From an uncultured Acidimicrobiales bacterium (GTDB taxonomy: Bacteria; Actinomycetota; Acidimicrobiia; Acidimicrobiales; SHLQ01): a stretch of 39,510 bases of DNA. The stretch covers positions 1 through 39,510 of the forward strand of contig CALHTB010000043.1 in the NCBI GenBank assembly GCA_938038785.1, given 5' to 3'. This document shows, in pieces, positions 1-39,510 of this stretch (its first letter is position 1; every line of letters starts with the position of its first letter). A program made the translations under genes and the position numbers. The notes beneath the pieces were generated by a model. That model searched no databases, had not been told where the DNA came from, and saw nothing but the letters and a program-made list of their open reading frames with translations.

Positions 1-419
1 GAATACACCCGGCCCAGCTTGTTGACCATGCACGTCGCGATATCACCAGCGCGGAAAGCGGCAGCGACCAACGGCAACGCTTGGAGGACCTTCATCGTCT
101 TTTGACGGGCGGCAGCTTCGGGCCCTGACAGTTTGCCGGCGTTCGCGATCATCGGTTTCGCGCCGCGATGGCCGTCCACCGCGTACACGCCTGTGCGATC
201 GACCGACTCGTGCAGGCGCAGTTTGGCTGCGTCGAGTTGGCGACCCAAACGCTCGAACTCGTCGATCAACACCAACGCCTCATGGATATCGCCGGGTTCG
301 AGATCGTTGTGCAACAACTTGGCCACACCCGCCTGCGTGAGGGCCAACCCATCAAAGATTGGGCGAGACACGACCGGCTCATACGCCGTCCCAACCACGA
401 AACCCTCCACCAACTCCAT
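1..419 (-). CDS. DUF222 / 13E12-family HNH protein, N-terminal part (cut by window edge)
   Basis: The minus-strand frame is open from 437 down to the window edge, so only the first ~139 codons are present. The protein begins MELVEGFVVGTAYEPV, and the segment at residues ~80-135 (HRGAKPMIANAGKLSG, then AFRAGDI) is typical of the DUF222 region of actinobacterial 13E12/HNH endonuclease-like proteins. The HNH domain would lie beyond the edge and is not seen. I chose ATG at 419 over ATG at 437 because a TACAGT -10 box sits 7 nt upstream of 419 and neither start has a Shine-Dalgarno sequence. The family is often multicopy and mobile in actinobacteria; its biological role is poorly known. The family call is good; function is not assigned. 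Confidence 0.72.
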   Translation of the reverse strand, partial: MELVEGFVVGTAYEPVVSRPIFDGLALTQAGVAKLLHNDLEPGDIHEALVLIDEFERLGRQLDAAKLRLHESVDRTGVYAVDGHRGAKPMIANAGKLSGPEAAARQKTMKVLQALPLVAAAFRAGDIATCMVNKLGRVY

Positions 420-426
420 ACGAACA

Positions 427-432
427 ACTGTA
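427..432 (-). promoter_or_regulatory. -10 box of a leaderless promoter for the DUF222 gene
   Basis: The minus strand reads TACAGT, followed by 7 nt (TGTTCGT) and then ATG at 419. This matches the TANNNT plus 6-7 nt spacing seen at ten other genes here. No Shine-Dalgarno sequence is present. Confidence 0.5.
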
Positions 433-542
433 CCCATGAGGTGTGACACTCAAGATGGGCGAACGATGTCCGACTCGTCGGCAGTCAGCGACGCGGCGCA
501 TCAACAACCTGCGAAAGTCTGCAGGCTCTCCGTTAGGACGAG

Positions 543-573
543 AAAGGCCGGAACCGTTACGATTCCGGCCTTT
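543..573. terminator. Strong hairpin, probable terminator of a former tRNA gene
   Basis: An 11-bp perfect stem (AAAGGCCGGAA at 543-553 with TTCCGGCCTTT at 563-573) encloses a 9-nt loop. It ends in TTT on both strands, so it could act in either direction. On the minus strand it lies directly downstream of the tRNA-Met-like relic, the normal position for a tRNA terminator. Confidence 0.7.
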
Positions 574-576
574 GCG

Positions 577-628
577 CTAGTGGGGGGCAGGACTTAGCCT
601 GCGACGATCGGGTTATGAGCCCGACGGT
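577..628 (-). pseudogene. tRNA-Met(CAU)-like relic, 3' half only
   Basis: On the minus strand a perfect 5-bp anticodon stem with a 7-nt loop (TCGGG CTCATAA CCCGA, 624-608) carries anticodon CAU. It is followed by a T-arm-like stem GCAGG/CCTGC (602-587) and a CCCCC acceptor-like tail. The T loop is CTAAGT, 6 nt, without the invariant TTC. No matching GGGGG acceptor strand or recognisable D arm lies upstream, where the end of the neighbouring ORF is found. It therefore cannot fold as a complete tRNA. It resembles the displaced 3' end of a tRNA gene, as left by a tRNA-targeting integrase, or a decayed gene. The anticodon arm is seen directly; the history is inference. Confidence 0.5.
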
Positions 629-629
629 G

Positions 630-980
630 CTAGTCCCTCAAGGGCCAAAGGCCATTTGCAATGACTACGGACCGCTGATCATCAATGTGTCCATAGAACC
701 GTCCAGCCGGAGCTCGCCGAGGCGTAATGACAACGCGGTCACCGCTCGCGAAGAGTGCCCCATCAACTCGAAGGCGACGCGTCGTTTCGCTCCAGGCCAG
801 GTCGTGGACCTTCGGTAGGACAAGTAGGGCCGTACGGCGTTCTCCGCGTTCGGTCACAAGTTCGGCGTAGGAGTCGAAGAAATGGATTGTTCCTTCTCTT
901 CTCATAGGACGAGACACCCGCCGAGGTTGCGCGCACTCGAACGGGATGTCGGCGCTCCAATCCTCTTTCGACACCGTCAT
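630..980 (-). CDS. Hypothetical protein, 116 aa, atypical codon use
   Basis: The ORF starts at ATG 980 and stops with TAG inside the tRNA-relic region. I recognise no family. The sequence is mixed polar and hydrophobic with beta-strand-like segments (ALLVLPKVHDLAW, DRVVITPRRAP) and could be a small compact cytoplasmic domain. It has no signal peptide or membrane segment. Third positions are much less GC-biased than in neighbouring genes (many AGA, GGA, ATT, GAT codons), which suggests acquired DNA or a non-coding frame. No convincing ribosome site or -10 box is seen before the ATG. It is kept as a gene because the minus strand here has no better alternative. Confidence 0.4.
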   Translation of the reverse strand: MTVSKEDWSADIPFECAQPRRVSRPMRREGTIHFFDSYAELVTERGERRTALLVLPKVHDLAWSETTRRLRVDGALFASGDRVVITPRRAPAGRFYGHIDDQRSVVIANGLWPLRD

Positions 981-1032
981 AACCGCTAAGACTCCTCTGG
1001 GTCGGGCGCCACGCTACGGCGTGTCGCTATCC

Positions 1033-2196
1033 CTACGTTTCGGCTCTATTGCGGAAGGCTTCCAGCAGTGGGATTCGGGTGCCGACCTTCAGCAAGGAGG
1101 TGCGGTAGATGGCTCCGGCGAGCTTGAGCATGATCGGGACCGACCCGGCCAGGATCGCCAACGAGAGGATGATCTGCCAGAGCGGTGGGTTGAACATGGC
1201 GGCTCGGAACGGCAGGACCACCGGCGAGGTGAACGGCACGAATGAGGCGATCTTCACCACGAGCGTGTCGCTGCCACCAACCGAGGCCGCTGCGATGCCG
1301 TAGCCAAGAAGCAACGGCAGGATCGCCGGCAGCTGCGCTGTCTGGGCGTCCTCTTGACGTGACACGGTCGAACCGACTGCTGCGAACAACGCCGCGTAGA
1401 AGCCGTAGCCCAAGATGAACGTGATGAGGAGCAGCGGAACCGAGCCCCACACCCCATCGGGGATCGCGATGTCGCGCACGAGCGACAGACCGATCGCAAG
1501 ACCGGCAACAAGAATGAGCAGCTGACTAAGGGCCAACAAGCCGAGCCCCAACACCTTGCCGGTCAGCAGAGTTCGGGCCGAGATGTGCGACAACAGCACC
1601 TCGACAACCCGCGACGACTTCTCCTCGACCACGCCCATCATCAAGAACGCACCCCATACCTGCAACATGATGAAGGTGGCCACGGTCGAGACCATGGCGG
1701 CTGCGATTCGGATGCCTTGCTGGTCCTCGCTGCCGTCGAGCCGCTCTTCTTCGATCGGTACGTCAGCGAACAGCGTCCCGAGCTCACCAGGGCCTAGGCC
1801 AAGGTCGCCCGCACGTTCGATGAACTTGGCCTGCTGGACCGAGTTGCGGATGAACACATCGAGGTCGGATTGCGGAAAGCCTTCCCAGATGAGGGTCTCG
1901 CCGTCGAACAACACATCGACGTTGCCGCCAAGCAACTCGGACCGACCGTCGTCGTCAACCATCGCGATGGTGACATCGAACTCGTCGTTCGGGGCGGTCA
2001 ACACATCGGCGAACTCCGCCCCAGCCGGCTTCAACCCGATCGCCACCTCAGTTGGTTCGTCGGAGTCACCACCGGTGAGCAGAGAAATGGCAACCGAAGC
2101 AGCGACCACACCGGCGAACAATAAGAAGGTCAGAATCTGAAAGGGCTTTGTGCGTGCCCGAGACACGATCTCGCGTTTGGCGATTGTCCAGATCAT
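1033..2196 (-). CDS. ABC-2 type exporter permease (NatB/YhaP-like)
   Basis: This 387-residue membrane protein starts MIWTIAKREIVSRARTKPF, typical of ABC-2 permeases of the NatB/YhaP kind. One membrane segment lies at residues ~20-40. A soluble extracytoplasmic domain of ~130 residues follows, and then about five more segments (for example TFIMLQVWGAFLMMGVV and LTGKVLGLGLLALSQLLIL). The motif EEKSSRVVEVLLSHISA before the third segment is a family hallmark. Its start overlaps the stop of the upstream ATPase gene by 4 nt (ATGA), so the two are translationally coupled and form one exporter. The substrate cannot be deduced; relatives move sodium ions, peptides or antibiotics. The family call is firm. 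Confidence 0.9.
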   Translation of the reverse strand: MIWTIAKREIVSRARTKPFQILTFLLFAGVVAASVAISLLTGGDSDEPTEVAIGLKPAGAEFADVLTAPNDEFDVTIAMVDDDGRSELLGGNVDVLFDGETLIWEGFPQSDLDVFIRNSVQQAKFIERAGDLGLGPGELGTLFADVPIEEERLDGSEDQQGIRIAAAMVSTVATFIMLQVWGAFLMMGVVEEKSSRVVEVLLSHISARTLLTGKVLGLGLLALSQLLILVAGLAIGLSLVRDIAIPDGVWGSVPLLLITFILGYGFYAALFAAVGSTVSRQEDAQTAQLPAILPLLLGYGIAAASVGGSDTLVVKIASFVPFTSPVVLPFRAAMFNPPLWQIILSLAILAGSVPIMLKLAGAIYRTSLLKVGTRIPLLEAFRNRAET

Positions 2197-3143
2197 TCTT
2201 CTTCACCTCCCTGTTCTGAATCGTCCACTTCGGCGTGTCCTATGTCGTGCTCAGCGGTCACCGTGTCGGCAAACACCTCAGCCAGCGATGGAGGCTCGAC
2301 CGTAAGCGTCGCCACTTCTCCTGCAGCAACCGCGTGCGCAATCTGTTCGCTCATGTCCGACAGCGCCGGCAACTCGACCGATGCGGACGTGCCGTCGAAT
2401 TCGAGCAGCTTGCCAGCCAACGGTTGCCAGTGGCCGACCGGCTCGGCCCACCGCACATTCATATGGCGAGTGGGTGCCGCAGCACGAAGGTCGATGGGCC
2501 GTCCAGCGGCCACTTCTCGACCATGCGAAACGATGATGACCCGGTCGCACATGCCTTCGACCACGTTCAGTTGGTGCGACGACAACAGCACACCGGCTCC
2601 CTCGGCAGCACGCTCCCGCACGATCTCGCGCATGGTGTCGGCGGCGATCGGGTCGAGACCAGCAAACGGCTCGTCGAGCACCAACAGTTCGGGATTGTGC
2701 ACGAGCGAGACCGCAAGCTGCACTCGTTGCTGGTTGCCACCGGAGAGCTCTTGCACCAAGTCGTCGCGGCGCTCTTCGAGGCCCAGGCGTTCGACCCAGT
2801 AGTCAGCCGCCTCCCCCGCCTCACCCTTTTCCAGACCGGCGAGGGTTCCGAAGTACTGCACCTGCTCGTGGACCTTCATCCGGGCGTAGAGGCCACGTTC
2901 TTGAGGCATGTAGCCAATGTCGTTGCGGACATCGGCATCGATGGGCTTGCCGTTCCACGTGATCGTTCCGGCATCGGCAGAAATGATCCCGAGGATCATC
3001 CGCATCGTGGTGGTCTTCCCCGCCCCGTTCGAGCCAAGAAAGCCAATGAGCTCACCGGGCGGAACGTGGAGGTCTACCCCATCGACCGCGCGCAGATCGC
3101 CAACGCTCCGCTTCAGACCGACAACCTTGAGCCCACCCGTCAT
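2193..3143 (-). CDS. ABC exporter ATP-binding subunit
   Basis: A 316-residue ATPase that energises the permease encoded next to it. Walker A is GSNGAGKTTT, the signature is ELSGGNQQRVQLA, Walker B is LLVLDEPFAGLDP, and the H-loop lies in SSHQLNVVE. The C-terminal ~90 residues form the extra domain usual in NatA-like subunits. A longer open frame runs upstream to 3752, but that part is arginine-rich antisense of the TauE gene. ATG 3143 (MTGGLKVVGLKRSVG) fits the family start and is preceded at 6 nt by a TATGGT -10 box, so the message is probably leaderless. The pair 3143-1033 is an operon. Confidence 0.92.
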   Translation of the reverse strand: MTGGLKVVGLKRSVGDLRAVDGVDLHVPPGELIGFLGSNGAGKTTTMRMILGIISADAGTITWNGKPIDADVRNDIGYMPQERGLYARMKVHEQVQYFGTLAGLEKGEAGEAADYWVERLGLEERRDDLVQELSGGNQQRVQLAVSLVHNPELLVLDEPFAGLDPIAADTMREIVRERAAEGAGVLLSSHQLNVVEGMCDRVIIVSHGREVAAGRPIDLRAAAPTRHMNVRWAEPVGHWQPLAGKLLEFDGTSASVELPALSDMSEQIAHAVAAGEVATLTVEPPSLAEVFADTVTAEHDIGHAEVDDSEQGGEEE

Positions 3144-3149
3144 AGTGCG

Positions 3150-3155
3150 ACCATA
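3150..3155 (-). promoter_or_regulatory. -10 box of a leaderless promoter for the ABC exporter operon
   Basis: The minus strand reads TATGGT, then 6 nt (CGCACT), then ATG at 3143. There is no Shine-Dalgarno sequence. This supports the start chosen for the ATPase. Confidence 0.55.
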
Positions 3156-3202
3156 GACGTCGTCGACGGCGGGTGACCAATGACGGGTGCCCAGAACTGG
3201 GG

Positions 3203-3958
3203 CTAGCTCAGCAGCAGCCGCACAAGGCCCACCACCGATATGGCGAGCAACAACATGAGAGTTGTGCGCCGGAACGACTCGACCGACGCACCTCGAAACG
3301 CCCGTGAACCAATCATCACGCCAAGCACCATCACCGGGATCGACAGCAAGGTCCGCCAGGCGTACACGTCGTCGAGCTCGCCTCGCCATAACAGCAGCCC
3401 CATCACCACGATGTCGCTGGCAAAGAAGTAGGCCACGAGCGTGCCGCGCATTTCGGCTGGGGCGATCGACAACGCGGTCATCATCAGCACAAGCACCAAC
3501 CCCGACATCGCAGTGGCGCCATTGACCACCCCGGCTACGACTCCAACTCCGAAGAACAGCATCGGCGTTGCGGTGACCGCGTCTGTCGTGCCGCCGATAA
3601 GCAATGCCACCGACAGGATGCTCAAGATGACGAACGTCGCTACTCGAAGCGGGTCGGCGTCGACCGTGGTTAGCAGCAACACCCCCACCGGATTTCCGAT
3701 GACCGCGGCGACCAGCAACACCCACAGCTTCTGCCAGTCGATATCGGTCCACACGCTCGACCCCTGCACCACGCTGGCCAGCACTTCCATGCCAATGGCC
3801 AGCGACACCGCCTCAACCGGGTCGATGACAAACGCGAGGCCCGCAACGAGTACCGCGGAGAACCCGAATCCCGAATAGCCACGCACCACCGACGCGGCGA
3901 ACATCACGAATGCTGCGTAGACGAGCTCGCCGACTCCAAGATCGAGCAGCTCCATCAC
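3203..3958 (-). CDS. TauE/SafE family membrane permease
   Basis: A 251-residue, almost wholly hydrophobic protein with 7-8 predicted membrane segments. Family features are the N-terminal motif RGYSGFGFSAVLVAGL, an internal repeat around VVAGVVNGATAMSGLVLVL, and PAEMRGTLVAYFF. TauE/SafE proteins export or take up small sulfonates, sulfite or other organic anions across the inner membrane; the substrate here is unknown. The start is GTG 3958 or ATG 3955 (adjacent codons). It lies only 3 nt after the stop of the hydrolase-like gene and shares its strand, so it probably belongs to the same transcript as the hydrolase-like and DUF1737 genes. Confidence 0.88.
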   Translation of the reverse strand: MMELLDLGVGELVYAAFVMFAASVVRGYSGFGFSAVLVAGLAFVIDPVEAVSLAIGMEVLASVVQGSSVWTDIDWQKLWVLLVAAVIGNPVGVLLLTTVDADPLRVATFVILSILSVALLIGGTTDAVTATPMLFFGVGVVAGVVNGATAMSGLVLVLMMTALSIAPAEMRGTLVAYFFASDIVVMGLLLWRGELDDVYAWRTLLSIPVMVLGVMIGSRAFRGASVESFRRTTLMLLLAISVVGLVRLLLS

Positions 3959-3961
3959 TAC

Positions 3962-4621
3962 CTACTCGGTGGGTTGAAGTTCGCGCAGCGTGCTCGCAAG
4001 AAACTCGGAGGTTTGCCGCCACGCCACAACTTCGGCTTCGGCGTCGTGGCTGGGGCGTCCGGCCTCGGCGAACCCGTCGGCGGTTCCCTCGTGATGTTCG
4101 AACCGGAAGTTGACGCCGGCCATCTGCAAGCTCAGCCCAAGATCGGCCACCTCGAGGTCGGTGACCATCGAGTCAACCTCTGACCAGTGGCTCAGGTATG
4201 CCGCGTTCGACCCGTCCATCGGAATCGACTGCGCGCCGTAGTACGTGACGACCGCGCCGATCTCATCGGTGAGACGGGCCGACAACCACAGCGCCCACGA
4301 TGCTCCCGGGCCATACCCAACAACCCCGATTGGCGCTTCGGGGTTGAGCTGGGCTTTGCGCAACACACCCAGGCTCGACTGAATAAGTGACGCGCTCACG
4401 TTCATGTCGGCGTCTCCAAGTGCGGCCATGGCATCGTCCTCGTCGTCGTACACCTCGCCATCGGCAAGGTCAGGGGCGAGGACGGTGAACCCGAGGTCGG
4501 CCAACGCGTTGGCCGTGTCCTTCGCCTGACGGTTCAACCCCCAAAACGAATGCAGCAACAAGACACCCGGCCCAGGGCCGTCGTCGGGAGAAATGAAATA
4601 GCCCTGTCCAGCAGATTGCAT
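3962..4621 (-). CDS. Dienelactone hydrolase-fold protein, probably not catalytic
   Basis: A 219-residue protein with the DLH family layout: GPGVLLLHSFWGLN near the N terminus, ALADLGFTVLAPDLADG, and a nucleophile-elbow segment GVVGYGPGASWALWL. DLH enzymes hydrolyse dienelactone with a Cys-Asp-His triad. Here the elbow, normally G-x-C-x-G-G, reads G-Y-G-P-G-A, so the nucleophile is glycine. The segment that normally carries the catalytic His (H-G-F) reads TADGFAEAG, with Asp in its place. It is therefore probably a pseudoenzyme or has a changed chemistry. It lies 6 nt after the DUF1737 stop and 3 nt before the TauE gene, which suggests a three-gene operon. Confidence 0.8.
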   Translation of the reverse strand: MQSAGQGYFISPDDGPGPGVLLLHSFWGLNRQAKDTANALADLGFTVLAPDLADGEVYDDEDDAMAALGDADMNVSASLIQSSLGVLRKAQLNPEAPIGVVGYGPGASWALWLSARLTDEIGAVVTYYGAQSIPMDGSNAAYLSHWSEVDSMVTDLEVADLGLSLQMAGVNFRFEHHEGTADGFAEAGRPSHDAEAEVVAWRQTSEFLASTLRELQPTE

Positions 4622-4627
4622 AGCGAC

Positions 4628-4846
4628 CTACGACTCGAGAATGAGGGCTTGAGCAACATAGGTGGTCGTGCCATCGAAGGTCAGCTGCGGCGAGCCGTAC
4701 AGCACGTAGCCGTCGTCGAGTAGAGCCGATACCCGCTCGCAAAAGGCCGACGTGTCGGGGCCGGTCAGCAACCGGTATCGCAGGCGCGAATCGCCCTCGT
4801 CATTTGTTCGGCCATCTACAGGTTCATCGCTTGGTGAATCGCTCAC
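4628..4846 (-). CDS. DUF1737 domain protein
   Basis: A short 72-residue protein. Residues ~22-70 (RLRYRLLTGPDTSAFCERV to the segment ending YVAQALILE) match the DUF1737 pattern: Y-x-L-L-T-G, then V-x-x-L-L-x-x-G, and YGSPQLTFDG. The function of the family is unknown. The frame is open further upstream, to 5059, but that would overlap metZ. I chose GTG at 4846 because a TACCGT -10 box lies exactly 7 nt upstream. It is divergent from metZ, with 40 nt between start codons, and leads the hydrolase-like and TauE genes. Confidence 0.7.
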   Translation of the reverse strand: MSDSPSDEPVDGRTNDEGDSRLRYRLLTGPDTSAFCERVSALLDDGYVLYGSPQLTFDGTTTYVAQALILES

Positions 4847-4853
4847 GGAGTAC

Positions 4854-4859
4854 ACGGTA
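4854..4859 (-). promoter_or_regulatory. -10 box of a leaderless promoter for the DUF1737 gene
   Basis: The minus strand reads TACCGT, 7 nt before GTG 4846. It faces the metZ -10 box with only 14 nt between them, so the two promoters overlap and may compete. Confidence 0.5.
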
Positions 4860-4873
4860 TCGGGGACTTTCCA

Positions 4874-4879
4874 TAGACT
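4874..4879 (+). promoter_or_regulatory. -10 box of a leaderless promoter for metZ
   Basis: TAGACT ends 7 nt before ATG 4887, and no Shine-Dalgarno sequence is present. The -35 region (about 4851-4856) overlaps the divergent -10 box. Confidence 0.55.
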
Positions 4880-4886
4880 CCTGATC

Positions 4887-6077
4887 ATGACGAACGCGAA
4901 CGGCGACCAGCCGAGCGAGGCCACCCTGCTCATACGTGGAGGGTTGACCCGAACCCCGTTCGACGAGACGGCAGAGGCCATCTTTCCGACGTCGGGATAC
5001 GTGTACGGATCAGCCGCTGAAGCTGAGGCCGCCTTCGCTGGTGACACCAAGCGCTTCATCTACTCGCGTTACGGCAACCCAACGGTGGCGATGTTCGAAG
5101 AACGCCTCCGCCTGCTCGAGGGCGCCGAAGCGTGCATGGCCACCGCAAGCGGGATGGCAGCGGTGTTCGCATCCCTCGCCTCATACCTCAAGTGCGGCGA
5201 CCGGGTGGTTGCGTCCCGGGCGCTGTTCGGCTCGTGCAGCGTCGTGCTCACCGAGATCCTCCCCCGGCTCGGCATCGAGTCCCAGCTCGTCGATGGCACC
5301 GACCTCGACCAATGGTCTGACGCACTGAAGAAGCCAACGTCGGCGGTGTTCCTCGAGTCACCATCGAACCCCGGCCTTCAAATCGTCGATGTTGCCGCCG
5401 TTGCCGAACTCGCCCACGAAGCCGAAGCGCTCGTCATCATCGACAACGTCTTTGCCACGCCCGTGCTCCAACGACCACTTGAACTTGGCGCCGACGTGGT
5501 CGTCTACTCGGCCACCAAACACATCGACGGCCAAGGGCGGGTCCTGGGTGGAGCCGTACTCAGCAGCCAAAAGTACGTCGACGACCATTTGATGCCGTTC
5601 CTACGTCACACTGGGCCATCGATGAGCCCGTTCAACGCATGGACATTGCTCAAGGGCATGGAGACGCTCCGGCTTCGGGTGGACGCATCGTGTGCGACCG
5701 CCAACCTCCTGGCCTCGAAGCTCGACGGACACACCAAGCTGTCATCGCTTCGCTACCCCGGCCACCCATCGCACCCCCAGCACGAGCTCGCAATGGCACA
5801 GATGAGCAAGGGTGGCACCGTGCTCGCAGTGGAAATCGATGGCGACAAGGACGCAACGTTCCGATTCCTTGATGCGCTGTCACTGTTCGACATCTCGAAC
5901 AACCTGGGCGATTCCAAGAGCCTCGCCACCCACCCAGCCACCACGACGCACCGCCGGCTCGGTGTCGACGGCCGGGCCGCAGTGGGCATTGGCGAATCGA
6001 TGGTGCGGTTGTCAATCGGCCTCGAAGACGCCGAAGAACTCCTCGAAGACGTCCTGTCGGCACTCGGTCAGGTGTAG
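4887..6077 (+). CDS. metZ: O-succinylhomoserine (or O-acetylhomoserine) sulfhydrylase, PLP-dependent
   Basis: A 396-residue Cys/Met metabolism PLP enzyme that makes homocysteine directly from an activated homoserine and sulfide. Family marks are the Y-x-R-x-x-N-P-T segment (FIYSRYGNPTVAMFEER), GAEACMATASGMAAVFASL, the Asp of VIIDNVFATPVLQ, and the PLP lysine at residue ~211 in VVYSATKHIDGQGRVLGG. SLRYPG and LATHPATTTH follow near the C terminus, both usual. HIDGQGR is typical of the MetZ branch, but MetZ, MetY and MetB cannot be told apart with certainty by eye. ATG 4887 is set by the TAGACT box; the longer frame from 4752 overlaps the divergent gene and is rejected. Confidence 0.88.
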   Translation: MTNANGDQPSEATLLIRGGLTRTPFDETAEAIFPTSGYVYGSAAEAEAAFAGDTKRFIYSRYGNPTVAMFEERLRLLEGAEACMATASGMAAVFASLASYLKCGDRVVASRALFGSCSVVLTEILPRLGIESQLVDGTDLDQWSDALKKPTSAVFLESPSNPGLQIVDVAAVAELAHEAEALVIIDNVFATPVLQRPLELGADVVVYSATKHIDGQGRVLGGAVLSSQKYVDDHLMPFLRHTGPSMSPFNAWTLLKGMETLRLRVDASCATANLLASKLDGHTKLSSLRYPGHPSHPQHELAMAQMSKGGTVLAVEIDGDKDATFRFLDALSLFDISNNLGDSKSLATHPATTTHRRLGVDGRAAVGIGESMVRLSIGLEDAEELLEDVLSALGQV

Positions 6078-6081
6078 TAGC

Positions 6082-6087
6082 TATCCT
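6082..6087 (+). promoter_or_regulatory. -10 box of a leaderless promoter for greA
   Basis: TATCCT ends 6 nt before ATG 6094 and lies just after the metZ stop. No Shine-Dalgarno sequence is seen. Confidence 0.5.
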
Positions 6088-6093
6088 GGCAGT

Positions 6094-6558
6094 ATGGCAA
6101 GCAAAGAACTTTCCCAAGAGACCTTCGATCGCCTGCAAGCCGAGCATGTCGATCTCACCACCCGAGGTCGCATCGATATCGCCCGCAAGATCGAAACAGC
6201 CCGCGAGCTTGGCGACCTATCCGAGAACGGCGACTATCACGCCGCCAAGGAAGAGCAGGGAAAGATGGAGGGGCGCATCATGTTCCTCGCAAAGACGCTT
6301 GAAGAAGCCACGATCGTCGAAATGACCAACGATGGCACCGTACAGACAGGCACCGTCGTCGAGCTTCGCTACGAAGGCGACGACGACACCGAGAAGTACC
6401 TCTACGGGTCGATCGAAGAGCGCCAGGAGGGCATGGAGAACCTGTCGCCTGGCTCGCCGCTTGGCGTTGCACTCTTGGGCGCCAAGGCTGGTGACTCCGT
6501 CTCGTTCGAAACACCGGCAGGCGGCAAGCTGTCGGTAGAGGTGGTCAGCGTAGGGTGA
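6094..6558 (+). CDS. greA: Transcription elongation factor GreA
   Basis: A 154-residue GreA, close to the usual ~158. The N-terminal coiled coil carries the acidic-tip motif ELGDLSENGDYHAAKEEQG, which reaches the RNA polymerase active site and stimulates cleavage of backtracked RNA. The C-terminal FKBP-like domain contains GSPLGVALLGAKAGDSVSF and ends KLSVEVVSV, as is usual. The frame is open upstream of 6094, but that part is the +1 shadow of metZ. The stop codon overlaps the GTG start of the next gene (GTGA), so the hydrolase is translationally coupled to greA. Confidence 0.95.
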   Translation: MASKELSQETFDRLQAEHVDLTTRGRIDIARKIETARELGDLSENGDYHAAKEEQGKMEGRIMFLAKTLEEATIVEMTNDGTVQTGTVVELRYEGDDDTEKYLYGSIEERQEGMENLSPGSPLGVALLGAKAGDSVSFETPAGGKLSVEVVSVG

Positions 6559-7436
6559 ACCCGCAGGTGTTACCCCACGACGTGCTCGGTGAAGCACGCA
6601 AGGTAACGCTTACGCGCGGCTCAACACCGCTTTGGGACACTGGCGAGGTCAACCCCTCGCTCCCACCCATCGTGCTTCTGCACGGGTGGAACATCGACGC
6701 CCCAACGAACTTTGGCTACGCCATTCCAGAGCTCGCTCGTTCTCGCCGGGTCATCACGTTTGACCATCACGGCCACGGCCACGGCCGACGAAGCCACCAT
6801 CGATTCACTTTCGAGGCTGCGGCTGAAGATGTCGTCGAGGTGCTCGACACCCTCAGCATCCCAACTGCGACGATCGTCGGGTATTCGATGGGTGGTGCCA
6901 TCGCCCAACTCGTTGCCCGGAACTACCCCGAGCGATGCAGCGGACTCATTCTTGTTGCCACCGCCGGCGTGTTTTCCGAAGCCCGACGAGAGCGGCTGAT
7001 GTTCTCCACCATCGATTTGGGAGCCCGAGCGTTGCGGCGCCTCCCAAAGAGAGCAACCGGCCGCGTCTTTCATCACCTTTCAGCCACCGGCTGCCGGAAG
7101 TATCCAGGGTGGGTCCTCGACACGGTTCGTAACGCCGATCCGGTGAGCCTGCTCGAGGCGGGTGCCGAACTTGGCCGCTTCGATTCGTCGGGTTGGGTTC
7201 GCGGGTTGCGACCCCCAACAGCGGTGGTCATCACCGCTGAGGACACGGTTGTGCGTCCGCGCCGTCAAGTTGACCTCGCGACGAGGGTAAAGGCTGTTCA
7301 CGTGGAAGCGGTGAGCGCTGGTCATGATCTGCCGATCGTGAACGACCCACAATTCCCAGCCGTTATCTGTCGCGCCGCTGACGCACTGACCGCGGCTTCT
7401 GCGCGAAACGACCAACCTGTCCCCGTTGCTCACTAA
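6555..7436 (+). CDS. Alpha/beta hydrolase
   Basis: A 293-residue soluble alpha/beta hydrolase. The oxyanion-hole segment is VLLHGWNIDAP (residues ~40-50), followed by VITFDHHGHGHGRRS. The nucleophile elbow is GYSMGGA with Ser at ~111, a later acidic residue lies in ITAEDTVVRP, and the terminal His is in SAGHDLPIV. The triad therefore appears intact. The substrate is unknown; ester, lactone or epoxide hydrolysis are all possible. GTG 6555 overlaps the greA stop. No signal peptide is seen. The TAA stop at 7434-7436 also forms the start of the next gene's -10 box. Confidence 0.85.
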   Translation: MNPQVLPHDVLGEARKVTLTRGSTPLWDTGEVNPSLPPIVLLHGWNIDAPTNFGYAIPELARSRRVITFDHHGHGHGRRSHHRFTFEAAAEDVVEVLDTLSIPTATIVGYSMGGAIAQLVARNYPERCSGLILVATAGVFSEARRERLMFSTIDLGARALRRLPKRATGRVFHHLSATGCRKYPGWVLDTVRNADPVSLLEAGAELGRFDSSGWVRGLRPPTAVVITAEDTVVRPRRQVDLATRVKAVHVEAVSAGHDLPIVNDPQFPAVICRAADALTAASARNDQPVPVAH

Positions 7437-7439
7437 CCT
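7434..7439 (+). promoter_or_regulatory. -10 box of a leaderless promoter overlapping a stop codon
   Basis: TAACCT ends 6 nt before GTG 7446. Its first three bases are the TAA stop of the upstream hydrolase gene. Confidence 0.5.
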
Positions 7440-7445
7440 ACGTCT

Positions 7446-8774
7446 GTGATCCGCCAGCCGATCGCAGCCACTCGTGGGCTGCACCCCCGCACTCTCATCT
7501 GGTTTCTGCTGGCCGCCCTGTCGATCTCAGCGTGCGCGGCACGAGAGGGCGACCAGATTGGCTCACCGATCTTCAACGGCACAACGCCCGACGGACAAAC
7601 CGTCGAGCCACCGCGAACCACACTCCCCCTACCCGAGGTGGACGCCATCCGGGTACCCCTCGACTCGTTCTCGATTCAAGGTGCGGTCGATATGGCCCAG
7701 CCGGGCGACCTCATCTTGATCGACCCAGGGGTCTACACCGAAGAGGTCGTCGTAGCCACGCCCGATGTCGTGATTCGAGGCCGCGATCGGAATACCGTGT
7801 TCATCGACGGGATCCACGGGCTCAACAACGGTGTCAGCGTCCGCGCTGATGGCGTTGCGGTCGAGAACGTCACCGTTCGCAACTACCTGGGTGACGGCAT
7901 TTCGGTGGGGACCGAACAACCCGTTCCCCTCAATCGATTCCGTGCCCTTCACGTCACCACCTCTAACACCGGCGACAACGGCATTGCCTTGCGCAACGTC
8001 ACCAACGCCGAGATCCGCCAGGGATGGCATTCAGGCCATGGTGGGTCGGGCGTACTTGTGAGCGGGTGCACGAACTGCTCGACGCTCGTCACCGCCACAC
8101 TCGCCGAATACTCGGCCTCTGGGTTCCGCGTTGTTGGTGCCCAGGAGGGTGTATCGGTGTTCTCCTCCACCAGTCGCAACAACCGCGTCGGGATACTTGT
8201 CGAGGACGGCCCCTTACAGCCAACGACAGGCGCAGTCGTTGCGGGCAACGTTGTGCTTAACAACGGCTTCACATCGACTCCAAGCAACGACCCCTCGATC
8301 GACCGAGGCTTTGGCGTCGGCATCCAAGTCGGCGGCACCGTCAGCGCCAACATCATCGCGAATCAGGTCTCGGGCAACACCCGCGCCGGCGTCCTTCTTG
8401 CGCCGAACAATGCGGGCAGCACCGGCGACCCCATTGCGCCGCGGGTCGAGCGAAACGCAATCACCGGACACCCCGAGTCCGACATCGTCTTGGCATTCGA
8501 AGACGAGATCATCGACCCCAGCACCTGCATCCTCAACAACGGAGCGGCCACCGTCGGGCCCGATGGTGCAACCGAAGCTGCGGCATGTGGTGACGCCAAC
8601 ACCCGACCTCCGCTGTTTGCGTGGACAGGCGAACCTCGAAGCACAATCGAGTACGTCAACGGCCCGGTCCCTCCCGGCATCGACGGCATGGAAGACGCCG
8701 ACTCCGCGATTGCTACACCAGCGGGCCCGGTCGGCTTACCCGACCCCGAAACCGCAACCGCCCCGGCAGGCTGA
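7446..8774 (+). CDS. Right-handed parallel beta-helix lipoprotein
   Basis: A 442-residue exported protein. The signal peptide ends in a lipobox (LSISAC, Cys30), so it should be lipid-anchored outside the membrane. Residues ~75-340 show beta-helix coils with repeated G-V-x-V and N-x-I/V spacing (for example VVIRGRDRNTVFIDG, VAVENVTVRNYLGDG, VGILVEDGPLQP, VSGNTRAGVLLAPNN), as in NosD/CASH-type and polysaccharide-lyase-like proteins. The opening QGAVDMAQPGDLILIDPGVY is the usual start of such a domain. A Pro/Ala-rich tail follows. No catalytic residues can be assigned; a carbohydrate-binding or -degrading role is only a possibility. The gene ends 2 nt from the convergent gene. Confidence 0.82.
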   Translation: MIRQPIAATRGLHPRTLIWFLLAALSISACAAREGDQIGSPIFNGTTPDGQTVEPPRTTLPLPEVDAIRVPLDSFSIQGAVDMAQPGDLILIDPGVYTEEVVVATPDVVIRGRDRNTVFIDGIHGLNNGVSVRADGVAVENVTVRNYLGDGISVGTEQPVPLNRFRALHVTTSNTGDNGIALRNVTNAEIRQGWHSGHGGSGVLVSGCTNCSTLVTATLAEYSASGFRVVGAQEGVSVFSSTSRNNRVGILVEDGPLQPTTGAVVAGNVVLNNGFTSTPSNDPSIDRGFGVGIQVGGTVSANIIANQVSGNTRAGVLLAPNNAGSTGDPIAPRVERNAITGHPESDIVLAFEDEIIDPSTCILNNGAATVGPDGATEAAACGDANTRPPLFAWTGEPRSTIEYVNGPVPPGIDGMEDADSAIATPAGPVGLPDPETATAPAG

Positions 8775-8776
8775 TT

Positions 8777-9496
8777 TCACGAATCGCTACTGGGTCGATT
8801 TCTCTTGGCTGGTCCTTCGAGTAGCACCATCAGAACGAGGATTCCTCCAAGTACCGCCGAGCTCAGGACCCACCACCACCAGTGGCGTTCGGGACGTTCG
8901 GTGGTCCACACAACTCGAAGTTCGTCGGGCAGATCCTCGTCGAGGTTCCATACAACAATTCGGCCCTGAATTCGATCAGCGTTGTGGTCCTCCACCAGCG
9001 CCGGAACACGAACCCGAAACTGCGCTGGATCCCAACGGCTGCGGCCCAACGCATCTTGCACTTCGGGGTCTGACGACTCGCCGAGGCGCGTGAAGGCGGT
9101 GTCGGCGGTTTGGAACACCGCCTCGGTGCGCAGCTCGTCGAGCACCCGGACCTCGGCGCCGTTCACCAGCAAGGTGTTCAGTTCTTCTGGCTGCCCAGAC
9201 CAGCGAGCGGTTAGCTCGCGACGATCCTGCTCGCCGGTTCCAACAACCGACACGCGGTTTGGGTCGAAGTCGAGGTCGAGCGGCAGCTCACCAAAATCGC
9301 CGGTTCGAGTCGCCGTATCGATGTTTTCGCATGGGTTCTCGCCCCAGATCGCGACCTGCAATTCGTCGTTGCACACCACCGTGGCCTGCGAGGCGAACTC
9401 GATCGAACCATCGGGCTGCACCCGAGCCTCTTCGATGTAGCTATCGCACGCCGTCAAGAGGAAGGCGCCCAAGATCCACAGAAATGCTCGCTGCAT
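8777..9496 (-). CDS. LppM-like lipoprotein with C-terminal membrane segment
   Basis: A 239-residue protein. The N-terminal signal MQRAFLWILGAFLLTACDSY has a lipobox with Cys17. A soluble domain follows, starting EARVQPDGSIEFASQATVV. A C-terminal membrane helix (HWWWWVLSSAVLGGILVLMV, residues ~205-228) leads to a short basic tail. A lipidated N terminus plus a C-terminal helix and the V-x-x-D-G-S/T start resemble actinobacterial LppM (DUF3153-like) proteins. The resemblance is by layout and is not certain at sequence level. Two cysteines (VVCND and NPCEN) could pair. No leaderless box or ribosome site is obvious. It is convergent with the beta-helix gene. Confidence 0.7.
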   Translation of the reverse strand: MQRAFLWILGAFLLTACDSYIEEARVQPDGSIEFASQATVVCNDELQVAIWGENPCENIDTATRTGDFGELPLDLDFDPNRVSVVGTGEQDRRELTARWSGQPEELNTLLVNGAEVRVLDELRTEAVFQTADTAFTRLGESSDPEVQDALGRSRWDPAQFRVRVPALVEDHNADRIQGRIVVWNLDEDLPDELRVVWTTERPERHWWWWVLSSAVLGGILVLMVLLEGPAKRNRPSSDS

Positions 9497-9565
9497 GGTT
9501 GGAGTGTTCCACGACCACCAAGAAAATGTCGTATCTGGTGACGCTTCTCACTCGGCGAATGAGAA

Positions 9566-12439
9566 CTACAAGCTGACCCGGGCCAGAATTTCTGCGATCG
9601 CGTACGCCCTACGCAAGCCCCATTGGCTCTCGGGAACGTCGAGGACAGTCCAACCGAGCTCGTAAAGTTCGAGCCGTCGAATGAGCTGCTTTGGTGTGCC
9701 TGTTGGGTCAATCCGGGCGTCGATACCGATCGCTGCGGCCCCATCGCCGACAACCAGGTCCAACACGTGACGGCCAACCCGGTATCCCGTGCGCACTGTT
9801 GCTCCACCAACCCGAAGGTCGTCGGCCAGCAACTGCACCCACGCATCGTCGATCGGTTGATCAGCAGGAGGATCCGGCGGCATTGCAGCCGCCCGGAGGT
9901 AGTCCCCCATAAGGCCCTCCGGTGGTGTCTCGAACGAGGTGAGCACGATGTTCTCCGAACGAGCTCGGGTGATCATGACATTGAAGACGTTTGGGTCGTT
10001 CACAAACATGAGGGCGGCTCGGCTCGAGTTCGGCGACACCGCCAGCGACACGATCATCGTGTCGCGCTCTCCGCCCTGGAACGCGTCGACCGTCCCGATC
10101 TGGAGACCGAGCGACATCAATTCTTCTGACGAGTGGTTTGCCGTGAGTTGTTCGGTAATCGCTTCGGCGTGAGCGGGGAACGGGGTGATGACACCAAGCG
10201 TGCCGAGTTCGATGCCCGACTTGGCCAACTCGATGCGACGATTTACCGCGGCGACCACCGCTTGCAGTTCGCCACGGTTGACACCTCGTTTGTCTTGCTC
10301 ACCGCCACGAATGGTCAGCTCGGTGATGGCATCGATGCCTTCGTTCCTCGGGTGCCGGGTAGCTACGTCGACCTGACCGCCGTAGAAGCGGCGCGCCGGG
10401 AAGTCAATGATGTGGAGACGGCTTCGATAGTGCGTGCGAAGCGTGATCGGTGGAGCGATCGCAGCTGCGGCGTCAAAGACGCTGTTGACCCGAACATCGA
10501 ACCTCGCTCGTGTCGGGCCGTCCAAATGGAATCGGTCAGCGATGGCGTCGATGTCTGCGCCCGTTGCATGGGAGTTGTAGCGGGTCTGCTTCGGGTCGCC
10601 CACCACAACGGCCGATTTCGCTCGACCCAACGCCGGGGTTGCGCCAGGGAGTTCGATTTGCGACGCCTCGTCGAGGATGACCAAGTCGAAAAGGCCGGGA
10701 ACCGGCGGCAGGAACTCGTCGATCTCGTCGAGCGTGCCAAGCCAGATCGGTTCGGCGTTCAGCACCTGCGAGGCGTCAACTCGACCAAGGATCTCCCGGC
10801 GAGTGGCCGCCGAACTTCGCAGTGCCTGCGTGAGCAGATGCATTTGTTCGCGGTCGGTTGCGCGGACGCGGTTGGTGACCGTACTGATGGCTGACTCACC
10901 AATTACCTGACGGGCGTTTCGAAGAAGTTCGACCACCGATTCGAGAAGCTCGCCCGGAGGCATCCGCTCGTCGACCACACCGCTGAGTTGTCGCAGGTTG
11001 GCCATCTCGAGTGCGGTCATCGCCGTTTCGAGTTTCCCATCGACCGGTCGACATACTGCTATGAACGCAGCGATTGCTTGGCGGCGTCGAAGCGGGTTCC
11101 AGGCCTCAAGCTCGTTCCGCAGATCGAGGGCCTGTAGGCGGTTTTCGTCGCTCACTAAGCCCGGAGCGCGGCGGGCGATCTCGTCGAGCGTGTCGCCACG
11201 CGGGTCGGGGAACCAAGCATCGAACTGCCGCAGGGCTTTGGCGTGCGCATCGTTGAGTTCCTGCATTGCGAACCGGACCGCGGCGTCCCCCGGCACGTCA
11301 ACTTCGAAGGGGTCTTGCTTCACCGCAGCATGGTCGACCAGGCAACGCTCGAGACGTTCTGCCATTGCGTTTGCTGACTGGCCAACACCAAACACCACAG
11401 GATCTGGACCGGGCATATTCTCGAAGAACTCGCGCAACACGTCGAGTGCACGATGCGTCTTTGTTGCCAGCAATACGGTTCGGTCGATGCGCACGGCGTC
11501 GAGGGCAAGGGCGGCGACCGTTCGACTCTTGCCGGTGCCCGGAGCTCCGGTCACGGTGATCATCCGGCTGTACCGGGCAGTTTTGACGATGTGTTCCTGC
11601 TCGGCGTCGAGGCCGAGAACGGTCATGGGTAGCGGCCCGTCGCCAGGGGCGTTGGTGGAGAGGTTCGGGCTGAGGTCTGGCCGGATGAGCGTGGCGAGGG
11701 CCGTCCCGCTGGTGCTGGCCATATCGGCCCACGCTCGGATGCCTTCGACCGATGTTGCCGGCCCGTCGTCTTCGTCGAGGTAGATCCCATACCCCGGAAT
11801 GACCGACAGCCCGGCTTCGGTAATCACATCGAACGGGTTGATGTGCGCGTCGAGGATTCGGTCGGTCTTGAGGCCGAGCAGGTCAAGCGCTGACGCGATC
11901 CATTCCATCGTGCGCGTGTGCAATTCCGAACCGGGATCTACGTACAACGTGGGGGCGACAAGCGGAGCCGAGGCGAGCAATGCGTGCCGGTCGCCGACCT
12001 TGCGGATATGTGAGCTGACTTCGAGATCACCGGCTGGTGTGGCGAGCAGGTCCTTGCCGCGAGCACCTGCCGAGTACACCAGGTTGATACGACGGCGCAG
12101 CAGCGGAAAGCACACCGGCGTCGGAGGGGCATCGTCGTCGTGCTGGACCGACCCGACGACAAACAGGTGACCAATGTGAATGTTGCTGTCGCCAGGTTTG
12201 AGGCTGTCGGCGAGCGCCAACGCCTCGAGGTCAGCATCGGCGCTCAATTTCAGACCGCGAACGGTGGTTGCTCCTGGGTGCAGATCCGCGCTGATCAACC
12301 GAAGCCCCTCGGCGCCCATCCATGACAGATCGGCACGGGCATCGACGATCGACCCGAGGATTACCGGCTCGGGCGGAAGAAGCTCGCTAAGGAAGCGAAT
12401 GGTGTTCGGTATCGACGCCACCGACTCGTGTTGCACCAT
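9566..12439 (-). CDS. SF1 UPF1-like DNA/RNA helicase with C-terminal restriction-endonuclease-like domain
   Basis: A 957-residue protein. The first ~280 residues form an uncharacterised N-terminal domain. An SF1B (UPF1/DNA2/Nam7-like) helicase follows: Walker A VTGAPGTGKSRT (~296-307), Walker B LVILDEASQIELP, motif III VVVGDPKQTR, GTVDAFQGGERDTMIVS (V) and NVMITRARS (VI). The last ~85 residues look like an MTES_1575/Vsr-type nuclease fold (GYRVGRHVLDLVVG, then LELYELGWTVLDVPES). The usual acidic segment is altered to IGIDARIDP, so nuclease activity is doubtful. ATG 12439 is directly preceded by AAAGGAGGAG; GTG 12436 would give better spacing. Related helicase-nuclease proteins occur in defence islands, but no other defence gene is seen here. 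Confidence 0.82.
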   Translation of the reverse strand: MVQHESVASIPNTIRFLSELLPPEPVILGSIVDARADLSWMGAEGLRLISADLHPGATTVRGLKLSADADLEALALADSLKPGDSNIHIGHLFVVGSVQHDDDAPPTPVCFPLLRRRINLVYSAGARGKDLLATPAGDLEVSSHIRKVGDRHALLASAPLVAPTLYVDPGSELHTRTMEWIASALDLLGLKTDRILDAHINPFDVITEAGLSVIPGYGIYLDEDDGPATSVEGIRAWADMASTSGTALATLIRPDLSPNLSTNAPGDGPLPMTVLGLDAEQEHIVKTARYSRMITVTGAPGTGKSRTVAALALDAVRIDRTVLLATKTHRALDVLREFFENMPGPDPVVFGVGQSANAMAERLERCLVDHAAVKQDPFEVDVPGDAAVRFAMQELNDAHAKALRQFDAWFPDPRGDTLDEIARRAPGLVSDENRLQALDLRNELEAWNPLRRRQAIAAFIAVCRPVDGKLETAMTALEMANLRQLSGVVDERMPPGELLESVVELLRNARQVIGESAISTVTNRVRATDREQMHLLTQALRSSAATRREILGRVDASQVLNAEPIWLGTLDEIDEFLPPVPGLFDLVILDEASQIELPGATPALGRAKSAVVVGDPKQTRYNSHATGADIDAIADRFHLDGPTRARFDVRVNSVFDAAAAIAPPITLRTHYRSRLHIIDFPARRFYGGQVDVATRHPRNEGIDAITELTIRGGEQDKRGVNRGELQAVVAAVNRRIELAKSGIELGTLGVITPFPAHAEAITEQLTANHSSEELMSLGLQIGTVDAFQGGERDTMIVSLAVSPNSSRAALMFVNDPNVFNVMITRARSENIVLTSFETPPEGLMGDYLRAAAMPPDPPADQPIDDAWVQLLADDLRVGGATVRTGYRVGRHVLDLVVGDGAAAIGIDARIDPTGTPKQLIRRLELYELGWTVLDVPESQWGLRRAYAIAEILARVSL

Positions 12440-12449
12440 CTCCTCCTTT
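12440..12449 (-). promoter_or_regulatory. Strong Shine-Dalgarno sequence deciding the helicase start
   Basis: The minus strand reads AAAGGAGGAG immediately before ATG 12439. This argues against the upstream candidates (ATG 12478 and the open frame to 12538), which would run into the cobalamin riboswitch. Spacing is tight for ATG 12439 and better for the next codon, GTG 12436. Confidence 0.6.
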
Positions 12450-12481
12450 TCGGCAGATCGACGCAAAAGATGCGACATCGC

Positions 12482-12487
12482 TACACT
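12482..12487 (+). promoter_or_regulatory. Candidate -10 box of the B12 operon promoter
   Basis: TACACT lies about 7 nt upstream of the first riboswitch bases, so transcription would start near 12494. A weak -35-like TCGACG is at 12458-12463. Confidence 0.4.
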
Positions 12488-12494
12488 GCTCGTT

Positions 12495-12590
12495 GGTCCT
12501 GAACCGAAGTCCGGTGTGATTCCGGCACTGTCCCGCAACGGTGATGTTTCCCTACGAAACGAGTCCGGTCGAGTTCAGATCGTCCAAACA
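12495..12590 (+). promoter_or_regulatory. Cobalamin riboswitch
   Basis: The conserved core AAGTCCGGTGTGATTCCGG, then CACTGTCCCGCAACGGTGA (about 12507-12544), is the classic cobalamin riboswitch sequence. CTGAAC (12499-12504) can pair with GTTCAG (12573-12578) to close the core. A small hairpin GTTTC/GAAAC (12546-12559) and AGTCCGG follow. It lies upstream of btuF, so corrinoid binding should shut off uptake and assembly genes. About 70 nt separate it from the btuF start, where the ribosome site CCAGGAGA lies. I see no T-run terminator, so control is more likely at translation. Confidence 0.93.
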
Positions 12591-12658
12591 ACACCAAGCC
12601 CTCGAGGAAGGAACTGGTCGTCACGGAACTTCTGTGCGCGATCAGCCAGGAGAATCCA

Positions 12659-13693
12659 ATGACTATTCGCAAGCTCGTTGCACTACTTGCAGCGCTCGCT
12701 TTGTTCGCTGCTGCATGCGGCGACGACACCTCAGCAACGACTGACACTGCGGCAGCCGCTGTCGACGACGCCATGGAAGATGGCGGTGACGACGCCATGG
12801 AAGACGACGCCATGGAAGACGACGCCATGGAAGACGACGCCATGGAAGAAGAAGACGCGATGGAAGACGACACCATGGAAGAAGAAGCCATGGAAGAAGA
12901 AGACGCGATGGTTGATGGCGACTTGGCCATCGTGTCGCTCTCCCCTACTGCAACCGAGATGCTCTTCGCCGTTGGCGCAGGTGACAGTGTCGTAGCCGTG
13001 GATTCGTTCTCGAACTTCCCAGCGGAGGCCCCGATCACCGATCTCTCCGGCTTTGAGCCAAACATCGAAGCCATTGCCGGTTTCGAGCCAACCCTCGTTG
13101 TCTCATCGGCACCGATCGAAGGTCTTGATGCGCTCGGCATCGACAACATGGTGCTCGGCGCCGCAGCAACGTTCGACGATGTGTATTCCCAGATCGAACA
13201 GGTCGGAGCAGCTACCGGACACATCGCCGAAGCCGCCGAAGTTGTGAGCAAGATGCAAACCGACATCGCTTCGGTTCTGGCCGAGCTCCCCGAGCGCGAG
13301 GCTCCCTTGACCTACTACCACGAGCTCGACAACACGCTGTTCTCGGTCACGTCGTCCACCTTCATTGGCCAGGTGTACAGCCTGCTTGGACTCGAAAATG
13401 CTGCTGACCCAGCTGACCCAGACGGTGAAGCGTTCGGCTTCCCGCAGCTCAACGAGGAATTCCTCGTCACTGCCGATCCCGACATCATCTTCCTCGCCGA
13501 CACCAAGTGCTGCGAGCAGACCGCTGAAACCGTTGCTGCTCGCCCAGGTTGGGATCAGCTCAGCGCGGTGCAGAACGGAAACATCGTCGAGCTCGATGAT
13601 GACATCGCTAGCCGTTGGGGGCCACGCCTTGTCGAGTTCATCGAGGTTGCAGGCGCCGCAATCGCCGAAATCGAAGCGGTTCCGGCCAGCTAG
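12659..13693 (+). CDS. btuF: Corrinoid ABC transporter substrate-binding lipoprotein
   Basis: A 344-residue lipoprotein with signal MTIRKLVALLAALALFAAAC (lipid Cys20). An acidic linker of DAMED-type repeats (residues 36-84) precedes a Fe3+-siderophore/BtuF-type binding domain: IVSLSPTATEMLFAVGAGDSV, PITDLSGFEPNIEAIAGFEP, EREAPLTYYHEL, DPDIIFLAD, and a terminal WGPRLVEFIEVAG. It captures corrinoid outside the cell and delivers it to BtuCD. The riboswitch upstream and the cob genes downstream make cobalamin a much better ligand than iron-siderophore. The ribosome site AGGAGA sits 5 nt before the ATG. The repeat linker is unusual and shares its motif with the lipoprotein at 35490. Confidence 0.9.
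   Translation: MTIRKLVALLAALALFAAACGDDTSATTDTAAAAVDDAMEDGGDDAMEDDAMEDDAMEDDAMEEEDAMEDDTMEEEAMEEEDAMVDGDLAIVSLSPTATEMLFAVGAGDSVVAVDSFSNFPAEAPITDLSGFEPNIEAIAGFEPTLVVSSAPIEGLDALGIDNMVLGAAATFDDVYSQIEQVGAATGHIAEAAEVVSKMQTDIASVLAELPEREAPLTYYHELDNTLFSVTSSTFIGQVYSLLGLENAADPADPDGEAFGFPQLNEEFLVTADPDIIFLADTKCCEQTAETVAARPGWDQLSAVQNGNIVELDDDIASRWGPRLVEFIEVAGAAIAEIEAVPAS
12764..12910 (+). repeat. Tandem repeat coding for the acidic DAMED linker in btuF
   Basis: Repeated 12- and 15-nt units built on GACGCCATGGAAGAC encode (D/E)DAMED and MEEE blocks between the lipid-anchored Cys and the binding domain. Unit number is likely to vary between strains by slippage. Confidence 0.85.
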
Positions 13694-13726
13694 AGCTTCC
13701 AGAACCGTTGAATCGATAGCGCAGAC

Positions 13727-14761
13727 ATGAACGTCCGCCCCGCCGCCGTCAGGATCTCCTGGCTGGTCGGCGCGGCGGCGTTTGTGCTTTTGGCGGTGGT
13801 TCTGGCGGTCGCAGTAGGGCCAACTTCGATCGACCCGCTAGGCGTGCTCGCCGAGACCCTCGACGCCGCCCTACCAGGGGACTTCGATTCGGGGCTCAAC
13901 GAACGCGAAGTCACCATCGTACGAACACTCCGGCTCCCACGGGTCGTGCTCGGGTTGTTGGTCGGCGCGTCACTGGCAACGTCAGGGGCAGTGTTTCAGG
14001 GCGTGTTTCGGAACCCACTCGCCGACCCGTACCTCCTCGGTGTCGCGTCGGGCGGCGGGCTGGGAGCCACCATCGCGTTCGTCTACGACCTGGGCGATGG
14101 CAAGGGCCTGCTCGACATGGTCCAGATCTTTGCCTTTGTCGGCGCGCTGCTGGCGGTCGCCATGACCTGGGCCATGGGAGTACTGGGCGATCGCACCCGC
14201 GCCGCGACGTCATTGATCTTGGCCGGCGTGGCGGTGGCCAGCTTCTTTACGGCGATCCAAACGTTCTTGCAGCAGGCCTTCACCGAGGACATTCGCCAGG
14301 TGTACACCTGGTTTCTCGGAGGACTCGCGACGTCGGGATGGAGCGAGGTAAGCCAGCTCCTGCCGTTCTCCGTGATCTGCCTGGTCCTGCTTGTCGCATC
14401 GTGCCGCATGTTGGACGTCCTCGCGGTCGGCGATGAGGAAGCAACGATGCTCGGTATGCCGGTCGGACGTGTTCGGGTAGCACTTGCCGTATTGGCATCG
14501 CTGCTCACCGCAGCGGCAGTAGCAGTGAGCGGTCTCATCTCCTTCGTTGGGCTGATCATCCCGCACACCGTCCGTCTTCTCTTCGGGTCGAACTACCGGG
14601 TCATCGTTCCCCTGTCGATCTTCTTCGGTGCGGGCTTCTTGGTGCTGTGCGACCTTGCCGCACGAACCCTCCTCACCCCATCGGAGCTGCCGATCGGCGT
14701 CGTCACGGCATTCTTTGGCGCCCCGTTTTTCGTCGTCATCCTGCGGACGGCCAACCGATGA
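13727..14761 (+). CDS. btuC: Corrinoid ABC transporter permease (FecCD family)
   Basis: A 344-residue FecCD/BtuC-type permease with about ten membrane helices. Family motifs include LRLPRVVLGLLVGASLATSG, GAVFQGVFRNPLADPYLLGV and AVAVSGLISFVGLIIPHTVR. The cytoplasmic loop DEEATMLGMPVGRVR, just before the last helices, couples to BtuD. It forms the channel through which BtuF-delivered corrinoid is imported. It starts 33 nt after btuF and its stop overlaps the start of the ATPase gene (ATGA). No independent promoter is seen, so it should share the riboswitch-controlled message. Confidence 0.92.
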   Translation: MNVRPAAVRISWLVGAAAFVLLAVVLAVAVGPTSIDPLGVLAETLDAALPGDFDSGLNEREVTIVRTLRLPRVVLGLLVGASLATSGAVFQGVFRNPLADPYLLGVASGGGLGATIAFVYDLGDGKGLLDMVQIFAFVGALLAVAMTWAMGVLGDRTRAATSLILAGVAVASFFTAIQTFLQQAFTEDIRQVYTWFLGGLATSGWSEVSQLLPFSVICLVLLVASCRMLDVLAVGDEEATMLGMPVGRVRVALAVLASLLTAAAVAVSGLISFVGLIIPHTVRLLFGSNYRVIVPLSIFFGAGFLVLCDLAARTLLTPSELPIGVVTAFFGAPFFVVILRTANR

Positions 14762-16209
14762 GTGTCGCTGCCTCAAACCTTGGCGTCACCATCAAAGACG
14801 CAGCGTTACTGTCGAACGTGTCACTGACCGCCGCACCGGGCGAGTGGGTGTCGGTGATCGGACCAAACGGAGCAGGTAAGTCAACCTTGCTCCGAGTTCT
14901 CGCCGGAGTGCTGCCCCACGTGGGGTCGGTGACGATCAACGGTGCAGACGTTGCGGCGCTGCCACCGCGAGAGCGGGCGAAGCTCGTGTCGTGGGTTCCG
15001 CAGAGCCCCACGGTTCCTGTCGGGATGAGCGTCCTCGACTTTGTGTTGCTCGGCCGAACCCCACATCTTCACCCGCTGTCGTCGCCCAAGTCGAGCGACG
15101 TTGAACTCGGCCATCAAACGTTGGACATGCTCGACCTCACCACCTTTGCCGGACGTCGGGTTGACACGCTGTCGGGCGGCGAGCTCCAGCGAGTTGCTAT
15201 CGGTCGAGCGTTGGTGCAACAAGCGCCCGTCATGCTGCTCGACGAGCCAACCTCGGCGCTCGATCTCGGCCATCAGCAAGACGTGCTGACGCTTCTTGAC
15301 GAACTTCGCGGGAACGGCGAGCGCACCATCATTTCGACGATGCATGATCTCACGCTGGCTGGCCACTTCGCCGACCGCATACTCCTGCTTTCTAACGGCT
15401 CGGTTGCTGCGGACGGACCAGCAGCCACGGTCCTGACCGAAGCAAACATCTCAAAGCACTACCGCGCCAAGGTTCTCATTCGAAACGTTCAGGGAACCGT
15501 CGTAATCTCCCCGAGGATCGCCACGCCATCGTCATTCCATCTACCTGCGCACTTTCACCAGAAGTCGCCCGAGTTCGACCATCCCGAAGATCACAACCCA
15601 GACTCTCCAACCCACCAAGAAGGGCCCACAGCAATGAGCGAAAACAGCACCGAACCTCTCACCGAGAATCCAGCCGAGAACAAGTCGACCGTGGCCAAGT
15701 CACTCGTCGTAGTGAACACCGGCGATGGCAAGGGAAAGTCGAGCGCGGCGTTTGGCATCATGATCCGCGGCGTGGCTCGGGACTGGAACGTGGGCGTGGT
15801 GCAGTTCGTGAAGTCCGGCGACTGGAACGTGGGCGAAGAGAAGATTGGTCGTCAGCTCGGGGTTGACTGGCACAACGAGGGCCAAGGCTTCACCTGGAAC
15901 TCTGAAGACCTCGAGCAAGACAAGGCAATTGCCCAACAGGGTTGGGAAGTCGCTCGGGCCCTTATCGAGGCTGGCGAACATCAGCTACTCATTCTCGACG
16001 AGCTGACCTACCTCATCAACTGGGGATGGATCGACCCAGAGCCCGTGTACGAAACGATCAAGAACCGCCCCGAGCACGTGAGCATCGTCGTAACAGGCCG
16101 CGATGCGCCCGAAGGGCTCATCGAAGTTGCCGACACGGTGAGCGAAGTCGTCAAGGTGAAGCACCCGTTCGACAAGGGCATCGTCGCGAAGAAGGGAATC
16201 GACTACTGA
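14758..16209 (+). CDS. btuD-cobO: BtuD ATPase running in frame into CobO corrinoid adenosyltransferase
   Basis: One open frame of 483 codons joins two usually separate proteins. Residues 1-~255 are the corrinoid import ATPase: Walker A GPNGAGKSTL, signature TLSGGELQRVAIGRAL, Walker B MLLDEPTSALDL, H-loop STMHD. Residues ~256-292 are a His/Pro-rich link (HLPAHFHQKSPEFDHPEDH). Residues 293-483 are a CobO/BtuR-type ATP:corrinoid adenosyltransferase with P-loop NTGDGKGKSSAAFG, LLILDELTYLINWGW and a C-terminal VKHPFDKGIVAKKGIDY. No stop codon separates them. An internal ATG at 15634 with an upstream AAGAAGGG could also produce CobO alone. Import and adenosylation are consecutive steps, so a fusion makes sense. 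The stop overlaps the cobU start (TGATG). Confidence 0.85.
   Translation: MSVAASNLGVTIKDAALLSNVSLTAAPGEWVSVIGPNGAGKSTLLRVLAGVLPHVGSVTINGADVAALPPRERAKLVSWVPQSPTVPVGMSVLDFVLLGRTPHLHPLSSPKSSDVELGHQTLDMLDLTTFAGRRVDTLSGGELQRVAIGRALVQQAPVMLLDEPTSALDLGHQQDVLTLLDELRGNGERTIISTMHDLTLAGHFADRILLLSNGSVAADGPAATVLTEANISKHYRAKVLIRNVQGTVVISPRIATPSSFHLPAHFHQKSPEFDHPEDHNPDSPTHQEGPTAMSENSTEPLTENPAENKSTVAKSLVVVNTGDGKGKSSAAFGIMIRGVARDWNVGVVQFVKSGDWNVGEEKIGRQLGVDWHNEGQGFTWNSEDLEQDKAIAQQGWEVARALIEAGEHQLLILDELTYLINWGWIDPEPVYETIKNRPEHVSIVVTGRDAPEGLIEVADTVSEVVKVKHPFDKGIVAKKGIDY
15617..15636 (+). promoter_or_regulatory. Internal ribosome site and possible separate start of cobO
   Basis: AAGAAGGG (15617-15624) lies 9 nt before ATG 15634 (MSENSTEPL), in frame with the upstream btuD part. 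If used, CobO would be made as a free 191-residue protein, the normal family length, from the same message. Confidence 0.5.
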
Positions 16210-16754
16210 TGAAGCTAGGAAACGGTTGCACGTTGTTGCTCGGCGGCGCTCGCAGCGGCAAGAGCGATCTTGCGGTGAAGTTGGGGCAGGCCTGGGACGG
16301 CGAGGTCATCTTCGCGGCCACCGCTGAAGCGGGCGACGACGATATGGCGCAACGAATCTCTCGTCACCAAGATGACCGCCCGAGCGACTGGGGCCTTATC
16401 GAAGCCCCGCTGCTCAGCGCACAGGAGGTGGTAGCTGTTGACCCTGGGGCGCTTCTCATCATCGATTGCATCACCTTGCTGGTCTCCAACCTCATGCACG
16501 CCGACAAAACCAACGCCCAGATCGACGAGCACGCCTCCATCCTCACGCACGCGCTCATTAGCCGGCCGTCGCCAACCATCGTAATTTCGAACGAGGTCGG
16601 CCTTGGCGTACATCCGACCTCCGAGCTCGGCCGCCGGTATCGAGGCGTGCTGGGACGGTACAACCGACGTCTTGCCGACCGTGCCCAGTCATCTCTGTTT
16701 GTGGCAGCTGGCAGAGTTACGCCGTTGCATGACCTCGAGATCAGCTGGTCGTAG
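16209..16754 (+). CDS. cobU: Adenosylcobinamide kinase / adenosylcobinamide-phosphate guanylyltransferase
   Basis: A 181-residue CobU/CobP. It phosphorylates adenosylcobinamide and then transfers GMP to it, giving the activated AdoCbi-GDP used by CobS. The P-loop is LLLGGARSGKSDLA (residues ~9-22). The histidine that carries GMP should be the one in ISRHQDDRPSDWGLIEAP, and the second-half motifs are LIIDCITLLVSNL and VISNEVGLGVHPTSELGRRYR. Length and motif order fit the family. Its ATG overlaps the stop of the cobO part (TGATG), so translation is coupled. The frame ends 61 nt before the unrelated lipoprotein gene. Confidence 0.94.
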   Translation: MKLGNGCTLLLGGARSGKSDLAVKLGQAWDGEVIFAATAEAGDDDMAQRISRHQDDRPSDWGLIEAPLLSAQEVVAVDPGALLIIDCITLLVSNLMHADKTNAQIDEHASILTHALISRPSPTIVISNEVGLGVHPTSELGRRYRGVLGRYNRRLADRAQSSLFVAAGRVTPLHDLEISWS

Positions 16755-16815
16755 ACCAAACTGGGAACCTTCCGGTGCCGAGGTTTCGTGCATCGTCATG
16801 TCCAGAAAGCCCCCC

Positions 16816-17691
16816 ATGATTCAGCTCGCCCGTCGAATGACTACGCCACCGTTGACCGTTCTTGCTTCGGTTCTTGCCCTCAGCCTTCTCGCTGCTGCCT
16901 GCTCGGGTTCAGATTCACCCGATAGCGCGGCCGACGCTGACGGTGTCGCCGCAGACACCGAACCAGAAGCGGCCGGTGCTACGTCTGAGGACTCAGCAGA
17001 AGGAGCCACCGACGACGCGCAAAGCTCAGACGTTGCGGTGGAGACGGCCGAGGCGGACCAACCCGGTGACGATGCCGGAGACGTGAACTCGTCGACCGAC
17101 GCCGCTACATCTGAGGTAGCACCCGATGACAGCACGGCCCCCGACGAGCCTGATGCAAGCGAACCTGATACCGGCGAGCCTGATACAAGCGAGCCTGATA
17201 TAAGCGAGGATGAGGAACTCGAGCTCGAACTCGACCAGCCCGAATCTGATGGCGACCGAATCGTGTCCGATGGTGCCGATGCGATTAACGGCACCGACCT
17301 CGAGCAGATCTTGCCGTTCTTTGGCATCACCGACCCGGCAGAGGCGGTTGTCTGCATCGAAGAAGAGGCCAGAAGCGAGGGACTCACACTGGACGAACTA
17401 TCGGCCGGGGCCGGAAACGGTGTCATGATCGCGGCGGTCCGGTGCCGCCCCGAGCCAATGCGAGAGTTGTTTGCAACCGAGTTCGGCCAAATCGACAGCA
17501 GTGCCATCGCGGCAACACCCGCCCAGCTCGAATGCGGATTCGACACACTGCTCGGCTGGTTCCCCACTGTTCCGCTCGCTGAGGCCAACGATGTGTTTGA
17601 CGGCACTGCACCAGACGAAGTCGTCGACCTAATCGCCAAGACGTGCGAAATGTCTCGCGAGGACGCCAACGCGTTCTTGAACGACGCCTAG
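16816..17691 (+). CDS. Acidic low-complexity lipoprotein of unknown function
   Basis: A 291-residue exported protein not recognised as any B12 gene. The signal peptide has a lipobox at Cys29 (LALSLLAAAC). Residues ~31-145 are a very acidic Asp/Glu/Ser/Thr/Ala linker ending in EPDTS-type repeats and EDEELELELDQPE. The last ~130 residues form a compact domain (ILPFFGITDPAEAVVCIEEEA to MSREDANAFLNDA) with four Cys that could make two disulfides. I chose ATG 16816 because AGAAAG lies 6 nt upstream; ATG 16798 is equally in frame. The open frame from 16603 is a shadow of cobU. It sits inside the B12 cluster, just before the cobT promoter. Confidence 0.75.
   Translation: MIQLARRMTTPPLTVLASVLALSLLAAACSGSDSPDSAADADGVAADTEPEAAGATSEDSAEGATDDAQSSDVAVETAEADQPGDDAGDVNSSTDAATSEVAPDDSTAPDEPDASEPDTGEPDTSEPDISEDEELELELDQPESDGDRIVSDGADAINGTDLEQILPFFGITDPAEAVVCIEEEARSEGLTLDELSAGAGNGVMIAAVRCRPEPMRELFATEFGQIDSSAIAATPAQLECGFDTLLGWFPTVPLAEANDVFDGTAPDEVVDLIAKTCEMSREDANAFLNDA
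17146..17205 (+). repeat. Four 15-nt tandem repeats encoding EPDTS-type units
   Basis: Four in-frame copies close to GAGCCTGATACAAGC encode EPDAS, EPDTG, EPDTS and EPDIS in the acidic linker of the lipoprotein. Confidence 0.8.
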
Positions 17692-17694
17692 CGG

Positions 17695-17700
17695 TAGCTT
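17695..17700 (+). promoter_or_regulatory. -10 box of a leaderless promoter for cobT-cobS
   Basis: TAGCTT ends 6 nt before ATG 17707, with no Shine-Dalgarno sequence. It suggests that cobTS can be transcribed separately from the riboswitch-controlled genes upstream. Confidence 0.5.
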
Positions 17701-17706
17701 TCGCCC

Positions 17707-18720
17707 ATGACCTCGCCCCTTCTCAGAGAATTCTCCTCCGCGCCAATGGTCGATGCCGCGAGCAAAGATGCCGTCCAGGCTCGGGTCGACGACATCTTGC
17801 GCCCCGCCGGCGCTACCTCTCGGCTCGACGAAGTGGCGGTCTGGTTGGCCGGGTGGCAACACACAACGGTGCCTCAAGTCGCGAAGCCAGCAGCGGTGAT
17901 CTTCGCCGCTGATCACGGTGTTGTCGCCGAGGGCGTGAGCGCCTATCCCGCCGAAGTGACCAAAGCGATGCTCGCTGCATTCGAGGCCTCAAAGGCAAGC
18001 GTGTCTGCGCTAGCGGCGGTGGCTGGAGCCACCGTCACCGCCGTCGATGTCGGCGTCGGCAATCCGACTGGGAACATTCGGTTCGAACCGGCGCTGAACC
18101 AACGTCGTTTCGACGAGTGCTTCGCGATCGGCCGATCAACGGTCGCCGCGCTCGACACCGACCTCTTGATCATCGGCGAGATGGGAATCGGCAACACCAC
18201 TGCTGCTGCGGCTGTCAGCGCAGCGATACTCGGTGCCGAAGCGAGCCCGTTCGTTGGACGAGGAACCGGGGTTTCCGATGAGGCAATGCGAAACAAGGCA
18301 GCTGTAGTCGCCGATGCCGTGGCCCGGATAGCCGAGCAGACCGACCCCCTCGAAATTCTCCGAGAGGTCGGGGGCGCCGAGCTCGCAGCTATGGCGGGCG
18401 CATTGTTCGAAGCCCGGATGCAGTCGATTCCGGTGCTGCTCGACGGCTACATCGCCACATCACCAGCGCTAGTACTCCACGCAATCGACCCAGATTTCAT
18501 TGCCAACTGTTGGGCGGGTCACGAATCTGCCGAGCCGGGCCACCAACTGGTGCTCAGTCACCTCGACCGGTCGCCGCTTCTCACACTCGATATGCGCCTT
18601 GGCGAAGCATCGGGGGCCATGGCCGCCGTCCCGCTGGTGAAGATGGCGTGTGCACTTGTCACGAACGTTCCGACGTTCACCGAGTGGTTCGGAGACAGTC
18701 CCGCCGGTGGCCATGACTAA
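17707..18720 (+). CDS. cobT: Nicotinate-nucleotide--dimethylbenzimidazole phosphoribosyltransferase
   Basis: A 337-residue CobT, which activates the lower ligand (dimethylbenzimidazole) to alpha-ribazole phosphate using nicotinate mononucleotide. Marks are PAAVIFAADHGVVAEGVSAYP, the glycine-rich GEMGIGNTTAAAA, the FVGRGTGVSDEAM segment with KAAVV after it, LDGYIATSPALVLHAI and the C-terminal LGEASGAMAAVPLVKMA. Length is normal. Its last 8 nt overlap the cobS start (ATGACTAA), so the two are coupled. A leaderless -10 box precedes it. Confidence 0.95.
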   Translation: MTSPLLREFSSAPMVDAASKDAVQARVDDILRPAGATSRLDEVAVWLAGWQHTTVPQVAKPAAVIFAADHGVVAEGVSAYPAEVTKAMLAAFEASKASVSALAAVAGATVTAVDVGVGNPTGNIRFEPALNQRRFDECFAIGRSTVAALDTDLLIIGEMGIGNTTAAAAVSAAILGAEASPFVGRGTGVSDEAMRNKAAVVADAVARIAEQTDPLEILREVGGAELAAMAGALFEARMQSIPVLLDGYIATSPALVLHAIDPDFIANCWAGHESAEPGHQLVLSHLDRSPLLTLDMRLGEASGAMAAVPLVKMACALVTNVPTFTEWFGDSPAGGHD

Positions 18721-19459
18721 CCCGCTTCATTCGCTTTGGGTTGCCGTGGGTTTCCTCACTCGGGTGCCCGTCGGCGACGTGACCCGAAATGGTCGTATCG
18801 ACATCGACATGGCAAAGGCTGTGCCCTGGTTTCCGTTCGTTGGAATCGGCATCGGCGCAGTTGTTGGTGGCGTGTTTGTGCTGGCCGACGCGTTCCTGAA
18901 TCTGCCGGTCGCAAGCCTCCTAGCGGTCGCGACCGGGCTGCTCATCACCGGTGCGTTCCACCACGATGGACTCGCCGATATCGCCGATGCGTTCGGCGGC
19001 GGATGGACCGTGGAACGCCGGCTTGAAATCTTGAAGGACTCGCGCCTCGGCACCTACGGCACCGCCGCTCTTTGCATCGCAATCATCGGGGAGGTTGTTG
19101 CACTGGCGGCGCTCAAGGGGTCGGCCGGTGTCGGCGCGCTCATCGTCGCCCACTCGTTAGGTCGGGCCATGGCCCTGGCTGCAATGATCCTCGCACGGTC
19201 AGCAGGCGAAGGGATGGGCTCGGACTACATGGAGCGCTTGTCCCCTCTGAGCGTGACCTTCGGAATTGCCGCCGGCCTCATCGCTACGTTCATCTGGTCG
19301 CCGATCTTCCCGCTTGTAACGATCGGCGTGGCGGCGATTCCGACGATGGCGATCGTTGCGCTAGCCAACAGAAAGATCGGCGGCATAAACGGTGACGTGC
19401 TGGGTGCGATCACCGTCGTAAGTGGTTTAGCCATCCTCGTAATCAGCGGCGCAACCTGA
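18713..19459 (+). CDS. cobS: Adenosylcobinamide-GDP ribazoletransferase (cobalamin synthase)
   Basis: A 248-residue integral membrane protein that joins AdoCbi-GDP (from CobU) to alpha-ribazole (from CobT), the last assembly step of cobalamin. It begins with the family motif LHSLWVAVGFLTRVPVG and carries GAFHHDGLADIADAFGGG, followed by RRLEILKDSRLGTYG, the Mg2+-binding hallmark. About six hydrophobic helices follow. ATG 18713 lies inside the end of cobT. Mn and Asn content is unremarkable. After its stop, ~100 nt precede the acyl-CoA synthetase; no terminator hairpin is obvious. Confidence 0.95.
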   Translation: MTNPLHSLWVAVGFLTRVPVGDVTRNGRIDIDMAKAVPWFPFVGIGIGAVVGGVFVLADAFLNLPVASLLAVATGLLITGAFHHDGLADIADAFGGGWTVERRLEILKDSRLGTYGTAALCIAIIGEVVALAALKGSAGVGALIVAHSLGRAMALAAMILARSAGEGMGSDYMERLSPLSVTFGIAAGLIATFIWSPIFPLVTIGVAAIPTMAIVALANRKIGGINGDVLGAITVVSGLAILVISGAT

Positions 19460-19564
19460 CCGGCACTGCAATAGCGTCATCGCCTTCGCATCGTTAGCTG
19501 AGCTGCGGTAACTTCAACCACACGATCGGTGGGGGCCGATCGCACAACATGAGGGGGTTCCACT

Positions 19565-21100
19565 GTGAAGGTGGCGTTGACGATAAACGATTTCTTGAAT
19601 CGCGCCGTGGCGGTGTATCCGGAGCGAGTCGCAATCGTTGACGAGCCCGACCAGCCAGCAACACCACTGTCGACCATGACCTACGCCGAGCTCGGTGACA
19701 TGCGACGCCAGATGGGCGTGGCCATGGACAAGATGGGCATCGGCATGGGCGGACGGGTAGCGATGGTGTCGCACAACTCGGCCCGTTTGCTCACGTCGTT
19801 CTATGGGGTTAGCGGGAATGGCCGCGTCTTTGTGCCGATCAACTTTCGGTTGAGCGCTGACGAGGTGAAGTACATCGTCGAGCACTCCGGCGCTGAAGCG
19901 TTGCTCATCGACCCCGAGCTTGCCGACTCGCTCGCCGATGTTGAGTGCGAACGAAAGTGGATTCTTGGCGACGAGTCCGATGCTGCCTGGCTGGGCCACG
20001 ACGGCGACCCCGAGCCATGGGAACCAGACGAAGACGCCACCGCATCGATCAACTACACCTCGGGCACCACCGCCCGCCCCAAGGGTGTCGAGCAGACCCA
20101 CCGAGCCCGGTGGACAAACGCTGTGACCTTCGGGTGGCATGCCGCGGTGACCGACCGCGACGTGTATCTCCACACCCTTCCCATGTTCCATTGCGATGGT
20201 TGGGGCATGCTCTACACCGTGAGCGGCATGGGCGTGAAGCACGTGGTCATTCGCAAAATCGACGGCGCCGAAATTCTGCGTCGAGTCGATGAGCATGGCG
20301 TCACGCTTATGTGTGGTGCGCCCGCGGTCGTTGCCGCAGTTCTGGATGCGGCAAAGGATTGGGACGGCGAGGTTCCCGGCAAGGGCACCGTTCGAATCGT
20401 CGTGGCGGGCGCCCCGCCACCCACGGCGACCATTGAACGGGTTGAGACCGAACTCGGGTGGGAGTTCATCCAGCTGTACGGCCTCACCGAAACCGCTCCG
20501 CTGCTCACGTTCAACCGTTGCCGCCCCGAGTGGGATGAGCTCACGCCCGCCGAGCGGGCCAAGAAGCTGAGCCGTCAGGGCGTGCCAACTATGGGCGTCG
20601 AGATGAAGGTGTCGCAGTCGGGTGAGTTCCTCGCTCGCAGCAACAACGTGTTGAAGAGCTATTGGGACAACCCCGACGCCAGCGCGCAGGCACTGGAGGG
20701 TGGATGGTTCCACACCGGCGACGGGGGCGTCATGGATGACGAGGGTTACTACACGATTCTCGACCGCAAGAAGGACGTCATCATTTCCGGTGGTGAGAAC
20801 GTCAGCTCGATCGAAGTCGAGGACTGCGTGTTTAGCCACCCCGATGTCACCGAGGTTGCCGTGATCGGGGTGCCACACGAGAAGTGGGGCGAGACGGTAA
20901 AGGCGCTGGTAGTTGTCGCCGCCGGGTCCGACACATCTGAGCAGGACATCATCGACCACTGCCGCGAGAAGATCGCGCACTACAAATGCCCAACCTCGGT
21001 CGAGTTCCGAGACGAGCTGGCCCGAACCGCCACCGGCAAGCTCCAGAAGTTCAAGCTTCGTGAGCCCTACTGGGCCGACATGGACAAGGCCGTTAATTAG
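19565..21100 (+). CDS. AMP-dependent acyl-CoA synthetase/ligase
   Basis: A 511-residue ANL-superfamily enzyme, which activates a carboxylic acid with ATP and transfers it to CoA. The P-loop-like motif is NYTSGTTARPKGVEQTHR (~163-180). Also present are LPMFHCDGWGM, the adenylation motif YGLTETAPLL, WFHTGDGGVMDDEGYY, LDRKKDVIISGGENVSSIEVE and the C-terminal lysine region ARTATGKLQKFKLREPYW. It resembles medium/long-chain fatty acyl-CoA synthetases of the LcfB/FadD3 kind; the exact substrate is not readable. GTG 19565 is preceded by GAGGGGG at good distance. A 594-codon antisense frame over this gene is a shadow. Confidence 0.92.
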   Translation: MKVALTINDFLNRAVAVYPERVAIVDEPDQPATPLSTMTYAELGDMRRQMGVAMDKMGIGMGGRVAMVSHNSARLLTSFYGVSGNGRVFVPINFRLSADEVKYIVEHSGAEALLIDPELADSLADVECERKWILGDESDAAWLGHDGDPEPWEPDEDATASINYTSGTTARPKGVEQTHRARWTNAVTFGWHAAVTDRDVYLHTLPMFHCDGWGMLYTVSGMGVKHVVIRKIDGAEILRRVDEHGVTLMCGAPAVVAAVLDAAKDWDGEVPGKGTVRIVVAGAPPPTATIERVETELGWEFIQLYGLTETAPLLTFNRCRPEWDELTPAERAKKLSRQGVPTMGVEMKVSQSGEFLARSNNVLKSYWDNPDASAQALEGGWFHTGDGGVMDDEGYYTILDRKKDVIISGGENVSSIEVEDCVFSHPDVTEVAVIGVPHEKWGETVKALVVVAAGSDTSEQDIIDHCREKIAHYKCPTSVEFRDELARTATGKLQKFKLREPYWADMDKAVN

Positions 21101-21115
21101 ACGCCAGCGCACAAC

Positions 21116-21844
21116 ATGGAATTTGGCCTGAAGAACGCAACACCAAGACTCATTATCGATCTTGGTCGGGTCCTCTACATCGGACCATGGGGCGAAGCGG
21201 CAGAGCACACACCGATGGTCCCAATCGTTGGTGCGGGGCTTGATGGCGACATACATCTCGTCATCGATGGCGAGAGCTTCACCGGGCGCACAGTTCATGT
21301 GCCGAGCGGCGTGGCACGATCAGTAAACGCGTTCGGAGGACGACTCGCAGTCATGCCATTCGATCCAGTGCACGCAACAACTGGACAGATTCACGAAGGC
21401 ACGACGTTGCGGGCACTCGAACGACTCTCGAACGACGTCTTCGATGCGGCGACATGGCAGGAGCTCGCCAAATGCGCGGGCCTCCGACCTCTCGGCGAGA
21501 TCAGCCGGACCGTCAAGGAGGCCGCGGCGTTCCTCGAAACGCACCACGATGAAAACGTGCCCGCTGAACAAGTCGCCGCCAGCGTCGGATACTCGCTCTC
21601 GCATTTGCAGGATCTCTTCCGAACCCAGCTCGGCGTTTCGATGCGGTCTTACCGAAGCTGGAGCCGGTTGCGCCGTACCGCCGAGCTAATGACGTCAGCG
21701 CCGACCATCACCGATGCGGCGATCAGGGCAGGGTTCTACGATGCGGCCCACTTCACTCGCACGTTCGTGGCGACCTTCGGAGTGGTGCCGAGCGATGTGT
21801 TCACCGCGAACTTAGATCTGCACGTCGTGGACAACCCCGTCTGA
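21116..21844 (+). CDS. AraC family transcriptional regulator
   Basis: A 242-residue regulator. The N-terminal ~130 residues resemble the unnamed ligand-binding half of AraC proteins that start with a short strand-rich domain (LGRVLYIGPWGEAAEHTP). The C-terminal ~95 residues form the double helix-turn-helix: VPAEQVAASVGYSLSHLQDLFRTQ, MRSYRSWSRLRRTAEL, then ITDAAIRAGFYDAAHFTRTF, ending FGVVPSDVF. It starts 15 nt after the acyl-CoA synthetase and may control that gene or the divergent metabolism around it. Its last 33 nt overlap the convergent membrane-protein gene. The inducer is unknown. Confidence 0.9.
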   Translation: MEFGLKNATPRLIIDLGRVLYIGPWGEAAEHTPMVPIVGAGLDGDIHLVIDGESFTGRTVHVPSGVARSVNAFGGRLAVMPFDPVHATTGQIHEGTTLRALERLSNDVFDAATWQELAKCAGLRPLGEISRTVKEAAAFLETHHDENVPAEQVAASVGYSLSHLQDLFRTQLGVSMRSYRSWSRLRRTAELMTSAPTITDAAIRAGFYDAAHFTRTFVATFGVVPSDVFTANLDLHVVDNPV

Positions 21845-22210
21845 CAGCGACCGGCTCGCCCAATAGACGACTGGTGGGACGACCAGTTCGGCTACCCAAA
21901 GCGCTATGTAGAACGAGTGTGGCAAGCCCGCGACTGCGAATGACACAATTCGTGCAATCCCGCCCCAGAACAACGCCGCCAGCACAATGTTCAACGCCCA
22001 GACGCGGTCTTGCAGAGCGCTGCTTACCCACACGAGTGCGGCGCCGTACGGTAGAAAAAGCGCCGTGTAAAAGCGGTGCTGGCTGTCGATACTCGCCGTG
22101 ACCGTCTGCGTATCGGGCACCCATGATTGTCCGAGACTCACGTGTGTTAGCGAGATCACGACAATTGCGAGGCCCGAAACCAAGGTAAGCCAACGAAGAA
22201 AGTTGTCCAT
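21812..22210 (-). CDS. Small membrane protein, DUF4345-like
   Basis: A 132-residue protein with four predicted membrane helices (LRWLTLVSGLAIVVISLTHV, YTALFLPYGAALVWVSS, LNIVLAALFWGGIARIVSF, FYIALWVAELVVPPVVYWA). The spacing and the HRFYTALFLPYG and GGIARIVS segments match the DUF4345 family of unknown function. I chose ATG 22210 (MDNFLRWLTL) rather than the upstream ATG 22252, because the extra 14 residues are polar and non-conserved in style. The 3' end overlaps the convergent AraC gene by 33 nt. Confidence 0.75.
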   Translation of the reverse strand: MDNFLRWLTLVSGLAIVVISLTHVSLGQSWVPDTQTVTASIDSQHRFYTALFLPYGAALVWVSSALQDRVWALNIVLAALFWGGIARIVSFAVAGLPHSFYIALWVAELVVPPVVYWASRSLSDGVVHDVQI

Positions 22211-22292
22211 ACGGCCAATTGTCGAAGAGGCCAGCCCTCCTGTCTTGTACAAACGATCGGAAACCGGTTGCGCGCGTGGCGATGGAGATCCT

Positions 22293-22298
22293 TAGGAT
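22293..22298 (+). promoter_or_regulatory. -10 box of a leaderless promoter for the enoyl-CoA hydratase gene
   Basis: TAGGAT ends 6 nt before ATG 22305, with no Shine-Dalgarno sequence. Confidence 0.5.
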
Positions 22299-22304
22299 TC
22301 ACCC

Positions 22305-23189
22305 ATGGAACTACAGCAGCTGACCTACGAGGTCGACGACGGGATCGCAACGATTACGTTGAATCGACCGGACAAGCTGAACGCGTTTACGTCTCGCATG
22401 GTCCATGAGACGGTTGCTGCCCTCGACGCCGTCGACGCCGACGATGACGTCCGCGCGGTCATCGTTACCGGCGCCGGCCGGGCGTTCTGCGCTGGGGCAG
22501 ACATCTCCGAGGGAGGCAGCACGTTTGAGAAGACCAGCGGTGCTGACATCGACCCCGAAAGCGAGCAAAGCTCGCTTCGGGGAAGGGACGGCGGGGGAAT
22601 CGTATCGCTGAGGTTGTTCAACTGCCTTAAGCCCGTAATCGGAGCGGTGAACGGTGCGGCGGTTGGCGTTGGCTCGACGATGTTGCTCCCGATGGACGTC
22701 CGGTTGTCGTCGACCGAAGCGAAGTTCGGCTTCGTGTTCACCCAACGCGGCATTGTCCCCGAAGCTGCTTCGAGTTGGTTCTTGCCGCGTGTTGTTGGCA
22801 TCAGCCAGGCGCTCGAGTGGAGCTTTAGCGGCAAGGTCTTCGATGCTGAAGAAGCGCTCGCCGGCGGGTTGGTGAAGAGCTTGCATGCCCCCGACGACCT
22901 CATCGCAGATGCCCGGGCACTAGCCAAGTCGCTCACCGAGAATACCTCTTCGGTCTCGGTTGCGATGGCTCGCCAACAGCTCTGGCGAATGCTTGGAGCA
23001 GCCCATCCAATGGAAGCACATCAGGTCGAGTCAGCTGCTGTGCCCCAGCTCGGCGCCATGGCCGATGCGGTCGAGGGAGTCACCAGCTTCTTAGAAAAGC
23101 GGCCGCCCAACTTCACCCTTGGGCCAGCGAACGATATGCCACCCGTGTACCCCTGGTTCGACGAGCCCGAGTTCGAACCCTACGACTAG
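22305..23189 (+). CDS. Enoyl-CoA hydratase/isomerase family protein
   Basis: A 294-residue crotonase-fold protein. It shows the usual start IATITLNRPDKLNAFTSRMV, the first oxyanion-hole segment AGRAFCAGADISEGG, an insertion of ~35 residues (TFEKTSGADIDPESEQ), and the second oxyanion segment VIGAVNGAAVGVGSTMLL. EAKFGFVFTQRGIVPEAASSWFLP follows, with the glutamate typical of hydratases. It is longer than the standard ~260 residues, as in many actinobacterial family members. A role in fatty acid or aromatic-acid breakdown is likely, with the acyl-CoA synthetase nearby. The substrate is not determined. Confidence 0.92.
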   Translation: MELQQLTYEVDDGIATITLNRPDKLNAFTSRMVHETVAALDAVDADDDVRAVIVTGAGRAFCAGADISEGGSTFEKTSGADIDPESEQSSLRGRDGGGIVSLRLFNCLKPVIGAVNGAAVGVGSTMLLPMDVRLSSTEAKFGFVFTQRGIVPEAASSWFLPRVVGISQALEWSFSGKVFDAEEALAGGLVKSLHAPDDLIADARALAKSLTENTSSVSVAMARQQLWRMLGAAHPMEAHQVESAAVPQLGAMADAVEGVTSFLEKRPPNFTLGPANDMPPVYPWFDEPEFEPYD

Positions 23190-23211
23190 AAACCACCACC
23201 TGGAGGTCAAA

Positions 23212-23484
23212 ATGTGCCGCAACATCACCACCCTTCGAGGGCTCGAGCCATCGGCCACCGACGAAGAGATCGAAGCAGGGGCGCGTCAGTACGTTCGCAA
23301 GATCACCGGCGTACAAAAGACATCTGCAGCTACGGAGGAAGCCTTCGAGCGAGCGGTCGCCATCATCGCAGACGCAACTCGAGTAGTGCTCGCCGATCTA
23401 CCGCCTCGCAAGGTTCCGCCGAAGACCGTGCCACCGTTGCGCCGAGAATCAGTGAAGGCCCGAATCGCCGCCGCCAACGGCTAG
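23212..23484 (+). CDS. DUF2277 protein
   Basis: A 90-residue protein starting MCRNITTLRGLEPSAT, the signature of DUF2277. It continues ATDEEIEAGARQYVRKITGV and has a C-terminal basic/Pro tail (PPRKVPPKTVPPLRRES). TGGAGG sits 6 nt before the ATG. The function of the family is unknown; the helical central part resembles DNA- or protein-binding three-helix bundles (inference). It follows the enoyl-CoA hydratase by 22 nt on the same strand and is probably co-transcribed. Confidence 0.88.
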   Translation: MCRNITTLRGLEPSATDEEIEAGARQYVRKITGVQKTSAATEEAFERAVAIIADATRVVLADLPPRKVPPKTVPPLRRESVKARIAAANG

Positions 23485-23555
23485 CCCACAACACCGGCAG
23501 GCGAACCTGCATTCGGGTGCCACCTGCGAGTGCGTCGCCAGCGGCTCGTTCGACC

Positions 23556-23561
23556 TACGAT
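23556..23561 (+). promoter_or_regulatory. -10 box of a leaderless promoter for the reductive-dehalogenase-like gene
   Basis: TACGAT ends 6 nt before GTG 23568. It decides the start; the frame is open far upstream, to 23214. Confidence 0.5.
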
Positions 23562-23567
23562 TCGATC

Positions 23568-24725
23568 GTGGCTGGCTCAAAAGGAATCAACGATCCGTTC
23601 ATCGTCGACGGTGACGCGTTCGAGCGCTTTAGCCAGGTCAACGACGTCTTTAGCCGCTCGATGTGGGACGAACGAGTCCGCGATGAGCGCAGCGACACCT
23701 TCTTTGCTACCTACCGACGGCCCCTGACGAAATGGCGCAAGGCCAACGGGTTCACCCAACGCGACTATGCGATTCGCAACGCCTCATGGCACGTGGCTGA
23801 CATCTTTGCCGAGATGTTCGAGGACGACGATCGTCGCGACGGTTTCCTCGACCCGCTCTCCATGCTCCGTGACGGCGCGAGCGAGCAAGTCGATGTTGGG
23901 CCACCCAACCAGGCCAGCCGAGAGCTCAAGCAGGTGTCGGAGGTCTTCGGCGCTGATCTCATCGGCATCACCGAGTTCGATGAACGATGGGTCTACACCG
24001 AGCGCTACAGCGCCACAGACAAAGCAGCGAAGCCGAACGACCTTCCCGACGGGCTTACCCACGTGGTGGTGATTGGCCAAGAGATGAACGACTCGCTCAT
24101 CAAGACGGCACCCTCGGCACTGTCGGGCACGGCAACTGGACTCGGCTACTCGATGGACTCGGCGGTGTTGCTCGGAATGGCGCAGTACATCCGCAACCTC
24201 GGCTATCAAGCCATCGCGTCGATGAACGACACTGCGCTTGCGATCCCGTTGGCCATGCAGGCTGGCCTGGGTGAGTACGGGCGTCATGGCCTGGTGATCA
24301 GCCCCGAGCTCGGCCCGCGCTTTCGAATCGGCAAGATCTTCACCGACATGCCGCTCGCCCCGGATGCACCGATCAACTTTGGTGTCGAAGCGTTCTGCAA
24401 CCAATGCGACCGTTGCGCCGACAAGTGCCCGGCAAAGGCCATCCCCCACGGCGAGCCCGACTGGCAGCCGGTCAACATCTCGAGCATCAAGGGTGTGAAG
24501 AAGTGGTCGGTCGATGGCGAGAAGTGCTTCAGCTATTGGTCAAAGATCAACAGCGACTGCGCCGTGTGTGTCCGGGTCTGCCCCTATACCCGTGACTACA
24601 GCAAGGCTCGAAACCGGGCGTGGCGATGGCTTGCAGGAACACGACTTCGTGGGCTGGCCATGAAAATCCACGACGCCACCGGCGGCAGCGACCGCCTCAA
24701 GTCAAACGACTGGTGGACGGGCTAG
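23568..24725 (+). CDS. Reductive dehalogenase-like (RdhA/QueG-type) iron-sulfur protein
   Basis: A 385-residue protein related to corrinoid-dependent reductive dehalogenases and epoxyqueuosine reductase. The C-terminal half holds one full 4Fe-4S motif (CNQCDRCADKCPAKAIPHGEP) and a second incomplete one (CAVCVRVCPYTRD) whose fourth ligand is probably the Cys in GEKCFSYW, the usual RdhA arrangement. The middle (VVVIGQEMNDSLIKTAPSA to GEYGRHGLVISPELGPRFRIG) is the cobalamin-binding domain. There is no Tat signal, so it should be cytoplasmic, unlike respiratory RdhA. Start GTG 23568 is set by the -10 box. It may use the cobalamin made or imported by the nearby genes; the substrate is unknown. Confidence 0.82.
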   Translation: MAGSKGINDPFIVDGDAFERFSQVNDVFSRSMWDERVRDERSDTFFATYRRPLTKWRKANGFTQRDYAIRNASWHVADIFAEMFEDDDRRDGFLDPLSMLRDGASEQVDVGPPNQASRELKQVSEVFGADLIGITEFDERWVYTERYSATDKAAKPNDLPDGLTHVVVIGQEMNDSLIKTAPSALSGTATGLGYSMDSAVLLGMAQYIRNLGYQAIASMNDTALAIPLAMQAGLGEYGRHGLVISPELGPRFRIGKIFTDMPLAPDAPINFGVEAFCNQCDRCADKCPAKAIPHGEPDWQPVNISSIKGVKKWSVDGEKCFSYWSKINSDCAVCVRVCPYTRDYSKARNRAWRWLAGTRLRGLAMKIHDATGGSDRLKSNDWWTG

Positions 24726-24756
24726 AGCGCAGCAAGATGAGCTGGCAGGATTCTCG

Positions 24757-26007
24757 CTACGCCCGCGAAGTTGCGATCCGAAGGATCTCGTCGATGTCGA
24801 GTTGGTCTTCGAGCTGGGCTGCCCACGCGTCGAGCGCTAGGTCAACACGTTCGTTGTACTGCACCGAGCTGCTCACGCGCCCAGGACGTAGCTCGGCCAG
24901 GTACGCCTGACGAAACGCATCGCTTGAGAACACGCCGTGGACATAGCTGCCGACGATTCGACCATCGGACGAGGTTGCTCCGCTGGCCGCACCGTCGATG
25001 TGAAGCCATGGGCGCTTGGTGTCAGGCCCGTCGGTCCGGCCCACGTGGATCTCGTAGCCCGCTACCTCTTGTCCGGAAGCGGCGTGCGTTCCGGTGACAG
25101 GGCGAGTGACTTTGTCAGCGTGCAGCGTCGTGGCCACATCGAGCAGACCCAAGCCAGCCACCTCTGCGGCCGGCCCCTCGATGCCTTCGGGGTCGGCGAT
25201 TGCCGAGCCGAGCAGTTGGTAGCCGCCACAGATACCAACAATGCGACCACCCCGACGCACGTGCGCCGCAATGTCGAGATCCCAACCTTGGGATCGAAGA
25301 AACTCCATGTCGGCGAGGGTGGCTTTGGTGCCAGGGATCAGAATCACGTCGGCCACAGGCAAGGGCTGGCCTGGAGGAACCATGGTGACGGTGACGTCGT
25401 CTTCCAAGCTCAACGGGTCGACGTCGTCGAAGTTGGCAATGCGGCTGAGCATGGGAACGACAATGTGGATGTCGCCGTCGCCGCCACGGCGTTCGCCGAG
25501 TTCGACCGCGTCTTCGGCTGGCAGCACCGCAAGGTCGTGTGACCAGGTCACCACACCCATCGACGGCCAACCCGTGCGGGTCGCGATGTCATCGAGCCCA
25601 GCATCGAAGAGGGCAACGTTGCCCCGGAATTTGTTGATGAGGAACCCGTGGATCATCGACCGGTCGGCATCGTCGAGCACAACATGGGTTCCGACAAGCG
25701 AGGCGATCACTCCACCGCGGTCGATGTCGCCGGCAAGTATGACGGGGACATCGGCGGCCAAGGCGAAGCCCATGTTCGCGATGTCGCCAGTGCGAAGATT
25801 CGTTTCAGCCGGGCTTCCAGCGCCCTCGACTATGCACACGTCGGCGTCGGCACCGATGCGCGCAATATCAGCCTCCATGCCGGCGCCAGCGAGCGTGCGC
25901 TCAACCATTGCGGCGATTGCCTCATCGTCTTCGACGATCAATACGCGGGAACTGATGGCCTCAAGTGTGGCATTGCTTTGGGCGATTTCGGCGTGCATGG
26001 GTTCCAT
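24757..26007 (-). CDS. Chimeric CobQ paralogue: response-regulator N terminus fused to CobQ C-terminal two thirds
   Basis: A 416-residue protein. Residues ~52-416 are nearly the same as residues 124-489 of the complete CobQ at 26512-27981 (GADADVCIVEGAGSPAETN to the end), including the amidotransferase Cys in GICGGYQLLG and His in YVHGVF. The first 123 CobQ residues, with the ATP site GTNSNAGKS, are absent. In their place stand 51 residues that look like the start of a receiver domain (RVLIVEDDEAIAAMVERTLA, then GAGMEADIA), with its acidic Asp pair. The phosphoacceptor part of the receiver is not there. It probably cannot make cobyric acid by itself; it could bind glutamine or regulate, or be a decaying copy. 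The frame is fully intact. Confidence 0.85.
   Translation of the reverse strand: MEPMHAEIAQSNATLEAISSRVLIVEDDEAIAAMVERTLAGAGMEADIARIGADADVCIVEGAGSPAETNLRTGDIANMGFALAADVPVILAGDIDRGGVIASLVGTHVVLDDADRSMIHGFLINKFRGNVALFDAGLDDIATRTGWPSMGVVTWSHDLAVLPAEDAVELGERRGGDGDIHIVVPMLSRIANFDDVDPLSLEDDVTVTMVPPGQPLPVADVILIPGTKATLADMEFLRSQGWDLDIAAHVRRGGRIVGICGGYQLLGSAIADPEGIEGPAAEVAGLGLLDVATTLHADKVTRPVTGTHAASGQEVAGYEIHVGRTDGPDTKRPWLHIDGAASGATSSDGRIVGSYVHGVFSSDAFRQAYLAELRPGRVSSSVQYNERVDLALDAWAAQLEDQLDIDEILRIATSRA
24760..25854 (-). repeat. cobQ duplication, copy A (in the chimeric gene)
   Basis: This segment aligns end to end with 26515-27612. Similarity stops abruptly at the GADAD codons near 25855, which marks the fusion point. 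A 112-nt stretch, 25295-25406, is identical to 27053-27164. Confidence 0.9.
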
Positions 26008-26056
26008 CAAATCAGAACCGACCTGAGAGCCGTCTAAGCGAATGCCAGCTGATGGG

Positions 26057-26449
26057 CTAGCCAGCCAACAGGTTCATAGCCTTGGTTAGAGCGATCGCTC
26101 CCATCCAAAGACCCATCGCAATCGCTGCTACTTCGTCGTTGCGACGCGCCCCAATAAGGCCAGCGATGACGAAATCAGGAATGGCCACCGCACGGACGAG
26201 GGCGAGGTGGAGGTCATCGGGCAGTAACCCCAAAATTGGATTGGCCCGGACCAGTCCAAGGAACTCCGACGGCCTGACAATTGCAGTGATCCCGTTCACG
26301 ATAAACAGCGAAGCCAGACCGATTCGAACGATGATGGACAGGTGGGGCGTCGATCTCCTCGTCGGACGACTAGCGCGCAGCGGTGCGGGTGCATCGGCAA
26401 GAAAGATGCCGTAGTCCTCGTGCCTCTCCACTTCCTGGCTGTCGTTCAT
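26057..26449 (-). CDS. Small membrane protein, DoxX-like
   Basis: A 130-residue protein lying between the two cobQ genes on the same strand. After ~40 polar residues there are four hydrophobic stretches (IIVRIGLASLFIVNGITAIV, GLVRANPILGLLPDDLHLA, AVAIPDFVIAGLIGA, VAAIAMGLWMGAIALTKAM). The RIGLASLFIVNGI segment resembles DoxX-type proteins, but the match is loose. I chose ATG 26449 because GGGAGA lies just upstream; the longer frame from 26488 has no ribosome site. No known role in B12 metabolism. It may have been carried along by, or inserted during, the cobQ duplication. Confidence 0.68.
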   Translation of the reverse strand: MNDSQEVERHEDYGIFLADAPAPLRASRPTRRSTPHLSIIVRIGLASLFIVNGITAIVRPSEFLGLVRANPILGLLPDDLHLALVRAVAIPDFVIAGLIGARRNDEVAAIAMGLWMGAIALTKAMNLLAG

Positions 26450-26511
26450 ACTTTCTCCCAACCGAGAACCACCGTAGAGCAGCGACACAGATTCGCAAAA
26501 GTGATTCCTCG

Positions 26512-27981
26512 CTACAGGCGGCGGGCCGCAATTCGAAGTAGCTGGTCGACATCAAGCTGTTCTTCAAGCTGGTTCGCCCACAGGTCGAGTGCGACGTCGA
26601 CGCGTTCGTCATAGCGAACCGAGCTGCTGACGCGCCCTGGGCGCAGCTCGGCTAGGTATGCCTGGCGAAACGCGTCACTAGCGAAGACGCCGTGCACGTA
26701 GGTGCCGACGATGCGGCCATCGGACGAGGTTGCCCCACTGGCCGCACCATCGATGCTCAGCCATGGGCGCCCGGTGCTGCCGGGTCCGTCGGTTCGCCCG
26801 ACGTGAATCTCGTAGCCAGAGAACCCGTGTCCGGATGCAAGATGGGTTCCGGTAACCGGGCGAGTGACCTTGTCGGCGTGAAGCGTTGTGGCCACATCGA
26901 GAAGGGCCAGGCCAGGCACTTCAACAGCTAACCCCTCGACGCCGTCGGGATCGGCGATTGTCGATCCGAGCAGTTGGTAGCCGCCACAGATGCCGACGAC
27001 CCGTCCGCCCCGGCGAACGTGTGCCTGAATGTCGAGATCCCATCCTTGGGAGCGAAGAAACTCCATGTCGGCGAGGGTGGCTTTGGTGCCAGGGATCAGA
27101 ATCACGTCGGCCACAGGCAAGGGCTGGCCTGGAGGAACCATGGTGACGGTGACGTCGTCTTCCATGCGCAACGGATCAACATCGTCAAAGTTTGCGATTC
27201 GGCTGAGCATCGGCACGGCGATGTGGATGTCACCGGACTCGGTTTGGCGTTCGCCGAGCTCAACAGCATCCTCGGCCGGCAAGACAGCAAGGTCGTGTGA
27301 CCAGGTGACGACGCCCATCGATGGCCATTGCGTTCGTGTGGTGATGTCATCGAGCCCGGCATCGAAAAGCGCCACGTTGCCGCGGAACTTGTTGATGAGG
27401 AACCCGTGGATCATCGACCGGTCGGCGTCGTCGAGCACGACATGTGTTCCGACCAGGGACGCGATCACCCCACCGCGGTCAATGTCGCCTGCGAGCACGA
27501 CGGGGACATCGGCGGCCAGCGCAAACCCCATGTTGGCGATGTCGCCTGCGCGAAGGTTCGTTTCGGCCGGGCTTCCGGCGCCCTCGACGATACAGATGTC
27601 GGCGTCGGCGCCGAGTAGCTCGAAGCTGTCGAGCACCGGTTCGAGCAACGAGGCACGGTCGGTCGTGAAGCATTCGGCCTCGAGCGTGCCCACCGGGTGA
27701 CCGTGCACCACGATCTGTGCTCGGGTGTTCGACTCGGGCTTCAAGAGAACCGGGTTGTGATGCACCGAGAGCGGCACCCGAGCGGCCAGTGCTTGGAGCG
27801 CCTGAGCTCGACCTATCTCGCCGCCACCCTCGACGGCGGCCGCGTTGTTCGACATGTTCTGCGGCTTGAACGGCTGCACCGACAAGCCTCTATTCGCGGC
27901 TGCCCTGCAGAGGCCGGCGACCAGTACCGACTTACCCGCGTTCGAATTGGTCCCTTGGATCATCAGCGCAGGCGTCGACAC
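26512..27981 (-). CDS. cobQ: Cobyric acid synthase (complete copy)
   Basis: A 489-residue CobQ/CbiP, which amidates four side chains of adenosylcobyrinic acid a,c-diamide with glutamine and ATP. The N-terminal dethiobiotin-synthetase-like domain has the P-loop MIQGTNSNAGKSVLVAGL and the family motif PFKPQNMSNNAAAV. The C-terminal class I amidotransferase has Cys332 (GICGGYQLLG) and His430 (YVHGVF). GTG 27981 is 6 nt after a TAGACT -10 box that contains the stop codon of the upstream gene. It is a de novo pathway enzyme, so the organism probably makes corrin as well as importing it. It is the likely parent of the chimeric paralogue. Confidence 0.95.
   Translation of the reverse strand: MSTPALMIQGTNSNAGKSVLVAGLCRAAANRGLSVQPFKPQNMSNNAAAVEGGGEIGRAQALQALAARVPLSVHHNPVLLKPESNTRAQIVVHGHPVGTLEAECFTTDRASLLEPVLDSFELLGADADICIVEGAGSPAETNLRAGDIANMGFALAADVPVVLAGDIDRGGVIASLVGTHVVLDDADRSMIHGFLINKFRGNVALFDAGLDDITTRTQWPSMGVVTWSHDLAVLPAEDAVELGERQTESGDIHIAVPMLSRIANFDDVDPLRMEDDVTVTMVPPGQPLPVADVILIPGTKATLADMEFLRSQGWDLDIQAHVRRGGRVVGICGGYQLLGSTIADPDGVEGLAVEVPGLALLDVATTLHADKVTRPVTGTHLASGHGFSGYEIHVGRTDGPGSTGRPWLSIDGAASGATSSDGRIVGTYVHGVFASDAFRQAYLAELRPGRVSSSVRYDERVDVALDLWANQLEEQLDVDQLLRIAARRL
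26515..27612 (-). repeat. cobQ duplication, copy B (in the complete gene)
   Basis: This is the counterpart of 24760-25854. Differences are scattered and many are at third codon positions, except in the identical 112-nt tract at 27053-27164. Confidence 0.9.
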
Positions 27982-27987
27982 CTGCGC

Positions 27988-27993
27988 AGTCTA
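27988..27993 (-). promoter_or_regulatory. -10 box of a leaderless promoter for cobQ, overlapping a stop codon
   Basis: The minus strand reads TAGACT, then 6 nt (GCGCAG), then GTG 27981. The TAG is also the stop of the upstream TIMP-like gene (27993-27991). No cobalamin riboswitch is seen here, so cobQ seems not to share the B12 control of the btuF operon. Confidence 0.5.
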
Positions 27994-28560
27994 GGTTTCA
28001 GCACCTGGCGGTTGCGCTCGTCGCCATCTGAGCGCCGCCCAGAACACCAAAAAGCCCAACACCGCTACGGCGGCCAGGATCACGGGTAGCGGAAGCCTGG
28101 CGTCGGCGGCCAGGGGTGCTGCCACCGGCACGTATCCCTCACCGTAGATGGCCTCGAGCTTGTCTGGACCGGCATCAAAAACTTGGTCACAGAGATTCGT
28201 GGACATCTTGCCGTTCCACTCGGCGCCTAAGACCGTCGTAACCTCGTTCGCCGGAAAGGACGCACCGCATGCGCCGCCGTCGGCCGAGGTGAAGATCTCA
28301 ACGGGCGAGGTGACGCCTTCCCCTACGTAGACGCGCTCCACCTCAAAGACGAGACGGACTCCATTGTCATCACCCGCGTTACGGACATCACGTTCGATCT
28401 GGCGCCCGGTGAACACCAAACCGTAGATGTCGGAGTACTCGGCGAGCGAGCCCCCGGCGCAGCTGCAAGCCATGGCTGGAGCGGGTGTGAGCGTTACGAC
28501 GCTCGCCACCACGATGCAGCCGACCAGAAGTCGAAGGGGCACCAACAGCCGCGTATTCAT
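27991..28560 (-). CDS. TIMP/NTR-like exported protein with C-terminal membrane anchor
   Basis: A 189-residue protein. The signal peptide ([23 protein letters not shown]) should be cleaved just before [19 protein letters not shown], leaving an N-terminal CSC as in bacterial tissue-inhibitor-of-metalloproteinase/netrin-like OB-fold proteins. Two further Cys (GGACGASF and STNLCDQVF) fit disulfides. A C-terminal helix ([20 protein letters not shown]) and a basic tail anchor it in the membrane. The start at ATG 28560 excludes 17 upstream residues that would spoil the signal. It is divergent from leuC by 43 nt and just upstream of cobQ. Confidence 0.78.
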
Positions 28561-28590
28561 CCCACCAGTGAAACACAACCCGGCCGCAGA

Positions 28591-28596
28591 TAACCT
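28591..28596 (+). promoter_or_regulatory. -10 box of a leaderless promoter for leuCD
   Basis: TAACCT ends 7 nt before GTG 28604, with no Shine-Dalgarno sequence. Confidence 0.5.
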
Positions 28597-28603
28597 GCAC
28601 GGC

Positions 28604-30013
28604 GTGAGCAACGAACCAAAGACACTCAGCCAGAAGGTCTGGGACGAACATGTCGTCCACCGCGCAGACGGCGAACCCGACCTTCTCTACGTCGACCTAC
28701 ACCTCGTGCATGAGGTGACCTCGCCGCAGGCGTTCGATGGCATCCGCCAGAGTGGCCGAACGGTACGCCGACCCGACCTGACGATCAGCACCGAGGACCA
28801 CAACGTCCCCACCGAAGACGTCGACAAGCCGATCGCCGATGAGATCTCGGCCAAGCAGGTCGACACTCTTCGGGCGAACACTGAAGAGTTCGGCATCACC
28901 CACTACCCAATGGGCGACATCAACCAGGGAATCGTGCACGTCATTGGCCCCGAACAAGGCCTGACCCAACCGGGCATGACCATCGTGTGCGGCGACAGCC
29001 ACACCAGCACCCATGGCGCGTTCGGTGCGCTCGCGTTTGGCATCGGCACCAGCGAGGTCGAGCACGTGCTCGCAACACAAACGTTGCTGCAACCTGCTCA
29101 AGAGACGATGTCGATCACCGTCAACGGCACCCTGCCCGAGGGCTCGACAGCAAAGGACGTCGTCTTGGCGATCCTTGGCGAGTGCGACACCGGTGGCGGT
29201 ATCGGCGCCATTGCTGAGTTCCGTGGCCCCGTGATCGAAGCGCTGTCGATGGAAGGCCGTATGACGGTCTGCAACATGTCGATCGAGTTCGGCGCCAAGG
29301 CCGGAATGATCGCCCCCGACGACACGACATTCGCGTACCTCGAGGGCCTGCCCAACGCACCCAAGGGCGCCGACTGGGACGCAGCCGTTGCCCACTGGCG
29401 CACGTTGCGCACCGACGAAGGTGCGACGTTTGACCGCGAGGTGGTGCTCGACGGCTCGACCATCACGCCACACGTCACCTGGGGCACCAACCCGGGCCAG
29501 GTCATTCGTCTATCCGACAACGTGCCCTCGCCCGACATGTTTGACGACCCTGTCGCCAAGGATGCAGCTGGCCGGGCGCTCGAGTACATGGGGCTCACCG
29601 CCGGCACCCCAATGCGTGAAGTCCCGGTCGACACCGTGTTCATTGGTAGCTGCACGAACAGTCGCATCGAAGACCTTCGAGCCGCCGCGGCAGTGGCGAA
29701 GGGGCGCAGCGTCAAGAACGGCATGCGCACCTTGGTAGTACCTGGTTCGGGCCTCGTGAAAGAACAGGCCGAAGCTGAAGGCCTGCACCAGGTCTTTCTC
29801 GACGCCGGCTTCGACTGGCGCGAGCCGGGCTGCTCGATGTGTCTTGCGATGAACCCCGACAAGTTGAAGGAAGGCGAGCGTTCAGCGTCGACCTCAAACC
29901 GAAACTTCGAGGGCCGCCAAGGACGTGGAGGACGAACGCACCTCGTCTCCCCCGCCGTCGCGGCAGCCACCGCTATCGCTGGAACGTTTGCTACCCCGGA
30001 GGATCTGCAATAA
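28604..30013 (+). CDS. leuC: 3-isopropylmalate dehydratase large subunit
   Basis: A 469-residue LeuC, which with LeuD isomerises 2- to 3-isopropylmalate in leucine synthesis using a 4Fe-4S cluster. Family marks are [49 protein letters not shown], the cluster cysteine in [17 protein letters not shown] and the pair in [15 protein letters not shown]. The C-terminal [20 protein letters not shown] is also diagnostic. GTG 28604 is fixed by the -10 box; the open frame from 28427 is antisense to the TIMP-like gene. LeuD follows after 50 nt. Confidence 0.96.
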
Positions 30014-30063
30014 CTCGCCGAGACTTCCGCTCGGATCCCTCCCAACTGCTCGAAAGACCCAAC

Positions 30064-30657
30064 ATGCAACCTGTACACATTGTTCAAGGCACCGCCGTTC
30101 CGCTCGATCGCAGCGACGTCGACACCGACCAGATCATCCCGTCGGACTGGCTCAAGCGCGTCGAGCGCACCGGTTTCGACAAGGGCCTCTTTGCTGAATG
30201 GCGCGACGACCCCGAGTTCGTCATGAACCAGGAGCAGTACCTTGGGGCGAACGTGCTTCTCGGCGGCCCAAACTTCGGCACCGGCTCTAGCCGCGAGCAC
30301 GCGGTGTGGGCCATCCAGCAGTACGGATTCGCTGCGGTGGTGTCTTCTCGCTTCGGTCCGATCTTCCGCAACAACTGCACGAAGAACGGCCTCGTCGCCG
30401 TTGAGGTCACCCCTGAGATCAGTGACCAGCTCATGGCTGCAGTCCAAGCGGACCCGACGCTCGAGCTGACGGTCGACGTTGAGCGGCGAACCCTCGAGGT
30501 GCCGGCGCTTGGCATCGAGGTGGGTTTCGAGCTCAGCGACGCTGTGCAGCATCGGTTCTTGAACGGCCTTGACGACATTGGCCTGACCATGCAGAACAAC
30601 GATGCCATCGACGCGTTCGAGGCGGGTAGGCCTGCCTTTAAGCCGGCCACGCGCTGA
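30064..30657 (+). CDS. leuD: 3-isopropylmalate dehydratase small subunit
   Basis: A 197-residue LeuD, the swivelling-domain partner of LeuC. It begins VHIVQGTAVPLDRSDVDTDQ and has IIPSDWLKRVERTGF, the diagnostic GPNFGTGSSREHAVWAI and VSSRFGPIFRNNCTKNGL. Length is normal for the bacterial two-subunit enzyme. It lies 50 nt after leuC with GAAAGA upstream of the ATG and should be on the same message. A weak hairpin follows the stop. Confidence 0.96.
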   Translation: MQPVHIVQGTAVPLDRSDVDTDQIIPSDWLKRVERTGFDKGLFAEWRDDPEFVMNQEQYLGANVLLGGPNFGTGSSREHAVWAIQQYGFAAVVSSRFGPIFRNNCTKNGLVAVEVTPEISDQLMAAVQADPTLELTVDVERRTLEVPALGIEVGFELSDAVQHRFLNGLDDIGLTMQNNDAIDAFEAGRPAFKPATR

Positions 30658-30680
30658 CCCCAGCACCCACTTGTGGGGTC
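30656..30680 (+). terminator. Weak hairpin after leuD
   Basis: GACCCCA (30656-30662) can pair with TGGGGTC (30674-30680) around an 11-nt loop. There is no T-run, so a terminator role is only possible. Confidence 0.35.
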
Positions 30681-30760
30681 TGATCATCGGTGCGAGATGA
30701 CATCTTCGAAACTAACCGCGCAGTAACCGTGGCAATGCGGTGTTGAGCTGCCATCCTTCG

Positions 30761-31897
30761 ATGGTGCACAAGTTCGACACTCCTCCAGTCAGCGTTCCGA
30801 GTACCGCTGAAGTAAAGGCCGCGATTCCCGCCGAGTGTTTTGAACGACAACTTTCTACGTCGCTGGCATACGCCGCGTTCTCCGTGGGGTTGACCTTGCT
30901 CACCGGAATTTTGGCACTGCTGTTTATCCCACTCGAATGGGCGTGGACTCCCGCGTGGCTGCTGTATGCATACGTCAATGGCACGATCGCCGTCGGCGTA
31001 TGGGTCGTTGCCCATGAGTGCGGCCACCGAGCATTTGCCAAGACGACCAAGGTGCAAGACACCGTCGGTTTTGTTCTTCACTCGCTGCTGCTGGTGCCTT
31101 ACTTCTCGTGGCAACGTAGCCATGCCATCCACCACGGTAAGACGAACCACCTCATCGACGGCGAAACCCATGTGCCGAAGCGCAACACCACTAAGCGGGG
31201 TCGCCGCACGCTGCGTGTCCGTAAGAAGTTGGGCGCGGGCACACACGGAGCGCTCACGGTTGCGGGTCGGCTGGGCTTCGGATGGCCGCTTTATCTGATG
31301 TTCGGCGCCACCGGCGGTGCCGATCGAGGCCTGACGAACCACTTCTGGCCATCTCGCCCGTTCAGCCAGGCGCTCTTTCCCGATCGGTGGAAGCGCAAGG
31401 TCATCTACAGCTCGTTGGGAGTTCTGGCCACGATTGCTCTACTCGTCGTGTGGGCGGTTCTTCGAAGCCCAGTGGAAGTGGTGGCGGTGTACCTCGCTCC
31501 GTACATGATCGTCAACGGGTGGCTAGTCACCTACACCTGGCTGCAACATACCGACGCTGATGTTCCTCACTACGGCGACGACGACTGGTCGTTTGTGCGC
31601 GGCGCATTCTGCTCGATCGACCGGCCGTACGGACCAATCGCTGATCTATTGCATCATCGGATTGGAACGACCCACGTCGCTCATCACCTCGACGCCAAAA
31701 TTCCTCACTACAACGCTCGCAAGGCAACGGCGGCGATTCGTGAGGCGTTCCCCGACCTGTACCGCTATAACCCAACTCCCATTCGCCGGGCGTTGTGGCA
31801 GGTTGCCAAAGACTGCCACGTGGTTGCCGAGACCTCCGATGGCTGGCAATTTAGCGATGCGCTCCCAGCCAAAGACGATCTGTCCGCCGCTGCCTAG
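30761..31897 (+). CDS. Membrane fatty acid desaturase
   Basis: A 378-residue integral membrane desaturase of the delta-12/FAD2-like type, a di-iron enzyme that inserts a double bond into acyl chains. The three histidine boxes are HECGHRAF (about residues 85-92), HAIHHGKTNH (~121-130) and HVAHHLDAKIPHYNA (~305-319). Hydrophobic pairs lie before the first box (LAYAAFSVGLTLLTGILALL) and before the third (VIYSSLGVLATIALLVVWAV). I chose ATG 30761 over GTG 30740, as neither has a good ribosome site and the extra residues look unconserved. It could serve membrane fluidity control in the cold. Confidence 0.88.
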   Translation: MVHKFDTPPVSVPSTAEVKAAIPAECFERQLSTSLAYAAFSVGLTLLTGILALLFIPLEWAWTPAWLLYAYVNGTIAVGVWVVAHECGHRAFAKTTKVQDTVGFVLHSLLLVPYFSWQRSHAIHHGKTNHLIDGETHVPKRNTTKRGRRTLRVRKKLGAGTHGALTVAGRLGFGWPLYLMFGATGGADRGLTNHFWPSRPFSQALFPDRWKRKVIYSSLGVLATIALLVVWAVLRSPVEVVAVYLAPYMIVNGWLVTYTWLQHTDADVPHYGDDDWSFVRGAFCSIDRPYGPIADLLHHRIGTTHVAHHLDAKIPHYNARKATAAIREAFPDLYRYNPTPIRRALWQVAKDCHVVAETSDGWQFSDALPAKDDLSAAA

Positions 31898-31921
31898 CCC
31901 GCTCATGACCGTGCCAACTGC

Positions 31922-32533
31922 ATGACGGCCCGTGTTTGGTACGCCGCATTCGGGTCGAACCTGTCCTGCGACCGATTCCTCGTCTACCTGAACGGCGGTC
32001 GTGCGTCGGGTTCGGTTGGTTCCACCCCGGGAGCGCGCGACAACACCGCACCCAAGCGTTCGACCGTGCAGTTCACCGCCCACGGCCTCAGGTTCGGGGG
32101 ACAGTCCTCCCGATGGTCGGGAGGCGGCGTTGCCTTTCTCGACTCGGTCGAGGGTGGGCACCGAACGGCCTTGCGCTTGTACGACATCACCGCCGAGCAG
32201 TTCGAAGACGTTTTTGCCCAGGAGAACCGCTTGGACGAGCCGATTCCGATCGATCTCGTACATGCCGAAGCGAGCGGCTGGGTCGACCTCACCGACCGTT
32301 GGTATGGACGAGTGTTGTGCCTTGGCCGGCACGACGATCTTCCTATCTTCACCATCACATCGCCGGATCCGCCACCGCTGAATCGGCCACACCCCAGCTA
32401 CTTACAAACCATCGTGACCGGCCTTACTACCTCGGTCGATGGAACCCGCTTTCCGTTCGTAGATGCAGCTGAGGCTCACGAGTACCTTTTGCGGGCTCGC
32501 GGCAGTGGCCTGGACGGCCAAGCCCTGTCGTAA
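31922..32533 (+). CDS. Gamma-glutamylcyclotransferase-fold protein
   Basis: A 203-residue soluble protein. It opens VWYAAFGSNLSCDRFLVYL, the Y/F-G-S-N signature of the GGCT/BtrG-like fold that binds the glutamyl substrate. SVEGGHRTALRLYDITAEQFEDV and the central acidic residues fit the fold. Similar actinobacterial proteins are often mislabelled histone deacetylase; I see no deacetylase motifs. The substrate is unknown. It starts 24 nt after the desaturase stop on the same strand, so co-transcription is possible, but a functional link is not obvious. Confidence 0.72.
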   Translation: MTARVWYAAFGSNLSCDRFLVYLNGGRASGSVGSTPGARDNTAPKRSTVQFTAHGLRFGGQSSRWSGGGVAFLDSVEGGHRTALRLYDITAEQFEDVFAQENRLDEPIPIDLVHAEASGWVDLTDRWYGRVLCLGRHDDLPIFTITSPDPPPLNRPHPSYLQTIVTGLTTSVDGTRFPFVDAAEAHEYLLRARGSGLDGQALS

Positions 32534-32662
32534 GCGACCCTTGTTGACCACTCCTGGTGAGAAAGACCCCAACAAAGGTAGTGCAAACGACTCATTTCCT
32601 CGTGGGAGCTGCCGAATTCCTGCCTATACGGCGGACTTCTACACACACTCCTTGGAGGAACC

Positions 32663-35290
32663 ATGGGGACTTTGTTCCAGCGGCGGCACGTTGTCGCAGC
32701 CGCGCTTATCGCACTACTTGCAGCAACTGCTTACACCATTCTCGGCACAGGCTCAGCCGACGTATCGACCTCTGAGGAGATCGACCAGCCCATCGAGCCG
32801 GCTGAGCCAGCAGAACCAGAAGCTGAGGTTCTGTCGGCCACCGAAACTGACCAAGACGGTCGAGGCCAGTCGCTGCAAGTCACCGACATCACTGGATTCA
32901 CCGGTGACGCTGAAGTCGACCTCCCAACGATCGACCCTGCGGTCACGGTGATCGAGGACCTCATTGCTGGCATTGCCCAGCGTGACCTTCAACCTCCAGT
33001 TCCCGCACTTCAACCTCTTGGGGACATTGGCTGGGACATCAAAGATCTGCGTGTCAAGTACGTAGCGACGACCGATGAGCTCATCATTGGCCTCAACAGC
33101 TATGGCATCGTGGGTGACCCCGAAGGTAACAACGATCCGGCAAGCTTCGACCAGCGTTGGATCGATGGCGGTGCTCCAGGCACAGACAGCCCCGACCTTG
33201 GTGCAAACGAGGGAGCCACTATCGCGCTCGACCTCGACAACGACGGCGTCTACGACATCGCCGTCGGCACGAACTACAGCAACACCATCGCAGACTTTGG
33301 CGTTTTCGAGTTCACCCCGTTTGGGCTCTTCGCTCCGCTCACCCCAGTTGCGTACGGTGCTGAGGTTGGCGAAATCGCTGTGGCGCCGATCTCTCCGAGT
33401 GCCGGGTCGCCCGACCTCGTATTCTCGATCGCAAACTTCTCTCAGCTCCCCGGAAACGAAACGTCGCTGAACTTCGGCATCAACGCAAATCTCGGTTCGG
33501 GCGCAGACGGCAACATCGGTGAGGATTCGATTGGCGATTTCTCGGTTGCGATTCCAATTAGCCTCGACGCCGAAATCGGCGACTTCGTCTTCAGCGACAC
33601 CAACGCCGATGGCATCCAAGACCCAGGTGAACCCGGCATTGAGGGCATCACTGTCCGACTGCTCGACGAGAACGGTTCGGTCATTGCCGAAACGACAACC
33701 AATTCAGATGGCCAGTACATCTTTACGGTTCCTCCAGGCACCTATGCCGTCGAGTTCGTTCCACGACCTGGCGATGCCTTCAGCCCCCAGAACGCTGGCC
33801 GTGACACCGAGCTCGATAGCAACGCGAACCCATCGACCGGTCGCACCTCACCCGTCTTTGTTGGACCCGGTGAATCAAACCTGACCATCGATGCCGGCAT
33901 TGTGCAGTTCACCGCAGCCCCGGCTATCTCGATCGAGAAGTCGACCAACGGTGAAGACGCTGACACCGCAACGGGCCCAAGGCTCGAGGTTGGCTCAACG
34001 GCCACGTTCCTCTACCTCGTAACCAACACCGGCAACGTTCCTCTTGTCGATGTCACAGTGACCGACGATCAGATCGGCGCAGTAACGTGCCCGGCGAGCG
34101 AGCTCGATGTCGCCGAGTTCATGGAGTGCAACGCATCGACCACCGTCACCGCGGGCCAGTATCGCAACGTCGGTTCGGTCACGGGCACGCCGACCGGCCC
34201 CGGCACCGACAGGCTTGGTCCAGTCAACGCCTCGGATCCATCGCACCACGTTGGATTCACGCCATTCACCGCAGCTCCTTCGGTTGACCTTGAGAAGGCT
34301 GTCAATGGCATTGACGCCGACGATCCAGCCGGCCCCGAGCTCGTTGTTGGCGAAACCGCCACCTTCACGTTCGTCACGGTCAACACCGGCAACATCGATC
34401 TGATCGATATTGCGGTAACTGACGACATCCTTGGTGACATTTGCACCGTCGACCGTCTCGCCCCTGGCGAGCGTGAGACCTGCGAAACCACCGCTGATGT
34501 GGTTGAAGGGCAGCATCGCAACGTTGGTTCGGTCACCGCTACTGGTGAGCTACCAAACGGCGACCCGCTGACTAACCCGCTCACCGACGAAGACCCTGCG
34601 CACTACACCGGCACGGTTCCTGGCCCAGCATGCGTCACCAACATTCGTGGCCCGCGGTTGTACCACGGGTCCCAAGTCACCGATGAGACTGGTTACGTTG
34701 CTGCGGCAGGTTCGACCATCTACGTCGTGACCACCGAGCCCGGCGATTCACCTGATCAGCCACACGAGCAGGTGTACTTCCAGGTCGGCGACGACGTGTA
34801 CGGACCTACCCCGGTTGGCCTCGGCGAATTCGAATTCACCGTGGCGAACACCGGCCCGGTAACCGTGCTCCACTACTCGGTCGTCACCGGCGACACGAGC
34901 CGCGCGAACTCGGTCGAGTACGAATGGTGCGGCACGGATTTGACCGAGCAGACGCTCTACGCCTGCCCAACGTCAATCACCGGACCACGCATGTACCGCA
35001 ACTCGATCGTCGAATGGGATAGCGAGCTCATCGCCGCTCCTGGATCGACCATCGAAATCACCACCAGCGAGCCAGGCGGATCGCCAGGCCAGCCACACGA
35101 ACAGGTCTACGTGTTCGTGGGTGACGAACAGTTCGGCCCAACCCCGAACGAGCACGGCACCACCGTGTTCACCGTCGGAGCTGGCGGCCGGGTCGTGGTC
35201 AAGCATTACAGCGAGCTCCACGATGACACGAACAACCCGAACTCGGTGGAGTTCACCATGTGTGGTTCGAGCCTGACCAAGGCGAGCTAA
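32663..35290 (+). CDS. Large secreted repeat protein: SdrD-B-like domain, two DUF11-like repeats, novel C-terminal tandem domain
   Basis: An 875-residue secreted protein with a signal peptide (VVAAALIALLAATAYTILG) and no lipobox. Residues ~100-300 are a mixed domain with a calcium-loop-like segment DLDNDGVYDIAVG. 304-415 is an SdrD B-like domain (IGDFVFSDTNADGIQDPGEP). 417-535 and 536-655 are DUF11/DUF7507-like beta-sandwich repeats (VTNTGNVPLVDVTVTDDQIG). 657-757 and 768-868 are two copies of an unrecognised ~100-residue unit, each bounded by Cys and containing the same QPHEQVYxxVGD core. No LPxTG or membrane anchor ends the protein. A surface or matrix role is likely. TTGGAGG precedes the ATG by 5 nt. 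Confidence 0.85.
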   Translation: MGTLFQRRHVVAAALIALLAATAYTILGTGSADVSTSEEIDQPIEPAEPAEPEAEVLSATETDQDGRGQSLQVTDITGFTGDAEVDLPTIDPAVTVIEDLIAGIAQRDLQPPVPALQPLGDIGWDIKDLRVKYVATTDELIIGLNSYGIVGDPEGNNDPASFDQRWIDGGAPGTDSPDLGANEGATIALDLDNDGVYDIAVGTNYSNTIADFGVFEFTPFGLFAPLTPVAYGAEVGEIAVAPISPSAGSPDLVFSIANFSQLPGNETSLNFGINANLGSGADGNIGEDSIGDFSVAIPISLDAEIGDFVFSDTNADGIQDPGEPGIEGITVRLLDENGSVIAETTTNSDGQYIFTVPPGTYAVEFVPRPGDAFSPQNAGRDTELDSNANPSTGRTSPVFVGPGESNLTIDAGIVQFTAAPAISIEKSTNGEDADTATGPRLEVGSTATFLYLVTNTGNVPLVDVTVTDDQIGAVTCPASELDVAEFMECNASTTVTAGQYRNVGSVTGTPTGPGTDRLGPVNASDPSHHVGFTPFTAAPSVDLEKAVNGIDADDPAGPELVVGETATFTFVTVNTGNIDLIDIAVTDDILGDICTVDRLAPGERETCETTADVVEGQHRNVGSVTATGELPNGDPLTNPLTDEDPAHYTGTVPGPACVTNIRGPRLYHGSQVTDETGYVAAAGSTIYVVTTEPGDSPDQPHEQVYFQVGDDVYGPTPVGLGEFEFTVANTGPVTVLHYSVVTGDTSRANSVEYEWCGTDLTEQTLYACPTSITGPRMYRNSIVEWDSELIAAPGSTIEITTSEPGGSPGQPHEQVYVFVGDEQFGPTPNEHGTTVFTVGAGGRVVVKHYSELHDDTNNPNSVEFTMCGSSLTKAS

Positions 35291-35317
35291 CCAACACCTA
35301 ACAGATCAGTTACTGCG

Positions 35318-35350
35318 AAGACCCCATGGCATGTATGCCATGGGGTCTTT
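35318..35350 (+). terminator. Rho-independent-like terminator after the secreted repeat protein
   Basis: A perfect 14-bp stem (AAGACCCCATGGCA at 35318-35331 with its complement at 35336-35349) encloses a 4-nt TGTA loop and ends in TTT. It lies 28 nt after the stop codon. Confidence 0.85.
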
Positions 35351-35489
35351 GCCGTTCCCTACCCTTTATGGGGCCGATAAATCCAGCGATTTCTGGGAAC
35401 CAGCGGGAAGACTTAGGCGTACAAGAGAACACACCGATACTCACTACGTCGGCTGAATTGCCTCCAGCCGGCCCAAAAGCGGGGTTCCA

Positions 35490-37823
35490 ATGCGCACTAC
35501 ACGTCACAAATTGCTTGCCAGCGGGTTTGCACTCGCACTCCTTGCAACTGCCTGCGGAGATGATCTATCTGCGCCCGACAACGCATCGCCGGGCGACGAA
35601 AACTCCGAGACCGTGGTCATCAACGGCAACGAAGTTGTACTGACAAGCGGCCTGGCGCAGTTCGACAACTGCGACAACCTCCTCACCCACCTGCGCACCG
35701 AAGGCGCTGAACGGGTTGGCCCGTGGGGCTTCAACAGCGGCAACTACTGGGGTGATATCGCAATGGAAGACGACGAAGCCATGGAGGAAGAAGCCATGGA
35801 GGACGGCGATGCTGCTTCCTTCGATACCGTCAGCGATGCCATCGAGACGACCCAAGGAGCAAACCAGGCAATTAGCGGTGATGCTGACGGATCGTTGACC
35901 GAAGGCGAAGACTTCTCGGGCACGAACAACCAGGAAGACGGCGTCGACGAGCCCGACTACGTCAAGACCGACGGCTCGCGCATCCTCACTATGACCAACG
36001 GAACCTTCACCTACGTCGACATCGACGGTGACGTCGCTACCGTGCGCGGCTCGGTGAACCTTGGCCACAGCACCCGCGAAATGCTGGTCGTTGGCGACAC
36101 CGCCTATCTCTTCGGCACCAACTACGGCGAGGAGATCTACTACGAGGACTTTCCAACCGATGCTGAGGCAGAGCTTGCTGACGAGTCCTTCGCCCGCAAT
36201 TTCGACGGCCCAAGCGTCCAGATCATCGAGCTCGACATTTCGAACGCCGACAAGCCCGAAGTCGTATCGACCCTCGATGTCGAGGGCCACTACCTGAGCT
36301 CGCGAAAGATCGGCAGCACCATCAGCGTGGCACTGCAGAGCGACCAACACGACCTGGGCTTTGTCTTCCCGCAGGGCTCGAGCGGCGAAGACGCGGCGGA
36401 GGAGTTCAACAAGCAGAGAGTCGGCGAGACCGAAATCTCCGATTGGCTACCGACCTACACCCTGAACGCAAACGGCACCAGCACCAGCGGCCAACTCACC
36501 GACTGCGCCAACGTGCATGCACCAGCCGAATTTGCCGGCTTCGGATCCCTGTCGGTCGTCACCATCGACGGAGGCGAGGGGCTCAGCACACCCGGGGCAG
36601 CATCGGTGCTTGCGTCGGGGCAGAACGTGTACGCCTCGACCAACTCGATGTGGATCTCAACCAACCAGTGGTACGACTGGGGAACGTTCGATGACTCCGA
36701 ACGCGCCGCAGCCGAAGCCAGCTACACCACCCAAATTCACGGGTTCACCATCGGCTCCGACACGCCCGAGTACCTTGCCTCTGGGTCGGTGCGGGGCCAC
36801 TTGCTCAACCAGTTCTCACTGTCGGAGTACGACGGAGTGCTACGCGTAGCGAGCACCGACGGTTCGATCTGGGGCCGCCAAGAGGACTCCGAGAGCTTCG
36901 TCACCACATTCGCCATTGAAGAGACCGAGCTGACTCAGCTCGGCCAGGTCGGTGAAATGGGCAAGGGCGAACAGATCTTCGCCGTCCGGTTCGTCGGCGA
37001 TGTTGGCTATGTCGTGACGTTCCGCCAGACCGACCCGTTCTACACTGTCGACCTCAGCGACCCCGCCAACCCAGAGGTCCTTGGCGAGCTGAAGATCACG
37101 GGCTTCTCAGGCCAGCTCCACCCGCTTGGCCCAAACCACGTGCTCGGCATTGGCCAAGAGGCCACCAACGAAGGCCGAACCACAGGTGCAAAGGTCACCC
37201 TCTTCGATGTCAGCGATCTGGCCAACCCAACAGACGTTGCCAACTGGACCGTCGATAATTCGTGGTCTGACGCACAGTGGGACCACAAGTCCTTCCTCTG
37301 GTGGCCACAAGAGAAGCTGGCGGTGATTCCGGTGCAGAACTGGAACGAACAATTCTTCGGCGCCGTTGCCTTCCGCATCGACCTTGACGCAGGAACTATC
37401 ACCGAAGCGGGCCGAGTAACCCACGAACCCGACGCGGCCGATACCACCGGTTCAACCGAGTGCGAAGTGCTTCCAGCCGACATCTTCAATCAATTCCAAG
37501 GCCGCGAGGGCGAGCTCGGCGGCATGGCCGAGGAGATGCAGTTCATGGGCAACGAAGGCCAATTCCAAGACTGCGCTAGTGGTCAGACCGGTGCCTCAGG
37601 CATGTACTGCGAGCCGTGGGATTGGCTTCCGCTCACCGATGCGGACAAAGACGCCGCAGGCATCGATGGCACGCTTGAGTTCTGCTGGCTGGAAGGTCCT
37701 GGGCAGGACCCGATCGTTCGCACGATCGTGATTGGCGACACGTTGTGGTCGCTCAGCTGGTCACGCCTTCAGGCGAATGACCTCGTCACCCTCGAGGCCG
37801 GTGACTTCATCAGCATCGGCTGA
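35490..37823 (+). CDS. Secreted beta-propeller lipoprotein (Pfam Beta_propel type)
   Basis: A 777-residue lipoprotein with signal MRTTRHKLLASGFALALLAT and lipid Cys22. A Met-Glu-Asp repeat (MEDDEAMEEEAMEDGD) occupies residues 91-108. The Beta_propel hallmark NQEDGVDEPDYVKTDGSRIL (~150-170) follows, then repeated blade-like segments (VVGDTAYLFGTNY, VSTLDVEGHYLSSRKIGSTI, SLSVVTIDGGE, VRFVGDVGYVVTFRQTDPFYTVDLSDP, LGIGQEATNEGR, TVDNSWSDAQWDHKSFLWWP). The C-terminal part has paired Cys (STECEVLP, FQDCASG, MYCEPWDWL, EFCWLEGP). The family is secreted, of unknown function. GCGGGG lies upstream of the ATG. No neighbour suggests a pathway. Confidence 0.87.
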   Translation: MRTTRHKLLASGFALALLATACGDDLSAPDNASPGDENSETVVINGNEVVLTSGLAQFDNCDNLLTHLRTEGAERVGPWGFNSGNYWGDIAMEDDEAMEEEAMEDGDAASFDTVSDAIETTQGANQAISGDADGSLTEGEDFSGTNNQEDGVDEPDYVKTDGSRILTMTNGTFTYVDIDGDVATVRGSVNLGHSTREMLVVGDTAYLFGTNYGEEIYYEDFPTDAEAELADESFARNFDGPSVQIIELDISNADKPEVVSTLDVEGHYLSSRKIGSTISVALQSDQHDLGFVFPQGSSGEDAAEEFNKQRVGETEISDWLPTYTLNANGTSTSGQLTDCANVHAPAEFAGFGSLSVVTIDGGEGLSTPGAASVLASGQNVYASTNSMWISTNQWYDWGTFDDSERAAAEASYTTQIHGFTIGSDTPEYLASGSVRGHLLNQFSLSEYDGVLRVASTDGSIWGRQEDSESFVTTFAIEETELTQLGQVGEMGKGEQIFAVRFVGDVGYVVTFRQTDPFYTVDLSDPANPEVLGELKITGFSGQLHPLGPNHVLGIGQEATNEGRTTGAKVTLFDVSDLANPTDVANWTVDNSWSDAQWDHKSFLWWPQEKLAVIPVQNWNEQFFGAVAFRIDLDAGTITEAGRVTHEPDAADTTGSTECEVLPADIFNQFQGREGELGGMAEEMQFMGNEGQFQDCASGQTGASGMYCEPWDWLPLTDADKDAAGIDGTLEFCWLEGPGQDPIVRTIVIGDTLWSLSWSRLQANDLVTLEAGDFISIG

Positions 37824-38060
37824 CCGAGCGTGAACCGGACGGTGGGCGTCGGGTTCGGCCTGAACAACTTCGAGATGAACAACTGGGTCGGGAGTGGTGA
37901 GCTCATCGAGCAACGGCCCCGGCGCAGCGTGCGCTGGCGTGTGGCCAAGAAACATCTCGACGGTTTCGGGCTCAGGCACTGACGGGGGCGTGGACGTCTC
38001 GCCGCTCAACAACTGGCGCAATACACCGATCCGCCGCTCCAACTCTTGCATACTCTCCAC
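37761..38060 (-). CDS. Small coiled-coil hypothetical protein
   Basis: A 99-residue ORF starting GTG 38060 (ATG 38051 is an alternative with GGAG just upstream). The first ~20 residues, MESMQELERRIGVLRQLL, form a heptad-like amphipathic helix. The rest is Pro/Glu/Val-rich and looks disordered. I recognise no family. The last 63 nt overlap the end of the convergent beta-propeller gene, which lowers confidence. A palindrome 59 nt upstream may be its operator. If it is not a gene, 37824-38193 is 370 nt holding only the two palindromic sites. Confidence 0.45.
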   Translation of the reverse strand: MESMQELERRIGVLRQLLSGETSTPPSVPEPETVEMFLGHTPAHAAPGPLLDELTTPDPVVHLEVVQAEPDAHRPVHARSADADEVTGLEGDEVIRLKA

Positions 38061-38118
38061 CGCATACTCGCTTCGGTTCCGCCCGCCGCCCCGTTGGGCT
38101 CTGCTTAAACGACACCAT

Positions 38119-38140
38119 ACTTTGCGCAGTATCGCAAAGT
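38119..38140. promoter_or_regulatory. Perfect palindrome, operator-like
   Basis: Arms ACTTTGCG (38119-38126) and CGCAAAGT (38133-38140) are perfect inverted repeats spaced by CAGTAT. It lies between the start of the small coiled-coil ORF and the end of the S9 peptidase gene. There is no T-run, so a binding site for a dimeric regulator fits better than a terminator. Confidence 0.55.
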
Positions 38141-38193
38141 CAGCTCAGAGCGCGTAGCGTAACCATAACGACACAATTGTCTCACGTAGCGTG

Positions 38194-39510
38194 TTATTCG
38201 GCGGCCGTTCGGAGAAAGAGCTCGGTTGCTTCAAGAACCGACACGATCGTTTCCGAGCGCCGAAAACCATGGCCTTCACCGGGAAATAGGTGGTACGTAA
38301 CCGGCACGCCGCTCGCGCTCAGCGCGTCAACGATCGCATCTGCCTGGCTGGGCGGAACGACCTTGTCGTCCTCTCCTTGAAGTACCAACAGTGGTACGTC
38401 AATTGTGTCGACGTGGGTGAGCGGCGAGCGCTCGGTGTAGATCGCTTCGTCCTCGGGCCATCGGCCGACGAGCCCGTCGAGATAGCGAGCCTCGAACTTG
38501 TGGGTGTCGGTGGCGAGCGTGGCTAGCTGCGTGACGCCGTAGCGGCTGATCCCGCCGGAGAACACGTCGTAGATCGCCACGGCATTGAGCACCGTGAGGC
38601 CACCTGCGCTGCCACCTTCGATGAACATGCGGTCGCCGTCGACCTTCCCCGTGCCGGCGAGGTACTTGGCTGCGGCGACACAATCCACAACGTCGGCGAC
38701 GCCCCACTCCCCCTGCAGCTCGTTGCGGTAAAGGCGTCCGTAGAGGGTGGACCCGCGGTAGTCGACGTCAGCAACAGCGACTCCGCGCGACGTCCAGTAA
38801 CGAATCGTGAGGTTCAGCTGGCGACGGGCAGCCGATGTTGGCCCACCATGAACCAGCACCAGCAGCGGCGGCAGCCCGTCGACCTCTTGGCCATCGGCCA
38901 GAGCCGGGGCATAGAACAGCGCGTGCGCCGTGGTTCCAGGCGGTTCTGCCGGATCGACCTCGGAGATGTCGAAGGAAATGAGCTCGGGTTCGGGGAAGAG
39001 CGCCGGGTCAAGCCCGAGGTCACGTGGCTGCGACAGCCGCGTTGCAGACTCGCCATCGTGCACCCACACCGCGGCCTCCTCAGAGAACGACGCCGCCACA
39101 TACACAACGCGGCCATCGGCGAGCGAGCGTATGGAGCTGACCGAACTGTGCCGATCCTCGACGTAGCCATTCGGAAAACCAATCGTGTCGCCTTGGGGCG
39201 TACCTGCAACCACGACCACACCGTCGCCGGTCTCGCACCATCGGCTGAGACCGAACACCCAACCGGGGGTGGCGATCTCGAACTCTCCCTCGACCACCGG
39301 CGAGTGATCACCGGTGGTCACGTCGACCTCGACGAGGTTCCACCAGTTCTTGCGGTCGGTGACCGCGAACAATCGACCATCGGCAGTCCACCCGGGGAAC
39401 ACGATCGATTCGGGCTCGTCGGGCTCGTCGGGCACGCCGGGAACGCTAGTCACCGTTGTCTTGTCGACGTCGCCATCGAGCCACTGCGACCCGATGAGTA
39501 CGAGCTCGGT
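38194..39510 (-). CDS. S9 family (prolyl oligopeptidase-type) peptidase, C-terminal part, cut by window edge
   Basis: The frame is open to the window edge, so the N-terminal propeller is partly missing; ~438 codons are visible. The first ~200 residues seen are propeller blades (FPGWTADGRLFAVTDRKNWW, SSIRSLADGRVVYVAASF). The catalytic alpha/beta hydrolase domain has LLVLVHGGPTSAA, VADVDYRGSTLYGR, nucleophile elbow IEGGSAGGLTVL (Ser), LQGEDDKVVPPSQAD (Asp) and FPGEGHGFRRSE (His). The triad is complete. It cleaves peptides or acyl-peptides; no signal peptide can be judged because the start is outside. GTG 39453 is an internal codon, not the start. Confidence 0.9.
   Translation of the reverse strand, partial: TELVLIGSQWLDGDVDKTTVTSVPGVPDEPDEPESIVFPGWTADGRLFAVTDRKNWWNLVEVDVTTGDHSPVVEGEFEIATPGWVFGLSRWCETGDGVVVVAGTPQGDTIGFPNGYVEDRHSSVSSIRSLADGRVVYVAASFSEEAAVWVHDGESATRLSQPRDLGLDPALFPEPELISFDISEVDPAEPPGTTAHALFYAPALADGQEVDGLPPLLVLVHGGPTSAARRQLNLTIRYWTSRGVAVADVDYRGSTLYGRLYRNELQGEWGVADVVDCVAAAKYLAGTGKVDGDRMFIEGGSAGGLTVLNAVAIYDVFSGGISRYGVTQLATLATDTHKFEARYLDGLVGRWPEDEAIYTERSPLTHVDTIDVPLLVLQGEDDKVVPPSQADAIVDALSASGVPVTYHLFPGEGHGFRRSETIVSVLEATELFLRTAAE

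Follow-up and report, generated by a model that had tools for sequence, protein, structure and literature searches.

An in-frame fusion of a response-regulator gene fragment to a P-loop-less CobQ paralogue in an uncultured Acidimicrobiales bacterium

Cobyric acid synthase (CobQ/CbiP; NF001989, TIGR00313) adds four amides using glutamine and ATP, according to PMC7242693. The glutamine amidotransferase (GATase) domains of the CobB/CobQ family use a Cys-His dyad, and GatD of the MurT/GatD pair is a glutaminase of the CobB/CobQ type that has no synthetase part itself (both as described in PMC5871853). In the window, by which we mean the whole 39,510-nucleotide stretch of DNA analyzed here, we find a chimeric gene whose product resembles each of these, and also OmpR-type response regulators, in part only. 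365 of its residues are 88% identical to the neighboring CobQ and keep the GATase Cys and His, but regulator residues replace the first 122 residues, which hold the P-loop. As in GatD, a glutaminase domain (GATase_3) is present, apparently with no functional synthetase part attached to it, because the P-loop is lost; however, the GatD chains in the structures listed have 239-256 residues, work with MurT as partner and are only about 18% identical to the chimera. Finally, residues 1-52 derive from an OmpR-type regulator, of which about 187 of 239 residues have been lost, the phospho-acceptor and the DNA-binding domain included. Literature searches recovered no paper on CobQ fused to a response regulator or receiver domain and nothing on the combination of response regulator, receiver domain, amidotransferase domain and cobalamin; among the matches listed there was likewise no paper on a truncated, P-loop-less cobyric acid synthase paralogue and, for fusion or duplication, nothing on such a chimera.

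The regulator-CobQ fusion is real and unusual: it forms a single uninterrupted frame in which regulator residues 1-52 are followed by CobQ-derived residues 52-416 (Table 1). In a local alignment the latter match residues 123-488 of the complete CobQ encoded upstream (83% nucleotide identity over 1087 columns), in agreement with the earlier note, which had placed the onset of CobQ similarity at residue 52. That note had described the ATP-binding domain as replaced; this holds for its first 122 residues, the P-loop part, and the rest of the domain remains. Thus, the Pfam CbiA match of the chimera begins only at position 53 of the 125-position profile, whereas that of the full copy begins at position 1, confirming the proposed loss of the P-loop, which the full CobQ has. 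GATase_3 was recovered at 184.6 bits (cut-off 27) over residues 183-365, and the Cys and His that had been noted as retained are indeed C261 and H358, both in columns invariant among 35 sequences and assigned their role by homology to GatD. Because one NCBIfam CobQ model exceeds its cut-off (NF001989, 416.4 bits against 273), automatic annotation may misname the chimera as cobyric acid synthase; the other, TIGR00313, scores it at 298.9, under its cut-off of 309.9.

Table 1. Positions of the fusion gene, its parts and neighboring features in the window
Feature	Coordinates	Strand	Details
ABC transporter ATPase fused to CobA/CobO-type corrinoid adenosyltransferase	14647..16209	+	520-aa frame
Convergent reductive-dehalogenase-like (RDH-like) gene, start putative	23553..24725	+	TIGR02486 193 bits, cut-off 160
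Fusion ORF	24757..26010	-	417 aa from TTG; 416 aa from ATG at 26007
CobQ part: remainder of CbiA domain and entire GATase_3 domain (C261, H358)	24760..25856	-	
Tract of 112 nt identical to full cobQ	25295..25406	-	
Junction, at most two to four shared bases	25854..25858	-	similarity blocks abut at 25857/25856
5' end of response-regulator gene plus ~35 bp upstream; codes residues 1-52	25857..26045	-	match to regulator of sister species G006
Small ORF between cobQ copies, sub-threshold MauE match	26057..26488	-	PF07291 22.2 bits, cut-off 27
Complete cobQ	26512..27981	-	489 aa, with P-loop

The window as a whole is a corrinoid neighborhood containing genes for a periplasmic binding protein (PF01497) and a permease, along with cobT, cobS, cobQ and the RDH-like gene. 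The best NCBIfam match of the permease is BtuC, below its cut-off, and the ATPase-adenosyltransferase fusion lies near the binding protein and this BtuC-like permease. The RDH-like gene, a putative corrinoid enzyme, had also been considered as QueG, an identity that was set aside, the QueG model being below and the reductive dehalogenase model above cut-off (NCBIfam); relatives of it occupy the same place in G006 and, in G010, lie some 3.7 kb away from cobQ. The CobB model NF002204 was above cut-off in none of the 11 genomes of the genus, although the product of CobB is the substrate of CobQ; of 14 control genomes, just 8 exceeded the cut-off. The MauE-like ORF was present in one of 30 genomes searched, the source genome itself. 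The C-terminal part of the full cobQ is 50-63% identical to the best 80 loci listed, mostly Alphaproteobacteria by title (near kin may be left out), and at most 59% identical over part of the length, or 54% over the full length, to the class sample outside the source genome; horizontal transfer is possible.

The earlier note had read the N terminus as receiver-like. The 53-residue stub alone gave no Pfam match, even at an E-value of 10, and its identity therefore rests on G006, a different species of the same genus, located as the source of the stub by searching 59 genomes (the source genome and 58 relatives). Chimera residues 1-56 are 75% identical to the 239-residue regulator of this sister species, a full OmpR-type protein (Response_reg 94.7 bits, Trans_reg_C 74.5 bits; Pfam), so that the receiver-like reading stands, though by way of this relative and not of a direct profile match. 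At the DNA level positions 26045-25857 match the intact G006 gene (79%, E-value 1e-41); this match ends at the junction and similarity to CobQ DNA begins at the very next base, bearing out the abrupt onset that had been proposed. The stub holds about 30 of 111 receiver positions, leaving the domain incomplete. It retains the acidic residues and the first beta-alpha-beta unit, but the residue that we take from the receiver motif to be the phospho-acceptor Asp, D71 in the regulator of G006, falls beyond the junction and is absent from the chimera, and the DNA-binding domain is gone. Compared with the regulator of G006, residues 22-51 show four mild changes (I/V, D/E, T/A and L/M) and the leader, residues 1-21, shows six; with an omega of 0.13 over 53 codons the stub looks freshly cut. 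A promoter scan found none, and the single terminator-like site upstream of the fusion ORF is exceeded in number by those in shuffled sequences.

Examination of gene order in G006 revealed an enoyl-CoA hydratase gene, an acetyltransferase-like gene, a DUF2277 region, a histidine kinase and the response regulator, followed by the RDH-like gene, the gene of a small protein that looks secreted and a single complete cobQ (we assigned the labels acetyltransferase and secreted by our own reading). The window has the RDH-like gene immediately after DUF2277 (PF10041), and the kinase-regulator pair is missing at that place. The full cobQ copy shares its upstream side with G006 (81% over 4.2 kb); the chimera lies towards the RDH-like gene. 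Positions 23526 and 26045 of the window correspond to positions 11992 and 11999 of L032; two breakpoints thus fall in one short intergenic region between regulator and RDH-like gene, and a simple deletion model leaves both unexplained. The source genome (73% complete) yielded no second copy of the stub; among its other regulators the best-scoring one shares 47% identity with that of G006, and no cognate kinase was found in it, the kinases listed being at most 39% identical to the G006 one.

We compared the two CobQ copies with each other and with G006. Over 363 codons dS is 0.74 and dN 0.072; without the 112-nt identical tract, dS is 0.883, dN 0.079 and omega 0.09 (325 codons). The sister species lies at a dS of 0.98 from the chimera and 1.18 from the full copy, and the paralogues group together with 96% bootstrap (77% and 71% in trees of the halves). 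The cobQ duplication is, as judged from these distances, old, and its copies have evidently been under purifying selection. Among 84 columns at least 97% identical in 33 distant CobQs, the chimera keeps 83, including parts of the ATP domain expected to matter little without the P-loop; its single departure is common to the full copy, with the same change, and the latter likewise keeps 83 of 84. Given the dS of 0.88, the omega and these conserved positions, the CobQ part would have been functional until recently, if it is not so still, and the relaxed selection that the earlier note had considered was not found. Both parent genes appear to have remained in use until not long before they were fused. 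We also saw no sign of a complementary degeneration leaving glutaminase function to the chimera and synthetase function to the full copy, both keeping 83 of 84. With states judged against G006, the 43 differing positions comprise 13 at which the chimera is derived, 19 at which the full copy is (an insertion accounts for two of them) and 11 unresolved. Between the copies dN is 0.053 in the remaining ATP-domain part and 0.097 in the glutaminase part. The halves are discordant in dS: in the ATP-domain part the chimera is closer to the full copy than to G006 (0.79 vs 1.44), and in the GATase part closer to G006 than to the full copy (0.79 vs 0.945), possibly reflecting conversion or unequal rates.

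In neutral simulations none of 2000 frames stayed open at 0.44 substitutions per site, half of the inter-copy dS, against 601 at 0.05, 202 at 0.1 and 35 at 0.2, excluding neutral drift since the duplication; short neutral spells remain compatible. The 84 conserved codons offer about 185 nonsynonymous sites, and because no loss at them is specific to the chimera, either the truncation should be recent or the protein still constrained. We infer that unconstrained divergence of the chimera is at most about 0.016 per site (3/185), some 4% of the per-lineage dS of 0.44, a bound that gene conversion from the full copy would relax. Recent gene conversion is probable for the 112-nt tract, since none of 5000 codon shuffles reached it and the copies are about 80% identical elsewhere.

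This tract also bears on whether the junction might be an assembly or amplification artefact, or the contig a merger of two strains. The genome is a draft of 134 contigs, 73% complete, the fusion is seen in a single assembly, and the cobQ copies have diverged to the level of species; yet the identical tract suggests that both copies were common to one cell, two direct copies on one contig would permit a single linear order, and the few shared bases at the junction are insufficient for an assembler to join contigs by overlap. We consequently hold an artefact to be improbable.

A match running from the stub into CobQ was found only in the window itself, among the 59 genomes above, 11 of the genus and 296 of the class (overlapping sets, each including the source genome), and the same fusion, which the earlier note had proposed to look for in relatives, is thus absent from all related genomes searched. 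In the class search, which scored up to six candidates per genome, 49 of 296 genomes, the source included, matched at 1e-20. Three candidates were rejected as fusions: the match in G257 begins at query residue 27 yet extends only over 27-171 in a 548-residue frame, G014 covers only 28-141 in a 1052-residue frame, and the match in G234 is split in two pieces. For 78 of 80 distant loci listed, the frame also carries a P-loop-like pattern further upstream; of the others, L049 has a P-loop variant, read by eye, and the open frame of L080 starts past the P-loop.

We favor, with a probability of roughly 0.52, an old cobQ duplication followed by a recent in-frame deletion, whose product would most likely be a loss-of-function fusion. 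The ancestral locus would have carried two complete cobQ genes flanking a histidine kinase-response regulator pair, in the order RDH-like gene, cobQ, kinase, regulator, MauE-like ORF, cobQ. Regulator and cobQ could then have been joined by a deletion where a few bases happened to match, taking cobQ codons 1-122, the kinase and the regulator past about codon 52 (roughly 2.3 kb, estimated from 366 bp of cobQ plus the kinase and the 3' part of the regulator at their G006 lengths) and leaving, by chance, a single frame open from the start codon of the regulator. The glutaminase domain of the fusion may still fold, and the adjacent complete CobQ would perform corrinoid amidation. Of three proposals made in the earlier note, that of a young pseudogene with an open frame comes closest: the truncation is probably young, but the copy itself is old. 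Two full cobQ genes around a regulator pair were seen in no genome searched, and to reach this arrangement from that of G006, a tandem duplication with reciprocal losses would be required. The perfectly open frame and the fewer derived changes in the chimera than in the full copy also count against a recent deletion, as do the discordant dS of the halves and the paired breakpoints next to the RDH-like gene.

The same two features, together with the low omega between the copies, the unbroken conserved positions, Cys and His, and the constraint on the stub, would be expected if instead a single tandem duplication, with ends in regulator and cobQ, had made fusion and duplication equal in age, and if selection had kept the product, either for ATP-independent glutaminase activity or to pair with CobQ or another synthetase, in the manner of GatD with MurT. 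The top PDB fold matches of the chimera model are GatD chains, at the identity given above. Such a history appears somewhat unlikely to us, for the ATP-domain part, unneeded in a glutaminase-only role, is conserved at least as well as the glutaminase part, residues 1-49 and 65-76 have pLDDT below 50 in the AlphaFold2 model, and the fusion is absent from every other genome searched. A later deletion fits the full conservation of the ATP domain better than the one-step model, because relaxed constraint on that domain would be expected in a protein serving as glutaminase alone.

The structure model gives block mean pLDDT values of 88-98 for residues 201-370; the low values at 1-49 are weak evidence, the alignment having contained no regulator sequences, and no hybrid sheet was seen at the N terminus. 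Having lost the P-loop, the chimera should not activate corrinoid carboxylates, and its sequence predicts that it cannot bind ATP via a P-loop, be phosphorylated as a receiver or bind DNA as a regulator; residual or partner-dependent glutaminase activity is possible, as is the inactive, CobQ-modulating partner suggested in the earlier note. That a CobQ-derived protein exchanged its P-loop unit for the receiver beta-alpha-beta and was selected as an ATP-free glutaminase or regulatory subunit tuning corrinoid amidation by the neighboring CobQ strikes us as very doubtful. A sensor of glutamine or corrinoid, as the earlier note had suggested, or one controlled by phosphorylation or ligand and built from receiver and CobQ parts, is extremely unlikely: the retained beta-alpha-beta unit and acidic residues would suit it, but the fragment stops before the phospho-acceptor Asp, the DNA-binding domain is missing, no cognate kinase was found in the source genome and, as a weak point for the reason just given, the stub has low pLDDT. 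The protein is probably not a new sensor class.

If the chimera is kept by selection, it would show how a two-domain amidotransferase can shrink to a stand-alone, GatD-like glutaminase. If, as we favor, it is the product of a recent deletion, it would represent a traceable fusion of unrelated parents, one of which survives unbroken in a sister species, and would caution that family profiles can call such a protein cobyric acid synthase.
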